This document shows, one piece after another, positions 1 to 64,000 of a DNA stretch of 64,000 nucleotides (the stretch's first letter is position 1; every line of letters starts with the position of its first letter). Source of the DNA: an uncultured Bacilli bacterium (lineage in GTDB: Bacteria; Bacillota_I; Bacilli_A; RFN20; CAG-826); the NCBI GenBank assembly GCA_944363525.1, contig CALVUF010000005.1:1-64000 (forward strand). The letters are read 5' to 3'. The notes below the pieces were generated by a model. That model saw nothing but the letters and a program-made list of their open reading frames with translations, had not been told where the DNA came from and did not search any database. The position numbers and the translations under genes are program-made.

Positions 1-45
1 AGGAGTTTGCCTGCCGTGCGCAGGAGAACTCCTGTTTTAATTTTG
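1..45 (+). terminator. Rho-independent terminator
   Basis: AGGAGTT near position 1 pairs with AACTCCT near position 28, and CCTGC pairs with GCAGG inside that stem. A T-rich run (GTTTTAATTTT) follows. It would end a plus-strand gene lying left of the window. Confidence 0.7.
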
Positions 46-93
46 CCTACATCCAAAAAAGCCCGATTTTATCGGACACATAATTTAATTTGA

Positions 94-1106
94 GGATACA
101 AGCAGTACGTCAACAAGCTGAAGATCTCCTACAAGAAGAAGGGGAAGGAGGCGTTCTCGCACGGCAACAAGGGGAAGGACAGGGCCTGGAAGACCGACCC
201 GGAGACCGAGGCGAGAATAGTAGCCCTTTATCGCGGCAAGTACGACGGCTTCAACTTCAGCCATTTCGTCGAGAAGCTCAACGAGGACGAGGGGATAAAA
301 TGCACCTACAGGACGGTGTATAGGATACTGACCGAAGCCGGCATCATATCTCCGAAGAAGCATAGGGCCGCCAAGGAGAGGGCCAAGCACCCGTCGAGGC
401 CGAGGAGGCAGGGCTTCGGCGAGCTGGTCCAGATCGACGCCAGCATCCACAACTGGTTCGGGGCCGCGCTCCACGGGGCGATCGACGACGCCGCCGGGAC
501 GGTCATGGGTCTATGGCTCGGCAAGGGGGAGACGCTGAGGGGATACTACGAGATGATGTGGCAGATCCTCGGGAAACACGGCATCCCCGAGGCGCTTTAC
601 GGCGATAGGGAGTCCATATTCTACTTCAAGAGGCTGTCGGGGAAGGAGCAGACGGTGGGCAGGAACGTCCACGCAAACTTCAAGAGGATGTGCCGGCAGC
701 TCGGCATAGAGCTCATAACCACGTCGTGCTCGCAGGCCAAGGGCCGGATAGAGAGGCTTTGGGGCGCCTTCCAGTCCCGGCTTATGTCCGAGCTTAGGCT
801 GAAGGGCATGAAGACCATAGAGGAGGCGAACCGGTACCTGCCGGAGTTCACCGCCGACTACAGCAGAAGGTTCGCGGCCAAGCCGGACATGGAGAAGTCG
901 CTCTTCGCCCCGGCCCCGTCGCCGAAGGATATAGACTTCTACCTCTCAACGGAGTTCCAGAGGGTGACGGACAACGGCTCGTCCTTCGCTTTCCAGGGGA
1001 AAAGCCCAAAAAGCCCGGCAGGCCGAAATACATCCCCGGCCCCGACCATCCATGGAGAAAGTTCGTCATCAAGAAGAAAAAGGGGCAGAAACAAATTACC
1101 GGATAA
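94..1106 (+). pseudogene. Truncated IS1202-like DDE transposase
   Basis: Frame 1 is open from just after a TGA at 91 and encodes a winged-helix-like segment followed by an integrase (rve) core. The DDE residues are visible as VQIDAS, YGDRES and GRIERLWG. The core wording (GAIDDAAGTV, then a GYYE-like motif) is typical of the IS1202/ISNCY group. There is no start codon or N-terminal DNA-binding part upstream, so the 5' end is missing. Near 1000-1010 the frame must shift: the family's usual C-terminal end (YIPGPDHPWR-like) reads in frame 3 and stops at 1104-1106. The gene is therefore truncated and frameshifted, and cannot encode a full transposase. Its GC content is clearly above that of its neighbours, which fits transfer. 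No terminal inverted repeats were found. Confidence 0.75.
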
Positions 1107-1108
1107 TG

Positions 1109-1207
1109 ACAAAACTAGATTGCCTCCGTATCATTTTCCTCGATGAACCGACTGACCATTTGGAAAATAAAAATCCAATCCTGCTTGGTTATGCTCTCGT
1201 CTTTTAA
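1109..1207 (+). pseudogene. ABC-type ATPase remnant (Walker B sliver)
   Basis: Reading frame 2 between the transposase remnant and the helicase gives TKLDCLRIIFLDEPTDHLEN, then about a dozen codons and a TAA at 1205. LDEPT-H-L is the Walker B/D-loop signature of ABC ATPases, with the flavour of ABC-F or DNA-repair ATPases. Only some 30 residues survive. The piece is probably the 3' scar of a gene destroyed by the insertion and deletion that left the IS remnant. It overlaps the first codons of the helicase in a different frame. Confidence 0.55.
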
Positions 1208-4073
1208 AAAGGCGAAGAAAGAGGCACGGCATTTTGATAATCCATCCCCCCAATTAAACGAGAGGGCCCGCCTCCTATTGAAAAGGATGGAATCTGATCC
1301 GTCGGTATTTCAGAAGTGGCTTGACAAGGCGGATGCCCTGAACCAATCGTTTGCCTCTCGGGAAGCGGAGATTAAATTCCTGAATCGAGAGATCACGATT
1401 CATCCGGTGGACGATTATATCCAAAACATCCATAAGGTCGATATTCTGGAGATCAGGAAACTGATCAAGCGATTTTCCGCTTATACGCATACGCCTAATT
1501 CACAATCGGCGATATATCTTAAGGAGTTAATTCAGTTTGAATCGGAATACGAATCGCGACTCGCTCAATTTGAATTAAGGAATCGTCTGCTTAGCAATAG
1601 GGCGGCAATCGACGAACGGACCGACTACATCAACCATTCCTCCGTCTCGTCTTTGATCGAAAGCGATGACCATGATCAATCGTTAATAAATAGCCACCAT
1701 ACCCTTTATTACGATTTCTCCGTTTTCCGCCCTTTAGCAGAGATCATAAAGGAACATAACGAGGCTTATATTCAAAAACATTTGGCGGATAAGATATTCG
1801 ATGATGTCGCTGGTCGGTCATTAGATGCCGCTCAAAGAGAAGCGGTCCTGACCGATGAGGATAGCACCCTGGTCATCGCGGCGGCTGGTTCGGGCAAAAC
1901 CTTGACTATCGCCGGGAAAGCCGCCTATTTGCTTAAAGCGGGTAATCTTGATCCGAGCAAGCTTCTTTTCCTCTCTTATTCCAAGAAATCGGCGACTGAC
2001 CTCGACGCAAGGCTAAAGAAAGTCGATCCCCGGCTTAGCGCTTCGACTTTTCATGCCTTGGGGCTAAAGATCATCAATGACGTCGAGGGGGCGACCCCGC
2101 CAGTGGAGGACCAATTCGAGGCCATCTTGCTCGATTACTTCCGCTCCGATATAAGGAAGGACAAGAAAGCCCTATGGGACTTTATCCTTTATTACGCCCT
2201 TTATCTGGGGGAGGATGCGGATAAACGGTATCAAAACATCGGAGACCTCTATGCCGAATTAAAGCTCAACCGGATAGTGACCCTTAAAGACGAGGTTGAA
2301 TATTTCACCGCTGAAGGAGAAGAGAAAAAGACCTTAAAAGGCGAACGGGTCAAATCCAACCAAGAGGCCCAGATCGCGAACTTTTATTTCCTTAACGGGA
2401 TCAATTACGAATACGAACGTCCTTATGAGAAGAAAACCTTGGGCAATAAAAGGCAATATCAGCCCGATTTCTACCTGACCGATTACCATCTTTACCATGA
2501 ACATTATGGGATCGATAAGGATGGCCGTTGCCGGTTTCTTGCTGGCGAGGGGGCCATTCGCTACGAGGAGGGCATCCGCTTCAAAAGGGGACTCCACGCC
2601 CATAACCATACCGCCTGCTTAGAAACCTATTCCTATCAGTTTGGCGAAGAGAACGTATTTGAGCATCTAAGGAAGCAGCTTGAAGGGCATGGGGTCAAGT
2701 TAAAACCGTTGGATAGCAAACGGCTAACCGCTATCTTGGAGGTTCTGCTCCACGATCGCCGATTGGCCTCTTTCATTAAAACCCTGCAATCCTTCGTCTC
2801 CCTTTATAAAGCTCGTTATGAGGACGAGAAGGGGTTCGATAACCTTTTCCCGTCCCTAAAAAGGCCAATTAGGGAAAAGCTATTCATTGAGATCGCCAAA
2901 AGGGCTTACCGTTACTATATGAACCGAATCCGCGAAGAAGGGAAGATCGATTTCGATGATATGATCAATCGCTCAATGCGGTTGCTCCCGGAATCCTCTT
3001 CTTTCCAATACACCCATATTATCGTCGATGAGTTCCAGGATATCTCCTATTCCCGGATGCGTTTTCTCCAAGCCCTTATTAAGCATGGGCATAGCCGGAT
3101 TTTTGCAGTGGGGGACGATTACCAATCGATCTATCGTTTCGCTGGCAGCGACTTATCCCTTTTCTATGGCTTCGATCGATACTTCGGCTATTCAGCGAGG
3201 AAAGTGATCAGCAAGACGTACCGCAATGGGGCGGAGCTGCAGAGAATCGCCTCTGACTTCGTTATGGCTAATCCCGCCCAGTTTGAGAAAGAGGTCATTT
3301 CCGATAAGCATTTGGAAAACCCAATCATGGTTATCTATTCTTACGAGGACAAGAAGGCGGCTTTCGACCGGGCGATGACCGATATTACTTTATTCGATCC
3401 CAATCCCCATGTTTTGTTATTGGTTCGGAACAATGCCGACTTCACTCCCTATGAACCGCTTTTCCATTATGTTAAAGGCCGGCTGGCGGCTAACGATTAT
3501 CCATCCGCCTCTTTCTCTTTGTCGACCGTCCATGGTTCCAAGGGACTAGAGGAGGATTACGTCATCGTCTTGGCTTGCGACTCCAGAATCAATGGATTCC
3601 CTAATTTGATGGAGGATGACCCGGTCTTGTCGCTTTTGCTAGGGGAGAAGGAACCTTTCCCTCTCGCTGAGGAAAGGCGGCTATTCTATGTCGCTTTAAC
3701 TCGGACGCGTCATAGCGTCTATCTCATCGCCGACGCTTATCGTCCGTCTGATTTTATTCAAGAATTACAAGGCGAGGTTCGCGAATTGAACCATCGGCCC
3801 GATGAGCCGGTTAATTATGGGCTTTGCCCCGACTGTGAATCCGGCAAACTCCGGCTGATCGAGAACAAAAAGGGGCAGCTGATGCTCTATTGCTCGAATT
3901 ACCCTTATTGCGATTACCACATCAACCACATAGAGAAGGTCCATTTCGACAAAAGGTGTCCTATCTGCGGCGATTTCCTCGTGACTCGGGAAAGCCATGG
4001 CCGCTATTTCCTTGGCTGTCATCGTTATCCAGAATGCAGTTACACTGCGCCTTATGCGAAAAAGAATCCGTAA
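1191..4073 (+). CDS. UvrD/HelD-like SF1 DNA helicase with C-terminal zinc ribbons
   Basis: This is a 3'-5' SF1A helicase of about 960 residues. The N-terminal ~200 residues are helical and charged. Motif I (AAAGSGKT) is near residue 230-240 and motif II (VDEFQD) near 610. The later motifs VHGSKGLE and YVALTRTR are present. An inserted segment (YQPDFYL..HLYHEHYGID) resembles the PD-(D/E)XK-like insert of helicase IV proteins. The last ~90 residues hold two four-cysteine ribbons (CPDC..CSNYPYC and CPIC..CHRYPEC) like those of topoisomerase I. I chose ATG 1191 because the upstream ATG 1143 lies inside the ABC remnant. No strong ribosome-binding site is visible. The gene is convergent with the five-gene operon and may be part of the same accessory region. 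The helicase call is firm; any role in defence is speculation. Confidence 0.9.
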   Translation: MLSSFKKAKKEARHFDNPSPQLNERARLLLKRMESDPSVFQKWLDKADALNQSFASREAEIKFLNREITIHPVDDYIQNIHKVDILEIRKLIKRFSAYTHTPNSQSAIYLKELIQFESEYESRLAQFELRNRLLSNRAAIDERTDYINHSSVSSLIESDDHDQSLINSHHTLYYDFSVFRPLAEIIKEHNEAYIQKHLADKIFDDVAGRSLDAAQREAVLTDEDSTLVIAAAGSGKTLTIAGKAAYLLKAGNLDPSKLLFLSYSKKSATDLDARLKKVDPRLSASTFHALGLKIINDVEGATPPVEDQFEAILLDYFRSDIRKDKKALWDFILYYALYLGEDADKRYQNIGDLYAELKLNRIVTLKDEVEYFTAEGEEKKTLKGERVKSNQEAQIANFYFLNGINYEYERPYEKKTLGNKRQYQPDFYLTDYHLYHEHYGIDKDGRCRFLAGEGAIRYEEGIRFKRGLHAHNHTACLETYSYQFGEENVFEHLRKQLEGHGVKLKPLDSKRLTAILEVLLHDRRLASFIKTLQSFVSLYKARYEDEKGFDNLFPSLKRPIREKLFIEIAKRAYRYYMNRIREEGKIDFDDMINRSMRLLPESSSFQYTHIIVDEFQDISYSRMRFLQALIKHGHSRIFAVGDDYQSIYRFAGSDLSLFYGFDRYFGYSARKVISKTYRNGAELQRIASDFVMANPAQFEKEVISDKHLENPIMVIYSYEDKKAAFDRAMTDITLFDPNPHVLLLVRNNADFTPYEPLFHYVKGRLAANDYPSASFSLSTVHGSKGLEEDYVIVLACDSRINGFPNLMEDDPVLSLLLGEKEPFPLAEERRLFYVALTRTRHSVYLIADAYRPSDFIQELQGEVRELNHRPDEPVNYGLCPDCESGKLRLIENKKGQLMLYCSNYPYCDYHINHIEKVHFDKRCPICGDFLVTRESHGRYFLGCHRYPECSYTAPYAKKNP

Positions 4074-4114
4074 GCTTTGGATTGGTTGGATTAAGCGTTG
4101 ATGGGTTGCGGCGC

Positions 4115-4666
4115 CTAATCCCCATTAATGAATATATAGTCCCCGACCTCGATCTCCTCTTTCTGGATTGGGGTATTGAAATAATCAAGGCAGTCGGAAT
4201 AACGATCGGTGATTGGAGTGATTTTCTTGTTCGTTGAACCGATCAGCAGTCGATTGCCATCCGGTTTATCGCAATCGAATGGGCCTTCCAACAAAAGGTC
4301 GACCGATTTCACTATTTCGAGTGGCAACTCCTCTTTGTAATGACCGGTGAACATGATGATGCCCAGGCCGAGTTTCCTGACTTCTTGGTTCAAAGATAAT
4401 AGTCCTTGTTGAAGAGTCGGCTCGCCGCCGCTTAAGGTGATGCCTTCGATATGGTAATTGCCTTGGGCTTCTTTGATTACGTCTAAAAGCTTTTCCGGCG
4501 ACATCAAATGATTGGGGACCAAAGGGATGAGCGATTGATTGCAGCATCCATGGCAATGGAGGTCGCATCCTTGAAACCAGATGCAAAGCCGTTCGTAAGG
4601 CCCCTCAAGTTTGGTTCGAAGCTTGATGTGGGCGACGTTGAACTTTGTCTTATTCGTCGAATTCAA
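4115..4666 (-). CDS. NrdG-like radical SAM protein, last gene of the five-gene operon
   Basis: The protein has 183 residues, the usual size of anaerobic ribonucleotide reductase activases. The radical SAM CxxxCxxC motif is C34, C38, C41 inside FQGCDLHCHGCC, and the SAM-binding SGGEP motif is at 79-83. It should bind a 4Fe-4S cluster and cleave S-adenosylmethionine. No nrdD (class III reductase) is in the window. Its 5' end overlaps the ClpB-like gene by 17 bp, so the two are translationally coupled. The context argues that it modifies or activates a partner from this operon rather than a reductase. Being an ordinary nrdG displaced from its partner is the alternative. Confidence 0.85.
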   Translation of the reverse strand: MNSTNKTKFNVAHIKLRTKLEGPYERLCIWFQGCDLHCHGCCNQSLIPLVPNHLMSPEKLLDVIKEAQGNYHIEGITLSGGEPTLQQGLLSLNQEVRKLGLGIIMFTGHYKEELPLEIVKSVDLLLEGPFDCDKPDGNRLLIGSTNKKITPITDRYSDCLDYFNTPIQKEEIEVGDYIFINGD

Positions 4667-6476
4667 AATCGAATCCCTTTCCTGATTTCAGGCTCACCAC
4701 GACCGAACTCCCCCGCATCGAGCGAAGATCCTCTTTGTTCTCAAATAGGAACATCGATAACGGCGTCAGCAATTGATCGTTCAAAGCGTTGAGGATATCC
4801 CGCCCGCCTTTGGTCGGATCGACGAACTTTAAGATGTAATTAAGACATGAGATCTCTTCTTCGAAGGTCAAGGAGAGGCGGAATTTCTCCTCGAGGGCCT
4901 TTTGGATCGGCTTCATCTTGGACTTGGCGATTCGATACATGAAATCCTGGCCCTGAATGAAGTTGAAGGGGACGATGGCGCTGTAGCCGATCCGACCTAA
5001 GAGCTCCGGCCTCTTCAATTCGTTGTTGAAGTAATTTTTGACGATGTCGATGAATTGCTCCGCGGTCTTTTGCTTATCGGGGGAGGGCAGAACCTCGCCG
5101 GCGCCAAGGTTGGAGGTGAAGATGATGATGGTGTCGGAGAAGTAGACGGTTTCGCCTTTGGAATCGGTGAGCCGCCCATCCTCGAGGATCTGGAGGAAGA
5201 TATCGAGGATTCGCGGATTGGGCTTGCAGGCCTTCTCAATCTCGTCGAAGAGAACGACGCTGAATGGATGTTCCTTGATGGCGTTGGTAAGCTGTCCGCC
5301 TTCTTCGTATCCGACGTATCCCGGCGCCGCCCCGATGAGTTTTTGGTCGCTGTTCTCCTGGGCGTATTCCGACATGTCGAAACGGATGCAAGCCTGCTCG
5401 TCGCCGAATAGGAATTGGGCCAAGGCTTTGGAGAGTTCGGTCTTGCCGACGCCGGTGGGGCCAACGAAGAAGAAGACGCCTTTGGGCATGGAACGCGACG
5501 AGGATTTATGGATTCCGGTTAGCCCCATATAGGCCTTAATGACGGTTTTCTCGATTTTGTCGATGGCTTCCTCTTGTCCAATGACCCGGCTTGATAAAAT
5601 CTGCTTGAGGTTCTTGACTTTTTGATAATCCAACTTTTCCCAAGGGTTATCCTTCTCGCCGTATTTGAAGAGGTAGAACAGCTTGTCGAAGGTCATATTC
5701 CTTTCTTTTCGCGACAGTTTGGCGAGTTGGATGATTTCCCGGTTGGTGAAATCATCGAGCATGTCGATGTAGGTCTGGAAGTCCGGGGCGTCAACGATGG
5801 TGTCGAACCCAGCCGGCAGTTTAAGGGCGAAGGCGTTTTCAATCGTTTTGATCAGCCTTTCCCTTTCCTTCCGATCGGGCTTTTGCAGGGTGACCAATTC
5901 GACCTCAGGATTTCCAGAATAGAAGGAAAGGGGGAGGGCGGAGGCTTTGTTGGTGATCATAATGACGGTGCTTTCGTTCACCTCCTCATCGAGATAGGTG
6001 ACTTTCCGATCTTTGAGCGACTTGCCGAGGAAGGTCAACTCCTGCTTTTCTTCCTCGGAAAGGCCGTTGGCCCCGAAGATGTATTCGCTCCAATTGAGGA
6101 TGAAGGCGACTTTTCGATGGGGGTCTTTGAGGTTGCGGAAGACGATGGGCATGATCTCCGATGGCGATTTGAAGAGCCCTTGGTTTTCCGGCTTGGTGGC
6201 CGGTTCGTCCTCGTCAAGGGAATACTCATCTCCTTCGACTTCTTGCTTGTCGACGATTTGGAGGGCATCGAGGTTGCCGCTGGCACCCTCGACCCGATCC
6301 CAATAGATGATGTCTTCGTAGCCGAGTTCCTTCAGCATCTTCTCTAGATACTGGCGAAGGGTTAAGACTTGTTTGCTCTCATCGAGGTAGACGTCGCCGA
6401 CGTTGCCATCGACAAGGACGCATTTCTTGATGCCGACGTTCCTTTTGATTTTGCTGAATCCGTTTTCTAGTGACAT
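4650..6476 (-). CDS. ClpB-like AAA+ unfoldase with a degenerate first AAA domain
   Basis: The protein has 608 residues. The C-terminal half is a Clp/HSP100 D2 ATPase: Walker A GPTGVGKT near 338, pore loop GYVGYEEGG near 385, Walker B VVLFDEIEKA near 410, sensor 1 TSNLGA and sensor 2 GGRDI near 557. The N-terminal ~280 residues look like an AAA fold without Walker A (FILNWSEYIF, then ITNKASALP, then a KPDRKERERLIK stretch), which I infer is a dead first ring. There is no Clp N-domain and no ClpP-binding IGF loop that I can see, so it probably remodels rather than degrades its substrate. A strong TAGGAGG site precedes ATG 6476, 12 nt after the previous stop. Its 3' end overlaps the radical SAM gene, pointing to a functional pair. 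Confidence 0.88.
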   Translation of the reverse strand: MSLENGFSKIKRNVGIKKCVLVDGNVGDVYLDESKQVLTLRQYLEKMLKELGYEDIIYWDRVEGASGNLDALQIVDKQEVEGDEYSLDEDEPATKPENQGLFKSPSEIMPIVFRNLKDPHRKVAFILNWSEYIFGANGLSEEEKQELTFLGKSLKDRKVTYLDEEVNESTVIMITNKASALPLSFYSGNPEVELVTLQKPDRKERERLIKTIENAFALKLPAGFDTIVDAPDFQTYIDMLDDFTNREIIQLAKLSRKERNMTFDKLFYLFKYGEKDNPWEKLDYQKVKNLKQILSSRVIGQEEAIDKIEKTVIKAYMGLTGIHKSSSRSMPKGVFFFVGPTGVGKTELSKALAQFLFGDEQACIRFDMSEYAQENSDQKLIGAAPGYVGYEEGGQLTNAIKEHPFSVVLFDEIEKACKPNPRILDIFLQILEDGRLTDSKGETVYFSDTIIIFTSNLGAGEVLPSPDKQKTAEQFIDIVKNYFNNELKRPELLGRIGYSAIVPFNFIQGQDFMYRIAKSKMKPIQKALEEKFRLSLTFEEEISCLNYILKFVDPTKGGRDILNALNDQLLTPLSMFLFENKEDLRSMRGSSVVVSLKSGKGFDFEFDE

Positions 6477-6488
6477 GGGGGAATCCTC

Positions 6489-7586
6489 CTAATTTCTTCC
6501 TTTGTTAACGTTCATATGCTGATATTTCTGCGTGGATATTTTATCGGGGTTGGACCAAATGACCTCTTGCTTTAGGACTTTGAGCCCATAGACGTTTTCC
6601 AAGTCATCCATGAAGGGCTGGATGTCCTTTTGGCAAGCCTGGCCCTCATAGCCTTCGAAGTGGTACATGAATTTACCGTTTAGGGAGATTTCGAATTCCG
6701 CTTGGCGTCCATCGGGCTTAAGGGCTAGGAGCTTGACGACGTTGCTCTTTCTATCGATTTTCAGATTGTCTTTGGTATTAATGACGAATCCGCGCCTTTT
6801 CAGAGCTTGGATGATGATCTTCAGCGTCTGCTTCCGGATTTTCTCATCGACGATTTCGGCCCGGGCTTTGCCGTGGATCTGATTTAGCTTATCGACGGAT
6901 AGCTCCCCATCGGTCAACTCGGCGATGGCCGTTTCCGGGACGCCGTTATCCTTAAGGGTTGCCTTTACGTTTAATAGAATCCGGTCCTTGTTGTCGTTTA
7001 GGGTCCGTTTTTCCTCTTCTTGCAGCTGCGCTTGGGCTTCTATCAGCAGTTCAGGAAAAGGCCGCCCTTTATTCTCGGGCTTAATGGCGAGGCGGTAGAC
7101 GCAGTCTTTGAGGGCGATGTCGTCGATGCCTTCTATCGCCGTTATGAGCCTTTCGTCGAGGTCCTCAATGTAATTCTCGCCGTAATCCAGCCGTTCGTTG
7201 GTCTTATTGGCGAAATCGATTAGCTGTTGCTGTATCAAGGAATGGACAACGTCGAGCTTCGCTCCGGTCAGCTCTTCGGCTAATTGCTGCAATTGTTTTG
7301 CCTTGGCCGTGATCTGGCTTTGGATGCCACGATCCGCGCTTCGGCCAAGAGCTTTGACGGTTTCCAGCTCGGTTTTGAACGCCTCGATACGGTTTTTCAG
7401 TCTCGTCTTTGAGTTCAGGAGTTTGCGTTCATAGTCCTTAACCAGTCGGCTTTCGAGCTTGCTGGCGGTTTGGTGCACGAATTCTAACTCCTTATCAATC
7501 TGGCAGAGGGAAGCGATGGCCGAATCGCATTCGGCTTGGAGCCTAATCGACAGCCCTTCGTAATTGATTGCGACTTGGTGACTCAT
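6489..7586 (-). CDS. Uncharacterised coiled-coil protein of the five-gene operon
   Basis: The protein has 365 residues and I recognise no family. Residues ~1-220 are strongly helical and rich in K, E, Q and L with heptad-like spacing. The C-terminal ~100 residues look like a small alpha/beta domain (a KRRGFVINTKD region and an EISLNGKFMYHFEGY region). There is no signal peptide or membrane segment. ATG 7586 overlaps the stop of the HEPN-like gene by an ATGA junction, so it is made in step with that protein. By position it could be a scaffold or adaptor between the helicase/HEPN proteins and the unfoldase. That role is inference only. Confidence 0.8.
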   Translation of the reverse strand: MSHQVAINYEGLSIRLQAECDSAIASLCQIDKELEFVHQTASKLESRLVKDYERKLLNSKTRLKNRIEAFKTELETVKALGRSADRGIQSQITAKAKQLQQLAEELTGAKLDVVHSLIQQQLIDFANKTNERLDYGENYIEDLDERLITAIEGIDDIALKDCVYRLAIKPENKGRPFPELLIEAQAQLQEEEKRTLNDNKDRILLNVKATLKDNGVPETAIAELTDGELSVDKLNQIHGKARAEIVDEKIRKQTLKIIIQALKRRGFVINTKDNLKIDRKSNVVKLLALKPDGRQAEFEISLNGKFMYHFEGYEGQACQKDIQPFMDDLENVYGLKVLKQEVIWSNPDKISTQKYQHMNVNKGRN

Positions 7587-9703
7587 TTCCGAACCTCCTT
7601 TCCTTCGCCGATTATTCTAAAGACAATGCTCGTCCATTTCCGCAAATCCTCGGCGGTGAAGGATATGCGACTGTCCTTTTCGGGATGGGCGACGTCGTTG
7701 CGGGCTTTCCGGAGTTTGCTCAGTTGGTCAAAGTCATCCTGTCCGTAAATCTTGTCGTCGTATCCTTGCTGGAAGAGGTCGGAAGCGGTGATGTCGAGTT
7801 TGTTCGGATTGAGGAAGGCGGAGAGTTTGGCGACGAGACCGATCAAGGCGTCGACGTAGTCTCCATTATCGATTTTCCGCTCGATCTTTTCTTTGGTGAT
7901 CTCCCGGGGATTGGCGTTAGCGACTTTATTAAGATAATCATTGAGCCTCTCAGCCTGTTTTATTGTCCGTTCTATTTCTGCGAAGTCGTCTTGGTTGGAG
8001 CTTCGGAAGATGGAGGCTTCTTTCAACAATGATTTGCCTTGACTCAGCGTTTTCGAAAACGCTCGCTGATCAATGCTTGGTTCATCGAAGGCGCCGCCTT
8101 TGGCCGCTAGTTGTTTCTTGAGCTTCTCGGCTGTTTGGAAAAGCTCGATGGCGGCTTTTAATTTGGGGACGGGGGAGTCAGACTGGTGGCGCGCTTCGGG
8201 GATAGGATTGGCGATTTCAACGGTTAAGGATTCGTCAAAGCCGTTTTCCGTTAGGGCCTCATATAGGGCTAAGGGTGATTCGCTGGGCAATTGGTCGGCG
8301 ATGATTTTTAACGCCTCAGTTTGCTTGACTGGGGCATTGTCTTCGATAACCCAAGCCGTTTCCTCGAAAAGGGAACGGCAATTCGCCTCGTCCAATGTTT
8401 CGCTTAAGACGCGGAAGTAGTTGCCTTCGACCAATTGGCGATACAGCGTCCTAAGGTTTTCCTCGGCGAATAAGGAACGGGCGATCCGCAAAGTCTCGAG
8501 GTTATAACGGGGCTTGCCGTTGACGACGGCGGCCATCTTCTTTCCGATGGCTTGGTAATCTTTGATCGCCGAATATATCTCGATTATCTTCTTGATATCT
8601 TCAAAGGAATCGGTGACTTCGCTTAGCCCAGAGTCGATGAGCTGTTTTAGGACATCGGGCTCGGTGGATTTGACGGCAAGCAGATTGATCCCCAGCATCC
8701 CAAACGGCTTGGATTCCAGTTTGACTCTCGTTGGGAGGAAGGATTTCGCCTGCCCGTTCTTATAAAGCTTGACCAGCTTAATTCGTTCGTCTCCATTGTA
8801 AGGGAATTGATAAGTCCCTTTGCCATCATAGCCTGGGGCGAGGAAGGCAGCGAGACAATCCTCTTCTAAGAAACTTCCAAGGTCCTGGGGGAAGAAGAAG
8901 CGGAAATCAGCCCGGTCCAATTCCTCCTTCCCAAGTTGGCATACCGATCCGGGAAATTGAAATTTGGTTTTGCAATCGAGGATCTTCTCAATAAGGGAGG
9001 CGGGGTAGTTGCTTATAATGAAGCCGTTTTCCTTCGCATTCCCGAAATCGAAGGAGAATCCGTCCTCGATCTTCAATTGGCAATCGGCTTTGCAATACCA
9101 CGCTTCCGGCTGATTGATTGTTTTGATGTTGACGATCTCCTCTTCCTTCTTGATGTCGATGCCGGATCCCTTTTGACTATTCAGGTAATTCTCAATGTCT
9201 TTCTCCAGGGGGAAGCCCAAGACGAAGGCGGGGGATAGGGCGCTATTGAAGCAGGGCTTGTAATCGGCGTCTAGGTTGAGGAGGAAGGAACGGAGGGCGA
9301 CGTCATAGAAGACCGAGATGTCGCTACTGACGGGTGTGGTGGAGGGGATGACCTTTTTCTTGAAGATGGTTTTTCCTTCTTCGGTGAAGTGGAACACCCC
9401 GAGGGTGTATTCCCGGAAGTGGCGGGGATTGTAATCAAATCGCGATTCAGAATCGGCGAGGTAGATGATCCCTTTATCGCAGAGGTCGGTGATGACGCCG
9501 GAGAAGATATCGAAGAGGGCCTCATTGATCCCAACCGAATTCAAAACCTCGACCAGCGTTCGGTCTTTGTCGGGGCTTCTTTCTAGCAGCACAAGGAAAA
9601 GATAGGCTAGGCCGCTGGGCTTCTTGACGTCGGTATGGGTCACCTCGTAACGGATTTTCTGCAGGGGAAGTGGGAGGCTTATGTCCATCTTTTGACTAGT
9701 CAT
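7583..9703 (-). CDS. Large protein with C-terminal HEPN-like (RNDVAH) domain
   Basis: The protein has 706 residues. The N-terminal ~150 resemble a winged-helix region (LAYLFLVLLE, then an FREYTLGVFHFTEEG segment). The middle is unrecognised. The C-terminal ~200 residues are all-helical and end in LRKARNDVAHPE, with R668 and H673 making the R-N-x-x-x-H motif of HEPN nucleases and related domains. HEPN proteins are frequent RNase effectors in bacterial conflict systems, which is established knowledge; catalytic activity here is inferred from the motif alone. The start overlaps the helicase stop by ATGA and the stop overlaps the next start the same way. Such tight coupling suggests fixed stoichiometry. 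A non-catalytic nucleotide- or protein-binding HEPN domain is the alternative. Confidence 0.82.
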   Translation of the reverse strand: MTSQKMDISLPLPLQKIRYEVTHTDVKKPSGLAYLFLVLLERSPDKDRTLVEVLNSVGINEALFDIFSGVITDLCDKGIIYLADSESRFDYNPRHFREYTLGVFHFTEEGKTIFKKKVIPSTTPVSSDISVFYDVALRSFLLNLDADYKPCFNSALSPAFVLGFPLEKDIENYLNSQKGSGIDIKKEEEIVNIKTINQPEAWYCKADCQLKIEDGFSFDFGNAKENGFIISNYPASLIEKILDCKTKFQFPGSVCQLGKEELDRADFRFFFPQDLGSFLEEDCLAAFLAPGYDGKGTYQFPYNGDERIKLVKLYKNGQAKSFLPTRVKLESKPFGMLGINLLAVKSTEPDVLKQLIDSGLSEVTDSFEDIKKIIEIYSAIKDYQAIGKKMAAVVNGKPRYNLETLRIARSLFAEENLRTLYRQLVEGNYFRVLSETLDEANCRSLFEETAWVIEDNAPVKQTEALKIIADQLPSESPLALYEALTENGFDESLTVEIANPIPEARHQSDSPVPKLKAAIELFQTAEKLKKQLAAKGGAFDEPSIDQRAFSKTLSQGKSLLKEASIFRSSNQDDFAEIERTIKQAERLNDYLNKVANANPREITKEKIERKIDNGDYVDALIGLVAKLSAFLNPNKLDITASDLFQQGYDDKIYGQDDFDQLSKLRKARNDVAHPEKDSRISFTAEDLRKWTSIVFRIIGEGKEVRK

Positions 9704-12700
9704 CGTCTTTCTCCCTCCTTCACCACGATCACATCATCGTCTAGGAGGATCTTGCCTTCGTGTCGGATGGTGTCTTCGATTATCCGCTCATAAATGCGGA
9801 AATTCTTCTTGTCTTTCGCCTTATCCCCGTTGATGTCAGGGAGGTCGATGACGCCTTTGGTCTCAACGTATTTCCGATTGCCAACGATGATGAGAAGCCG
9901 CCGGGCGCGGGAGAGGGCGACGTTGATCCGTTGATAGGCATTGATAAAACCAGGATTTGATCGATTAGGGCATTCTGGGTTGCGGACCAAGGAAAGGAAT
10001 ATGATGTCCCGTTCATCGCCTTGGAAATCGTCGACGGTGCTGATGATGGGCTTTTCCCCATTGGATTGGGAGAAGTCTTGGTATTTCCGCCTGTTCAGTT
10101 TGTTCTTGATGAGTCGCGCTTGGTCGCCATAAGTGCAGATGACGCCGAGACTTAATTTGGTAAGGCTAGGATGTTTGAGGAAATAGTCGTTGATCCGCGC
10201 GATGAGCGACTCGATCACCTCGGCTTCCCGCTCGTTGCGGATGGAGGTGGAGTTCGCCCTTCGGCTTTCGTGACCACTTTGGCAATCGATGAAGTAAATA
10301 TGCTTCTCGGGGGTGATGACGGGGAAGCCGTTGATCGTTAGGGAGATGTTGTGTTCTTTGGCTTTGTTTTGCCCCTCGAACCCGATTCGCAGCTGGCCGG
10401 AGTAGAAGTGGTTGAACACATCCATGATTTGGCTATGGCACCGGTATTGCTGCTGCAGCATGATCTTGTAATCGTTCCCAATCTTCTCAAACAGCCTTTT
10501 GAAGAAACAATCCTCGTACATCTGTTTATACTCTTGGTTCTTGGAATAGGTGATGATGTCAGGATCCAGCGATTCGAAATCATCCTTCTGCAGCTTTCCA
10601 AGGTCATACATCGGCGGGAGCTGGCGATGGTCGCCGACGAGAATGATGGTTTTACCATAGAGTATCGGGATGAGGAGGTCGAGGAAACTGCATTTCGAGA
10701 CCTCATCGATGATGACGACGTCGATGCCAAGGGTCTTGATATCTTTGTCGCCGAGGTTGAAAGCCTGGGTCGCCGGGTTTTGGCTTTGCTTGATGCGGCT
10801 GTCGGTCGTGCAGGTGATTCCAATGACGTTGGCTTTATCGAATAGGGGCTTGGTAAAATCCTTTTCGTCTTGTTTGATGACCTCGGGGTTTTTCAAATAA
10901 GCGGCGATCTCTTTATAAATCGGGATCCTTTCTTGGTTTTCCGCTTTCTTTCGCTCAAAGTTGCCGCTTAGGTCTTTCCAGGCTTGCTCAATCAGGCCAA
11001 AGGCTTCTTCAATCGTCTGATAATCCTGGTGGATGTTGAACTTGACAAAGAAGGTGCTGATCGCCCCTTGCAGCTTGGTGCGTTTGCTTTCGTAATCGGC
11101 GTAGCGGCTGTCTTTCCGGAGGTCGGCGTTAGCTTCCCGAAGGGTCCTAATATCGTTTTGGATTGTTTCGATCTGCTGCTTGATGTCATCGATTTGGCGT
11201 TGCTTTTCAGCGCTGGCTTCGTCGATGGAACGATTGGCCTTGGCTTTGGCTTCCTCAATAGCCTTTTGGCATTCGTGGACGAGAGATTTAATCGTTTCGG
11301 GCGGTTGTTGCAGAACTTCCGGCTTGAAAATCGCTGTCAGCGAATTGCTGATTGATTTGGCTTGCGAAGCGTTTTCTTCTTTCAAGAGGGCGCGGATCTT
11401 CGCTTGAAGTTGGCGGGCTTCCTTTTCGTGCCCTTCTATGGGATCGCCGGCTTCATCGATACACCTTTCCCGTTCTTTCTTTAGCCTTGCTATCTTCGCC
11501 TTAATCAGGATTCCGTCTTGATTGGCGCGAAGTTCTGACAGGCTTTGATCGATCGTTTGGTCCTCGAGCCCGATTATCGTTTGGGTTACTTGGCTTAGTC
11601 CATCGTTGAAGTGTTGGGGCGAAATGATTGAGCTGAGGTCGGCTAGATAATCATGAAGGTGAGTATTCTTGAGGGAGTCGTCGCCGAAATCATTGCGTCT
11701 AATTTGGCTTCGAAGGCTGGCGAGTTGGTTGATGTCGGCTGTAAGTCCATCGCGGGAGTCCTTGAGCTTTGCTTGCTTTTGGCTCAGGTCATCGATTTTT
11801 TCGACGTTGTCGTTGAGCGTTGTCTTCAGGGAGGCGATTTCGTTTTCCAACTGGCGGCAATTGCTCCAAATCAGCTTCAGCTGCTTCATCTCGTTTTCAA
11901 AAGAATCGCGGGTCTTTTCGAAATCTTCGAAACTTTGGACGCTTTTTTCCATCCGGTCGTATATATTGCGGTAGAAGTTCTCCAATAAATGCTCGGGGGC
12001 ATAGTCGCTATTCTTCGACGATGTCGAAGGGATGAGCCGGATCGGGATGATCTCCGGGATCTTGGGGAGCCGTTCGAAAACGTTGTCGATCGCTTTGTGG
12101 GTTTCGCTCGAGACGAGGACTTTCTTCCCCTGCTTGACTAAATGGGCGATGGTTTCGGCAATGACTTGGGTTTTGCCGGTACCCGGCGGCCCTTGGAGGA
12201 GGAAGACGCCGTTACTGGCCAAAGCCTTCTTAACCGCCTCTTTCTGCAGGTCGTTTAAGGAATCGAGATACCAGCGTTTGACTTCATATTGAGCGCTGAC
12301 GGGCGGGAGGCTTTCGGGGGAGAATAAGTATGTCGAAAGGTATGGGTTTTTGACGTACCCTTTCATAAACCCCTCGAGAGCGTTTTCCTCGCGTTTTATG
12401 ATGGCCATTTCCGCCCGATTGTCATAGCCGATGTAACGGAACTGCTCGATTTTTGCGCTTTCGGCGTTGAAGCCATCGAGGCTCAATTCGTTTTCTAAGG
12501 CGAAGAATACTGAGAAACGGATGATTGTTTCGTTTTCTGTGGCTTCTTTGATTTCCTTGTCTGTTTGGGCATCGATTTTGGCTTTGGCTTCTTCGATCTC
12601 CCGGTTTCGATTTGGGGTATAGGAAAGCCTTTTGTCGGCGATTATTTGCCGCTTTTGCTCTTTAAGGTCCTTTTGGAGGGAGGAACGCAATGAGTCTTCT

Positions 12701-14166
12701 TTCTCTTTGATAAGCCGCTCGTTTCTTTGAAGGTATAGTTTCCGGATATCGATGGCTTGAATTAGGACATCAACCTTATTTTCGTAGTCTTTAGCGGCTG
12801 AATTGCGCCGTTTTTCAAATTCGGCCTTCGTTTCGCCCTTCGCCTGATCTAGATTGGGCTTAGCGATGGATTTCTTCGCTTTGGCCACCTCCGATTGGTA
12901 GGCCGCCTTGACCCATTTATCGTTATTATCGCGGATGTCTTCATCTAGTCTTTTTTCCAGGGAGCGACGATAATCATCGAGGCCATTTTGTATTTCCAAC
13001 AGCGATTCCTTCTCCTTGGCCTCAATGATCTTTTTCGTTTCCTGTTCGATCTTGAGATCGTATTTGTCGTTGATGTCGGACTTGGCGTCTTGAAATTGTT
13101 TTTCGGCGTCTAGTTTGATTGATTCAATGTGTTCGTCCGGAAGAATCTCCTCTTTTCTAAAACCGACCCGTTCGCCCAAGGCCTTGCCGTTTCTTCGAAC
13201 TTCTTCGTATTGCTTTGAATCGGCGGTGATAGGGCTTCTAGATAAGAAAACATTCCCATTCGTTAGCGTTTTCAATTTCGCCTCTTCCTCGATGCGGCTC
13301 TTTCCGTTGGAGAGCATTTGGGCGCTTTCGAGGAATTTCTTTTTGTTCCGGTCCACCGTAATCATGACCAAAGGGGAGAAGGGGGAATTCGTTCCGGCTT
13401 CCGCGGTCAGGAAAACATTCTCATCGATTTTGTCGTTTGAATTGACTTTTAAGCGGATTGCATCGTATCTTTCGGGGTCATACTGATATTCGCTCTTGCT
13501 TATGACGTAGGTTTTCAACAAAGAGCATCCGTTGAGTTGAAAGGAATTCCCTGATTGGACATTCAGGTAATGGTGACGGAATTCCAAATATGCCTTCCAT
13601 TTATTGAGCTCCGCTTTGGCCTTGGCCGGCTTGGATACCGTGTAGCATTCATCGATAAGCGAATGGATAAAGTCTGGCGTTAATAAGGGGTCGGTGATTC
13701 GACTTGATTGGAATTCAAATCGCGTCTGCACCCGGGCAATGGTTGGCGTATCATTAATGGGACTAATTATGTCATCGATGAGTTCGATGCCTTTGACGCG
13801 GAAATAAGAGCCGTATTTTTGATCAATAACTATGTCGCCGATCAAAATAACGTTTTGGCCATCCGGTAATATTCTCTTCATCTGCGGATTTAATTGTGGA
13901 CGGATGACGACATTATTAAGGAATTGAATGCCTTTGCTGTCTTTGCGTATCTGTCGGTCGAAATTTGGAAAAGAGAAGTAGTATTTATTCTCGTATTGCG
14001 GAAAGCAAACGCCGATAAAATCCCTGAAAGAATCTTCCCTTCTATCTTGAGGGATTCGAGCCGCGATGGCGGCGTATTGTTCAGTCAAGGAATTATTGAA
14101 GAGGTCGCTCCATTGCTTGGATCCTTCCTCGAGGTTCTTGTCAAAGCGTAATAGTAACGTGCTCAT
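9700..14166 (-). CDS. Giant Upf1-like SF1 helicase with coiled-coil inserts
   Basis: The protein has about 1,488 residues. Residues ~1-330 form an unrecognised N-terminal region. Residues ~340-560 are a long charged coiled coil. The helicase core follows: motif I GPPGTGKT near 660, a SSETHKAIDNV block, motif II DEVS near 1155, GDHRQLPP, QQQYRCHSQIMD, DDFQGDERD near 1380 and the NVALSRARR motif VI. This order is that of Upf1/Dna2-like SF1B enzymes, which move 5'-3' on RNA or DNA. A second coiled coil of ~330 residues is inserted between motifs Ia and II. I chose ATG 14166 over an ATG 21 nt upstream because a TATAGT -10 box lies 9 nt before it, implying a leaderless start. It is the first gene of the operon. 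Confidence 0.9.
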   Translation of the reverse strand: MSTLLLRFDKNLEEGSKQWSDLFNNSLTEQYAAIAARIPQDRREDSFRDFIGVCFPQYENKYYFSFPNFDRQIRKDSKGIQFLNNVVIRPQLNPQMKRILPDGQNVILIGDIVIDQKYGSYFRVKGIELIDDIISPINDTPTIARVQTRFEFQSSRITDPLLTPDFIHSLIDECYTVSKPAKAKAELNKWKAYLEFRHHYLNVQSGNSFQLNGCSLLKTYVISKSEYQYDPERYDAIRLKVNSNDKIDENVFLTAEAGTNSPFSPLVMITVDRNKKKFLESAQMLSNGKSRIEEEAKLKTLTNGNVFLSRSPITADSKQYEEVRRNGKALGERVGFRKEEILPDEHIESIKLDAEKQFQDAKSDINDKYDLKIEQETKKIIEAKEKESLLEIQNGLDDYRRSLEKRLDEDIRDNNDKWVKAAYQSEVAKAKKSIAKPNLDQAKGETKAEFEKRRNSAAKDYENKVDVLIQAIDIRKLYLQRNERLIKEKEDSLRSSLQKDLKEQKRQIIADKRLSYTPNRNREIEEAKAKIDAQTDKEIKEATENETIIRFSVFFALENELSLDGFNAESAKIEQFRYIGYDNRAEMAIIKREENALEGFMKGYVKNPYLSTYLFSPESLPPVSAQYEVKRWYLDSLNDLQKEAVKKALASNGVFLLQGPPGTGKTQVIAETIAHLVKQGKKVLVSSETHKAIDNVFERLPKIPEIIPIRLIPSTSSKNSDYAPEHLLENFYRNIYDRMEKSVQSFEDFEKTRDSFENEMKQLKLIWSNCRQLENEIASLKTTLNDNVEKIDDLSQKQAKLKDSRDGLTADINQLASLRSQIRRNDFGDDSLKNTHLHDYLADLSSIISPQHFNDGLSQVTQTIIGLEDQTIDQSLSELRANQDGILIKAKIARLKKERERCIDEAGDPIEGHEKEARQLQAKIRALLKEENASQAKSISNSLTAIFKPEVLQQPPETIKSLVHECQKAIEEAKAKANRSIDEASAEKQRQIDDIKQQIETIQNDIRTLREANADLRKDSRYADYESKRTKLQGAISTFFVKFNIHQDYQTIEEAFGLIEQAWKDLSGNFERKKAENQERIPIYKEIAAYLKNPEVIKQDEKDFTKPLFDKANVIGITCTTDSRIKQSQNPATQAFNLGDKDIKTLGIDVVIIDEVSKCSFLDLLIPILYGKTIILVGDHRQLPPMYDLGKLQKDDFESLDPDIITYSKNQEYKQMYEDCFFKRLFEKIGNDYKIMLQQQYRCHSQIMDVFNHFYSGQLRIGFEGQNKAKEHNISLTINGFPVITPEKHIYFIDCQSGHESRRANSTSIRNEREAEVIESLIARINDYFLKHPSLTKLSLGVICTYGDQARLIKNKLNRRKYQDFSQSNGEKPIISTVDDFQGDERDIIFLSLVRNPECPNRSNPGFINAYQRINVALSRARRLLIIVGNRKYVETKGVIDLPDINGDKAKDKKNFRIYERIIEDTIRHEGKILLDDDVIVVKEGERR

Positions 14167-14175
14167 TATTCTTGA

Positions 14176-14206
14176 ACTATAGCACATGGATGCTTTCTTG
14201 CATCAA
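14176..14206 (-). promoter_or_regulatory. Promoter of the five-gene operon
   Basis: On the minus strand TATAGT occupies 14181-14176, with TTGATG at 14206-14201 (19-nt spacing, longer than ideal). The predicted transcription start falls within a few nucleotides of ATG 14166, and no Shine-Dalgarno sequence is present. Confidence 0.45.
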
Positions 14207-14298
14207 AAGTCTCACCTAAAGATTTGACGCGCGGGTATTTTGACCTGATAGGTACTTACGTTCAGAGGAAGATGGCGGTGTCTAGCAACGAATAAGCA

Positions 14299-14484
14299 CG
14301 TAAAAACGGCGATTTGATTGACTCAATGTTATGCCATTTGGTTTTCGCGTTCCGGAGCGATGACGATTCAACTAACCACAAGTATGTGCTGTTCACATTC
14401 TGCACGGACTATTTGTCGTCGTTTGCGCTCCTTGAATTCGCGAGGGAGGGGTTAAATAATAGGAGCGAAATGCCTAACTGGTGA
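14299..14484 (+). pseudogene. Unrecognised coding remnant upstream of DUF262 gene
   Basis: Frame 1 is open from after a TAA at about 14293 to TGA 14482-14484 and reads like real protein (CHLVFAFRSDDDSTNHKYVL, then CTDYLSSFALLEFAREG). The only ATG is at 14326, which would give 52 residues. I know no family. It is probably the C-terminal end of a decayed gene, since DNA just upstream contains stops in all frames. It could instead be a short intact gene. Confidence 0.35.
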
Positions 14485-14507
14485 TTTAGGACTTTTAAGG
14501 AGTGTAT

Positions 14508-16259
14508 ATGGGTAAATATCAGTCGATCACGATTGGGGAAGCGATGTAGAACATCGCCACCAATCAATATCTGTTGCCGGCGATTCAACGTTTGTTCGTT
14601 TGGGACGCTGATTAAATCGAGATGCTTTTTGACAGCGTCCTTCGGAATTATCCAATCAACTCCTTCATGTTCTGGAAAATCACCGACGAAAACATCAAGC
14701 GGAACTATAAGTTTTATGTGTTCTTAAAGGATTACGTCCGCAAATACCAAGAGAACAATCCCGATGCGCCTTCGGCCTTGCTTGATCACGATTTCTTTGC
14801 CGTCATCGACGGGCAGCAAAGATTAACCAGCTTATATATTGGACTGATTGGGACGTACCGGACCAAAAAACCTAATAAACGGTGGAAGAATAACGAGGAC
14901 GCAATGCTGACAAAGCGTCTTTATTTGGAGCTTACCTCCCCTTTGACCACCACGATCGACAACGAGAAGATGTACAATTTCAAGTTCCTTAGCGACGATG
15001 ATTTGCTATCCGATATGGCGGCCAATCCCGAGCATTTTTGGTTCAAGGTAGGGGATATTCTCACGCTGAAATCGTTGCCAAAGGTTAATGATTATCTAAT
15101 CAAAAACGGGTTGCTGGGCAATGAGTTCGCTGTTTCGACCTTGTCGGATTTATGCAACAAGATCCAAAACGAGGATCTGATTAGTTATTGCGTCGTCGAT
15201 GATCAGGACCAAGACAAGGTTCTCGATGTCTTTTTGCGCGCCAATAGCGGTGGTACCCCGCTTTCTTTCTCCGACCTGCTTATGTCAATCGCTTCGGCCA
15301 ACTGGACCATCGATGCCAGGGAAGAGATGCGGAAGACCAGGGAGGAGATTTACACCTTCGGCAATCCGAACTTCGATGTCTCCCAAGACTTTATTCTGAA
15401 ATGTATCTTGGTCTTATCTGACGCTGACGTTCGGTTTAAGGTGGCGAACTTCAGTAAAAACAACGTCGTGGGCTTCGAGAGCAAATGGCAAGGCATTAAG
15501 AAAAGTTTAATTGCCACCTTTGATTTGCTTGAGCAGCTTGGCTTCAACGACAGCCTATTGAGGGCGAAGAACGCCGCTATTCCAGTCGCCTATTACATTT
15601 ATAAGAATGATTTAGCCGATTCGATTGTCAAGACGACCTATGATCCGGCTGATAAGAAGAACATCGCGCGATGGCTTTCGATGTCTTTGCTCAAAGGGAT
15701 CTTCGGGGGCCAATCGGATAATGTCTTGAAGAGCATTCGCTCAGTAATCGGCAATTCGAAAACCGGAAAATTCCCCATCAATGATATTTGCGCCGCGTTC
15801 AAGGCCAATCCCGACAAGAACTATGCCTTTACCGACGAGGTCATCAATTCCTTCTTGGAAGAGGAGTGGGGGTCCTCGGTCGCCGGTCTGGTGCTCAATC
15901 TCCTTTACCCGGATGTCGTGCTTGCCTACGGGAAGGCGATCGCGGAGGATCATATGCATCCGAAGACCTTTTTCGAGGATAAGAAGAAGCTCGCGACTTT
16001 GCAGTTATCCGCCTCCGATGAAGAGTTTTACGGAAACACGAAAAACTATAATTCCGTGCTTAATCTTCAATTTCTTGATGAATCCCGGAATAAATCCAAG
16101 AGCGATAAGCCTTTGGCCGATTGGGCTGCCGAAAACAACAAAAGCGCTTCCGATCTATATGTGAATCTTTCAACCAGTTTGGATATCGCCGATTTCAAGG
16201 ATTTCATCGAAGCTAGGAAAAACAACCTATTCGCCAAATTGAAGAGTATTCTTTCTTAG
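14508..16259 (+). pseudogene. DUF262 (GmrS-type) protein gene with two nonsense mutations
   Basis: ATG 14508 has a good AAGGAG site 7 nt upstream. The reading frame encodes a DUF262 protein of ~583 residues: LLPAIQR near the N-terminus, then the hallmark VIDGQQRLTSLYIG and the later FLRANSGGTPLSFSDLL. Two in-frame stops interrupt it: TAG at 14547-14549 and TAA at 14613-14615. Both can arise from glutamine codons by a single C-to-T change, and the second sits where the family has Q (ADQIEMLFDS). The downstream 545 codons are open. DUF262 proteins are NTP-dependent endonucleases or their partners in type IV restriction (GmrSD) and other defence. Reinitiation at ATG 14622 would lack the N-terminal motif. 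Most likely a recently dead gene. Confidence 0.8.
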
Positions 16260-16279
16260 GCTTTTTGGGGTTGAATTCC

Positions 16280-17564
16280 ATGAGCAGATATTCGAGCGAA
16301 TTCAGTTTGAAGAAGGAAAAGTGCCTTTCGTGCGCCCACTATAGCGGATGCCATGGCTTCAAGAGCGGATTTATAAGTGATCGTATTCAATATGAATCCA
16401 AAGGCTATTGCGACCGGACCGGGAAAGAGACTTCCGCCACTCGATTGTGTTCTAAATATCAACGAGAAGCGAGCATCGCCATGGCCATCGCCAATAAGGA
16501 ACGGAAAGAGAATGAACGGAAGCAAATAGGCGAGCAACGCCGGCAAAGAGACTTAGTGCGCCGGCAAAAGGAGCGGCAACGCTTGGAGTGAGAAGCCAAC
16601 GAGCAGCGTCTGATGGATGAAATGGCGGCCATTGAGCGAGAACGTCGACAGCTTGAGGAAGCGCGGGAAAAACTTCAGTACGAGCGGGTGGTATGCCTCT
16701 TTAACCCCTGAGGAGCAGGCGGCAGAAGATAAGCGAATCCAAGAGGAAGAAGAAAAGCGGAGGCAACTCGAAGCCCAACGAGCGATTGAAGATCAGGAAT
16801 ATCTGAAGAAGTGCGAAGAAGAACAAAAGAGACAAGAGGAAGCACGAAGGATAGAACAGGCCAAGGCTAAGAAGCGAAAGAAAATCAAGATCGGGATCGG
16901 CATCGGGGTGGCCGCTTTGGCGGTCTTGATCCCGGTCGGCGTCATCGGCGGGCAGGCCCTTGCTACCTATTCCAACCAGAAGGCGTTCGAGGAATCGGCG
17001 ACTGGACGTTTCCTTGATTACATTCAAGATTTGGATGGATATAGCATTTCATCGGATCCCTTTTTACTGGAAAGCTATACCGCCTACGCCGACATCGAGT
17101 CGCGAGGTCGGATTTATTTCGCGGTCGAGTACAAGGCAAACTATTTCAAGGACCCCAATGGCCAAACGTGTGACTTCCGCGCCATCACGTATCTATTGCC
17201 GAAAGAGGGTCAATCGTATGATGAGATTGATGGCTACCTCTTCTTTAATCTTGATGGCAGCGATAATACCCCTTCTTTCAAGACGTCAGGAAAAATTAAA
17301 AAGACCGCCGACCCCTGTTATTCGGCGTTGGCTCAATATGGTTCAGGCACGGCGATAACGCAGTATCGATCTGTTGAATTCGATTCGGATAAAGGCGAGT
17401 TGGTTTATGCCAGCTGCGATATGACCTATCAGGACTGGGATCAGCAGTACGACATATATCGAGACGAATGGGTCGAAAGCGGTTGGACCGCCTGCTTGAG
17501 CACTTACATGTTCGTTGATCAGCTCTTCAACGAAGCGACCGGCGGATTCCTTTATCGATCGTGA
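16280..17564 (+). pseudogene. Broken coiled-coil, single-pass membrane protein gene
   Basis: The 5' part (ATG 16280) encodes a cysteine-bearing N-terminal stretch (CLSCAHYSGCHGFKSG, CDRTGKE) followed by an E/R/Q-rich coiled coil. A TGA at 16589-16591 interrupts the coiled coil. A one-base insertion near 16690 (CGGGTGGTAT where CGGTGGTAT restores the frame) then shifts it. The rest continues the same coiled coil, a lysine-rich stop-transfer, one membrane helix (IGIGIGVAALAVLIPVGVIG) and an extracytoplasmic domain of ~200 residues ending at TGA 17562. It starts 20 nt after the DUF262 stop, so the two were probably one operon. I do not recognise the family. Confidence 0.65.
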
Positions 17565-17635
17565 GTTTTTGCCTTTTCCCAGCGTCTGTTTTTATGCTGA
17601 CTGGGAGTTGGTTCACTGACGGATCAACTAGGGCA

Positions 17636-17674
17636 AGAACGGTGGGTCAATTCTCAATTGCCGTTCCTTTTCTT
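17636..17674 (+). terminator. Probable Rho-independent terminator
   Basis: GAACGG at 17637 pairs with CCGTTC at 17661, and CAATT with AATTG inside. CTTTTCTTC follows. It separates the plus-strand broken gene from the convergent paralogue cluster. Confidence 0.5.
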
Positions 17675-17688
17675 CGTTTCGCACTCGT

Positions 17689-18565
17689 CTATATCTCATC
17701 AATCGACTTCCCATTGATGATATAAAGCGAACCGTCTTTCTTCCGATAAGCGAACCCAGTGCAGGGCTCATCATCCTCCTCATCGCTTAAATCGGGCAAT
17801 CCAAGGAATTCATGATCGGGCAGCCCTTGGTCGATGTCGAAGGCATCGATGGGGCAAGGATAGGCTTTGCCGAGCTCCGGGGCGAAGAAATCGAATATCT
17901 CTTTCCTTCTCTTCTTGTCGTCTTCGGTCTCGCTTAGGAGCTTGATCTCCATCGCCCCCTCTTTGACCACCCGGCAATAGCCGTCGGTATCGGCTTCGAG
18001 CTCGGGGTCGCACTCGAAGTTGAGCCTAGTGATCTCATCGGATCGGATGTAGAAGCTTGATGGGGCGATCGAGGGCTTTAAGAGATAGAAATGCTTATCC
18101 TGGATATCCGGCAGGTCGATATGGAACTTATTGTCCCCGGTTTTGCCGGATAAGACATCGAAGTCGATCCTTAGCCCCAACGGGGTCTTCTTGAATTTGC
18201 CAGAGCATAGGAAAGTCATCGGGCATTCATCCTTAGGATGGACCAATAACTTGGTCACCCGATAATCCAATAGGCAATCGATGGCCGCTTGGCGGCGTTC
18301 CGCCTCCGGGTAGTCGTTATAAAGATGAGTCTGGACATAACGGGACTTTTTCTCTTTTTGGGTCAAGTCCAGATCGATGCTTCCTTTACCGATGGCCGGA
18401 GCTAAGACATCTCCGGTGGCACCAACTCATCCAGCAGCTCGAGGGAAAACTCAACAATCTGATTGTCCGAGACATAGATGATCTCCCCGTTGCTTAAGAT
18501 GAACTGCAGACATTCAATCTCGGGATGGGCATAAGAGCCTTTATCGGCGATGTATCTTCTTTCAT
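17689..18565 (-). pseudogene. Third copy of a tandem paralogous family, frameshifted twice
   Basis: ATG 18565 overlaps the stop of copy 2 (ATGA). The frame is off by one almost at once: an RRYI segment like the MKRRY start of copy 1 reads in another frame. A second shift lies near 18410-18420, where one frame ends in a TAG after EMS and the other continues GATGDVLAPAIGKG. The last 225 residues are open, with the family motif FHIDLPDIQDK and a following FYIRSDEITRL. The family is unknown to me. It looks like a cytosolic beta-rich protein without signal peptide. The C-terminus is acidic (LSDEEDDEP). Confidence 0.6.
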
Positions 18566-19343
18566 TCGTATTTCCAATCCTCCGTATCGATGGTTAAACG
18601 TTGTTTCTTATCGATGGTCTTAACCTCGGCTATAGCATCCGAATACTCATAGTCATAGGCGATGGCCTGATAATAGCCATTGTAGGAACGGTGGGGCCTA
18701 AAGTAGAGGGGATATAACCCATTGAGTATGATCCACCGGGGACGGTGGAAGAAGGCTGGCTCCCCGTTATAGTCCTCCATCAGTTTATCCGGCTTAGGGA
18801 AGATGGTATGGAGCTTATCGATCTTCAGCCCGTATCCTAGTTCCCCGAAGGCTAAGCCCCGGGCGAGGGTCAACTCGAACTTGCCTATTTGCCTACGGCT
18901 ATAGATAAGGGGCCGATTCTCAAAGGGGATCTCGATCTTATCGAATTGGCCCTGGGTCAGTTCATCCGGGACTTCCAAATAGAACTCTTTGGCTTCGCTT
19001 GCCCTTCCCCGATTAAGTTGATGACGTTATTCAATTCATCATAACGGCCTAAGGATAGCAATGGCCGTTCCAGATGATCGGAGGCGATGGATATCGCTTC
19101 GTACTTCGAAACGTTAGTGGCTAGATAGTCCTTGTCTTCTGGGGATATATTCGCCTTTAGGACAATCCGGCCCTTATTGATCTCCGGTCCCAGGTAACTC
19201 CCATTGGGCCGTAATTGGTCGTTGAGGCTGATTTCGATGTTCTCAATCGCTTTCCCGCTGACGATGTGTGAGTCAGGGCCAAAGACCTGAAAGGAGAGGA
19301 TGTCTTTGGCGTTAACGGTGAATTTCCTGGTCTTGAATAGCAT
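18562..19343 (-). pseudogene. Second copy of the tandem paralogous family, one frameshift
   Basis: ATG 19343 lies 3 nt after the stop of copy 1. The first ~120 codons end in an out-of-frame tail. A single-base shift near 19010 joins NVINL to RGRASEAKEFYLEVPDELT, after which the frame is open to TGA 18562-18564. It carries the same order of elements as its neighbours: a VSGKAIENIEISL region, then an ISPEDKDYLATN region. The unknown function is shared with copies 1 and 3. Confidence 0.6.
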
Positions 19344-19346
19344 ATA

Positions 19347-20197
19347 TCAGACTCCGATCTTGATGACGATGTCCCCGTCTTGGCCTTATAGGTGGTGCCA
19401 TAGGCTTGGTAGTCACACCCGAATCGCTCGGCCTCGGCAATCTTGACCCATTCCTCAATACCGAAGAAGTAGGCGTTCGACCGATAGATGAGGATATCGT
19501 GGAAGAACTCGGCTTTGCCTTCCGACAAGACCAAACGCTTATAAAGATAGTCATGCCGTTTCTTATTGTCCGGATCGGGCCGAAGCCGGATCTCGCCCCC
19601 GACGGCCACCCGATTGAAAGTCCCCAAGCTGAAGTTGAGGGTGGGGGCGAATTCCAGCTGGAACCGCTTGATCTCATGGTCCTCAAAGAAAATCCACGGC
19701 TGCTTATAGTCAAAGAGGAAACGGAACTCATAGGTTGACCGGGTCTCGACGTCGGGCAAATCGATATGGAAGTCCTTTCCCTTATCAGGCCCTATCTGGG
19801 GATCGAAGGTGATGACTCCATTATGGTAATGTCCCGAGCAGCGGCATTGGATTTGCTTAAGGTCCCCGAAATTAAGGCGGCAGGCGACGATATGCATATC
19901 GGTCAGGCCCTCGGCTAAGACAGCATCGAGGTCATCGTAACGTTCCTTGGCGTTATAAAGACGGTAACGGGCCGCTTCGGGGTTATTCTCTTTGATTTGG
20001 AGGACCTTGACGGAGCCGCCGTTCAGTTGGGCGATGAAACGGTTCTCGCTCCAACTGAGTTCATCCAGGAAGGAGAAAGGGGTGAGGGCGACGACATTGC
20101 TAAGGTGGGCCTCTTCGCCATTGGAGAAGACCACGCTTAATCGCTTTAGTTCTTCTTTAAGCCAATCGGGCTTGGGATAGGTATATCTTCGTTTCAT
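19347..20197 (-). pseudogene. First copy of the tandem paralogous family, frameshifted near its end
   Basis: I take ATG 20197 (MKRRYTYPKPDWLKEEL) as the start. TATACT lies 6 nt upstream, while a GGGGGAGG further up is too distant to act as a ribosome-binding site. About 270 residues are open. They include the shared FHIDLPDVETR motif and a WIFFEDHEIKRFQLEF segment matching FYIRSDEITRLNFEC in copy 3. Near 19383 a one-base shift moves the natural ending (GDIVIKIGV, then TGA 19347-19349) out of frame, and the unshifted frame runs on into copy 2. It may still make a nearly full product with a wrong tail. Family unknown. Confidence 0.6.
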
Positions 20198-20442
20198 AGC
20201 CAAAGTATATATGCCTCCCCCTTTAATCATAGAAAACCAGCAGCAAACAGCCCGTTCCGTCGGTGGTTATAGCGCTTAGCCAGTGAATGGAAGAGCAGGC
20301 ACCCCTCACCTTCGGAGGTTCAGGAATGCCCAACTTATGTTTTCAGTCGATGGCATCGTTGGTTTTTTATCTGATGTCTGAAATGAAAACGGGGCCATCA
20401 TCCTTAAATAAGATACCCGATTACCTTATAATCGACCCCGTT

Positions 20443-20913
20443 ATGGTGATCGAAGAAAGACAACAACGTGACGAAGGGCTCTTGAAGAGCCTATTGGATA
20501 TCTGGGGCGAGAGTGTCCCCTCCACCCATCATTTCCTTAACGAAGCCGCCATTAAAGACATTCGTTCCTTCGCCAAGGAAGCCATTGCCTTTATCCCTCA
20601 TCTCCTGGTGGCCTATAACGATGATCAACCGATTGGCTTCTTGGGGGTTGAGGGGCGGAAGGTCGCTATGCTCTTTATTGATCCGGCTTATCAACATCAA
20701 GGGATCGGGACCGCTTTACTTAAGATGGCGATAACTAAGTGGGCCATCAACGAGGTCGACGTCAACGAGGATAATGAGGCCGCCCATTGCTTCTACCTAT
20801 CTTTCGGCTTCGTCGATATCAGCAGGAAGGAAAAGGACGATCAAGGGAATCCCTATCCCATCGTCACCATGTGCCTAAGCAATAATGGCGACGCCGCCAA
20901 TGAGAAGGCGTAA
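20443..20913 (+). CDS. GNAT-family N-acetyltransferase
   Basis: The protein has 156 residues from ATG 20443. The acetyl-CoA pyrophosphate-binding loop is YQHQGIGTAL, preceded by AMLFIDPAYQ (beta-4) and followed by EAAHCFYLSFGFVDISR, the usual Y/GF ending. It is closest in layout to YjaB/YhhY-type acetyltransferases; the substrate is unknown. A TATAAT box at 20427-20432 stands 10 nt before the start and there is no Shine-Dalgarno, so a near-leaderless message is likely. An upstream ATG at 20287 would add an unrelated tail. It is one of the few intact genes in the decaying island. Confidence 0.85.
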   Translation: MVIEERQQRDEGLLKSLLDIWGESVPSTHHFLNEAAIKDIRSFAKEAIAFIPHLLVAYNDDQPIGFLGVEGRKVAMLFIDPAYQHQGIGTALLKMAITKWAINEVDVNEDNEAAHCFYLSFGFVDISRKEKDDQGNPYPIVTMCLSNNGDAANEKA

Positions 20914-20920
20914 TGTGCCT

Positions 20921-21776
20921 ATGGGTGCCAAAGAGATACGATTAGGGAAAGGGAGCGAGGCCGATTATATTTACCTGCCCGACGGGTCGAAGAGGCTTTG
21001 CATCCGGCATGACCGGTTCGAATGGCCGATTAAGCCGAAATTCGCTTCGTCTTCTATCCCCTTAGCTTCTTTTGACTCCCCTGAGGATTATGGGCTCTCC
21101 TTAATGAAAGAAGGGCTCTTGCCTTAGGTTTCCTTTGTTGGCTTCGACCTTCGCTCAGCCGAGGCCAGCTATCAAGCCATCAAAAAGACCCTCGATGCCT
21201 TCCCCTGTCTAAAAAACCTCGTCTTTTACCTCGGTACCAAAAAGGGGTTCCGCGATACCATGGATCAACTATCCGATACGCGGGTCGCCGAAAGGCTCGG
21301 GCTCGATTTCCTCGCTCAGGAAAAGCGGGAAGCGGTTGGCCCCTTCCTCAAACGTTATTTTACCTTAGCTTACGAGGCGGATTTCGACCATTCCTATGAC
21401 CATATGGGGACTAACGGAAAGGATGCATATCGTCATCCTCGACGAGGATAGCTTCAACCTGGATTCCAAGTGGGGCAAAAGCCGTTCCCGGTACATAGAT
21501 GCGCCGTCCCCTCTTTCGGCCACCCCGGCTTTCTTCGCCGCCCACGAACTGGCCCATGTCCTGGATTCCCATTATTTCCTTAGCGATTGGGATTACGACA
21601 TCGCTAAATTCTTCTCCCGCCATGGGGAGAGGGCCTACCTTAACGAGCTTCGCTTCCCTGAGGACAATCGGGCCGAGGCCTTCGCCTCCTTATTGGCCCT
21701 CTACATCTGCTCGACCTATAAGCCTCCTTTAGCCAATGAGCTCTACCAACTGGTTCAGGCGGGGATCGGTTCTTAG
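20921..21776 (+). pseudogene. Zincin-like metalloprotease gene with stop and frameshift
   Basis: Reading from ATG 20921 gives ~68 residues (YIYLPDGSKRLCIRH...), then TAG at 21125-21127, probably from a CAG glutamine codon. The same frame continues with VSFVGFDLRSAEASYQAIKK for ~90 residues. A one-base shift near 21405-21415 moves into the frame encoding MHIVILDEDSF and the zincin motif AAHELAHVLDSHY near 21540. The HExxH glutamate and histidines are present, and the distal acidic region (RFPEDNRAEAFASL) could supply the third ligand. The organisation recalls ImmA/IrrE-like or anti-restriction zincins, but I cannot place it. Probably inactive. Confidence 0.65.
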
Positions 21777-21922
21777 CATAGGCAAGCCATCAATTAACTT
21801 ATATACGGTTCCGGCGTTTCTTTCTTAAAGCCGTCTGGGGTGACTCGTGCTCGTCGTTTGTATATTTCGCCCGATACCAATTAGCATGGATGACGCCTTC
21901 GCGAGGCGCAGGGCGTTTCTCT

Positions 21923-23182
21923 TCAATCCCTAAGGCACGATAAGGGGACGACATAGACGCCATCCGCTCGCCTGTAAGCGTAATCGCCTATCCCGACCAA
22001 TACCATTAGGAAGGAAGGGGATTTCATGGCCTCGGTGTCGATTTTGCTTGATAGTTTCTTAAGGGCACTCGCCCCTTCCTCAATCGCTTTCTCGCCGCCG
22101 AGCTTGATTTCGATCAGGCCATAACCTCCGTTTCTTAGATGGATCACGGCATCGCATTCGAGCCCGGTTTTGTCCCGGTAATGGTAGACGGTACCGTTTA
22201 GCGCGTCGGCATAGACGCGTAGATCCCGGATGGCCATGGTTTCGAATAGAAGGCCGAAGGTGTGGGGGTCATCGATTAAATCGGCTGGCCTGACGCCTAA
22301 GGCCGCCGCGGCGATCGAGGGATCGGCGAAATAGCGGGTATCGGACGTCCGAATCGCCGTTTTCGAACGCAGATTGGGGTTCCAGGCCGGCATATCCTCG
22401 ATGACGAACATGTTCCTTAGGGCCGTTAGGTATTTTTCGAGCGTGCTCTCATCGATGCGGCTTTGCATATCGGCCTTAAGGGTGGCGATCGAGGCTTGGC
22501 TCCCTTGGTTTCTGGCGTAGGCGCGGAAAAGCCTTTTGGTCCGATCGGGGTCGCGTTCCACGCGCTTGAACCGGCCTAAATCCTGGTGGATGACGGCGTC
22601 GAGGTAATCCGGGGCTTGAGTGAGGGCGATTTCCTCTTCCATATCGATCGAAGCGGGCCAGCCGCCCCGGCAAGCCAAGAAAGCGATGTCCCGCAAGCTG
22701 ACGGGTTTGAATCCACTTATCGATTCGGGCCGATCGAACATTTCGGCGAGGCTTACTTCCCCGGTCGATTCCTTCGATTCGTATAAACTCATCGTCCGCA
22801 TCCTTAGCCATCCGAATCGCCCGGTGCCGCTATGGTGGATCGAGTCGGTTGCCTCCGGGACGGAAGAGCCGGTTAAGATGAACTGACCCATTTTCCGGCG
22901 ATGATCGACTTCGAATCGGATGGCATCCCATAGCTTAGGCGCTAGCTGCCATTCATCGATAAGCCGAGGGGCGGGGCCATTCAAAACCTCGGCGGGGCTT
23001 AGCTCCGCCAACTGGAGATAGGGCTGGTAGGGGTCGTCTAAGCGGATGACGCTTTTCGCCGTCTGCTCGGCCGTGGTCGTTTTGCCGCACCATTTCGGCC
23101 CTTCGATCAAAACCGCCCCCTTAGCCTTCAAGCGCTTTGCCAGTATTTTGTCGGCGATTCTCTCTTTATAAAATTCCGTCAT
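21923..23182 (-). CDS. AAA ATPase with DUF4143 nuclease-like C-terminus
   Basis: The protein has 419 residues and is intact. Walker A is EGPKWCGKTTTAEQ near residue 28-40, Walker B is RLIDEWQLAP, and QFILTGSS follows (sensor 1). A winged-helix region follows. The C-terminal domain ends with LECDAVIHL and GYGLIEIKLGG, a D..E-x-K pattern of the PD-(D/E)XK fold as in DUF4143 proteins. These ATPases are abundant in gut Firmicutes and Bacteroidetes and their function is unsettled. GGAGAACAAAG precedes ATG 23182, and a TAAAAT box lies further upstream. Three 12-bp direct repeats start about 58 bp upstream of the start. Confidence 0.9.
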   Translation of the reverse strand: MTEFYKERIADKILAKRLKAKGAVLIEGPKWCGKTTTAEQTAKSVIRLDDPYQPYLQLAELSPAEVLNGPAPRLIDEWQLAPKLWDAIRFEVDHRRKMGQFILTGSSVPEATDSIHHSGTGRFGWLRMRTMSLYESKESTGEVSLAEMFDRPESISGFKPVSLRDIAFLACRGGWPASIDMEEEIALTQAPDYLDAVIHQDLGRFKRVERDPDRTKRLFRAYARNQGSQASIATLKADMQSRIDESTLEKYLTALRNMFVIEDMPAWNPNLRSKTAIRTSDTRYFADPSIAAAALGVRPADLIDDPHTFGLLFETMAIRDLRVYADALNGTVYHYRDKTGLECDAVIHLRNGGYGLIEIKLGGEKAIEEGASALKKLSSKIDTEAMKSPSFLMVLVGIGDYAYRRADGVYVVPLSCLRD

Positions 23183-23228
23183 CTTTGTTCTCCGTTGAGG
23201 GTATTTTATGCTGATTTAATCGCGGCTT

Positions 23229-23653
23229 TCAATGGAAAATCGGTAATTTGGACAAAAGATTTTCGGTAAATTGGCCATAATATTTTCGGTAATTTGGCGA
23301 ATCGAATGTTTTTCGAGGGTGCAGCGGCAGCCAATGCAACCTAATGGTTTTCGCGGTTTCTGTTTTTAGATAAGCATATAAATATTCATAATGAGAGTCG
23401 TCCGCGAATTTGCATTGGCTCGCCAATGTTTTAACGCTTCCTTCATGTTGACCCTAAAACGGATGAGATTCTGCTTGAATTGCTTCTTCTCCTCTTTGGT
23501 CTTGAAGCCGACGTCGGCGAACTCGCGTTCGTTATCGATGCATTGGCTGTCGAACGGCTTCGATACCTTCCACATAAGATCGTTTAGCTCTTTGTCGTCT
23601 CTATAGTTCCTCCGACAAGCCGACGCCTTCCCCATCGATTCAATCCCGTTCAT
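23229..23653 (-). pseudogene. Unrecognised frameshifted gene
   Basis: From ATG 23653 a basic, helical stretch (ELNDLMWKVSKPFDSQ, KTKEEKKQFKQNLIRFRVN) is open for ~80 residues. Its continuation then lies in a second frame near 23400-23425 (CKFADDSHYEYLYAYLKTE, HWLPLHPRKTFDSPNY) and ends at 23229. A single-base shift within ~20 nt joins them into ~140 residues. I know no matching family. The 23-bp repeats overlap its last codons. Confidence 0.45.
23240..23297. repeat. Three 12-bp repeats at exact 23-bp period
   Basis: TCGGTAATTTGG at 23240-23251, TCGGTAAATTGG at 23263-23274 and TCGGTAATTTGG at 23286-23297. Starts are 23 bp apart, about two helical turns. The period is not a multiple of three, so this is a DNA-level repeat even though it falls at the 3' end of a broken gene. 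It sits upstream of the DUF4143 ATPase start and may bind a regulator. Confidence 0.7.
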
Positions 23654-23762
23654 GCCTGTATTCCAATAGCGGCCCTAACGTCTTCCTAAGCGTTTCGGCA
23701 ACAACCGTATCGGAGGTGATCCCCCATCTGATCGCGGCTAATCTGGGTCTTCCCTTGAAATC
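23640..23762 (-). pseudogene. Short coding remnant
   Basis: The minus strand reads DFKGRPRLAAIRWGITSDTV followed by VAETLRKTLGPLLEYRHERD and a TGA at 23640-23642. It has no start and is cut by the promoter region of the plus-strand KilA-N gene. It is probably the 3' end of a lost gene. The composition looks like protein, but the piece is too short to assign. Confidence 0.3.
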
Positions 23763-23781
23763 TCGGGGGTGGGGCTATAAT
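23755..23781 (+). promoter_or_regulatory. Promoter of the lipoprotein/KilA-N gene
   Basis: TTGAAA at 23755-23760 and TATAAT at 23776-23781 with 15-nt spacing. A leader of about 20 nt with AGGAG follows before ATG 23806, so this is a conventional leadered start, unlike many others here. Confidence 0.55.
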
Positions 23782-23805
23782 TCCTAAAAAACAGGAGTCA
23801 AACCC

Positions 23806-24697
23806 ATGAAAAGGAAACTAGTTGGCGCGCTCGTGCTTATCTCGGGGCTACTAGGAGGCCTCGTGAGCTGCGAGATGAAAAACAAGGAAATCATGGTGCT
23901 GGATCAGAAGATACATATTAATAAGGACGATTACTTTTCTTTAACGGATATTGCGCGATATAGGAATCAAGATGCCCCGGCCGATGTAGTCAAAAATTGG
24001 CTTAGGCGGAAAGATACCATTGAATTTCTCGGATTGTGGGAACGACTGAATAACCCCGATTTTAAAGTGGTCGAATTCGACCAGTTTAAAAATGAGGCGG
24101 GGCGCAATTATTTCACCCTTTCGCCGAAGAAGTGGATCGAAGGTGTTAAGGCCATCGGATTAGTTTCGAAAGCAGGAAAATATAATGCCGGGACTTATGC
24201 ACATAAAGATATTGCGTTGCAATTTGCTTCTTGGATATCGCCTGAAATCAATTTGCATATTGTCAAAGAATTTCAACGATTGAAGGCCGAAGAGCAGCCG
24301 CGAGTCGGCTGGTCCGTCAAGCGAGAACTCGCGAAAATCAATTATCGGATACATACGGACGCCATCAAAGACAAGATCGTCATACCTAGAGATATCTAAA
24401 GAACAGGCGATATTCGTTTATGCGAGCGAAGCCGATGTGCTCAATGTGGCATTGTTCGGAATGACGGCCAAGGAGTGGCGCGGGAAAAATCCTGACCGGA
24501 AAGGCAACATTCGCGATTATGCTGAAATGGCGCAGCTTATTTGTCTTTCCAACCTCGAAAATTTGAACGCTTATTTGATCGACCGAGGGGTAAGTCAATC
24601 GGAACGGCTTATAGAATTGAACAAAACAGCGATCCGTCAGATGAAAGTTTTGGCGGAGGAGAGAGCGAAACTGCTTGTTGGTGATCTAGAAAATTAA
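23806..24697 (+). pseudogene. KilA-N domain protein carrying a lipoprotein leader; frameshifted
   Basis: ATG 23806 starts a classic lipoprotein signal (KRK, a hydrophobic core, lipobox LVSC near residue 24). It runs directly into MKNKEIMVLDQKIHI, the normal beginning of a KilA-N protein; the in-frame ATG 23872 is where such a protein would be expected to start. The KilA-N core follows (DDYFSLTDIARYRN, WLRRKDTIEFLGLWERLNNP, TYAHKDIALQFASWISPE). Near 24385-24395 a one-base shift occurs: one frame ends in TAA after VIPRDI and the other continues EISKEQAIFVYASEADVLN to TAA 24695. KilA-N proteins bind DNA and are typical of phages and mobile elements. The fused signal peptide suggests a recombination join rather than an exported protein. 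Confidence 0.7.
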
Positions 24698-25064
24698 CAG
24701 CCTCTTAATTTCCCCAAAAAACAAAGAGGCAATGGCAATGTAGTTGCAAGGACTAAGGGGCGGCTCCGATTTTCCGTATTTAGTTATTGTTAGCATAGAG
24801 GTGAACCTTAATCGAAATCAATTTTTTCCGATAAACTTGGCGCGGTGGAGTTTGAATTGTCGAAAGGATAGGCATGATAACGAGTGGGGCTCTCGCTTTA
24901 AAGCACGCCTTGCCGTTTGTCTAGCCGGATCCCTTTTTATCGGTGTATTTTCTTTGGATAGGTGTATAGTATTAAGGTCGAAGTTCACATACGATTGTGC
25001 CCTTCCTCAAACCCAAGCAGTTCGTCAGAGGGGTGCGAATTGGCTTGGGCTTTTGTGGCCCGAA
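24698..25064. other. Intergenic gap with one hairpin
   Basis: A hairpin at 24700-24730 (GCCTCTT with AAGAGGC, A-rich loop) follows the KilA-N gene and may act as a weak terminator. The remaining ~330 bp contain only open frames of poor composition. I see no convincing gene, RNA or repeat. Confidence 0.4.
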
Positions 25065-25093
25065 TTTGCATTTTGCCCCGTTTGGGCTAATAT
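25065..25093 (+). promoter_or_regulatory. Promoter giving a leaderless start at 25102
   Basis: TTTGCA at 25065-25070 and TAATAT at 25088-25093 with 17-nt spacing. Eight nucleotides separate the -10 box from ATG 25102, and no Shine-Dalgarno sequence exists. Confidence 0.5.
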
Positions 25094-25101
25094 AGCCCCC
25101 T

Positions 25102-26382
25102 ATGAATTGCCCCTTCTGTGGAAAACCCTTGCTTGATGAGACCGTCAAAGTTTGTCCCGAATGTGGGTCCGCTTTATACACCCCGGAAGGGAAATCCCAT
25201 CTTCGGCTGACCCTTAGTATCCCTAAGGAGGCACTGCCGGGAGTCGATAAGGCGAAGCAGAAGGCCAAGCGGAAATCGATCATCCTTTATGTCTTAACGA
25301 TTGTCGGGGCGGTCTTCGCTCTTTTGTCCTTAGCCCTCGGGTTCACCGGCTATTTCGATATCTTTTTGCTAACCCTATTGAAGGTTGGGTTCGCCTGCTG
25401 CTTAGTCTCGATCCTCTTCGCCCTCTATTTTGTCTTCAAAGGGGCTTCTTCTTTACCCGGTGGCCGGCTCGCTAAAACCTATTGGCCGGGCCGGATCTAT
25501 TTCCTCTGTTCCGGCTTACTTAACGCCGGCTTGGTCTTAGCCATCGCCTTATCCGATCGGCTTGGCTATTCGAAGTTCTATCAAGCTGATGATCAAGCGT
25601 TCTATGGCTACAAGGACGGGGGCTATGAGCTCTTCTCCTTAAAGCTATCGACTGATTCGGTCACCGTTCCTTCGGTTATTGAAGGGGTGCCGATCGTCTC
25701 AATCGCCGATCATCTATCGGGGACTGCTTCGAATATCACCGCGATAACCTTCGAAGGCTTTGAGACCTTTACTATTAAGGATTACGCCTTTTCGGGTTCT
25801 GACAAACTAAGCTCCATGACCTTTGAAGGGGACGGGGAGTACCGTTTAGGTCGGGGAGCGTTCGAGAATTGTCCAAACCTTAACTCCATCACAGTCGATG
25901 GGGCCAGCCTAACCCATGATACCGATTATTCCGCCTTCCCTAGCGTCCCCGCCTCTTCGATAACCTTAGCGAACGGGGGATCGCTACTCGATTACCATGA
26001 CCATATCGCCACCCTCTTCCTTAGCCAAGGCTCTTCGGTCAGCCTAACTAATGGCTATCTCCGAGACGGGGTCGAATTGATACCCGAGCTCGGGGAAGCG
26101 GTGTTCCCCGATGGGTTTGCTTTTATTGAAGAGACGTTGACCCGGAGCCGGACCGACTTAGAAGGCAACACCACCTATTATCCTTTCGCCACCGAAATCT
26201 ATCTTCCGGTTTCCGTTACCAAGATAACGGCCAACTTCTTCGGGACGGTTGGGACCTGCAAGATCCATTATGGTGCTGACCCAGCGAGTTTCCGCAAGAT
26301 CGAAGTCGCCAAAGAAGGGAACGACAACTTCTTCGATGGGCATTGCCAAATCGATTACTACTCCGAATACGGGGAGGAATAA
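25102..26382 (+). CDS. Zinc-ribbon, multi-pass membrane protein with LRR_5-type ectodomain
   Basis: The protein has 426 residues. The N-terminal zinc ribbon is CPFCGK..CPECGS (residues 3-22). Three hydrophobic segments lie at about residues 60-85, 88-112 and 130-150. The extracytoplasmic part then shows BspA/LRR_5-type repeats (TVPSVIEGVPIVSIAD, ITAITFEGFETFTIKDYAF, LGRGAFENCPNLNSITV). Such proteins are common on the surface of gut Firmicutes and usually mediate contact or sensing; the partner here is unknown. It is followed after 3 nt by the SGNH hydrolase gene, so the two form an operon. Confidence 0.85.
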   Translation: MNCPFCGKPLLDETVKVCPECGSALYTPEGKSHLRLTLSIPKEALPGVDKAKQKAKRKSIILYVLTIVGAVFALLSLALGFTGYFDIFLLTLLKVGFACCLVSILFALYFVFKGASSLPGGRLAKTYWPGRIYFLCSGLLNAGLVLAIALSDRLGYSKFYQADDQAFYGYKDGGYELFSLKLSTDSVTVPSVIEGVPIVSIADHLSGTASNITAITFEGFETFTIKDYAFSGSDKLSSMTFEGDGEYRLGRGAFENCPNLNSITVDGASLTHDTDYSAFPSVPASSITLANGGSLLDYHDHIATLFLSQGSSVSLTNGYLRDGVELIPELGEAVFPDGFAFIEETLTRSRTDLEGNTTYYPFATEIYLPVSVTKITANFFGTVGTCKIHYGADPASFRKIEVAKEGNDNFFDGHCQIDYYSEYGEE

Positions 26383-26385
26383 GGA

Positions 26386-26970
26386 ATGGGTAAACTCAAA
26401 GGCAAGAAAATCTATTGCTTAGGGTCCTCGGTGACCTACGGCTATGCGACACAAGGGGTCTCCTTCGTCGAGATGCTCGGCAAGGAAACCGAGGCTACCT
26501 ATGTCAAGGACGCGGTCAATGGCACAACCTTAGCCGCCTGCTATCCTGATTCCTATCTTATCCGGGGGAAAAAGGGACTGAAGGACGGCTATGACGTCTG
26601 CTTTTGCCAGCTTTCGACTAACGATGCGGTTCGTCACGTTCCCCTTGGCGACGTCTTCTCTCATGACGAAGCCACGACCGCCGGAGCCATCACTTCGCTT
26701 ATCCTTTTCTGCAAACGCCTCCGTATCCAGCCGATGTTTTTCTCTTCCCCTAAGCTTGGCGAATCGGATTACTCGAAGACCGTCGAATTAATGCACGAAC
26801 TAGCCGCCTATCACCAGGTCCCCTTTCTGGACTTATATTCGGATAAGCACATCAAAGCCATCATCAAGATGGGGGATTACATGGCCGATGACGTCCATCC
26901 GACTTTGCTCGGGTATGAAAAGCTCTTCGTCCCCGAGATGGTTAAATTCCTCAAACGTTACATCGATTAA
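26386..26970 (+). CDS. SGNH/GDSL-type hydrolase
   Basis: The protein has 194 residues with no signal peptide. Block I is CLGSSVTYG (catalytic serine near 13-16), block III-like is QLSTNDAV, and block V is DDVHPTLLGYE with the catalytic Asp and His. These hydrolases remove acyl or acetyl groups from carbohydrates and lipids; the substrate cannot be read from sequence. GGAGGAATAAGGA before ATG 26386 overlaps the previous stop, giving coupled expression with the zinc-ribbon/LRR protein. Confidence 0.9.
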   Translation: MGKLKGKKIYCLGSSVTYGYATQGVSFVEMLGKETEATYVKDAVNGTTLAACYPDSYLIRGKKGLKDGYDVCFCQLSTNDAVRHVPLGDVFSHDEATTAGAITSLILFCKRLRIQPMFFSSPKLGESDYSKTVELMHELAAYHQVPFLDLYSDKHIKAIIKMGDYMADDVHPTLLGYEKLFVPEMVKFLKRYID

Positions 26971-27214
26971 GGATTGTGCTGATAAGGCGGCTTACTGCGA
27001 AGCCTTCCATTTACCCGACGATGGATAAAGACTAATAGACGGAGAGAGGGCAGACTCATTTTTTGCCCTCATTTCCGTTAAATCTTTGTGATTATCTCGG
27101 GTTTCCCGTCTACATATTCATTGAGGTAGAACGTTATGCCTCATCCTCGACTTCGCCTTCTAGGGGGCGACAAGCTTCGAAACGGGAGAAAGGACCTTCA
27201 AGGATCTTACGGCC

Positions 27215-27307
27215 ATGTTCCGCCGGCTACTCAAGATCCTCCGGGCCTATGGAGTTATCCTGGCTTTGGAGATTTTGATTCGCCTGGGTGACGATGATCG
27301 GGAGTAA
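27215..27307 (+). CDS. Candidate 30-residue type I toxin-like peptide, copy A
   Basis: ATG 27215 encodes 30 residues: a basic start (MFRRLLKILRAYG), a hydrophobic stretch (VILALEILIRLG) and an acidic tail (DDDRE). An AAGGA lies about 10 nt upstream. The frame is supported by copy B: one of the few differences between the near-identical copies turns the stop TAA into TGA and so preserves termination. A short amphipathic or membrane-active peptide next to an oppositely oriented structured RNA fits type I toxin-antitoxin layouts, but no family match was checked. Confidence 0.45.
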   Translation: MFRRLLKILRAYGVILALEILIRLGDDDRE

Positions 27308-27345
27308 CATCCCCTTCATCTCTTCTTCCTTAGTAGCCAACTAAG

Positions 27346-27382
27346 GAAAAAGCGAGCAGCCTCTCGGTTGCTCGCCCCAGAC
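27346..27382 (-). ncRNA. Candidate short antisense-side RNA, copy A
   Basis: On the minus strand TAGACA (27417-27412) and TACACT (27394-27389) are separated by 17 nt. About 7 nt further a transcript would begin, run through a GCGAGCA/TGCTCGC hairpin (27375-27352) and end in a T-tract (27351-27347). The promoter and hairpin are conserved in all three units. The predicted RNA is very short, so an upstream promoter or a pure terminator role is possible. Confidence 0.4.
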
Positions 27383-27621
27383 GCCGATAGTGTACTCCGT
27401 TCCGAACGCCCTGTCTAGCCCCCTAGGGGGCACCGCGGAATGGCTGATAAGTAGGTGGAGCCGGGCGATTTGCGTTTGGCCGGAACGATTCCTTGTGACG
27501 GTTCCGTGTTTCCCGTCTACATATTCATTGAGGTAGAACGTTATGCCTCATCCTCGACTTCGCCTTCTAGGGGGCGACAAGCTTCGAAACGGGAGAAAGG
27601 ACCTTCAAGGATCTTACGGCC

Positions 27622-27714
27622 ATGTTCCGCCGGCTACTCAAGATCCTCCGGGCCTATGGAGTTATCCTGGCTTTGGAGATTTTGATGCGCCTGGGTGACG
27701 ATGATCGGGAGTGA
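27622..27714 (+). CDS. Candidate 30-residue type I toxin-like peptide, copy B
   Basis: Identical to copy A except for an Ile-to-Met change near residue 22 and a TGA stop instead of TAA. It lies in unit B of the array with the same upstream sequence, so it has the same putative start and AAGGA site. Confidence 0.45.
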   Translation: MFRRLLKILRAYGVILALEILMRLGDDDRE

Positions 27715-27749
27715 ACCCCCCCTCATCTCTTCCTTAGCTTGTAACTAAG

Positions 27750-27785
27750 GAAAAACGAGCAGCCTCTCGGTTGCTCGCCCCAAGC
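27750..27785 (-). ncRNA. Candidate short antisense-side RNA, copy B
   Basis: Minus-strand TAGACA (27820-27815), 17 nt, TACACT (27797-27792), then hairpin 27777-27756 and T-tract 27755-27751. The linker between -10 and hairpin differs from copy A, while the signals are kept. Confidence 0.4.
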
Positions 27786-27913
27786 ACAGTTAGTGTACTC
27801 CGTTCCGAACGCCCTGTCTAGCCCTCTAGGGGGCACTGCGCATCGCGTAGTGTTCTGGCCTCCAATCAGAGGGCAGGGGAACATTCTTTGCCCGTTTCCT
27901 TAGGACCTGCAAG

Positions 27914-27949
27914 TAAAAAACGAGCAGCCTTGCGGTTGCTCGCCCACCG
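27914..27949 (-). ncRNA. Candidate short antisense-side RNA, copy C
   Basis: Minus-strand TAGACT (27984-27979), 17 nt, TACACT (27961-27956), then hairpin 27942-27921 and a six-T tract. The hairpin loop carries a change (TTGC versus TCTC) that leaves the stem intact. No toxin-like frame remains in this unit. Confidence 0.4.
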
Positions 27950-28199
27950 AGAATCAGTGTACTCCGTTTAGAAGACGCAGTCTAGCATCATAAGGGGCAC
28001 CGAACGGAATTTTAGGGAGCCTTAGGCGCCTGCAAATAATAGTATTACGGGCTTCATTGACAGTTATCGTTTTCAAAGGTTAGGTCTAGATTGTTCGGGT
28101 TTCCTTGGCTATTTATGAGACTTCCAAGTCTCTGTTTCCCATGGCATTCATTATTTAGTCGATGGAATCGAAGAAAATAGGTGTTGTTTCCTATTGGTG

Positions 28200-28304
28200 T
28201 ACACCTTTTTCCTAGGAATGTTGGCAGGCATTTACACCTTTTTACCACGAATCAGATCGGTGATTTACACCTTTTGCCGCGGATTGAGCCCGAGGATTCA
28301 CGCC
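28200..28304. repeat. TACACCTTTT motif repeated at exact 33-bp period
   Basis: TACACC(T)n starts at 28200, 28233 and 28266, and a decayed fourth (CACGCC) at 28299. The flanks are only weakly alike. The period equals eleven codons, but both strands hold stops in the repeat frame. It lies directly downstream of the minus-strand Fic gene. Function unknown. Confidence 0.6.
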
Positions 28305-28352
28305 CGTGCATTGTGCTTGGCCTTCAGAGAATGACGGTCCGTAATGAATTAG

Positions 28353-29399
28353 CTAGTTCTTGAGGTAACGGGTGTTGTGCCCGCTTCCGAGAAGACGGAT
28401 CTTCCCTTCCTTCACCATTGCGCCTAAGACCGCTTCGATGGTGCTGGGGCTGACGTCGGGCAGGATGTCTCTGATCTCGGCTTTCGAAATCGGGGTTAAG
28501 CTATTGAGGGCCGTCGCCTCAATCCGGCTTTTCTTGGTTATCCTTTTCCCGTTGACGATGGCAAAGCGTTTATCCAACTCGGCATAGCAGAAATACAAGG
28601 TCGAAAGGAAGTTATCGACGAAAGGCCAATAATCATTATTGTTTTCGTCCCAGCCTTCCGAAGAGCGTCTTAAGGCTTCGCAATAATAGGCCTTCCTTTT
28701 GTTGATCTGCTCTTCGAATGATATGTATTTCCCAACGTCATGCCCGTTTTTGTAAAGCAAAAGCAGGGTCAATAGGCGGGACATCCGCCCATTCCCGTCG
28801 CGGAAGGGATGAATGCAGAGGAAATCGAGGATGACGCAGGGGATAAGCAGCAAAGGGTTGGTCTGGGCATCATTCCGGGCGCTTAAATAGGCGAATTCCA
28901 ATTGCTTAATGGCGTTTCCGGTATCTTTGGCGGAGGTTGGCCGGAAACGGACCCGCCGCTCGCCGAACTCATTGACTTCTAAAATCACGTTATCGCTGTT
29001 TTTGTAATGGCCGCCAAACTCATAGCCAGCCACCGACATCATGATCGCGTGAAGGCGAAGGATGTCGGACTCGCGAAAATCCATCTCTTCATAACCCTGG
29101 TGGATGGCGTTTAGGGCATCGCGGTAACCGGCAATCTCGGCTTCGCTATGGTTTAAGGGGGCGCTGCCGTGATTGACGATCGCTCGGATCCGCTCATCGC
29201 TGGTGACGATGCCTTCGATGGCGTTGGAGCTCTTGACCGATTGGACTTTGGCGATTTTCTCCAATTCGCTATAAACCGGCAGGTAATCGCCCTTCCGGAT
29301 ATTCGATCGCTCTCTTAACGCCCCGATCGCTTGGACGATATTGGCGAATCTAGCTGGCATCTGCCCATTGATTAAGAACGAATAATCGAATTTCCTCAT
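28353..29399 (-). CDS. Fic-domain AMPylase-like protein (class II)
   Basis: The protein has 348 residues. The Fic motif HPFRDGNGRMSR is near residue 195-207 with all catalytic positions present. The N-terminal inhibitory helix motif S-x-x-x-E-G is in SSNAIEG near residue 57, which makes it a class II, self-inhibited Fic protein. The Fic_N region precedes it and a winged-helix segment ends the protein (ISKAEIRDILPDVSPSTIEA). These proteins transfer AMP to target proteins; the target is unknown. I start at ATG 29399 (MRKFDYSF), which has AAGGAGG upstream. An ATG 24 nt earlier is possible. Confidence 0.9.
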   Translation of the reverse strand: MRKFDYSFLINGQMPARFANIVQAIGALRERSNIRKGDYLPVYSELEKIAKVQSVKSSNAIEGIVTSDERIRAIVNHGSAPLNHSEAEIAGYRDALNAIHQGYEEMDFRESDILRLHAIMMSVAGYEFGGHYKNSDNVILEVNEFGERRVRFRPTSAKDTGNAIKQLEFAYLSARNDAQTNPLLLIPCVILDFLCIHPFRDGNGRMSRLLTLLLLYKNGHDVGKYISFEEQINKRKAYYCEALRRSSEGWDENNNDYWPFVDNFLSTLYFCYAELDKRFAIVNGKRITKKSRIEATALNSLTPISKAEIRDILPDVSPSTIEAVLGAMVKEGKIRLLGSGHNTRYLKN

Positions 29400-29503
29400 G
29401 CCTATCCCTGCCTCCTTGTGCATATAAAGCGGCGAGTTTATATGCAGGAGGCAGCATTGCTGACCCTCTTTGAATGATGGAGCGCGCTCCGTCGCGGTTT
29501 CCT

Positions 29504-29532
29504 TTGCCCTAAAGGGGCAAGCAGGGCATAAT
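29504..29532 (+). promoter_or_regulatory. Promoter giving a leaderless start at 29542
   Basis: TTGCCC (29504-29509), 17 nt, CATAAT (29527-29532), 9 nt, then ATG 29542. No Shine-Dalgarno sequence. One of the clearest leaderless layouts in the window. Confidence 0.6.
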
Positions 29533-29541
29533 TGTTGAGTG

Positions 29542-31398
29542 ATGAAGAAAACGTTGCTTTTGCTGCTGCTATTGCCGGGCTTGCTGGCCTGCAATAACGA
29601 AGATAAGTCCCTGCTGGGCGATCCCGAGGATTACTATCGGATCGATTTCTATTCCGATTACGTCGGGATCGATTACGCTAACCCTGATCTAAGCGAAGCG
29701 AAGCTTATAAGTACGAGTTATTGCTTGAAGACGACCGAGCAAGCGAAACGCATCGCCGCCCCCAAAGTCGAGGAAGGCGGAGTCGATTACACCGTCCCGA
29801 CCCAAATCGTCCCCGAAGGGAAAGCCTTATCCTTCGCCGGCTGGGTTGGATCCTATGCCGATGGGACTAAGATCGACACCAGCGGCACCGAAGGCTATGC
29901 CATCATCAACGGGGTCAAGGAATCGGGCGTCGTGTTCGCTTATTTCGAGGCCAATCCCTTGATGTACTCGGTCAATATCAAAGACAACGGTAAGAGCCTC
30001 TATTCTGGTCAATTGCCGTATGGGACGAACATCGCCTTATCTTCTTCCTCCATCCAATTCGAAGATGAGGCAGGGGAGAAAAAGAACCTAACCCTTGGCT
30101 ATAGCGCGCCTAATTACTATACCGATGGGGCCTTCTCCCATTTCGAGTTGACGATTGGGGATGGGGAGGCGTTCACTTACGGGGAAACGAGCTATATCGT
30201 TAAGGATAAGGTCACCATTGAAGCCGTCTACGAAGAAACCTCCAAGGACTATACCGTCACCTTCGCTAAGCCGGTGGTTCGTTCTTACGACGATGAGGAT
30301 AAGGAAGTTTTGACTCCCATCGCGATCGCCAACTGGGGCATCAAGACCTTGACCGTTGCCTATGATGGTTCCATCAAAGATGAAGATGGACTGGTAACCG
30401 TTGCTAATGAAGACGGGACGAAGACCGAAATCGTCCCGAAACAACTTAAAGACGACCACGGTCAGCCTTTTACCCTCCAAGGATTCCAAGGCGTTTATGC
30501 CGCTTCCGATCCGGCGGAAGTCGCGGGCAAAAGCATCGATCCGGGGCATATCCGTTATAACTGCGCCCTGACCCCGATTTACGAAGCCGAGGACGTTCCC
30601 GTCACCTTCGTCTATTTCGACGGGGAGGAAAGAAAGGAAGAAACCCGTTACGCCGCCTACGGGGAAGGGATATCCGCCCCGCGGAGCATCCCCTCGAAAA
30701 CCGCGGATAACGGGGAGACGCTCGTGTTCACCGGCAAGTGGAAGTCGGATGCGGGCGAATTCTATTACCCCGAGGAATTGCTTTCCCTCGAGGTGAAGGA
30801 GCCGCTGGTTCTGACCGCCGAGGAATACGTCCCTGAGGTGACGGTGGTGGAAGTCGGAGATTACAAAGTCGGCCTCGATTACGATTATGCCGCAAGAGGA
30901 TATGACATCTCTTCCCTGACCCTGGATAACTTCGATAGGGATGAAACCTACACGGTCGATTTAAGCGATATCGATTCTCCCTTGCCGGTTACTGCGGTCG
31001 CAAGCATCTATCCGAAGAAAGAAGGGGAGGCGGCGCCTGGCAATCTCTATCGGAACATCACTTCCATAACCTTCCCTAGTAGCCTTCGGACCCTCAAGGC
31101 GGAATCGCTTTATGGGATGAGCTCGCTGACGAGCCTGGATCTCTCTAACTTAAATAGCCTCACCACCATCGAGTTCAATTGCTTTAAGAACTGCTTTGCG
31201 TTGAACGATCTGACCCTGCCTTCCTCCATCACCATGATCGAACGGAACGCCTTCCAATATTGCGACCTCCTCAACGAAGTTAAGTTCAAGGGGTTGACCG
31301 AAGACGAACTTAAAAACAAAGTAGCCGCCTTCGAAGACGGCTGGAATGATCGGGGAAGAGGCGAGGAACTCGAACCCGTTAAAGCAATAATCGCTTAG
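29542..31398 (+). CDS. Large surface lipoprotein with beta repeats and LRR_5 tail
   Basis: The protein has 618 residues. The lipoprotein signal MKKTLLLLLLLPGLLAC ends at lipid-anchored Cys17. Repeats resembling Listeria-Bacteroides (InlB B) modules follow, each with a wording like VTFAKPVVRSYDDED, VTFVYFDGEERKEET or LSFAGWVGSYADGT. The last ~170 residues are LRR_5-like (NITSITFPSSLRTLKAESLYG, LNDLTLPSSITMIERNAF). It is probably displayed on the cell surface for adhesion or ligand binding. It is convergent with the MFS gene, and the stop codons overlap. Confidence 0.85.
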   Translation: MKKTLLLLLLLPGLLACNNEDKSLLGDPEDYYRIDFYSDYVGIDYANPDLSEAKLISTSYCLKTTEQAKRIAAPKVEEGGVDYTVPTQIVPEGKALSFAGWVGSYADGTKIDTSGTEGYAIINGVKESGVVFAYFEANPLMYSVNIKDNGKSLYSGQLPYGTNIALSSSSIQFEDEAGEKKNLTLGYSAPNYYTDGAFSHFELTIGDGEAFTYGETSYIVKDKVTIEAVYEETSKDYTVTFAKPVVRSYDDEDKEVLTPIAIANWGIKTLTVAYDGSIKDEDGLVTVANEDGTKTEIVPKQLKDDHGQPFTLQGFQGVYAASDPAEVAGKSIDPGHIRYNCALTPIYEAEDVPVTFVYFDGEERKEETRYAAYGEGISAPRSIPSKTADNGETLVFTGKWKSDAGEFYYPEELLSLEVKEPLVLTAEEYVPEVTVVEVGDYKVGLDYDYAARGYDISSLTLDNFDRDETYTVDLSDIDSPLPVTAVASIYPKKEGEAAPGNLYRNITSITFPSSLRTLKAESLYGMSSLTSLDLSNLNSLTTIEFNCFKNCFALNDLTLPSSITMIERNAFQYCDLLNEVKFKGLTEDELKNKVAAFEDGWNDRGRGEELEPVKAIIA

Positions 31399-32759
31399 CC
31401 CTGGACAACGGTCCGGGCTTTTCTTTTGTCGAGGACGAGCAACAAGACCGCCGGGGCTAAGGCGATGAGGGCGCTCACCATGGTGACGATGAACATCCAT
31501 TTATCGGGACGGGCCGCCTCTTGGCCATACTCATTGACGTAAATATCCTGGAAGCAGGCTAAGGAGATGTTCGATCCGATGACCATCGGGAGCATGACGG
31601 CGAAGATCATCCGGACCCCTTGCAATGAGCCGACTTTGTCTTCCGGGGTCTCATCCCGAAGCCGCGCCCCGATCGCGGCCGTACCGATGAGGTAACCAGT
31701 CATCAAGACCACGGCGGCGAACACGGCGAAGTATTTATTCGTTCCGCCCAAGAATAAGCCGAGGGCCCCTAAGGCCATGGCGATGATGGCGGGGAACAAG
31801 AACTTCATCTTCCCGAGCTTATCCATGAATAAGCCAGCCACGATGACGAGAACCGAGGAGACCCCGATGATGATGGCCATCGCCCCATAGAAGGATACTC
31901 CGGCGAAGCCTAAACTCTCTTGGAAGTAAACCAAGTAATAGGGCAAGAAGGAATCGACGGCGATATTGAAGAAGAGGAAGAGGAGCAAGCAGACGTAGAA
32001 CATCGGGTTGGCTTTGATGGTTTTCGGCCGGAAGCCATCGACGAGGTTATAGAGGTAGTTCTTCTCCCGGTTGGGCTGGATGGTGTCCTTGGGTAATAAG
32101 AAGAAGGAGATGACCCCGACGATGGTGGTGAGCAACCCGCAGATAAGGAAGAAGATAAGCCAACTTGAATCGACTTTCATGGCGAATTCACTTTGGCTAA
32201 GACCAGTGGAATCGCCGGGCAACCCTAACGCCAAACCTAGCAGCATCATCAAGGCGACAGCTAATAAAGGCATCACCGAGATGACCGATTCGACGAAGGG
32301 CCGGGACTTGGAGTCGGTATGGTCGGTGACGAAGGCCGAGTAGCAGGCGTCGTTGGCGCTCGATCCAAAGAAGGTCATGACGCAGTCGACGAGGCAATTG
32401 AGGATCCCAACCAGCAGGATCGCCTTAGCCGGATCGGCCCCTAGTAACTCCATATTGGCGAAGCTCATCAGCCCGAAGAGGAAGACGGTTAAACCCCAGA
32501 TGGTATAGCCTAAGGCGATGATGAGTTTCCTTTTCCCGGTTCGATCGGAGAAGGCCCCGACGAAGAAGGTGGTGACGGCGGCTACGATAGCCGAGGCATT
32601 GGTCATCCAGTTGATGTGGGCCGCGTCCCCTGATTGGGAATAGACCCAGAGATTGATGTATTGGTTCTCGATGGCCCAGGCCAATTGGCCGATGATGCCG
32701 ACTAAAAGGATCGAGGCCCAGACTCGGGCCCCTAAGCCTTGGCGTTTGCTTTGTTCCAT
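31395..32759 (-). CDS. Major facilitator superfamily transporter
   Basis: The protein has 454 residues with about 12 hydrophobic segments. The loop 2-3 signature GAFSDRTGKRKLI and its second-half counterpart GLFMDKLGKMKFLFP place it in the MFS, with the look of GPH/SLC45-type sugar carriers (INQYINLWVYSQ-like start, NACYSAFVTD). The substrate is unknown. A minus-strand TATAAT at 32783-32778 and GAGGA just before ATG 32759 give a short conventional leader. The gene is divergent from the YhhN gene with overlapping promoters. Confidence 0.85.
   Translation of the reverse strand: MEQSKRQGLGARVWASILLVGIIGQLAWAIENQYINLWVYSQSGDAAHINWMTNASAIVAAVTTFFVGAFSDRTGKRKLIIALGYTIWGLTVFLFGLMSFANMELLGADPAKAILLVGILNCLVDCVMTFFGSSANDACYSAFVTDHTDSKSRPFVESVISVMPLLAVALMMLLGLALGLPGDSTGLSQSEFAMKVDSSWLIFFLICGLLTTIVGVISFFLLPKDTIQPNREKNYLYNLVDGFRPKTIKANPMFYVCLLLFLFFNIAVDSFLPYYLVYFQESLGFAGVSFYGAMAIIIGVSSVLVIVAGLFMDKLGKMKFLFPAIIAMALGALGLFLGGTNKYFAVFAAVVLMTGYLIGTAAIGARLRDETPEDKVGSLQGVRMIFAVMLPMVIGSNISLACFQDIYVNEYGQEAARPDKWMFIVTMVSALIALAPAVLLLVLDKRKARTVVQG
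31397..31427 (+). terminator. Terminator inside the 3' end of the convergent MFS gene
   Basis: AGCCCTGGAC (31397-31406) pairs with GTCCGGGCT (31411-31419), and TTTTCTTTT follows. It terminates the lipoprotein mRNA while its opposite strand encodes the last residues of the transporter. Confidence 0.75.
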
Positions 32760-32777
32760 ATGTTTTCCTCGGCCCTA

Positions 32778-32793
32778 ATTATACCCGTATAAT
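32778..32793. promoter_or_regulatory. Divergent, nearly adjoining -10 boxes
   Basis: Minus-strand TATAAT at 32783-32778 serves the MFS gene, and plus-strand TATAAT at 32788-32793 serves the YhhN gene starting at 32799. Only 4 nt separate them, so the two polymerases should exclude each other. Confidence 0.6.
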
Positions 32794-32798
32794 AAGGT

Positions 32799-33455
32799 AT
32801 GGGTAGTGCGGCTGGTTTCTATTGCTTGCTCGGTCTCTATATCCTCTTTTCCCTTATCCATTTGCTTTTCTGCTTCTTGGAGAAGGAAGGCTGCCGCCGA
32901 TTGACCAAAGGCTTATGCCTCCCCTTTTTATTGGGGGCGGTCCTGTGTTTGGACCTTAACGCCTATTTGCTCTCCCTCGCTTTGCTTTTTGGCTGGCTCG
33001 GGGATTTATGTTTGCTTAAGAAGCATAAGGTCTATCCTTTTGTCTTAGGGGTCCTTTGCTTCTTGCTTAACCATGCATTCTATTTGGCCTATATGGTTTT
33101 GCTTCTGCCCTCATCATCCCAATGGGGAGTAGGGCTATTGGCTATCTGGCTCTTGTTGCCTCTAGTGGTTTTTCCCCTATTGCATGCGGTGGCCCGAGAA
33201 AGGTATTTATCATTTGGGCTGAGTTTCTATGCCTCGGCCTTGCTAGTTGAGTTAATCGCCGCCGGAGCCATGGCCTATTATGGGTTAACGGCTTTTGGGT
33301 ACCTGCTGATCCTGGGGGTGATCAGCTTCATCCTCAGCGATTCCTTCTTGGGGTTCACTTTGTTTAGGAAGGACTGCAAAAGACGGGACTTCTATATCAT
33401 GTTGTTGTATTTATTGGCCCAAGCCTTGATTGCCATTCCCTTAGCTTTGATTTGA
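32799..33455 (+). CDS. YhhN/TMEM86-family membrane protein (lysoplasmalogenase-like)
   Basis: The protein has 218 residues and about 8 membrane helices. The family's conserved acidic positions appear in FGWLGDLCLL and SFILSDSFLGF, and the LNHAFYLAYM block matches the central histidine motif. TMEM86 proteins hydrolyse the vinyl-ether bond of lysoplasmalogens. Plasmalogens occur in anaerobic Firmicutes, so the role is plausible but inferred. TATAAT ends 5 nt before the ATG, which puts the transcription start on or beside the start codon. Confidence 0.8.
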   Translation: MGSAAGFYCLLGLYILFSLIHLLFCFLEKEGCRRLTKGLCLPFLLGAVLCLDLNAYLLSLALLFGWLGDLCLLKKHKVYPFVLGVLCFLLNHAFYLAYMVLLLPSSSQWGVGLLAIWLLLPLVVFPLLHAVARERYLSFGLSFYASALLVELIAAGAMAYYGLTAFGYLLILGVISFILSDSFLGFTLFRKDCKRRDFYIMLLYLLAQALIAIPLALI

Positions 33456-33526
33456 GTTATTGGGTTTTTGCAGGGTTTTAGGAAAGGCTGGATTATAGGA
33501 AGTTTATACAAATCACTTTATTCAAA

Positions 33527-33556
33527 ATGATTTTAATAAAAATGATTTTAATAAAA
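33527..33556. repeat. 15-bp tandem duplication
   Basis: ATGATTTTAATAAAA occurs at 33527 and again at 33542. The AT-rich block lies just upstream of the TATAAT (33569-33574) of the ATPase gene and could act as an UP element. AGAGGTTAGGA then serves as the ribosome-binding site. Confidence 0.6.
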
Positions 33557-33594
33557 ACTTTGTCCTGATATAATGAGGCCAAGAGGTTAGGAAT

Positions 33595-34962
33595 ATGGCG
33601 TTTATCGGACGAAAAAGAGAAGTTGAATGGCTTAAAAAAGAACTTGGGAAACCTGGGCTCGTCAGCGTCTTACTGTATGGGAAAAGGCAAATCGGCAAAA
33701 CCGAATTGATCAAATATGTTTTGTCGGAGATGCCTTCCCGTTCGGTGTATTATCAATGCAAGCAAGTCGCGGTCACGGAGACATTGGCTGACCTAACCGG
33801 CTTATTGAAAATGCATTTTCCCGCGCTGGCGCATTTCTCTTTCTCCTCTTTGGAATCGGCATTCCGCTTCGTCTTTGAACAAAAAGGGCTTGTTCTAGTC
33901 CTCGATGAGTTCAATTACCTATTGGAAAGCGACCCTTCCATCGAATCGGTGCTACAGAGCCTCATCGATCAATATCGCGATTCGAGCGACCTCAAAATCA
34001 TCATCTCCGGTTCGGCGGTCAAAATGCTGTCGCGTTTAAGCGAATATGGGCGTCCGCTTTATGGACGGCTGAAATCGAGCTTATTCTTAAAGGAGTTGGA
34101 TTATCGGGAGGCGGCTTTGTTTTACCCAGCGGCCTCTTTAACCGACAAAGTCGCTTATTGGTCCGCTTTCGGCGGAGAGCCTTTCATCCTTCGCTTAATC
34201 GATGATTCCAAAACATTCGACGAGAACCTGCGGGAAATCGCTTTAAACGATGACGCGCCTTTAGGCAATTTCGTCGCTTTCCTGATGGTTAGCGAATTCG
34301 TATCGATCAAAGGGGCGAATGATGTGATTTTGGCTTTGGCCCGGGGCTTTTCCAAAGCTAAGGATTTGGCTGACCAAGCGCACATCAGCCCCGCTCAGTT
34401 GGCTTATATAATCAACAAACTCATCGATTTGGATTTAGTGGAACGTCGGTCGCCAATCGATGATGAGACGAATAAGAAGAAAACGTTTTACCAATTCAGG
34501 AACAATCTGCTGAACTTCTATTTTCGTTACGTCGGCAAGAACCTTTCCTACCAAGCGATTATGAATCCTGAGGATTTCTATCATCATTTCATTGAAGCCG
34601 ACTTTCATGACAAATATGTCCCGAAGATATTCGAAAGAATGGCTCGGGATTTCTTGATAATGCGAAACAAAGCCGGACAAATCAAACCGCCGTTATTGAA
34701 GGTCGGGGTCTATTGGGCCGATGATCCAGTTAAGCGAATGAACCGCGAATTCGATGTCGTGACCTATGATGAATTAGGCTATACCTTCTATGAGGTTAAG
34801 TATCGTGACCGGAAGCTTGGTATGGATGCGGTAAGTTCCGAGAAAGAGCAGATTTCGTCATTGGGCATCACCGGATTTCGCCAAGGTTTCTTCTCGAAAT
34901 CGGGTTTCGAGGGAATCAAAGGCGAATACCCTTGCTATTCCCTGGAAGATATGTACCGCTAA
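33595..34962 (+). CDS. AAA ATPase with DUF234-type nuclease-like C-terminus
   Basis: The protein has 455 residues. FIGRKREVEWL is the family opening, Walker A is LYGKRQIGKTELI near 29-40, Walker B is LVLVLDEFNYLL near 100, and IISGSAVKML is sensor 1. A winged helix follows (AQLAYIINKLIDLDLVERR). The C-terminal domain has REFDVVTYD and YTFYEVKYRD, the D..E-x-K pattern of PD-(D/E)XK folds. It is related in layout to the ATPase at 53514. Function in bacteria is unknown. The 3' end overlaps the convergent rdgB by 4 bp. Confidence 0.88.
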   Translation: MAFIGRKREVEWLKKELGKPGLVSVLLYGKRQIGKTELIKYVLSEMPSRSVYYQCKQVAVTETLADLTGLLKMHFPALAHFSFSSLESAFRFVFEQKGLVLVLDEFNYLLESDPSIESVLQSLIDQYRDSSDLKIIISGSAVKMLSRLSEYGRPLYGRLKSSLFLKELDYREAALFYPAASLTDKVAYWSAFGGEPFILRLIDDSKTFDENLREIALNDDAPLGNFVAFLMVSEFVSIKGANDVILALARGFSKAKDLADQAHISPAQLAYIINKLIDLDLVERRSPIDDETNKKKTFYQFRNNLLNFYFRYVGKNLSYQAIMNPEDFYHHFIEADFHDKYVPKIFERMARDFLIMRNKAGQIKPPLLKVGVYWADDPVKRMNREFDVVTYDELGYTFYEVKYRDRKLGMDAVSSEKEQISSLGITGFRQGFFSKSGFEGIKGEYPCYSLEDMYR

Positions 34963-35540
34963 AGGCAGAGATAGATGGAGAGTTTGGCGATGGCTTTGGC
35001 CCGGTGGGAGACCGCGTCTTTCTCTTGCTCGCTCGCTTCCCCAAAGGCTTTATTGAGTTCGGTGGAGAAGAAGATCGGATCATAGCCAAAGCCATTGGAC
35101 CCTTTGGGTTCGCTTAATATTTCCCCAGGGCAATCCCCTTCGAAATAGAGGGGCTTCTTGTCTTTCTCCAATAAGCAGATGCAGCAATGGAAATGGGCTT
35201 TACGGTCCTTACCTTGGAGTTTCTTATTCAGGTCTTCGTAAGCGGACGGATACCCACCGAGGGAAGAGGCGTAGCGAGCGCTGTATAGGCCAGGGAAGTC
35301 ATCTAAGGCATCGATGCATAAACCCGAGTCATCGGCGATGACGGGGATATTGACGTATTCGCTTAAGGCTTGGGCTTTCAACAAGGAATTTTCCCGGAAG
35401 GTCTTGCCGGTTTCCTCGACCTCGATTTCGATCCCGAGGTCGCTCGGGCAATAGATCAGATACCCTTTGGGGGCGAGGATGTCGCGATACTCCTTGAGTT
35501 TCCCTTTGTTGTTGGTCGATAGCAGCAATGGCTTATTCAT
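34959..35540 (-). CDS. rdgB: RdgB/HAM1 non-canonical purine NTP pyrophosphatase
   Basis: The protein has 193 residues, the normal length. Family motifs are STNNKGKLKEY (N-terminal substrate loop), ETGKTFRENSLLKA, IADDSGLCIDAL, PGLYSARY, GFGYDPIFF and SHRAKA near the end. It hydrolyses ITP, dITP and XTP to the monophosphate, keeping them out of DNA and RNA. It overlaps the upstream acetyltransferase gene by 8 bp and is translationally coupled to it. Confidence 0.95.
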   Translation of the reverse strand: MNKPLLLSTNNKGKLKEYRDILAPKGYLIYCPSDLGIEIEVEETGKTFRENSLLKAQALSEYVNIPVIADDSGLCIDALDDFPGLYSARYASSLGGYPSAYEDLNKKLQGKDRKAHFHCCICLLEKDKKPLYFEGDCPGEILSEPKGSNGFGYDPIFFSTELNKAFGEASEQEKDAVSHRAKAIAKLSIYLCL

Positions 35541-36030
35541 CCTTTAACTCCTTCTGATAGAGATTGAATTGATAATATGGCTCTTCCCCTTCTCCGACTT
35601 TGGCATAGCATAGGCTCGTGTAGTAGGCGTAGAGTTTGGAAGAGGTTCGCATCGAGTCGAGGCGGGTATATTGGCAGCCGTTCTCTTTGGCGTACTCTTC
35701 GAGCCGCTTCAGCAAAAGGCGGCCGGCGCCATGAATGGCGGGATCCCCGGCTAGGCAATGGATATAGAGGGCCTTATCCTCCCTCTTCCCCCAACGGGGA
35801 TCTTCGTCCAAGATAACGGCGGAGGCCAACAATTCTCCATCCTCTTCAAGCCCGACTAATTGATGGGCTTCCGCCTTCACGAGGAAATAGCTTTCGGGGT
35901 AGGCTTTATCGTATTCCCCTCTGACCCATTGATGGATACGGTTTTGTTCCATCCAATCCATCCTTTCTTGGATTAGTTCATAAGCCTGGTGGGCTTGGTT
36001 GGGGTGAAGGAATATCAACTTCGTTTCCAT
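35533..36030 (-). CDS. GNAT-family N-acetyltransferase
   Basis: The protein has 165 residues from ATG 36030 (METKLIFLHPNQ). The family pattern shows in LASAVILDED (beta-4), YIHCLAGDPAIHGAGRLLLKRLEEYAKENG (acetyl-CoA site with HGAGRLLL) and LYAYYTSLCYAKVGEGEEPY at the end. The substrate is unknown. An ATG 33 nt upstream would add residues unlike the family. It is operonic with rdgB. Confidence 0.85.
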   Translation of the reverse strand: METKLIFLHPNQAHQAYELIQERMDWMEQNRIHQWVRGEYDKAYPESYFLVKAEAHQLVGLEEDGELLASAVILDEDPRWGKREDKALYIHCLAGDPAIHGAGRLLLKRLEEYAKENGCQYTRLDSMRTSSKLYAYYTSLCYAKVGEGEEPYYQFNLYQKELKDE

Positions 36031-36103
36031 AGACGGGGCCACTTTATCCTTAAAAGGAGGCAAAGGGAAGCCTGATTTGAAAAAGTCCGATGAAATCGGC
36101 TAC

Positions 36104-36166
36104 TTCGCAAGGCACTTCGCATAAATTTCGCATGCTACTTCGCATGAATTTCGCATCACTTCGCAT
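36104..36166. repeat. Six TTCGCA(T) motifs spaced 10-12 bp
   Basis: TTCGCA starts at 36104, 36116, 36127, 36139, 36150 and 36160. The block reads as about 2.5 copies of a 23-bp unit (ATGCGAAATTCATGCGAAGT plus 3 nt on the minus strand). It lies in the 230-bp gap between the RNA ligase stop and the acetyltransferase start. Confidence 0.65.
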
Positions 36167-36295
36167 GGTCGGTTTTGGTCTCCCGTCTTTGTTTTGAAAC
36201 ACGTTCAATAACAAGAAAACCCGGCTAGCAAAGGAAAAATAAGCCCGCAAAAGCCTTATCTTTGCCAGAAATTCCTTTGTTAACCGGGGGCCGAC

Positions 36296-37285
36296 TCAAT
36301 ATCCGAGCGCGCTTTTTAGGGCGTCAGCATAAAGTCGTTGCAGGTTCTTGAAGTTGATCGGCTTGGCTTTGGCTTCTTTAATGAAGTCGAAGATGTTGTC
36401 CTTGATGAACTCGTGGTAGGAATTCATCAAGAGTTCACCGAAGTTCCGCATCGAGAAGGGCGCGCCCTTAACTTCTTCGAACTTGCATTTTTCCTTCTTG
36501 GCAAATTCGACGTTGAAGTGCTTGCCGATCAAGGCAGGCTCAATCTCGAAGTCCTCATCCTGGGGCTTCGGCAAGTTGAGTTTGACCTTCTTCCGGTCTT
36601 GCTTGATCTGGAGGAAGTCAGCGAAGACGACCTTACCCCAAACGACTCGGTTATAGGCGTTGCGATAGTGGTAGTTCTTGAAGATGATCCCTTCGCCGAT
36701 ATTCCCTTCTTTGGTGAGGTAGACGTAGTCTTTATGCTCCTCAACGTATTGTTTGACCTGCTCTAAGGTGTAGTCCTTGATCTTGTCTAAACAAGGGATA
36801 TACATAAGAGCCGGGCCTTCAAGCTTATTGACCTCATCGATCAAAGTCGAGTATTCCTCGTAGGGGAGGTAACGGTCTTGAACCAGTTCCTTCTTCCCGT
36901 CTTTTTCAATCTCTTTGTAAAGGACGATGTCAAAGATGTAGTACTGGTTCCAAGCCTCCAACTGATAGTACTTTATGGTGTGGGGGACCAGCCATTCGCC
37001 GTAGATCGTGGCATTGGGCCCAAGTTTCTCGAAGAGGGCTAAAAACTTCTTCTCCCTCTCTTTAACGTAGGCCAATAAGCCACGATCGGTCTTGTCGATC
37101 CCATCGAAATCCCGGTTGCGGCCTCCAACCACCAATTTGCGGTTGACCTCATCGTAACGGACCAGGCAGTTGCAGCCATCGATTTTGGGGTAGACGTAGA
37201 CTTCCCCGTGGAAAAGCCCGGCTAAATCAGGGGATTCGATCAGGAAGTTGATCTTCTCGATGTGCTGATAGTTCCGACGGTTCAT
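36296..37285 (-). CDS. RNA ligase family protein
   Basis: The protein has 329 residues from ATG 37285, preceded by AAGGAGGG. The nucleotidyltransferase lysine is K34 in motif I (VYPKIDGCN). Further motifs are NRDFDGID, ATIYGEWLVPHTI (motif III/IIIa), NIGEGIIFKNY (motif IV) and WGKVVFADFLQIK (motif V). It should join RNA ends using ATP. The C-terminal ~100 residues are helical and unassigned, and the overall size fits Rnl-type RNA repair ligases. No kinase/phosphatase or methyltransferase partner lies next to it, so whether it repairs tRNA or joins other ends is unknown. Confidence 0.85.
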   Translation of the reverse strand: MNRRNYQHIEKINFLIESPDLAGLFHGEVYVYPKIDGCNCLVRYDEVNRKLVVGGRNRDFDGIDKTDRGLLAYVKEREKKFLALFEKLGPNATIYGEWLVPHTIKYYQLEAWNQYYIFDIVLYKEIEKDGKKELVQDRYLPYEEYSTLIDEVNKLEGPALMYIPCLDKIKDYTLEQVKQYVEEHKDYVYLTKEGNIGEGIIFKNYHYRNAYNRVVWGKVVFADFLQIKQDRKKVKLNLPKPQDEDFEIEPALIGKHFNVEFAKKEKCKFEEVKGAPFSMRNFGELLMNSYHEFIKDNIFDFIKEAKAKPINFKNLQRLYADALKSALGY

Positions 37286-37305
37286 GGTTTTCCCTCCTTG
37301 AAGCA

Positions 37306-37500
37306 TAATTAAAACGCGATACGGCTGAGGCTAATTAAACATATTTGAACGCAGTATGTTGCCATATCGCGCATAGAAATAATAGGATTATCAAAAGGAA
37401 TATTCAAGAAGCAAAAAGCAAATTTATGTTACCCAAAGGATAATATGCCTAATTGAACGTTAAAAATTAGCGATTTTACAAAAGTGATTACGATGTTGCT
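37306..37500. other. AT-rich intergenic stretch
   Basis: The stretch upstream of the RNA ligase gene has a spaced inverted repeat (CGCGATA near 37315 with TATCGCG near 37364). I see no gene here. It runs into the candidate RNA at 37535. Confidence 0.4.
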
Positions 37501-37528
37501 TTGATGGATAATGCTTAAGAGGTATAGT
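37501..37528 (+). promoter_or_regulatory. Promoter of the candidate ncRNA
   Basis: TTGATG (37501-37506), 16 nt, TATAGT (37523-37528). No open reading frame of note follows before the terminator at 37847. Confidence 0.5.
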
Positions 37529-37534
37529 GTTGAT

Positions 37535-37869
37535 GGTGGTTCGGGTGGCTAGCTGGTATGGCTAGTCATCTTTTTTGTTTTCAGCACCTCGTGGTGAAGC
37601 CTGATTGGCGTTGCTAGCCTAACAACCCACGAAGCGCTAATATGAACTCCGTCATGGTTGATTAATCGGTTGGGTGGTCCTCCGCTTTTCGTATATCGCT
37701 TCCTGGTTTGCCTGTTTCGTTCCGGGATATTGACTATGTTTTCCTTGAGGGATAAAAAGGTAGTCCAGCTGGGTAACCAGGCTGGTAACCGCGTTGGGAA
37801 CCGAGCTAGCGCTTAAGCGTGATGCAAGCACGCCGGCCCGACTGGGAAAGCCGCTTGTCGGCTTTTTTA
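37535..37869 (+). ncRNA. Candidate ~335-nt structured RNA, unassigned
   Basis: The transcript predicted between the promoter at 37501 and the terminator at 37847 has many self-complementary parts: CTAGC..GCTAG near 37550 followed by a T-run, CACC-TCGT-GGTG near 37587, GGTAACC repeats near 37770-37790, GCGTG..CACGC near 37818. The longest frames on either strand are poor. It lacks the diagnostic cores I would expect of RNase P RNA, tmRNA and SRP RNA (for example GGAAG plus AGCA in the SRP S-domain). The early hairpin with TTTTTT could be an attenuator, making a shorter RNA. Confidence 0.45.
37847..37869 (+). terminator. Rho-independent terminator
   Basis: AAGCCG (37848-37853) pairs with CGGCTT (37859-37864), followed by TTTTT. 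It ends the candidate ncRNA. Confidence 0.75.
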
Positions 37870-37988
37870 TTAGAAATTCTATTCGGCTCACTTTGGTATT
37901 TTGCTAAATTGCCCCCATCCCGATGGGCAGGAAACCACAAGAGTCAAAGATATCCTCAATCGTCGATTCGAACCATGAAAGAATAAGT

Positions 37989-38010
37989 AAAACCCCGATT
38001 TAATCGGGGT
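37989..38010 (-). terminator. Terminator of the tRNA pair
   Basis: On the minus strand CCCCGATT and AATCGGGG form the stem and TTTT follows. It lies 10 nt past the tRNA-Gly 3' end. Confidence 0.8.
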
Positions 38011-38020
38011 AATTCGCGGT

Positions 38021-38094
38021 TGGAGCAGGTGACGGGAATCGGACCCGCATGACCGCCTTGGAAGGGCGGTGTTCTGCCACTGAACTACACCTGC
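38021..38094 (-). tRNA. tRNA-Gly (anticodon TCC)
   Basis: A 74-nt cloverleaf. The acceptor stem GCAGGTG pairs with CACCTGC, the discriminator is T and CCA is encoded. The anticodon arm CCGCC-CTTCCAA-GGCGG gives TCC. The T-loop GTCCGATTC is normal. Confidence 0.95.
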
Positions 38095-38098
38095 AAGC

Positions 38099-38175
38099 TG
38101 GCGGACCATACGGGATTCGAACCCGTGATCTCTTCCGTGACAGGGAAGCATGTTAGGCCGCTACACCAATGGTCC
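38099..38175 (-). tRNA. tRNA-Asp (anticodon GTC)
   Basis: A 77-nt cloverleaf with acceptor GGACCAT/ATGGTCC, discriminator G and encoded CCA. The anticodon arm CTTCC-CTGTCAC-GGAAG gives GTC. The T-loop GTTCGAATC is standard. It is 4 nt upstream of tRNA-Gly and cotranscribed with it. Confidence 0.95.
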
Positions 38176-38259
38176 GTAGCGGGCATAACTATATCACAAG
38201 CCACCCCCTAGTCAAAAAGGAATTGGCGCTTATTCTCGGTGGCTTACTTTTAGGCGTGT

Positions 38260-38265
38260 TAAAAT
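38260..38265 (+). promoter_or_regulatory. Extended -10 element for the 38272 lipoprotein
   Basis: TGT immediately precedes TAAAAT, which ends 6 nt before ATG 38272. No good -35 and no Shine-Dalgarno are visible, so a leaderless message from an extended -10 promoter is likely. Confidence 0.45.
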
Positions 38266-38271
38266 GCCCAT

Positions 38272-38961
38272 ATGCGGAAAACCTTTATCCTTTGCTTTCT
38301 CCTTCCTCTCTATGCCTGTACCGGCACTGGGGTCAAAGGCGGCTATTCGGTGGATTCCGAGCAATTCCAGGCGGCCTTCGCCAATTTCGATGGGCCTTTC
38401 GTCTTTTCCTGCGAGGGCCAATACGATCTGGCCGCCGGCGACCATAGCGAGGCCCTAACCGGCGACTTCGCTTTTACCGTGACCATCGATCAAGGGAAAG
38501 GGACCGACGTCACCTTGAGCGGCACCAACAATGGGGTTAAAAGCGAGAAACGGATCTATGACCGTATCACCAACGAGGGAAAGATGGTCTATACCTATGA
38601 AAACGGGGAGGCGGTTAATAAATACCTCGCCCATTCGGGAACCGGGTCATCCGGCGTCTACCTCGCCCTGCTGCATACCTATTCTTTATTGGACTATGAA
38701 TTCATTGATGGAAAGTATGTCGCCGAGGCCCCGGCCGTCCCTTACCTCGCCGTCATGTCCGACGTCACCGTCCTCCCCGATGCCTTCCATATCGAGATCA
38801 GCTTCGATTCGAAGGCCCGGCTATATTCGATCCAGACGGTGGGGGAAGAGGCTATTCTGCCTGGCGATACAAAGGCGACGGTGAAGTCTTATCAAAGTCG
38901 GTTCAGCTTCCGTTATTCCGGGATCAAGCTCGCCGACTTCGATGAGACGGATTTCCAATAA
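38272..38961 (+). CDS. Lipoprotein, unrecognised family
   Basis: The protein has 229 residues. The signal MRKTFILCFLLPLYAC ends in a lipobox cysteine at residue 16. The mature part is beta-rich (FAFTVTIDQGKGTDVTLSG, KMVYTYENGEAVNKYL, FHIEISFDSKARLYSI) without known motifs. The overall look is of small LolA/DUF-type lipid- or peptide-binding lipoproteins, but I cannot place it. A broken paralogue lies at 39445. Confidence 0.8.
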   Translation: MRKTFILCFLLPLYACTGTGVKGGYSVDSEQFQAAFANFDGPFVFSCEGQYDLAAGDHSEALTGDFAFTVTIDQGKGTDVTLSGTNNGVKSEKRIYDRITNEGKMVYTYENGEAVNKYLAHSGTGSSGVYLALLHTYSLLDYEFIDGKYVAEAPAVPYLAVMSDVTVLPDAFHIEISFDSKARLYSIQTVGEEAILPGDTKATVKSYQSRFSFRYSGIKLADFDETDFQ

Positions 38962-39004
38962 GCCGCGAACCCCTTTTTAACTTAGAAGGCAAACGGGTGG
39001 CTCT

Positions 39005-39229
39005 TTATCGCAATTTGGAGTTAATATAATCGTAATCCAGCGGTATTTCGGCGTTGTCCGCCTTGTCGATTTCATCGGGGAGGTCCTCGCTGGCTTTGGC
39101 GATTACCAAACCAATTTTCCTGCATTCCCGTTTGTTGTTTCTCCAAAGGGTTTTAACGACTTGACCACTCGATGATATTACTGATGTGAGCTTAGAGCCA
39201 TATCGGCGGAATTCTTTGGTTCCTCTTGC
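39005..39229 (-). pseudogene. Coding remnant, unrecognised
   Basis: The minus strand is open from after a TAA at 39230-39232 to TAA 39005-39007. It reads like protein (GSKLTSVISSSGQVVKTLWR, then RECRKIGLVIAKASEDLPDE and IPLDYDYINSKLR). There is no ATG or GTG suited to a start. It is probably the tail of a lost gene. The rest of the 38961-39445 gap shows nothing. Confidence 0.35.
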
Positions 39230-39444
39230 TTATCGTTGCCTCGCTGGCCTTGATTGGATGGATGATAAAACGAATGACGCCGTAACTTTTTCGGCCATCG
39301 GCGGCCCGGATCGAGGATGCACTCGCCGGATTAATGTGCTTTCCGATTTCCGCTGTTTGCGAGTTCACCGGCTTCGATTCAACAAAAAGAGAGAAAAGCA
39401 GGTTAGCAAAACAAACTTAAATTCGACCTTTTCTATCTAATCTA

Positions 39445-40166
39445 ATGAAGCGTTTTGATAATATATGGTCCGTGCGAAAATATTTTCTCTTCCCTTCCTT
39501 ATTGCTTAACCTTACCGCCTGCACTGGGTTGGTCGGCTATTCGGTGAGCCCTGAGCAATTCGCTTCGGCCTTCGATTTCCAATACTCCCATTTCCATGTT
39601 TACGGGACGACCGAGTTCACGGTTGAGACGAGCATCAACGGCAAAATATCGACTAGCGAAACCAAGCAGACGGTTATCGGCAACCACACCCCTGAGGGCA
39701 GCGACGCCACCTTAGGCAAAACGGTTGATGGGAAGCTTACGACGAGCCGCCTATCAACGCGGAATAACGGTGATTGGTTCGACCTATATCAGTATAAGGA
39801 TGGCGATTTTTCGGAAGTTATAAAGTGAGTTACGACTTGGCGCTCGCCGCTTCGTTGGTCTACATAAGCAACCTCGATAGCTTGGATTATGAGTATCAGC
39901 TTGGATCCTATATTACCCATACCGAGGCTTATCCTTACTTAGCCGCCTCTATGGCTCTATCTGGGCAGGAAGTGGATGATGATGGTCCGTTTCGAATCGA
40001 AATCAAATTTGACTCGAAGGGTCGGCTTGGTTCCATTGAAGCCAAAGCCGAGGATGCCCCTTTGCTTTCGGTTGCAGGGGATTCGTTCGGTTTGGAGTCG
40101 ACCATCAAGCGGTACGCCCTCCGGTATGATTTCTCCTATTCCGGCGTCTCGTTGCTTTCGATATAA
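39445..40166 (+). pseudogene. Frameshifted paralogue of the 38272 lipoprotein
   Basis: The first frame (39445-39828) gives a lipoprotein signal ending LNLTAC followed by GYSVSPEQFASAFDF, which parallels GYSVDSEQFQAAFANF in the intact gene. It stops at TGA 39826-39828. The second frame (from 39825) continues the alignment with SYDLALAASLVYISNLDSLD and FRIEIKFDSKGRLGSIEA. A one-base shift at 39825 therefore splits one gene. Two overlapping genes seem less likely because the intact paralogue is a single frame. Confidence 0.7.
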
Positions 40167-40188
40167 AAAAGCCCCCTTGTGGGAGCCC
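40165..40188 (-). terminator. Terminator of the thioredoxin gene
   Basis: On the minus strand GCTCCC-ACAA-GGGGGC forms the stem, followed by TTTTTT, 5 nt after the trx stop. Confidence 0.75.
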
Positions 40189-40192
40189 TTGC

Positions 40193-40498
40193 TTAATAAC
40201 CCAAGAAAGCCAACAGGGATTCTTTCGGCCGGTAACCGGTGCTGGTGTTGATGATCTTCCCGTCTTGGTAGAGGACCAAGGTCGGGATCGAATAGACGTT
40301 GAGCTTGGCGGCCGGGGCCCCGACTTTGTCGACGTCGACTTTCAAGACCTTCAGCTCTGGGTGTTCCTCGGCGATCTCTTTGACGATGGGGGAGAGCATT
40401 TGGCAAGGCCCGCACCAGACGGCATAGAAGTCGACGAGGACTTTGCCAGAACTAGTCTCCTGCTCGTATTGTTCGTTGGTGGTGATTTCGATTTCCAT
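40193..40498 (-). CDS. trxA: Thioredoxin
   Basis: The protein has 101 residues from ATG 40498, with TAGGAGG upstream. The active site is WCGPC in VDFYAVWCGPCQM, cis-proline is in YSIPTLVLY, and the ending is typical. It reduces disulfides in cytosolic proteins; its reductase is not in the window. It lies 14 nt after the TraX-family gene, so it may share its message. Confidence 0.95.
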   Translation of the reverse strand: MEIEITTNEQYEQETSSGKVLVDFYAVWCGPCQMLSPIVKEIAEEHPELKVLKVDVDKVGAPAAKLNVYSIPTLVLYQDGKIINTSTGYRPKESLLAFLGY

Positions 40499-40512
40499 TT
40501 GGTTAATTCCTC

Positions 40513-41442
40513 CTACATGAATATTAGATAGAAAACCGCGTAAAGCAAAGCCAGATGCACTGGGAAGTAGGCGTATTCGAAGTAACGGAATCCCTTCGAG
40601 TCGTAACCTCGCTTCCCGGAATAGAAATAAAGGACGATGATGGCGAGTAGGCAATAAGACTCGGCCGACATCGATAAAGTCGCCCCGTTGACGTTATAGA
40701 CTGGGTCGAAAGCCCCAGAAGCCAAATAGGATAGCCCCCAGAAAGCGACGGTGACGATAAAGAAGAATATGAGCCCTAAGACATTGATGAGCCGCCGCCC
40801 GGTATAGGTCTCGGGGAAGAGCTCCTCGCTGATGCCAAGTTGTTCGCACATCCCTTTGCCCATCTTATAGGCTAAGGGGAAGGCAAAGTAGAAGCCTAAG
40901 GTAATGAGCAAAGCGAACACCGAATAAGCCGGCCGGAGGTAATAGGGGAGCCAGTTGACTGAGACATCGGCATAGTTCTCATAGACCCCGACGAAATAGC
41001 AAAGCAGGATAAAACCGATCGGGAGGAGGCTTAGAAGCTTCTTCCATTTTGGTAACCGTAAGCAATAAAGGACCAAGCCGCAGAAAAGGAGGTCACTTAA
41101 CGGATTGGTGATGGCCTCGGCCCCGGAGATGATCTCTAAGGGGGCATAGACCAAGATAATCTGCACGATCTCCACCAAAGCATAAACGCCAAGGATCCGC
41201 AGGATGTATTTTCCCCGGGCATGGGAATAACGCATGCCCTCCGCTAATAAGAAGGCGAAGATCGGGAAAGCGATCCGCCCAGCATAACGGAGGACCATGG
41301 CGGCGGTGTTCATCGTCTCCGGGTTAGCCGAGGAGCCGGCATACATCGAAAGGAAGAGGCCGATATGGTCAAGCGTCATGAAGACGATGGCGATGAGCTT
41401 GAGGACAAAGCCGGATAAAGGTAACTTGCGATTGTCGTCCAT
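40513..41442 (-). CDS. TraX-family membrane protein
   Basis: The protein has 309 residues from ATG 41442 with AAAGGA upstream. There are about 8 hydrophobic segments. The family signature is near the N-terminus: KLIAIVFMTLDHIGLFL, then LRYAGRIAFPIFAFLLAEG. TraX was first described in pilin acetylation of F plasmids, but chromosomal relatives in Firmicutes are acyltransferase-like proteins of unknown role. It sits 10 nt after the CPBP gene and forms an operon with it. Confidence 0.85.
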   Translation of the reverse strand: MDDNRKLPLSGFVLKLIAIVFMTLDHIGLFLSMYAGSSANPETMNTAAMVLRYAGRIAFPIFAFLLAEGMRYSHARGKYILRILGVYALVEIVQIILVYAPLEIISGAEAITNPLSDLLFCGLVLYCLRLPKWKKLLSLLPIGFILLCYFVGVYENYADVSVNWLPYYLRPAYSVFALLITLGFYFAFPLAYKMGKGMCEQLGISEELFPETYTGRRLINVLGLIFFFIVTVAFWGLSYLASGAFDPVYNVNGATLSMSAESYCLLAIIVLYFYSGKRGYDSKGFRYFEYAYFPVHLALLYAVFYLIFM

Positions 41443-41452
41443 AGGGTTCCTT

Positions 41453-42331
41453 TCAGATGAGTTGGATGAAGAAGGAGGCGGCGTTATAAAGGATGTGGGC
41501 GGTCGTTGACCCCTCAATCCCGAACTTGTCATAGCAGATGGACAAGGCGATCCCGCCGAATAGATAAGAGGGCAGATTGACCAATTCAACGATCATCGCC
41601 GTCCCGCCTTCGTTGAAGCAGCCGAAGTCGAAGTGGATGAAGGCGAAGATGATGATGGTGAGAATATAGGCCAATGGTTTGCCGAATCGAGCCAAGAAGG
41701 AGAAGAGCCCTGCTCGGTAGCCAAGTTCCTCGGTCACCGGCCCGATGATGGAGAGAAGGAAGAAGGCCCCGACTGGCACCGTTTCGATCATCGTATTGAG
41801 GACCGACTGGTTGGCGTTGTTGGTGGAACCGTCAATCCCTAAGAAAGCATAGACCGGGCTTATGACCAACAAGGAATAAACGATCCCGACGATGAATAGG
41901 CTGATGGCGAACACGATGCCGATCAAGACATTTTTATAACGCTTGAACCGTTCGAAGTAGGACCTCCAGTCCTTAAAGAGGATAAGCCCCATCGATAGGA
42001 GGACCAATAAATAGGCGATGAGCATGTAGACGAAGTTCACCGAGCCCGAAGAAAGATAGGCGTTTAATTGGTCGCTGTCCCAGCCAGGATTCTGCCCTTT
42101 GACCACCGCGACTAAGATTAGAGCGACGATCTCGGAGAAGATCGATAAGCCAATTAGCGAGCAGGCCAATAAGCCGATCTGCTTATAGACATTAAGCGGC
42201 AGAAAATCCTTGAAGATGACCCGGGCCCGGGTATCGGGATTCGGGGTCCCGCATTCAGGGCAACGAACCGCTTGAGGGTCGAGCTTATGATGGCAGTGAG
42301 GGCAACTGGTCGGTCGAAGATAGGTTTTCAC
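41453..42331 (-). CDS. CPBP-family membrane protease with N-terminal zinc ribbon
   Basis: The protein has 292 residues and starts at GTG 42331 (MKTYLRP). Cysteines CPHCHHK..CPECGT form a zinc ribbon in residues 11-28. About seven membrane helices follow. The CPBP/Abi motif 1 is GPVTEELGYRAGLF and motif 2 is FAFIHFDF; motif 3 (N-x3-D/H) may lie in the LYNAASFF region. Such proteins process prenylated or membrane proteins and often give bacteriocin self-immunity. A TATATT box ends 7 nt before the GTG, suggesting a leaderless start. Confidence 0.85.
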   Translation of the reverse strand: MKTYLRPTSCPHCHHKLDPQAVRCPECGTPNPDTRARVIFKDFLPLNVYKQIGLLACSLIGLSIFSEIVALILVAVVKGQNPGWDSDQLNAYLSSGSVNFVYMLIAYLLVLLSMGLILFKDWRSYFERFKRYKNVLIGIVFAISLFIVGIVYSLLVISPVYAFLGIDGSTNNANQSVLNTMIETVPVGAFFLLSIIGPVTEELGYRAGLFSFLARFGKPLAYILTIIIFAFIHFDFGCFNEGGTAMIVELVNLPSYLFGGIALSICYDKFGIEGSTTAHILYNAASFFIQLI

Positions 42332-42526
42332 GCGCGTTAATATATCATTAGTTTTGCTCCTTGCCTAAAGCCACCTTTGAACTGCGATTCAAAATCAATT
42401 CGACATATCCGGTTTTTGCGGGCTTTTCGAATCAAAAGTGCTTCCAAACGCCGATTTTGCCTTTTGTTTTGCCGCTAGAATTAGCCGATGTGACGTTTGG
42501 TGACGAAGGGAATTTGCTTGGCGGAC

Positions 42527-42532
42527 TATAAT
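42527..42532 (+). promoter_or_regulatory. -10 box for the XRE-type gene
   Basis: A perfect TATAAT ends 6 nt before ATG 42539. No convincing -35 or Shine-Dalgarno is seen. Confidence 0.5.
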
Positions 42533-42538
42533 ACCGGC

Positions 42539-43123
42539 ATGGCAATCGACAAAGAAAAATTGATTCAAGAAAGGCAGAAGCAAGGCTATACCCAGGAAAG
42601 CCTCGCCAGCGCCGTCTATGTCTCACGCAGCGCCATCGCCCAATACGAAAACGGGACCCGGCATCCAGGCAAGGAGACGGAGGAGCTGTTGGTTGAGAAA
42701 CTCGGCCCGGGCATTCTTAGCAGCAAAGAACCCCCGAGGGTCAAAGAACGGGTCCTCTTATCGGTCATTATGGTCGTGACCATTTTGATCCTGCTGATGT
42801 TCTTCCTCCCACTTTTCAAGGTCGTCGTCGATAACGCCTCAGGGCCCGGGTCTTGCGATGAGGATGGTTATTGCTATCCGATGTGCTATTCGATTTATGG
42901 CTACCGGAGCTTAGCCATCGGGCCGACGGTCGGCTATGTCTATGGGGCCATCGCCTCCGGATTGTTGATTTTGCTCCTTTCCGGTTTACGGCTGCTTGGA
43001 GCCATCAATTCCCGGAAGTTGGTTTATCTCATTCTTGGCATTTTGGGCGCCGGTTTCCTAACTTTAACCGGCTTAGCCATCGCCTTCGATCCGCTGGATT
43101 TGGTTGAAATTTTGCATTGCTAA
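42539..43123 (+). CDS. XRE-type DNA-binding membrane protein
   Basis: The protein has 194 residues. Residues 8-62 are a Cro/C1 helix-turn-helix (QERQKQGYTQESLASAVYVS, then RSAIAQYENGTRHP). Three hydrophobic segments follow (VLLSVIMVVTILILLMFF, TVGYVYGAIASGLLILL, KLVYLILGILGAGFLTL) with a short cysteine-containing loop (CDEDGYCYPMC) between the first two, probably outside. This HTH-plus-membrane layout is common in Firmicutes and may sense an envelope signal. It lies just upstream of the giant protein gene and may control it. Confidence 0.82.
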   Translation: MAIDKEKLIQERQKQGYTQESLASAVYVSRSAIAQYENGTRHPGKETEELLVEKLGPGILSSKEPPRVKERVLLSVIMVVTILILLMFFLPLFKVVVDNASGPGSCDEDGYCYPMCYSIYGYRSLAIGPTVGYVYGAIASGLLILLLSGLRLLGAINSRKLVYLILGILGAGFLTLTGLAIAFDPLDLVEILHC

Positions 43124-43149
43124 TACGCGTATAGGCGCGCACTTGGGTA

Positions 43150-43178
43150 TTGAGGTTTCGGTTTTCGCCCACCATAAT
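43150..43178 (+). promoter_or_regulatory. Promoter giving a leaderless start at 43186
   Basis: TTGAGG (43150-43155), 17 nt, CATAAT (43173-43178), 7 nt, ATG 43186. It decides the start: an upstream in-frame TTG at 43150 is the -35 box itself. Confidence 0.6.
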
Positions 43179-43185
43179 TACCCAT

Positions 43186-46100
43186 ATGAACCTGGCCACA
43201 TTTTTGTCTGTGAATTCGGAGGACATCCTCCGTTACCTCGATATCGGTTTGAACGTCGCCTTCTTCGGGATCTTGGGGGTCCTGGTCTTCCTCTTCCTCT
43301 GGGGTTTGCTCCATGGTTGGCGATATGGGACTTACCATTTGATTTTCGTCGGCGGGCTCTGCGTCATCGGGATGCTGACGGTCTCGCCCCTAGGCGATAT
43401 GCTGGCCAAACTCGATCTTTCCTCTTTCGGCATTCCGGAAGTCGTCGTCAATATCGGCGACTTTTCGGCGAGCCTTCATGTCACCACCCTATCCGAAACC
43501 TTGACCGATTTCTTTACTAAACTCTTGCTCCATTATGGGGTCTCGGCTTCGGCGGAAGACATCGTCGTCTACGCAACCGCCCTCGCGGCCTCGACCGTCA
43601 AGTTCCTCCTTATCTTCGTCGAAGGCTTGCTCATCATGATCGTCGGGTCGCTATTGGCTTGGCTTTTATGGCATATTTGCTTCAAGTTCCTTTTCAACCG
43701 GAAAGTCAAAGTCACCGAATACCCCAATGGACCCGATGGGGAAGCGGTCGTCATGAAGAAACGGCGGAAAAGAAAGCTTCGCTGGGTCTCGGGCTTAGAA
43801 CACGTCGTCTGCGGCGGCCTGATCATGGTCATGCTTCTGACTCCCTTCACCGCCTTGGTCAACACGGTCAATAACCATCTGGAGATCGATGAATCCTCGG
43901 CCAAAACCGATGAGACGGTCGGGATGGTTTACGATGTCCTTGAGGCTTATGACGAATCGACTTTCGCCAAGGTCTTCTTCAACTGGACCCGGAACGACGG
44001 GACCGAGACCCTCGATTCGAAACTCATCTCCTTCCTAACCAAAACCGATGCCGCCGGGATGAAAGTCGATCTCATCACCGAGTTGGCTTCCATCGCTGAC
44101 GTCGGCTCCTCGATCCTCAATTCCGGGGTCATGGCCATGATCGGGGAGGATGGGATCGCCTGGCATTCGATCCTCGCCTCGATGATTATCCCGAACCTCA
44201 TCAGCAAGCTCACCAGCGTCTCCCTAGTGAAAATCGCTTTGCCGGTCGCGGTGACGATTGCCCTTAATCTCGATCAAGCCAAAGCCATCTTAGGAGAGGA
44301 CGCCGTCGCTTATTTGACTAATCAGAATTACGATTGGGCCAATGAACTCAACAATTTAAGCGCCTTCTACGTTGATTTGCTTAACGCCGGCTTCTTCGAA
44401 GTCATCGCCGATGAGGTGTCTGAGACCCCGATCTTTAACCTCGCCCAGCTTTACGCCATGTTCGAGGATGAAGATGCCTATAAATCCATGCATGCTGCCC
44501 TCGACAAGGCTGACACCGATCTCGTCAACCACCTGATCGCCGGGGCCGTCTATACTATGGCTAAGAACCAAGAAACTAGCGAGGATTCCTTCTCCCTTCG
44601 GATGTTCGTCCAACCCGATAAGGGCGCCCCGCTGGATTACTACCAGATCGCCAATATCTCCTGGTTCCAAGAACTCGGCATCATCTACGATTCCTTCTAC
44701 AGCCTCGTCGATATCGACCGAGAGGCGATGAAGGAGATGTTCGATGGGCTCGGGACGACCGCCGATGTCCAGACGCTTTCTCGGCAAAACCAAAATCAAT
44801 CCGCCTCTTCCGATGAAGGCGACGAGGACAAACTGCTCGGTGGGGGAATCATCGGGACCTTGCTCACCATGGTCATCGACCATCCGGAGGAAGTCATCTC
44901 GGTCTTGGTCGGTCCGCGGGACGCGGAGGGCAACCCGACCGGCGTCGATCTCAATACCGGCATCTCAACCGGAAAGAAGAACCTCTTCGATTCGGTCTTG
45001 ATCGGCAACGCATTAGACGACTTGCTCCCGGTCCTTGAGCCGATGGTCAATAACCAAGGGAATATCAAGATCGATTTAGAATCCGCCAACGCGCAACTGG
45101 TTGATGAAAATAGCATCGGGGTCACCCGGGTCAACTTCAAAAAGGAATTCGGGGCGGTCATGGACATCGCTGCCGAATTAGCCTCGAACGAAGCCGGCAA
45201 AGAATTCCTCCTTAATCCCAATACTCAGCCGGGTGTTAATTACGATCCCGAAGGGAACCTCTATTCCATCGAAGCGGATTTATTGGATGCTTTAATCAAT
45301 ACCTGCGAGGACATTGACCGCTCAATCATCCTTTCCTCAGCCTTACCAGGCGTCCTTGAATCCTCGATGGAGGACTTCGACCTAAGCCAATATGGCATCG
45401 CCAAACTTGACTTCCACGCCCCGAACTTAGGCCACGAGGCGGCCAACATCTTGAGAATGGCCAAGTATTGCCCCTTATTGGTCTCTTCTTTCTCTTCTAT
45501 CTCCAAGATGGGGACGGCGGCGATGGGGTCGTTCTTGCTCTCGGCTCAGGAGGAACTTTGCTACATCTTCGACACCTTCCTGAATTCCAAAGTATTAAAT
45601 CCCATTACTCTCGATGAAGACGGAAATGAAGTGAAGAACGCCAACTTCTGCGGGCTTATCAACAAATTGATCTCGCAAATCGATAGCAACGGGACCTTCA
45701 CTGAATTGACCACTGAAGACCTCGATGGCATTCCTAATCTCACCTCCTCTTGGATTGAAGGGGACATCGATCAATCGAAACCGAAAGGCGAGACTTATCA
45801 AATGGTCAATGCCCTTTGCTCGGTCTTACGCAGCGGCCTCCTCGATAAGCTTGATTCCTTAAGCAATGGGGACACCGCGAACGCCTTCAGCCAGCTTTCG
45901 GGATTGAAGATCGATGACGTGTTCGCCGCCATCGGGGACTCGGTCATCCTTTCCAAACTCGCCGGCGGGGCCCTAGATGGATACCTCGTTGTCCCGATCC
46001 TTGGGGTTGGAGGCGAGGATGGGCTCGACCTTCCGATCAGTTTTAAAAACGTTACCGACTGGGCGGCCGAAGGGGCGGCGTTCCAAAAAGTCATCGACTT

Positions 46101-49100
46101 AGCCTCTAAAGGCTTAGACTTATCGAACCTCGACTTCTTCGCCTTAGGGCCGGATCTTGGCGATTTGCTTAAAGCCTTATCGGGTTCGGGCATCTTCACC
46201 TATACCGAGTCCGGGGTCAGCGAATACGTCTTCCCCGAATATCTTTACAACAAATTGCTCCTCTCGACAGACGGGGAGACTTTAAAGTACTTCCTCGATC
46301 CGGATTTCGAAGGGGACGTCGCCTCCTTAACCACCTTGGAGGAGAAACAAGCGGCTACGACCTTGCTCTATCTCGATATGGTCGAGCAGCTTTCGACCGA
46401 AGAGGACTGGAACGGGAAGCAAGGCGAGATCGACCGGCTGACCAACGTCTTGGATTCGCTTAACCAACTCGGCGGGGTTGAGGAACTCTCCAACCTCGAC
46501 TTCGACAACCTTTCCCCGATGGAAGAGGCCTTAAGCGGAGTCGCCGAAAGCCACGCCCTCGGCCGGGTCATCCTTTATAACGGCTTGAAGAACGCTTTCG
46601 CCGGGATGGAAGGGGCGGAAGATTCGCCGATTGATTTCTCCGCCATCAACTACTCTTACTTCCTCCATGCCGATCCCGTCAGCGGCCATCTCGCCATCTT
46701 AACTGAAAAAGAACGGCAGGCCAACGTCGATGAGGTTTCCAATCTATTTTCCGTCTTCGCCGTCCTCCTCGATCCGTCTTATGGGCTCGTGAATGAGGAC
46801 GGGCAGCTCGACGCCAGCCGGATTTCCCTCTCGAGCCTTTCGACCGATTTCCTCCTCCGCCCATTATTGGACGGGGCCAGCGAAAGCCATTTGCTTAACC
46901 AATCCCCTTCATCGGAAAAGACCCCGGTCTTCAAACAATTGGTCGAAACTATCCTGATCGAATCGGGGATTTATGGGATCGACGAGGCGATCGAGGACAA
47001 AGCCGAGGCCTTGTTTGACCAAGAGCATACCGACATGACCATCGCCAAGATCGTCGAGGGGATCGAAGATTGGGATAAAGAGATCGATAATCTTTGCCTC
47101 CTCATCGACACTATCCAGTCCTCCTCCTTCATCGATGAGGGCGGGGAGCTTGATTTCAGCGCCCTCTCTTCCCCGGATTCTTATTTCGCGAGCAACGCCG
47201 AGGCTAAGAAGAGAGAACTCAAGACCATACTCTCCTCCCTCGACGACTCGAAGCTGTTCTACCGGGCCTTGCCACAGCTGCTTAACGATGTCTTCTTCCC
47301 CGAATCAGGCGGGCCGTTGATCGAAGGGGAGATGGGGCAATTCCTCGCTGACGTCGACCCCTTCTTCACCGCCTATGCCGATAATGGGGTAAAAGACTAT
47401 GACCCGTATGGCGAGGAGCAGATCGATTATCTAGTCAATATGATGGGATCGCTATCCTCCCTTTCCTCAATCGACCTCGCCGATCTTTCCTCGATCGACG
47501 CCGAGGGGTTGACCTTGGCCTTGGAGCAGATGATGCGCTCGGGCCTATTCAATGGAAACAAACATAACGAAGCCACCGGCCTCAACGCCTTCCAAGGGCT
47601 CATCAAGCAGATCGTCTCGATCGAGGCCTTGGAACAGTATTTCTATTACGTTGGCGAAGATGGCGCCGGTTCGCCGAAAGACTTGGCCAATAATACGCTT
47701 TATTCGCAATATGACCCCGTTGACCTCGCTAACGGCAAAGCCATCTATTTGGTTAAGGAGGCCTTCCCGACCCTTTATGACGGGAATGAAAACGAATTGG
47801 ATCAACAAGCCCTCTTGCTCGACGGGGATGAAGGATCGCTTCTTTCCTTGCTGACCCTTTTCCAATCCGACGAGGTCAAGCCTCTTCTCAATAGCGAGGG
47901 GGTCTTCGATTTCTCCTCCATCCGGCCCGACCTCTTCGTCGACTTGCTCAAAGCCTTAAACGATTCCCCGCTTTTCTACGACTGCGTCCCCAATATCATC
48001 GACTCGACTTTGAATCAGCCGGATTTCTTAATCAAGGGCATCGACTTCACCAAAGCCAACGTCTATTTCTCCTATTATTACGATCAAGACGGCCATATGC
48101 TCACCACCCCCGATTACGCCAACCGCTTCGAGGAGAGCGAGATTTATCAACTGTCCTCGATTCTCTCGAATTTGTCCCGCAATAGCGAGGCCCTCGGGAA
48201 CTTGACCAACCTCTCATCCATCGATCCGGTCACCTTCCGCGAGATCCTCACCGACATGTACAACTCCCGGGTCTTCCATAATGACGGGGTCTTAGTCGTT
48301 GCCGATTATCAAGGGCCCAGCTGGAACGAAGGCCAATTCGTTTTCGATGACCTGACCGTCTTCGAACAGCTTATCTATACCGTTTATGACCATTCGTCTT
48401 TGGCTTCGCTTAACTATAGCCTTGAAGGCGACCCCGCCCTTTACCTCACCCATAAGGAAACTGGTTATCAGGAGAAACTCTATCAGCAGATAAAAGAGCA
48501 AAGGAGGCCTGGTTGGACCAAGGAAATCAATAACCTGACCGACGATGGGCAAGGCGGCGGCCTGCTCACCGTCTTCCTCCGTTCCGGCTTCATCGATGAG
48601 AAAGGGGCTTTGACCTTCTCCGGCGATGAGATCATGAAATTGCCGCCGGATGATTTAGAGGGTATATTCCTCGCCCTCAATAAGCTCGATCTAGGGGGCG
48701 ACATCCTGCCTAACGCCCTCCAAGACGTCCTTTCCTCGGTCGGGCTCACCAAATTCACCCGCCCGGAAGAGGCTATGACGGTCGAACCTGCTATTGTTGG
48801 GGGAGATTACTCCTATGACCTCGGGGCAGTCGCCGGCAATATGGTTTCCGGTGGCCATCCTTTGACGATCAGCCTCGATAAATTACCTTCGGAATATTCC
48901 CTTAAGGCCATTGATTTGAATATCGATTACACCGATTTCATCGTTACTTCCAACCCGAAGAACATCGACGTCTCGGCCTTAAGCGGCCACCTGGTATTCA
49001 CCGCCAATGAGTCTTTGGAGGTGAAGCTCACCTATGACCTTTCGAGCTATCGCTATACCCAAGCTGAGTTAGGGAATAAGGATATCGATTTGATCATCAA

Positions 49101-50289
49101 TCTCCTAGAGAGCATTTACACCGAAGGGGAAGACGGCCAAAGCGGCTCTTACTTCGACTTCGGCTCCGTCCCCGATGGCTATGACGTCATGACCGCCTTC
49201 ACCGAACAAGGCCATCACACCTACGACCTCTTGACCTTCATGCAGCAAACTAGCATCTTCGAAAATCCGGTCGTTTACGATGTGGATTCCGATGCTTATT
49301 ATCCGACCCTCAATAGTTCGGCGAACACCTTCACCAGCCGCGACTACGCGCTTTACCACATCTTCACCTTGGATCTGAAATTCGGCTCTTCCGCCAATCA
49401 AGAAACACCTAAGGCTTCGATCTTCAATCGGCTCGATAGGCATGACCGCTCGATGGTCGGGGCCATCAAAGCCCTAAATTCCGCGCTTGGCAAAGAGGGC
49501 GATTATCCCGACTTAACCGCCGATTCCCTTTACGTCGATGACCATATCGTCGACCTCGCCTTCGTCGAGGGCTACGTCTTGGAGATCGAATCCTTGACCA
49601 AGGGATTAGGCGATGGCCATACGGCTAACGAAACGGTCTATATGAAATTGATTGGACTTAATCAAATCGCCCGGATTCCGATGGTTACCGCCGTCGATGC
49701 CTTCTCGCCTTTTGCATCAGTCGGCGAAAAGGGAGATCCGGTCCTCTTCAATAACATCTTGGCCGGGGAGATGGACGCCATCTATAACGTCCTGGTCAAG
49801 ACCGATTATATTAATCATAACGTTGGGCTAGGAACTAACGGGGCGAATCCGTCTGGGCTGTACACCAATGCCGATATCACGGCAGGTTCTTACGAAACCC
49901 TCGGTTCTTTCTATGATGACTGGATGGAACTAATTTACGAAGGATCGGCCCAAAAGGTCTTCTATGGCAATCTGATGGCCTATGCCTTCACCGATGAGAG
50001 CATCGCCTCTAATTCACCCGAATTAGGGCGCGAGGGGTTAGAGGCTTTGAAGGAGCTCAATACCTACTTCGATTATGCGCAGGAAGGCACCGTCTTCAAA
50101 AGCGGCAAAGAAAAACTCGCGATGCTCTCGAGCTATCTCTATCTGTCCTTGCCTTATTCGGGAATCGCCTCGAATCCGAGCTTGTCCAGTTTGACCCAAT
50201 TCAATGATTTCAAAGTCGGGGGCAGTCAAGTCGACTTTGTTCAGGTGGCGAAAGGCTTGGCCAGTTACGCCTCAATCAGTATTTCATGA
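43186..50289 (+). CDS. Giant repetitive membrane-anchored protein (2,367 residues)
   Basis: The N-terminal ~230 residues hold about four membrane helices with a CvpA-like feel (FFGILGVLVFLFLWGLLHGW, STVKFLLIFVEGLLIMIVG) and a basic cytosolic loop (MKKRRKRKLRW). The remaining ~2,100 residues are probably extracytoplasmic. They are acidic, rich in D, S, L and N, and almost cysteine-free. They contain diverged repeats built around a pattern such as L-x2-LSSID, then a helix, then SPLFYDCVPNIIDSTL (compare DSKLFYRALPQLLNDVFF and LGGDILPNALQDVLSS). No enzyme motif, sortase signal or lipobox is visible. A beta-rich insert lies near residues 1860-1950. It may be an envelope scaffold or surface protein. 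The following YigZ gene overlaps by ATGA. Confidence 0.85.
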   Translation: MNLATFLSVNSEDILRYLDIGLNVAFFGILGVLVFLFLWGLLHGWRYGTYHLIFVGGLCVIGMLTVSPLGDMLAKLDLSSFGIPEVVVNIGDFSASLHVTTLSETLTDFFTKLLLHYGVSASAEDIVVYATALAASTVKFLLIFVEGLLIMIVGSLLAWLLWHICFKFLFNRKVKVTEYPNGPDGEAVVMKKRRKRKLRWVSGLEHVVCGGLIMVMLLTPFTALVNTVNNHLEIDESSAKTDETVGMVYDVLEAYDESTFAKVFFNWTRNDGTETLDSKLISFLTKTDAAGMKVDLITELASIADVGSSILNSGVMAMIGEDGIAWHSILASMIIPNLISKLTSVSLVKIALPVAVTIALNLDQAKAILGEDAVAYLTNQNYDWANELNNLSAFYVDLLNAGFFEVIADEVSETPIFNLAQLYAMFEDEDAYKSMHAALDKADTDLVNHLIAGAVYTMAKNQETSEDSFSLRMFVQPDKGAPLDYYQIANISWFQELGIIYDSFYSLVDIDREAMKEMFDGLGTTADVQTLSRQNQNQSASSDEGDEDKLLGGGIIGTLLTMVIDHPEEVISVLVGPRDAEGNPTGVDLNTGISTGKKNLFDSVLIGNALDDLLPVLEPMVNNQGNIKIDLESANAQLVDENSIGVTRVNFKKEFGAVMDIAAELASNEAGKEFLLNPNTQPGVNYDPEGNLYSIEADLLDALINTCEDIDRSIILSSALPGVLESSMEDFDLSQYGIAKLDFHAPNLGHEAANILRMAKYCPLLVSSFSSISKMGTAAMGSFLLSAQEELCYIFDTFLNSKVLNPITLDEDGNEVKNANFCGLINKLISQIDSNGTFTELTTEDLDGIPNLTSSWIEGDIDQSKPKGETYQMVNALCSVLRSGLLDKLDSLSNGDTANAFSQLSGLKIDDVFAAIGDSVILSKLAGGALDGYLVVPILGVGGEDGLDLPISFKNVTDWAAEGAAFQKVIDLASKGLDLSNLDFFALGPDLGDLLKALSGSGIFTYTESGVSEYVFPEYLYNKLLLSTDGETLKYFLDPDFEGDVASLTTLEEKQAATTLLYLDMVEQLSTEEDWNGKQGEIDRLTNVLDSLNQLGGVEELSNLDFDNLSPMEEALSGVAESHALGRVILYNGLKNAFAGMEGAEDSPIDFSAINYSYFLHADPVSGHLAILTEKERQANVDEVSNLFSVFAVLLDPSYGLVNEDGQLDASRISLSSLSTDFLLRPLLDGASESHLLNQSPSSEKTPVFKQLVETILIESGIYGIDEAIEDKAEALFDQEHTDMTIAKIVEGIEDWDKEIDNLCLLIDTIQSSSFIDEGGELDFSALSSPDSYFASNAEAKKRELKTILSSLDDSKLFYRALPQLLNDVFFPESGGPLIEGEMGQFLADVDPFFTAYADNGVKDYDPYGEEQIDYLVNMMGSLSSLSSIDLADLSSIDAEGLTLALEQMMRSGLFNGNKHNEATGLNAFQGLIKQIVSIEALEQYFYYVGEDGAGSPKDLANNTLYSQYDPVDLANGKAIYLVKEAFPTLYDGNENELDQQALLLDGDEGSLLSLLTLFQSDEVKPLLNSEGVFDFSSIRPDLFVDLLKALNDSPLFYDCVPNIIDSTLNQPDFLIKGIDFTKANVYFSYYYDQDGHMLTTPDYANRFEESEIYQLSSILSNLSRNSEALGNLTNLSSIDPVTFREILTDMYNSRVFHNDGVLVVADYQGPSWNEGQFVFDDLTVFEQLIYTVYDHSSLASLNYSLEGDPALYLTHKETGYQEKLYQQIKEQRRPGWTKEINNLTDDGQGGGLLTVFLRSGFIDEKGALTFSGDEIMKLPPDDLEGIFLALNKLDLGGDILPNALQDVLSSVGLTKFTRPEEAMTVEPAIVGGDYSYDLGAVAGNMVSGGHPLTISLDKLPSEYSLKAIDLNIDYTDFIVTSNPKNIDVSALSGHLVFTANESLEVKLTYDLSSYRYTQAELGNKDIDLIINLLESIYTEGEDGQSGSYFDFGSVPDGYDVMTAFTEQGHHTYDLLTFMQQTSIFENPVVYDVDSDAYYPTLNSSANTFTSRDYALYHIFTLDLKFGSSANQETPKASIFNRLDRHDRSMVGAIKALNSALGKEGDYPDLTADSLYVDDHIVDLAFVEGYVLEIESLTKGLGDGHTANETVYMKLIGLNQIARIPMVTAVDAFSPFASVGEKGDPVLFNNILAGEMDAIYNVLVKTDYINHNVGLGTNGANPSGLYTNADITAGSYETLGSFYDDWMELIYEGSAQKVFYGNLMAYAFTDESIASNSPELGREGLEALKELNTYFDYAQEGTVFKSGKEKLAMLSSYLYLSLPYSGIASNPSLSSLTQFNDFKVGGSQVDFVQVAKGLASYASISIS

Positions 50290-50888
50290 AAGAGGGTGAG
50301 AAGGTCATAACCGAAGAAGGCGCGGGGGAAGTTAGCATGCTTGGCTCCTCTTTCCTTTCCTTCGCTTTGCCTTGCCTAAGCAAAGATGAACTTGAATCCC
50401 AATTGGCGAGGATCCGCGCCCTGCACCATAAAGCCCACCATATCCCTTACGCTTTCCGGCTCGATGGAAGCGAAGGGTTCAGTGAGGATGGGGAGCCGAG
50501 CGGCTCCTCAGGGCGCCCGTTATTGGAATACCTTCGAAGCGAAAACGCCTATGGCCTATTAATCGTCGCCCGCTATTTTGGGGGCGTCAAACTCGGGGTC
50601 GGCAATCTCCGGCGGATGGTACTTGAAGCTGGGAAGCAAGCCTATTTTAACGCCAAGGTAGCGGTGATAAAGGAACGTTATCGATATCGCCTAAACGTCG
50701 ATTACGCCGTTTACGACTCCTTGGTTCGGCTCGGGCCAAGGTTCGGTTTCGATATTTCCGAACCGGTATTCGGGGAACGGGTTGAGTTGTCTTTATTAAG
50801 CGACGGGAATTTGGGCGAGCGGCTCGAGGGGAAGGGGCTCCGCTTGCCCCTAGGCGAGAGATTCCTCTCCCTCGTCGAGGAAAAATGA
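50286..50888 (+). CDS. yigZ: YigZ/IMPACT-family protein
   Basis: The protein has 200 residues. The family signature is EDGEPSGSSGRPLLEYL, preceded by HHKAHHIPYAFRL and followed by VARYFGGVKLGVGNLRR. The UPF0029 N-terminal domain is complete and a C-terminal ferredoxin-like half follows. Bacterial members are linked to translation or nucleic acid binding, but the role is not settled. The start codon overlaps the giant gene's stop (ATGA), so its expression depends on translation of that gene. Confidence 0.92.
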   Translation: MKEGEKVITEEGAGEVSMLGSSFLSFALPCLSKDELESQLARIRALHHKAHHIPYAFRLDGSEGFSEDGEPSGSSGRPLLEYLRSENAYGLLIVARYFGGVKLGVGNLRRMVLEAGKQAYFNAKVAVIKERYRYRLNVDYAVYDSLVRLGPRFGFDISEPVFGERVELSLLSDGNLGERLEGKGLRLPLGERFLSLVEEK

Positions 50889-50963
50889 GATTATTCAATT
50901 TCCATATACACGCGGGCGTTAAGTTGCGTACAATTTAGCAGTCAATAGAAGGGGAGGAAGGTT

Positions 50964-52235
50964 ATGAGCAGCCTCAACGAACTTGAAAACCGACGGAACG
51001 CCGTTTATGCCAAAATGGACGACGAATCCTTCGCCCTTTTCTTCTCCGGACGGGCCAAATACCTGTCCTCAACCACCTTTTATCCGTTCGAGGTCAATGC
51101 CGATTTTTATTATTTGACCGGGATTGAGCAGGAGGGATCGTCTTTATTGCTCATCAAGCGGGGCGGAGAGACCCGGACCATCCTATTCATCGACCAATAC
51201 GACGAGGCGAAGAGGCGCTGGTACGGGAAGCGGCTCACCCAAGAGGACGCCAGACGGATATCCGGCATCAATAACGTCATGCTTTCGGCTTACCTTTCCT
51301 CCCGGCTCGACCGTTTGCTTCGGCAAGGGATCGATGAGGAAAGCCCGGTCAACATCGGCTATTTCGACTTAAGCCCCGAGCTTAAGGTCGACCGGGAGCT
51401 CGATTCGAAGTCCTTCGCTTCCGCCCTCCAAGCCGTCTATCCCTCCTTATTGGTCAAGCCGGTCAAGCCACTTATCGCCCCGTTAAGGAAATGCAAAAGC
51501 GATGAGGAGATCGCCTCGATCAAGAAAGCCATCGGCCACGTCAAAGACGGCTTACTTAACGCTTATTCCCTTCTTTCCCCGGGGGTTTATGAATATGACC
51601 TCGGCTTAGCCTATTTGGCTTCTAGCGAATCGACCTCGGGCCTAGCCGGCATGGCCGAGCCCCTGTTCATCGCCCAAGGGAGCGAAGCCAATTGCCTAGT
51701 CTCTCAGAAGCCCAAAGAGAAAATCCGGAAAGGGCAAGCGGTGGTCTTCGACGTCAATGCCCGGGATGAGCATTACTGCGCCTCCATCGCCAGGACCGTC
51801 CCGGTCGACGGCAAGTTCAGCGACCGTCAATCGCTCATCTATTCGATCGTCTTGGATTGTCTAAAAAAGACCGGGGCTTTGCTTCGGCCTTTGCTAAGCG
51901 TCGAGAAGGTCAATGAGTTCGCCAGGGAAAGGCTTAAGGAACGCTGCCTCAAAGAGCAGATCATCGCCTCGCCTGAGGAGATCAACCTCCTGACCTTCCC
52001 CCGGGTCCTGTCCTATGTTGGTTTAGAGCTTTATGAGGACTATGAGGGGATGACCCTCCAAGAAGGGGATGTGGTGGCGTTGGATATCGGCCTTTACCTC
52101 GATAAGGAGGATATCGCTATCCGGCTAAAGGATATGTATATGATCACCGGGACCGGGTCCCGTTTACTAAGCGAAGGCATCGCCATCGAGCAAGACGATT
52201 TAGAGAACCATTTCAAACTGAAAAGAGGCATTTAA
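50964..52235 (+). CDS. M24-family protein, probable inactive aminopeptidase
   Basis: The protein has 423 residues and follows the PepP layout: AMP_N-like domain (FFSGRAKYLSSTTFYPFEVN, FYYLTGIEQEG) and a creatinase/aminopeptidase C-half. The five metal ligands of M24 enzymes are poorly kept. The first Asp is present (VVFDVNARDE). The second is replaced (CASIART for the usual S/GDITRT). The catalytic His region reads LSYVGLELYED (H to Y). The fourth ligand Glu is Asp (ALDIGLYL) and the fifth is Lys (AIRLKDMY). So 4 of 5 ligands differ, and metal-dependent peptidase activity is unlikely. GGGAGGAAGG precedes the ATG. It is operonic with the PTS gene 1 nt downstream. Confidence 0.85.
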   Translation: MSSLNELENRRNAVYAKMDDESFALFFSGRAKYLSSTTFYPFEVNADFYYLTGIEQEGSSLLLIKRGGETRTILFIDQYDEAKRRWYGKRLTQEDARRISGINNVMLSAYLSSRLDRLLRQGIDEESPVNIGYFDLSPELKVDRELDSKSFASALQAVYPSLLVKPVKPLIAPLRKCKSDEEIASIKKAIGHVKDGLLNAYSLLSPGVYEYDLGLAYLASSESTSGLAGMAEPLFIAQGSEANCLVSQKPKEKIRKGQAVVFDVNARDEHYCASIARTVPVDGKFSDRQSLIYSIVLDCLKKTGALLRPLLSVEKVNEFARERLKERCLKEQIIASPEEINLLTFPRVLSYVGLELYEDYEGMTLQEGDVVALDIGLYLDKEDIAIRLKDMYMITGTGSRLLSEGIAIEQDDLENHFKLKRGI

Positions 52236-52236
52236 A

Positions 52237-53313
52237 ATGGACAAAGAAAAAGCAAGATCGGCTTTTCACTATGTCAAGAACAACATCATGGTCACTTCCA
52301 ATGGGATGTCCATCGGCTTGTTCGGGACATTGATCATCGGGACGATCCTCGATTTATTCGCTGGGATCCCTTATTGCGAGGCGATCGGCGATTGGGCGGC
52401 TTTAATCAAAGGGCTCATGGGGGCCGGCATCGGCTTAGGCGTGGCCCTGGCGAAGAAGAAAAGCGGGGTGGCGGTGGTGGCCTGCATGGCCGCCGGTTAT
52501 ATCGGGAACTACGCCTTCTCTTTCGCTACTGGTCAGATCAGCGGCATTTCCGATCCTTTATCTTGCTATCTAGCGGTTATCCTTTGCTTATTAGGGCTTA
52601 AGTTCCTAAGCAAGAAGAAGACTCCGGTTGATTTGATCCTCATCCCGCTTATTGGGATCTGCATCGCCATGCTCTATTCATTCCTCTTGGCCTATTGGAT
52701 CCATTACATCACCATCGGGATGGGGCTATTGGTCGAACTCTGCTTCACCAACATCGTCGTCAGCTTCTTCATTTGCATCTTGGTCTCGGTTTTGGTCGGC
52801 ATGACCTTGACTGCGCCGATATCCTCGGTCGCCCTTTGCGTCGCCATCTCTATCGGCCAAGCCCCTTTAGCGGCCGCGGCGGCTTTGATTGGCTGCTGCA
52901 CCCAAATGGTTGGGTTTGCGGTCCATGCCGCTCGGGATAACAAATGGGGCACGGTCGTCGCCATTGGCATCGGAACCTCGATGCTTGAATTCAAGAACAT
53001 CGTCCGGAAACCCATAATCTGGCTTCCAACCATCATCGCCTCCGCCATTCTTGGGCCCTTTGCGATGCTCTTCCCTCTTAGCGAGGAAATGGATGCCGCC
53101 TCCTTATCGGTTGGGGCGGGCATGGGGACCTCGGGTTTAGTCGGCCCGCTGAATTTCCTCGGGGCTTCCAATTACTCCTGGCAAATGGTCCTTTGCGTTA
53201 TCTTCGTCTGCGTCGTCGCTCCGATCATCCTTGTCTTCTTCATCGATTGGCTATTCCGCCATTTTCATTTGATTGAGAATGGCGATTTCAGCTTAAGCAA
53301 TGATTTGAATTGA
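52237..53313 (+). CDS. PTS IIC-like membrane protein (PTS_EIIC_2 family)
   Basis: The protein has 358 residues and about ten hydrophobic segments. The opening (FHYVKNNIMVTSNGMSIGLFGTLIIGTIL) and the GTSMLEFKNIVRKPIIWLP and GAGMGTSGLVGPL blocks are characteristic of the EIIC_2 family, whose members are stand-alone IIC-like proteins. No IIA or IIB domain is fused or adjacent, so transport coupled to phosphorylation is uncertain. A regulatory or facilitator role is possible. A strong terminator follows the stop. Confidence 0.85.
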   Translation: MDKEKARSAFHYVKNNIMVTSNGMSIGLFGTLIIGTILDLFAGIPYCEAIGDWAALIKGLMGAGIGLGVALAKKKSGVAVVACMAAGYIGNYAFSFATGQISGISDPLSCYLAVILCLLGLKFLSKKKTPVDLILIPLIGICIAMLYSFLLAYWIHYITIGMGLLVELCFTNIVVSFFICILVSVLVGMTLTAPISSVALCVAISIGQAPLAAAAALIGCCTQMVGFAVHAARDNKWGTVVAIGIGTSMLEFKNIVRKPIIWLPTIIASAILGPFAMLFPLSEEMDAASLSVGAGMGTSGLVGPLNFLGASNYSWQMVLCVIFVCVVAPIILVFFIDWLFRHFHLIENGDFSLSNDLN

Positions 53314-53331
53314 TCCGAAAATTGCCTCATT

Positions 53332-53360
53332 ATCCCAGCGTTTTGTTGGGATTTTTATTT
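53332..53360 (+). terminator. Rho-independent terminator
   Basis: ATCCCAGC and GTTGGGAT form the stem around GTTTT, and TTTTATTT follows. It ends the aminopeptidase-like/PTS operon. Confidence 0.85.
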
Positions 53361-53381
53361 AGAATGCGGAGATTTTGAATA

Positions 53382-53498
53382 GACGAAGACGTTTTCGGCG
53401 AAAACGTTTTCACTAAAATCTAGTTTTCCTGTTTTCGTTTATATTTAATGATGTATAATGCTGACGAAGACGTTTTCGGCGAAAACGTTTTCGCTAAA
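53382..53498 (+). promoter_or_regulatory. Promoter flanked by duplicated 36-bp palindromic operators
   Basis: Copy 1 (53382-53417) and copy 2 (53463-53498) match at 35 of 36 positions. Each holds CGTTTTC-GGC-GAAAACG and the perfect palindrome GAAAACGTTTTC. In copy 1 CGAAAACGTTTTCA differs from the cre consensus (TGWNANCGNTNWCA) at one position, so a LacI/CcpA-type repressor is plausible. TATAAT lies at 53454-53459 between them, placing copy 2 over the transcription start. CGGAGG then serves ATG 53514. Confidence 0.75.
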
Positions 53499-53513
53499 TG
53501 TCGGAGGTTCTAT

Positions 53514-54938
53514 ATGGGTATCGAAAATTATGGCCGTGTCCGCGAACTGGCATTGCTAAATGAACGTTACGTTTCCTCTCGTTTTGAGTTTGGCTATCTT
53601 TATGGGCAACGTCGAATTGGAAAGTCGACGTTGCTCTCTATGTTTTGTCAGGGGAAGAAGTCTTTAATATTCCGAGCAACTGATTCGAGTGACGTTGATA
53701 TTCGGAAATACTTCTCTAAAACTCTAAATGAGGCTCGAGGTATTTCCGCCGGCACTTATGAATCATGGCCGGATTTCTTTTCGGCTATCGACGAGTATTT
53801 CGGCGATGAGCCAGGGATTATGTGCGTTGATGAGTACCCGAATATCGTCGTGGGGCGCGACGGCAAAAGGAAGCGGACCGATTTCGCCTCTGCTTTGCAA
53901 AACGCCATCGATAGCCTTTTCCTCAAACGGCGTTTTGTTTTGATTCTGACTGGCAGTAACGTATCGTTTATGGAAAAAGAGATTGGGGATTACGGCGCGC
54001 CTTTGTATCGTCGTAATACCTTCTCGCTTCGCTTGTTGAAATTTGAGTTCAACGAGGCTTTAATCGGGGTCAAGGATGTTCATGGGGACTTTGAGAAAGC
54101 AAAGATATTGTCTTTGACCAATACCTTCCCTTTCTATCTTTCGCTTATCGATCAATCGAAGGGTTTTGATGAAAATCTGACCCATCTTTTTTATGAACGG
54201 AGTTCCCTGTTTGCTCAAGATCCGGGGCAGTTGATCACCAGTGATATCGTCCGAGGCGGTTATTATGCCTCGATCATCAAAGCCATTGCCGAGGGCGACG
54301 ATACCGTGGCAGCGCTTTCGGAGCGGCTTAACCTTTCAAGCGGCAATATCAGCAAGTACCTCGAGCCTCTTTTAACTGACCACATTCTTATCAAACGGGG
54401 CTTTTTTCAGAAGGAACGGAAATGTCGTTATGAGATACTCGATCCCATGCTTGCCTTCTATTATCGGTTTATCCGGGAGAACGCCGGGCTTATCGCCGAA
54501 GGCTTTGGCCCGAGATTAAAGATGAACGACGAAACCGGGATCGCCAATTTCGTTGGCCATGCCTACGAGAAACTCTGCCTGACCTATCTAGAATACCTGA
54601 GCAAAAACGGCCGCCTTGGTGGCCTGTTCGTAGACTTTCGCAATTTCCAGTTTGATTCGAAACTCCTTGGGCGGTCAGTTGAGGTCGACGTCATCAGCGC
54701 CGATAAATTCCATCTGCTTTTGGCCGAGACGAAGTTCTCCACCAAGAAGCGGACACTTCGTGATTATTACGACATGCTGGAGGATCTTAAGGCCGAGCCT
54801 TTCCGCCCCTTTAAGCAGGTTGAGCTCTATCTATTCGGCGCGGCGGGCTTTGAGGATTCTTTGCGCTCGCTTGACGACCCCCGCCTCCATCTTGTCGACT
54901 TGCCGACGATGTTCGCGGAGATGCCGGTTTCCGCTTAG
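53514..54938 (+). CDS. AAA ATPase with DUF234-type nuclease-like C-terminus
   Basis: The protein has 474 residues from ATG 53514, which has CGGAGG 6 nt upstream. Walker A is LYGQRRIGKSTLL near 29-41, Walker B is GIMCVDEYPNIVV near 100, and LTGSNVSFMEKEIGD is sensor 1. The winged helix is VAALSERLNLSSGNISKYLEP. The C-terminal domain has RSVEVDVISAD and LLLAETKFST (D..E-x-K). It is similar in plan to the ATPase at 33595. The duplicated operator upstream shows it is tightly regulated, unlike the other two such genes. Confidence 0.88.
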   Translation: MGIENYGRVRELALLNERYVSSRFEFGYLYGQRRIGKSTLLSMFCQGKKSLIFRATDSSDVDIRKYFSKTLNEARGISAGTYESWPDFFSAIDEYFGDEPGIMCVDEYPNIVVGRDGKRKRTDFASALQNAIDSLFLKRRFVLILTGSNVSFMEKEIGDYGAPLYRRNTFSLRLLKFEFNEALIGVKDVHGDFEKAKILSLTNTFPFYLSLIDQSKGFDENLTHLFYERSSLFAQDPGQLITSDIVRGGYYASIIKAIAEGDDTVAALSERLNLSSGNISKYLEPLLTDHILIKRGFFQKERKCRYEILDPMLAFYYRFIRENAGLIAEGFGPRLKMNDETGIANFVGHAYEKLCLTYLEYLSKNGRLGGLFVDFRNFQFDSKLLGRSVEVDVISADKFHLLLAETKFSTKKRTLRDYYDMLEDLKAEPFRPFKQVELYLFGAAGFEDSLRSLDDPRLHLVDLPTMFAEMPVSA

Positions 54939-54969
54939 GCTTTTCTAACCGGTCGGCCGCGAAGGCCTG

Positions 54970-54975
54970 TATAAT
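54970..54975 (+). promoter_or_regulatory. -10 box for glpK
   Basis: TATAAT ends 9 nt before ATG 54985 and no Shine-Dalgarno sequence is visible. No clear -35 was found. Confidence 0.45.
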
Positions 54976-54984
54976 AGTGGCGAT

Positions 54985-56463
54985 ATGAGAAAATACGTTA
55001 TTGCCATCGATCAGGGCACGACCTCGACCCGGGCCCTTTTATTGGACTTCAACGGTCGGGTGCTTTGCCGGAGCAGTCGCGACGTCGAATGCCTCTTTCC
55101 AAAACCGGGTTGGGTTGAGGCTAACGCTGAGAAAATCTTCATCTCGGTCATCGACTGCATCAACGAGCTTTTGGTTTTAGCCGGGACCAGCATGGAGGAA
55201 GTGGCCTGCATCGGCTTGACCAATCAACGGGAGACCACGGTCCTCTTCGAGAAGAAGACCGGGAAGCCGATCTATAACGCCATCGTCTGGCAATCGAAGC
55301 AGACCCAACCCCTGTGCGAGGAAAGGGAGCAATACAGCGATTTCATTCAATCGAAAACCGGACTCCGGATGAACCCTTATTTCTCGGCCTCGAAGATACG
55401 TTATATCCTTGATCACGTCGAGGACGCGGAAGAACGGGCAAAGAAAGGCGAGATCCTCTTCGGGACCATCGATACTTACGTCATCTATTTATTGACCAGA
55501 GGTAGATCCTTCGTCACCGATGCCTCCAATGCCTCGAGGACGTTGCTTTTCGATATCCACAAAGGTGAATTCGATCAAGAGCTTTGCGACCTTTGGAACA
55601 TCCCGATGGCAATGCTACCGGAAGTCAAAGACAACTCCGATGATTTCGGGGAAGCCTCCTTCTTCCCCGGTGGGGTTCATATCACCGGGGTGGCTGGCGA
55701 TCAGCAGGCCGCCTTATTTGGCCAGTGCTGCTTCAAAGAAGGCGATAGCAAGAATACCTACGGGACCGGATGCTTCATGCTGATGAACATCGGGAAGAAG
55801 CCGATCCTGAGCCAAAGGGGCCTATTGACCACCGTCGCCTGGCGGGAGAAAGGGGAATTGACCTATGCTTTGGAAGGCTCCGTTTTCATCGGTGGGGCCA
55901 TCGTCCAGTGGCTGCGCGACCAAACCAGATGGATATCCGCTTCCGCCGAATCGGAGGAATACGCCAAGCGGAAGCCCGACACCGCCGGCGTCTATTTCGT
56001 CCCGGCTTTCGTCGGCTTAGGAACCCCCTGGTGGGATGATGACGCTCGGGGCGCGATCTTCGGCTTAACCCGTGGGGCTGACCGGCATAACATTACGAGG
56101 GCCGCCCTCTACTCCATCGCCTATCAAAGCAAGGACGTCATCGAGGCGATGAAAGCGGAGGCCAATCTTGACCTCCCTTATCTCCGCGTCGATGGTGGGG
56201 CCTCGGCCAATGGCTTGCTCATGCAATTCCAAGCCGATATCCTCCAATGCGATGTCGTCTTGCCGTCCTCGGTCGAGACGACCGCCATTGGGGCTGGATA
56301 TCTGGCCATGATCGGGGCCGGCATATATAAAGACAAAGAGGACCTCATCAAGCACCACGGGATCGATAAGATCTATCATCCAAAGATGGATAAAAAAGAA
56401 GCCGATGAGCTTTACGATGGCTGGCTATCGGCCGTCAAAGCGACCATGGCGTTCAAACGCTAG
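54985..56463 (+). CDS. glpK: Glycerol kinase
   Basis: The protein has 492 residues, the usual length of a FGGY-family glycerol kinase. Motifs are AIDQGTTSTRALLLD at the N-terminus, CIGLTNQRETTVLFEKKTG, AIVWQSKQT, DASNASRTLLFDI, GVAGDQQAALFGQ, NTYGTGCFML and LRVDGGASANGLLMQFQ. It makes sn-glycerol 3-phosphate from glycerol and ATP. The GlpF and GlpD genes that usually accompany it are absent here. The loop carrying the PTS-phosphorylated histidine of Firmicutes enzymes was not recognised. Confidence 0.96.
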   Translation: MRKYVIAIDQGTTSTRALLLDFNGRVLCRSSRDVECLFPKPGWVEANAEKIFISVIDCINELLVLAGTSMEEVACIGLTNQRETTVLFEKKTGKPIYNAIVWQSKQTQPLCEEREQYSDFIQSKTGLRMNPYFSASKIRYILDHVEDAEERAKKGEILFGTIDTYVIYLLTRGRSFVTDASNASRTLLFDIHKGEFDQELCDLWNIPMAMLPEVKDNSDDFGEASFFPGGVHITGVAGDQQAALFGQCCFKEGDSKNTYGTGCFMLMNIGKKPILSQRGLLTTVAWREKGELTYALEGSVFIGGAIVQWLRDQTRWISASAESEEYAKRKPDTAGVYFVPAFVGLGTPWWDDDARGAIFGLTRGADRHNITRAALYSIAYQSKDVIEAMKAEANLDLPYLRVDGGASANGLLMQFQADILQCDVVLPSSVETTAIGAGYLAMIGAGIYKDKEDLIKHHGIDKIYHPKMDKKEADELYDGWLSAVKATMAFKR

Positions 56464-56530
56464 GTCCGAAAAAACGCACTTTGGGGAATAAAACGCCCCG
56501 TAAATCAAACAGGAGGTCTATCGTTTAGCC

Positions 56531-58867
56531 ATGCAGGAAATCGCTTTGTATCGCCACTCGGCCATCCTCGCCCCCCGGAGTAAGTGGGGGAAGTTCCTGA
56601 AGTACCGGCAGCAATATCCCCCCGCCGACTTCATCCTCTTCGATTTGCCTTCGCTCGAAGCCCATTTCGGAGCGACCTTTGCCTCCAACGCCTTAGGGTA
56701 TCTTTTGCTCCAAGGCCATAGCTATCAGGAGGCGTCGAATATCCTTCGTGACATCCGGTTCCTAAAAAGCAATAAGACCTATCATTCCCCGGAAGTGCAA
56801 AAACTCTCCGCCGTCTTAAAAGACCTCGAGGAAGCCGGACTGGTCAAGCGGACCTTCCATCCGGAATATGACTTCCAGGGCCGGGACATCATTATCTCCG
56901 GCTATGGGTCGGGGGAGCGGATCTCGACCTTGCTCAAAGACCTTCCCAATATCTCGGTCTCCTATGACCTCGATACGGGAGTTAACGAACCCTTGCCTCC
57001 CCTATATTGCTTTGCGAAGGCCATCTCGGCCTTCCATTTCCTAGGCAATAAGCTTTCCGAGGCCTTAGCCAATGGGGCTAAGCCAGAGGAGTTGGTCATC
57101 CTCAATTACTCCAAGGAGCTCCGGTTCTACTTAGAGCAGATGGCGGCCTATTACCATTTGCCTCTGTCTCTGCCTTCTTCGACCCGTCTATCGTCAACCA
57201 AAGAAGGAAAAGATATCCTATCCAAGTTCAAAGACAGCGATAAAGAAGTGGGGGAGATCCTAAAGGAGGCGCCAGAGGAGATTGTTAATGCCTTAGCCCC
57301 CTTGGACTATCCGAAACTTACCGGGGCCAAAGCCTATTACGCCGCCAGGGAATTAATGGGCGTCGCCACCCTCGCCAGCCCGAAATTGATCGGGGCGATC
57401 GAGGTCAGCTCCGCCATTATGCCGAGCTACGGGAAGAAAGGTTACTTCCTTGATTTCTCGCTTAACCATGCTCCGAAGACGGTCGCTGATGACCCTTTGC
57501 TCCCATCCGATTCTTTGCTTAGCGAAGCCGGGCTTTCTTCGGTTGAGCAGCGGCTTTCGCAAAACGAAGCTGACTTGACCATTTCCCTTCGTTCGGGGTC
57601 TATTGAATTCGCCCTCTATTTCGAGACCGGCCCTTCTTCCCGTTACCCATCCCCCTTAGTCAAAAAGCTGGGGATCAAGGAGATCAAAGAACCGTTGCTG
57701 GATTACGAATATTCGGAGCAATTTGGACAGAATGAGGCCGCTTTTGCGGAGGAAAACGCCCAAAAATACAAGATTTTCTCTCCACGTGGCGATTCGCTGA
57801 AGTCGCAATTCCCCATTCAAATCCATTACTCCCATAAATATCAGGCGAGCCCTTACGATTATCGGCCCGACCATACCTCCTACTCCGCCATCTCGACCTG
57901 GATCGATTGCCCCTTCTCCTATTATTGCTCCTATGTCTTAGGGCTCAAATCCGATACCAATTTCGGGATGCTCCGGGGGACGGCGGCCCATGCTTATTTG
58001 GAACATTACCCCGACCTCGTCCAAGCCAACTCCGCCTTTGAGGCGGAAGTCGCCGCTTCCCCCTATAAGGTCAATGATTCCGAGCGGCTCATCCTCACCC
58101 ACGTAAAAGAAGACGCCGCCCGTTACGCCGACCTCTTCTTCTCCTTGCCTATCGGCGAGGTTGAGCATGAGAAGGTCTTCAACCGGCCCCTTTTCGCAGG
58201 GATCGATTTGACCGGCAAAGTCGACTTACTGGCAAAGAAAGACGGCTTCTATTACGTCTTCGACTTCAAATCGAGCCAGAAGCAGAACTTCGTCTACGAA
58301 CGCCTCCAGTTCGGCGTCAATCTACAGCTCCCGATCTATGCCTATTTGACCGAGGGGCAAGTGGAGGGCTATGAATTGGCTGGTCTCTTCATCGCCCCCT
58401 TCGCCTATAAGAATAAGACGGGAGCGGCGGTCGATCCGGACGAAGACTATTCTTACCTCTCGGGGGTTTATCCGAGCCTAGGGGAAATGCCGGCCTTTGA
58501 TCCGGATGGCCTCCTGACCCGGAAGGACCGGGGCGGGAACGTCGGCATCGAACAGGGGGCCTATGGTCCCGAGCAATTCGCCGAACTCGCCCATATCGCC
58601 GGCCAACATATTGATAAAGCCTTAAACCGGATCCTCGGACACGGGTTCCCGATTATGCCGCTGAAGATCGTGAACGAATCCTTCAACGCCCAGGTCAACC
58701 CTTGCGAGAAATGCAGCTTCGCCTCGATCTGCCATCATCATGATGAGGACGAGGTGGTCTATATCGAGCATAAAAAGAAAAATGAGCCCCGGACCTATAC
58801 CCTGGTCGACGCGGCTATCGCCAAAGAGGAAGCCGAGGAGGACGATAACGATGAATCTGAGTGCTAA
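56531..58867 (+). CDS. AddB-like PD-(D/E)XK nuclease subunit with Fe-S cysteines
   Basis: The protein has 778 residues, shorter than Bacillus AddB. The N-terminal ~430 residues are the inactivated helicase-like part, with no Walker A. The nuclease domain begins at SAISTWIDCPFSYYCSYVLG, with GTAAHAYLEH (His), GKVDLLAKKDG (Asp) and YVFDFKSSQKQ (D-x-K). Near the C-terminus NPCEKCSFASICHH supplies three cysteines that, with the CPFSYYC cysteine, match the Fe-S staple of AddB/RexB proteins. It pairs with the downstream AddA-like protein to process DNA ends for RecA. AGGAGGT lies 14 nt upstream of the ATG. It overlaps the next gene by 17 bp. Confidence 0.88.
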   Translation: MQEIALYRHSAILAPRSKWGKFLKYRQQYPPADFILFDLPSLEAHFGATFASNALGYLLLQGHSYQEASNILRDIRFLKSNKTYHSPEVQKLSAVLKDLEEAGLVKRTFHPEYDFQGRDIIISGYGSGERISTLLKDLPNISVSYDLDTGVNEPLPPLYCFAKAISAFHFLGNKLSEALANGAKPEELVILNYSKELRFYLEQMAAYYHLPLSLPSSTRLSSTKEGKDILSKFKDSDKEVGEILKEAPEEIVNALAPLDYPKLTGAKAYYAARELMGVATLASPKLIGAIEVSSAIMPSYGKKGYFLDFSLNHAPKTVADDPLLPSDSLLSEAGLSSVEQRLSQNEADLTISLRSGSIEFALYFETGPSSRYPSPLVKKLGIKEIKEPLLDYEYSEQFGQNEAAFAEENAQKYKIFSPRGDSLKSQFPIQIHYSHKYQASPYDYRPDHTSYSAISTWIDCPFSYYCSYVLGLKSDTNFGMLRGTAAHAYLEHYPDLVQANSAFEAEVAASPYKVNDSERLILTHVKEDAARYADLFFSLPIGEVEHEKVFNRPLFAGIDLTGKVDLLAKKDGFYYVFDFKSSQKQNFVYERLQFGVNLQLPIYAYLTEGQVEGYELAGLFIAPFAYKNKTGAAVDPDEDYSYLSGVYPSLGEMPAFDPDGLLTRKDRGGNVGIEQGAYGPEQFAELAHIAGQHIDKALNRILGHGFPIMPLKIVNESFNAQVNPCEKCSFASICHHHDEDEVVYIEHKKKNEPRTYTLVDAAIAKEEAEEDDNDESEC

Positions 58868-61800
58868 GCAATTAAAGGCCGTCGAGTTCGAACGGGGCGA
58901 TTGTTTAGTCGCCGCCGGGGCCGGCTCGGGCAAGACCGAGGTCTTATCCTCGAGAGCCCTCGCCTTATGCAAGAAAGGGCTCGCCACCCCGAAGAACCTT
59001 CTGGTCTTGACCTTCACCGAGAAGGCGGCGGCCGAGATGAAGGAACGGATAAGACAAAAGATCGAAGGGGATGATTCGGTTTGCCTCTACGCCTCGGAAG
59101 TCGAGAACGCCGCCATCTGCACCTTCGATTCCTTCGCTTATTCGATCGTTAGGGAATTCCAAGACGCCTTAGGGCTTAAGACCGCCCCCAAGATCGCCGA
59201 TGCCGCTATCTTCGCTTCAAAGCAGCAGGAGATATTCGATTCGATCGTTAATAGGTTAGCGGCCCAAGCTTTAGAAGACCCGAGCGATCCCTTTAACGAA
59301 TTCGCCCAGTATTACTGCCGCAGCAGCTACGACTCCCTCTATAAAGGGGTGCTGGACGCTTTAGGGGTCGCGGCCCTCTCCGGGGATAAGGAAGCCTACT
59401 TCGCCAATTACGAAAAAGACTTCCTCTCCTTAGAGAAGATTGAATCCTATAAGCCTCTTTATTTCGAGTGGGTCCGGGCCAAGCTCGCCCAAGCCCAAGA
59501 GGCGATTAAGAACTATTCCAATACCGATTTTACCGACTTCGATGCCCGCTGGATCGAGGAGGCTTTAGCCAAATCGAATGAGGAATTGGCCGTTTCGGGG
59601 ATTCAGGTCGCTTCGCTGAACTCTACCGGTGGCCGCTCCATCGAGAAGACCGAGGCCGATAAGAAACTTAGGGACATCATCAAGAAAACCTACATCAACC
59701 CGGCCAATCGGGCGATTCAGGCGGCCTTGGCCGACCCGGAGATGACTTTGTCGGCTTTAAAAGCCGGTAACCTAGTCGTCCAAATCGCCGCCGAGGTCAA
59801 CACCAAGCTCGATGAATTCAAGAAGGAGCAGGGTTTATTCGAGTTCGACGACATCGCGGCCTTGGCAAGGAAGGCCGCCAATATCCCCTCGATCAATGCG
59901 AGGTTAAAAGAACGGTATAAGTTCATCATGGTCGACGAGTTCCAGGATACCTCCAACCTCCAGATGGCGATGCTCGACACCTTGATCGACAATAACTTCT
60001 TCGCCGTCGGGGACATCAAACAATCGATCTATCGGTTTAGAAAAGCCAACCCTAGTCTCTTCGCCTCCTTATTGAAACAATGCGCCGAGGGGAAGAAGAC
60101 CTTAGTCCGGCTCGACGATAACTTCCGTTCCCGTCAGGAGATCATCGATAACCTGAACCTCGCCTTCGATCAGATGATGACCGAATCTTTCGGCGGGGTG
60201 AATTACCGCGCCGGCGAAGGGCTGAATTTCGGGCAGCATGGCTATGATAAGAATTCCTTCTCCGGCGATTATGGCTTCGCCCAGATCAAATTCAGCAAAG
60301 GGAATAAACGGCGGTTTGAAGCCGAGGCCGAGGCCATCGCCGAAGACATCAAGAACACCATCGCCAAGAAGGTCCCGGTCTATGACAAGGAATTGAAAGA
60401 CTTCCGGCCGTGCCATTATGGCGATTTCTGCGTCTTGGTCGCGACCCATAAGCCCTTCCCAGCCTTATTACGGGTCTTTAACACCCAAGGTCTCCCCTTC
60501 GCCCCGAGCTATGACGAAACCGGGGTCGACTTAGAGGGCTTTGGGGTCTTAACCTCTTTGTTGACCCTCGCTGGTTGCCTTATCAATGGCGATGAATCCT
60601 CACCCGAATTCCAGAAATCGCTCATCGCCATCGAGCGGAGTTTCCTTAATCCGGGTTTTGACGATGGGGTGATCCTCGAGGCTTTCCGGAAACAAGACTA
60701 TTCTTCCTTCTATGGTTATAAGACCATTCAGTCGATTAAGCCGCAGCTAGTTGACTTAGGGGTCCAGGATAGCCTTTCCTTGCTGGCTGAGGCCTTCGGC
60801 TACTTCCCCAAACTCATCCACATCGAGAAGCCGGAGCATAACGTCGATACTTACCTATACTTGTCTAATCTCGCCCAAAGCTATGACGATATGGGGGCTG
60901 ATCTCAAACAGTTCGCTGAATTCTTAGCCCAGTGCGATATCGCGAAGATCAAGGTCAAGAGCCAAAACGCCCTGGCGGAGGAAGCGGTCCAGGCCATGAC
61001 CATCCACCACTCAAAAGGGCTTGAATTCCCCTTCGTCTATATGGTCGAGATGGAACGGGATTTCGATTCGGCTCCGCGGGCCGGCAAAAGCGTCGTCGCC
61101 AGTAGCGACTTCGGGGTCTTCCTCCCGATTCCCGGCGACGGGGAGACCTGTCCCTTAGCCGTCCTCTATGACGAAAAGGAAAAACTGGAGCAGCGGAGCG
61201 AGGCCTTGCGGCTATTCTACGTCGCCATCACCAGGGCCAGGGAAAAATGCACTTTCCTACTCGAGGAAAAGCCCGCCAAGCTCAATGACGATGGGGAGGT
61301 CATCGAATCGCCGTCCCTCCCCTTCAGCGCGTGTTCCAATTACGCTGAACTCTTGGATAACCTCAAAGGAATCAAATACTCCAAGCCCGCCCCGGCCCGG
61401 AAAGGCCAAATCTCCTCGAACAAGCCCTTAGCCATTAACGTGGAACGCCGGCATCTGGATATCAAGCCGGCCCAACCGGTTGTCTCCTTAGGCTACTCGA
61501 AAGAGGAAATCGAATCCTCGGCCGAGGCCCTAGAATACGGCAACTATCTCCATCGCTTGATGCAATTCACCTCTTTTGCCCATAAGGCTATTCCCGAGGG
61601 AATCGGCCCGCGGGAGAAGAAGATGATCGAGAAGATCCTCGATCTCCCGGCCTTTAAGGAGGCCGAGAAAGCCCAGGAATACCATGAATACCGGTTCATC
61701 GAAGACGAAAAGGAAGGATCCATCGACTTATTCTTGGTCTATGACGACCATATCGACCTGTTTGACTTCAAGGCCTCGCGGATCGATGATCCCTCTTACG

Positions 61801-61910
61801 ATGTGCAGGTTAAAGGCTATGCCGAGTATTTGAAAAAGACTTTCCATCAGCCGGTCAACGGGTATTTGCTATCCTTGAGCAAGGTCGAGGTTCGCCAAGT
61901 CCGAATCTAA
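58851..61910 (+). CDS. addA: AddA-like helicase/nuclease subunit
   Basis: The protein has 1,019 residues from ATG 58851, which lies inside the end of the AddB-like gene. UvrD-family motifs run in order: AAGAGSGKTEVLSSRALAL (I), LTFTEKAAAEMKERI, FIMVDEFQDTSNLQ (II), GDIKQSIYRFRKANP (III), TIHHSKGLEFPFV (V) and FYVAITRAREKC (VI). The C-terminal RecB-like nuclease has YGNYLHRLM, SIDLFLVYDD and LFDFKASRID followed by Q-V-K-G-Y. The complex degrades and resects double-strand breaks. No separate promoter is seen; expression is coupled to the AddB-like gene. Confidence 0.92.
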   Translation: MNLSAKQLKAVEFERGDCLVAAGAGSGKTEVLSSRALALCKKGLATPKNLLVLTFTEKAAAEMKERIRQKIEGDDSVCLYASEVENAAICTFDSFAYSIVREFQDALGLKTAPKIADAAIFASKQQEIFDSIVNRLAAQALEDPSDPFNEFAQYYCRSSYDSLYKGVLDALGVAALSGDKEAYFANYEKDFLSLEKIESYKPLYFEWVRAKLAQAQEAIKNYSNTDFTDFDARWIEEALAKSNEELAVSGIQVASLNSTGGRSIEKTEADKKLRDIIKKTYINPANRAIQAALADPEMTLSALKAGNLVVQIAAEVNTKLDEFKKEQGLFEFDDIAALARKAANIPSINARLKERYKFIMVDEFQDTSNLQMAMLDTLIDNNFFAVGDIKQSIYRFRKANPSLFASLLKQCAEGKKTLVRLDDNFRSRQEIIDNLNLAFDQMMTESFGGVNYRAGEGLNFGQHGYDKNSFSGDYGFAQIKFSKGNKRRFEAEAEAIAEDIKNTIAKKVPVYDKELKDFRPCHYGDFCVLVATHKPFPALLRVFNTQGLPFAPSYDETGVDLEGFGVLTSLLTLAGCLINGDESSPEFQKSLIAIERSFLNPGFDDGVILEAFRKQDYSSFYGYKTIQSIKPQLVDLGVQDSLSLLAEAFGYFPKLIHIEKPEHNVDTYLYLSNLAQSYDDMGADLKQFAEFLAQCDIAKIKVKSQNALAEEAVQAMTIHHSKGLEFPFVYMVEMERDFDSAPRAGKSVVASSDFGVFLPIPGDGETCPLAVLYDEKEKLEQRSEALRLFYVAITRAREKCTFLLEEKPAKLNDDGEVIESPSLPFSACSNYAELLDNLKGIKYSKPAPARKGQISSNKPLAINVERRHLDIKPAQPVVSLGYSKEEIESSAEALEYGNYLHRLMQFTSFAHKAIPEGIGPREKKMIEKILDLPAFKEAEKAQEYHEYRFIEDEKEGSIDLFLVYDDHIDLFDFKASRIDDPSYDVQVKGYAEYLKKTFHQPVNGYLLSLSKVEVRQVRI

Positions 61911-61927
61911 GGAGTATCATTGCCTCG

Positions 61928-63046
61928 ATGGCGGACACTGAACCCACCCGGGGCTATGCCTCTTTGCTGAAGGCCCTTAAGGTCCCGGAGGAACTGAATT
62001 ACCCTTTCCTGGAGAAGGTGTTCCTTTTGGCCATGCAAGCCTACCGCGAGATGCGGCAGGGGGGAATGGGGCAATTCGGGGTGAACGTGGCCACTTTGTC
62101 CTTATACCTCGTTTCGGAGCATGCCTTCTATTTGCAGACCCGCCCGGATATCGACCGGGAAAAGCTTTACGATGACGAGGAATACCGTTCGTTCCTCGCT
62201 TCAGTATCCTTAGACAAATACTTCACCAATGAGAAGCTGGCTTTCCGGATGGGAAGTTTGACTTCCAAGTATTCGCCGTTGATGTCGACCCTTGACCTCT
62301 ACCTCAATTTCATTTTGGGGATGCTCTCCCGTTATAAGCGGAACGATCCGTCGCAGACTTTGATCGTCGACGTGATGAACAAAGGGTTCCAGATGGCCAA
62401 ATGCGTCGCCTCCTTATTGGAGAACGGCTTCGAGACCGAGGCCTTTTCGACCTGGCGGACCTTGCATGAGAACGAATGCATCCTCCAATGCCTCATCAAA
62501 TACGGGGCTAAGGTGATCGATGGGTATCTTCGCCATATGCGTTATGCCCTCGCCTTCCGCGGCGGGGTCAAATCGAAAGAGGAGACCGATGCCATCTTCG
62601 CTGACATCAAAGAACGGATGCGGGCTCGGGGACTAAAGAGCAAAGATATGAAGCGGTTCATCGAGTATGGCTGGCTTTATGCCATCGATAATGTCAACGG
62701 GGTCGAGAACTTCAAGCTCAACTTCCGCGATGGGGTTCAGCGGATGGCTGGCTTATCGGCCTATTCCAAAGTGTATGAGATGAGCAGCGAGATCGCCCAT
62801 AGCTCGCCGTTATTGATCTATTCGAAGAAAGACTATTTCTTTTCCCTTACTTTGCTCTCCCTTTACGAATCCTTCTTCCGGCTGGAGAAGATCTTCGCCT
62901 CGCTTTATATGTCGAGCGTCAGCGCCCCGGAGAAGGAACGCTACCTGCAGCTAAGGAAGGTGTATCACCGCCAGCTTGAGGAAGCCTATGAGTTCCAGAA
63001 AAAGAAGATCGCTTCCTTAAGCAAAGGCAAAGATGAAAGTAACTGA
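61928..63046 (+). CDS. DUF5677-like protein
   Basis: The protein has 372 residues and is mostly helical with no signal peptide. The pattern FSTWRTLHENECILQCL, then YLRHMRYALAF and MSSEIAHSSPLLIY, resembles the DUF5677 family (conserved R..E and S..H residues), whose function is unknown. It follows addA by 17 nt. AAGGAG is 13 nt before ATG 61928, rather far, so the exact start is uncertain. The next gene overlaps by 14 bp. Confidence 0.65.
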   Translation: MADTEPTRGYASLLKALKVPEELNYPFLEKVFLLAMQAYREMRQGGMGQFGVNVATLSLYLVSEHAFYLQTRPDIDREKLYDDEEYRSFLASVSLDKYFTNEKLAFRMGSLTSKYSPLMSTLDLYLNFILGMLSRYKRNDPSQTLIVDVMNKGFQMAKCVASLLENGFETEAFSTWRTLHENECILQCLIKYGAKVIDGYLRHMRYALAFRGGVKSKEETDAIFADIKERMRARGLKSKDMKRFIEYGWLYAIDNVNGVENFKLNFRDGVQRMAGLSAYSKVYEMSSEIAHSSPLLIYSKKDYFFSLTLLSLYESFFRLEKIFASLYMSSVSAPEKERYLQLRKVYHRQLEEAYEFQKKKIASLSKGKDESN

Positions 63047-63914
63047 ATTCCTCAATACCCCATTTCTTTACGCCTGCCGCCACCTCTTCTTCGGGGCAAA
63101 GGAAAGCTTTTACGCCGATCCGGAGGCAAGCTTGGAAAGAGCCTGCAAGAAGACGTTTAACCTCGATCCGGGTTTCGCTTTCTCCTGCAGGCGGATGATC
63201 TGCGAATACCCAAGCGAATTCTATCCTTACGGCGATGGCCTCGGCTGCCTTATCTATCGGCCCGAACATCCCAAAGGGGCGTTTCTCGTCGTCCCCGGCG
63301 GGGGATATGAGATATTGGCCATCGGGGAAGCCGCCCCGTTTGTTAAGCCCTTGCTTCAAGCTGGCTATATCGTTTGCTTAGCGATATATTCAACCAAGAA
63401 GGCAGCCAAGTGGCCGACCCCTTTGCTAGATATCATTCAGGCGGAGAAAATCCTTCTTTCCCATTGCCCGGAAGCGAGGGGGCAAGTGACGGTCATGGGT
63501 TTTTCCGCCGGCGGCCATCTAGCGGCGAACTTCGCCGAATGGCAGTGGGCCGAAGCCTATCATTACCCACGCCCCAACCATCTGATCCTTGGCTATCCGG
63601 TTACTAGCCTCGTCCTACCGACCCATAAGGAATCAAAGGAATTCATAACCGGGAAGGACCCGTCTTTGATCGAACTCTTAAGCGCCGAGCGGCACGTCGA
63701 TCCCGCCTTCCCCCCGACCTTCCTTTGGCGGTGCGCGAGCGACCCGATCGTCCCAACGGTCAATTCCGACGAATTCGCTGAATCCTTGCGGGAAGCGGGC
63801 GTCAAGCATGAATACCATGTCTATCCCGGCGATGGCCATGGATGGGGGATAGGCGAGGGCACGAGCGCTCACGGTTGGCTGATGGAAGCCATCCGTTTCA
63901 TCGAAGGGAAATAG
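63033..63914 (+). CDS. Alpha/beta-hydrolase esterase (BD-FAE/Aes-like)
   Basis: The protein has 293 residues. The oxyanion region is VVPGGGYEIL, the nucleophile elbow is MGFSAGGHLAANF, the acid lies in RCASDPIVP and the histidine in PGDGHGWGIGEG. This is the layout of acetyl-xylan or carbohydrate esterases of the BD-FAE type, without a signal peptide, so it acts in the cytosol. The substrate is inferred only from the family. It overlaps the DUF5677-like gene and ends the operon before a strong terminator. Confidence 0.88.
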   Translation: MKVTEFLNTPFLYACRHLFFGAKESFYADPEASLERACKKTFNLDPGFAFSCRRMICEYPSEFYPYGDGLGCLIYRPEHPKGAFLVVPGGGYEILAIGEAAPFVKPLLQAGYIVCLAIYSTKKAAKWPTPLLDIIQAEKILLSHCPEARGQVTVMGFSAGGHLAANFAEWQWAEAYHYPRPNHLILGYPVTSLVLPTHKESKEFITGKDPSLIELLSAERHVDPAFPPTFLWRCASDPIVPTVNSDEFAESLREAGVKHEYHVYPGDGHGWGIGEGTSAHGWLMEAIRFIEGK

Positions 63915-63923
63915 GCAAGAAGA

Positions 63924-63952
63924 AAACCCCCAGCCAAATTGGCCGGGGGTTT
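63924..63952. terminator. Bidirectional terminator
   Basis: AAACCCCC pairs with GGGGGTTT, with GCC/GGC inside. It has T-rich DNA on the right and an A-tract on the left, so it can serve the esterase gene and the minus-strand gene entering from the right edge. Confidence 0.8.
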
Positions 63953-63972
63953 GCCTTTCGCCTGTTTTCCGC

Positions 63973-64000
63973 TTATTCGGCGACGACCGCGAATTCGATC
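63973..64000 (-). CDS. Partial 3' end of a gene running off the window
   Basis: The minus strand ends in IEFAVVAE and TAA (63973-63975), next to the bidirectional terminator. Eight codons are too few to name it. Confidence 0.35.

Follow-up and report, generated by a model that had tools for sequence, protein, structure and literature searches.

The locus described here raises the question of what kind of protein a very large and repetitive gene product is, where in the cell it would be displayed, and whether its size means that the bacterium depends on it. The gene lies in a window of 64,000 nucleotides, the whole stretch of DNA that we analysed, from an uncultured member of the Bacilli. A reading of the sequence alone had described the product as a 2,367-residue repetitive envelope protein of unknown type. 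This description held: the frame is open throughout (an in-frame TTG at 43150 is an alternative start that would add 12 residues), the product is repetitive, and we found no membership in a known large-protein family, with no significant match in Pfam, NCBIfam, PHROGs, PADLOC or the sequences of solved structures. These same searches matched no enzyme family and nothing from the defence (PADLOC) or phage (PHROGs) libraries, and scanning the full-length protein and its distal half with Pfam gave no family in the ectodomain. The C-terminus (...KGLASYASISIS) had neither a sorting motif nor a hydrophobic tail by sequence and hydropathy, and beyond residue 228 the protein has a net charge of -216 and 7 cysteines in 2,139 residues; the scarcity of cysteines and the lack of an enzyme motif and of a wall-sorting signal had all been correctly anticipated. 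The genome (1.57 Mb, 9 contigs) carries a single copy of the giant gene. This copy is undamaged, keeps its synteny and shows purifying selection: compared with the related genome G065, the first 1,200 residues have a dN/dS of 0.12-0.15.

Table 1. Features of the giant gene and its neighbourhood in the window.
Feature	Coordinates	Strand	Basis or remark
CPBP/Rce1-like intramembrane protease	41453..42331	-	PF02517; conserved divergent neighbour
XRE helix-turn-helix protein with TM helices	42497..43123	+	HTH_3; local neighbour only
Giant gene	43186..50289	+	2,367 aa from ATG at 43186; single open frame
CvpA-like four-helix membrane module, residues 1-232	43186..43881	+	Hydropathy, profile comparison, Colicin_V on relatives
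Basic loop ahead of last TM helix, residues 172-200	43699..43785	+	Sequence and alignment; predicted cytoplasmic by the positive-inside rule
Repeat array, residues 257-2290	43954..50055	+	~16 mostly helical repeats, spacing roughly 82-188 residues
Repeat block, residues 556-1041	44851..46308	+	High-confidence model
Recombinant-looking tract	46730..51200	.	Distal half of giant, YigZ, start of Xaa-Pro aminopeptidase gene
Insert between repeats, residues ~1851-1950	48736..49035	+	Poorly conserved; in about a third of homologues
YigZ/UPF0029 gene	50286..50888	+	4-base overlap with the giant's stop

Most of the protein is a repeat array. Self-comparison of a profile built from 36 full-length homologues revealed internal homology along residues 257-2290 (best off-diagonal E 5e-57, at an offset of ~258 residues). 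A transitive repeat map drifted to almost all residues and direct mapping was used instead, giving 16 register points at residues 258 (placed by eye), 345, 445, 603, 713, 801, 919, 1001, 1122, 1234, 1355, 1452, 1594, 1694, 1834 and 2022. The repeats share the motif LxxLLxxL(N/D)(D/N)SxLF or, in fuller form, hydrophobic-x-x-Leu-Leu-x-x-Leu-(N/D)-(D/N)-Ser-x-(L/I)-(F/L), whose serine was found in 81% of the register-point cells of the 36 homologues; random positions gave 9%, and the highest value among 500 draws was 20%. Profile self-comparison and helical models agree on the ~2,100 residues of diverged helical repeats that the sequence-only reading had proposed, and the recurring pattern that it had quoted, SPLFYDCVPNIID, is repeat 13 of the 16. 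Pfam detected DUF7212 (2e-7) and DUF5332 (1e-6) in the distal halves of two of the 36 family members each; the scan of the window giant found neither of them, nor any known binding domain at its distal end.

Structure prediction in pieces, which had been recommended as a check, was run on residues 1-1190 and 556-1041 and yielded helical repeats without a solved relative. The larger model (pLDDT 78, pTM 0.54) was mostly helical, made of TM helices and helical repeats, and its search against the PDB returned generic helical scaffolds only. The model of residues 556-1041, based on 57 sequences, reached pLDDT 85.9 and pTM 0.81; it had no significant relative in the PDB (best E 0.52 with Foldseek, best Z 3.7 with VIA) and gave nothing significant against BFVD (best E 0.98). 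Matches this poor are unusual when a helical model is so confident, although this does not in itself prove a new fold.

Hydropathy placed four TM segments ahead of the repeats, at residues ~17-45, 48-71, 125-170 and 200-228. The Pfam model Colicin_V (PF02674) exceeded its gathering cut-off on three giant relatives at the level of the class (G317:C69, G282:C19 and G357:C3, with frames of 1,619, 846 and 1,105 aa, respectively), where its matches coincided with the positions matched by the giant profile. Three of 36 giant relatives matched it weakly (best 0.013), and the window giant itself showed no Colicin_V match at E<=1, short of the gathering cut-off. Profile comparison of 24 canonical CvpA proteins, trimmed, gave 96.9% over 141 columns against 14 giants of the class and 93.2% over 74 columns against 25 giants of the family, whereas controls with reversed profiles and five unrelated families gave at most 16.3%. 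An untrimmed comparison (99% probability) was discarded, since reversed sequences and unrelated membrane families scored likewise. Colicin_V on relatives, the trimmed profiles and the four TM helices all support the CvpA-like four-helix anchor recognised in the sequence-only reading. The assignment is transitive, via relatives, and we call the giant only CvpA-like because the window protein alone fails the Pfam model: it would possess a CvpA-like module and be no formal member of the family. The same genome encodes a separate standalone CvpA (G000:C2:209795-210376, 254-aa frame).

In MarP, four N-terminal TM helices are followed by a domain that lies in the periplasm (PMC4992679). From this analogy and the basic loop that precedes the fourth helix of the giant, we infer that the repeats are outside the cell, which would put both ends of the protein outside as well. 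The envelope location initially proposed would fit this topology.

The giant has many relatives. With the window protein as query, matches were found in 55 of 146 genomes of the family, and the giant profile matched 158 of 279 genomes of the order at E<=1e-3; 136 of these matches were strong and 22 weak (E above 1e-20), the latter often with the CvpA-like part alone. Matches continued in 98 of 296 genomes of the class and in 56 of 295 of a phylum sample, all of the same class among the matches listed. Judged by sequence similarity, the giant is a member of a broad uncharacterised family with weaker relatives across the class; we found no paper on CvpA-anchored giant repeat proteins in the open PMC literature. 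At the same locus, its length varies within the order from 1,292 to 3,907 aa, and the longest open frame of a relative has at least 6,049 aa (L155, running off its stretch). The family also shows several unusual arrangements. In seven of the 12 matching f28 genomes (G372, G378, G384, G438, G490, G508 and G520) two neighbouring giant frames, of ~0.9-1.35 and 2.2-2.9 thousand aa, occur on one contig as if paired. In family f12, a 1,001-aa CvpA-like gene directly precedes a 4,800-aa giant (L156, 1422-19064). Frames of ~280-300 aa in G049, G026, G070 and other g26 genomes match the giant profile in its CvpA-like part alone.

The neighbours of the gene were identified by Pfam. The order CPBP < > giant > YigZ was kept through three families: among the 40 family loci counted, out of 41 prepared (L061 left out), a divergent CPBP gene was present at most two genes upstream of the giant in 38, and YigZ followed downstream in 31, two loci (L067 and L071) reaching the end of their stretch. 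The corresponding numbers were 30 and 29 in 33 further loci that included two other families of the order. Giant and YigZ were at most 8 bases apart in 22 of 29 measured cases. The membrane-bound XRE gene was found upstream in only three of the 40 family loci and in none of the 33 others, and it was ruled out as a functional partner on these counts. From 32 genomes selected for having no strong giant match, we also examined 20 at their YigZ locus. CPBP and YigZ were directly adjacent in 19 of these 20 giant-less family genomes, with gaps of up to 114 bases (negative values stem from over-long starts). Since YigZ keeps its place in genomes devoid of the giant, it does not depend on it and was likewise discarded as a functional partner. 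Of the two genes that had been called odd companions, XRE is consequently not a companion at all, and YigZ is a conserved and often overlapping neighbour, yet an independent one.

The giant is cleanly absent from many relatives, including some of the same genus, which leaves the earlier argument that a protein this large must be costly and so important without support. A conserved locus together with clean absences implies an old gene, vertically kept: the giant is conserved but dispensable. Two genomes differ from the simple alternation of presence and absence. In the one exception among the 20 giant-less genomes, L179 (4161-8721) has four genes without Pfam match exactly at the giant's place, three of them with signal-like starts by eye. 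G019 (L043, L068) has a copy of 2,190 aa away from the usual locus, where a piece of 619 aa stands.

The gene of the window also looks like a mosaic. Along the tract at ~46,730-51,200, identity was mostly 91-97% to G065 and 61-81% to G127; outside it the order was reversed, with a backbone closer to G127 than to G065. From these sequence comparisons, a related species looks like the partner in an exchange of the distal half of the giant and YigZ. The left junction is rich in informative sites, an argument against an assembly chimera that does not exclude one, and a single tract that also holds YigZ is no proof of selection on the giant. Among 36 close pairs, which are not independent, the last 30% of the giant was less identical than the first 30% in 31; the pair formed by the window and G065 belongs to the five that depart from this, owing to the recombinant-looking tract. 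This distal divergence is only moderately above that of neighbouring membrane proteins. In the sister species G127, the giant (L032, 7391-14479) is broken near residue 1,093, by decay or assembly error, which leaves two frames (1,093 and 1,235 aa); the break lies fairly close to the tract junction of the window.

We tentatively propose that the repeats adopt a helical fold absent from solved structures and that, together with the CvpA-like anchor, they would make up a family of giant surface rods that has so far gone unrecognised, with members of up to ~6,000 residues, vertically inherited since before several Bacilli lineages lost their wall, cleanly lost many times and with exchanged outer halves; we rate this whole scenario as appreciable but somewhat short of evenly balanced. 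For the giant itself, our preferred reading, held with moderate confidence, is that of a membrane-tethered extracellular helical rod with a diversifying outer half and a role in surface recognition or adhesion. The CvpA-like module would anchor the protein in the cytoplasmic membrane, leaving both of its ends on the outside, and the ~2,100 acidic, cysteine-poor residues would form ~16 stacked, mostly helical repeats extending from the cell, their number setting the length that differs between species. The membrane-proximal half is conserved, and the distal half evolves faster and, in this genome, has apparently been swapped by recombination. The most likely role would be surface contact: the rod would recognise or adhere to host mucosa, neighbouring cells or particles, and be useful to the cell yet dispensable. 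Of this picture, the computations show the repeats, the homology of the anchor, the family, the synteny, the losses, the distal divergence and the mosaic, whereas we infer the placement outside the cell, the extended shape and the binding role.

Protection from bile and scaffolding are the main rivals of the surface-rod reading. Like standalone enteric CvpA, which EHEC, V. cholerae and V. parahaemolyticus need in order to resist deoxycholate (PMC6705877), the giant, with its CvpA-like anchor, might guard the membrane against bile salts and amphiphiles of that kind; the repeats would then serve as a shield or hydrophobic sleeve near the membrane. However, its own genome already holds a separate CvpA of 254 aa (G000:C2), and a faster-evolving distal half and clean losses within a genus fit a core stress function less well, making such an envelope-stress factor unlikely in our view. 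The repeats might instead bind partners along the membrane, so that the giant would be a scaffold or tether for another envelope complex, for instance with another giant or with the CPBP protease. The conserved position beside CPBP, the second giant that accompanies the first in seven of the 12 f28 genomes with a match and a generic weak similarity to eukaryotic helical scaffolds would agree with that. Nevertheless, CPBP and YigZ stay adjacent where the giant is missing and so show no dependence on it, and the structural similarity is not significant; we consider this role improbable.

A further idea, that the giant substitutes structurally for a lost wall as a protein coat stiffening a wall-less cell, starts from the biology of the host genome. 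The genome of the window (G000) has no PF00905 transpeptidase, and in view of this lack of penicillin-binding transpeptidases the source gut bacterium probably has no cell wall. This agrees with PMC10868615, which predicts the RFN20 families CAG-826 and CAG-288 to be peptidoglycan-deficient and reports srtA/B to be missing in RFN20, and with PMC7301438, which reports most RFN20 genomes to be without murG. Yet, among the 30 of 273 genomes of the order that have PF00905, 20 carry a strong giant and another 7 match weakly, which leaves 3 without any match (the samples for transpeptidase and giant differ slightly, 273 and 279 genomes), and many genomes without transpeptidase have no giant either. 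As the giant co-occurs with transpeptidases, it is no replacement for the wall; its presence in walled lineages largely refutes this idea, to which we attach very little probability.

The surface-rod reading would bear on the way in which RFN20-like gut Bacilli, which are uncultured, often wall-less and, according to PMC10868615, without sortases, display large proteins at their surface. If it is true, a conserved, membrane-anchored giant in about half of the genomes of the order would be a main candidate for the surface shown to host, phage and neighbours. Its clean presence or absence at one locus makes comparisons easy.

Among known systems, CvpA (Colicin_V, PF02674) shares with the giant the four N-terminal TM helices with a G..RG element. 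The TM helices of MarP are CvpA-like too, and Colicin_V is listed among the domains found with serine proteases. Where CvpA and MarP have a short tail or a protease, the giant has ~2,100 residues of repeats, and Pfam scans detected no MarP-type trypsin-like protease domain in the window protein. LPXTG cell-wall adhesins are likewise large, repetitive and surface-facing, but carry a C-terminal sorting signal with a hydrophobic tail, and the giant has neither. HEAT-type solenoids (karyopherins) show a weak, generic helical resemblance to the model of residues 1-1190 that is not significant (2bku_B, E 8e-3, TM 0.11-0.13), and the confident block 556-1041 alone gives a best PDB E of 0.52 and Z of 3.7. 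Giant1-3 of Apilactobacillus kunkeei differ from the window protein by an N-terminal beta-solenoid and a C-terminal DUF5776 (PMC12863079): residues 1-1190 of the latter model as TM helices and helical repeats, without such a solenoid, and Pfam found no DUF5776 either in the full-length protein or in its distal half. The word 'colicin' does not occur in that paper. With its helical repeats and an overall shape that is only predicted to be elongated, the window giant nonetheless resembles Giant1-3, which are described as extracellular proteins of several thousand residues made mostly of elongated alpha-helical repeats, under purifying selection and with intragenic recombination (PMC12863079).
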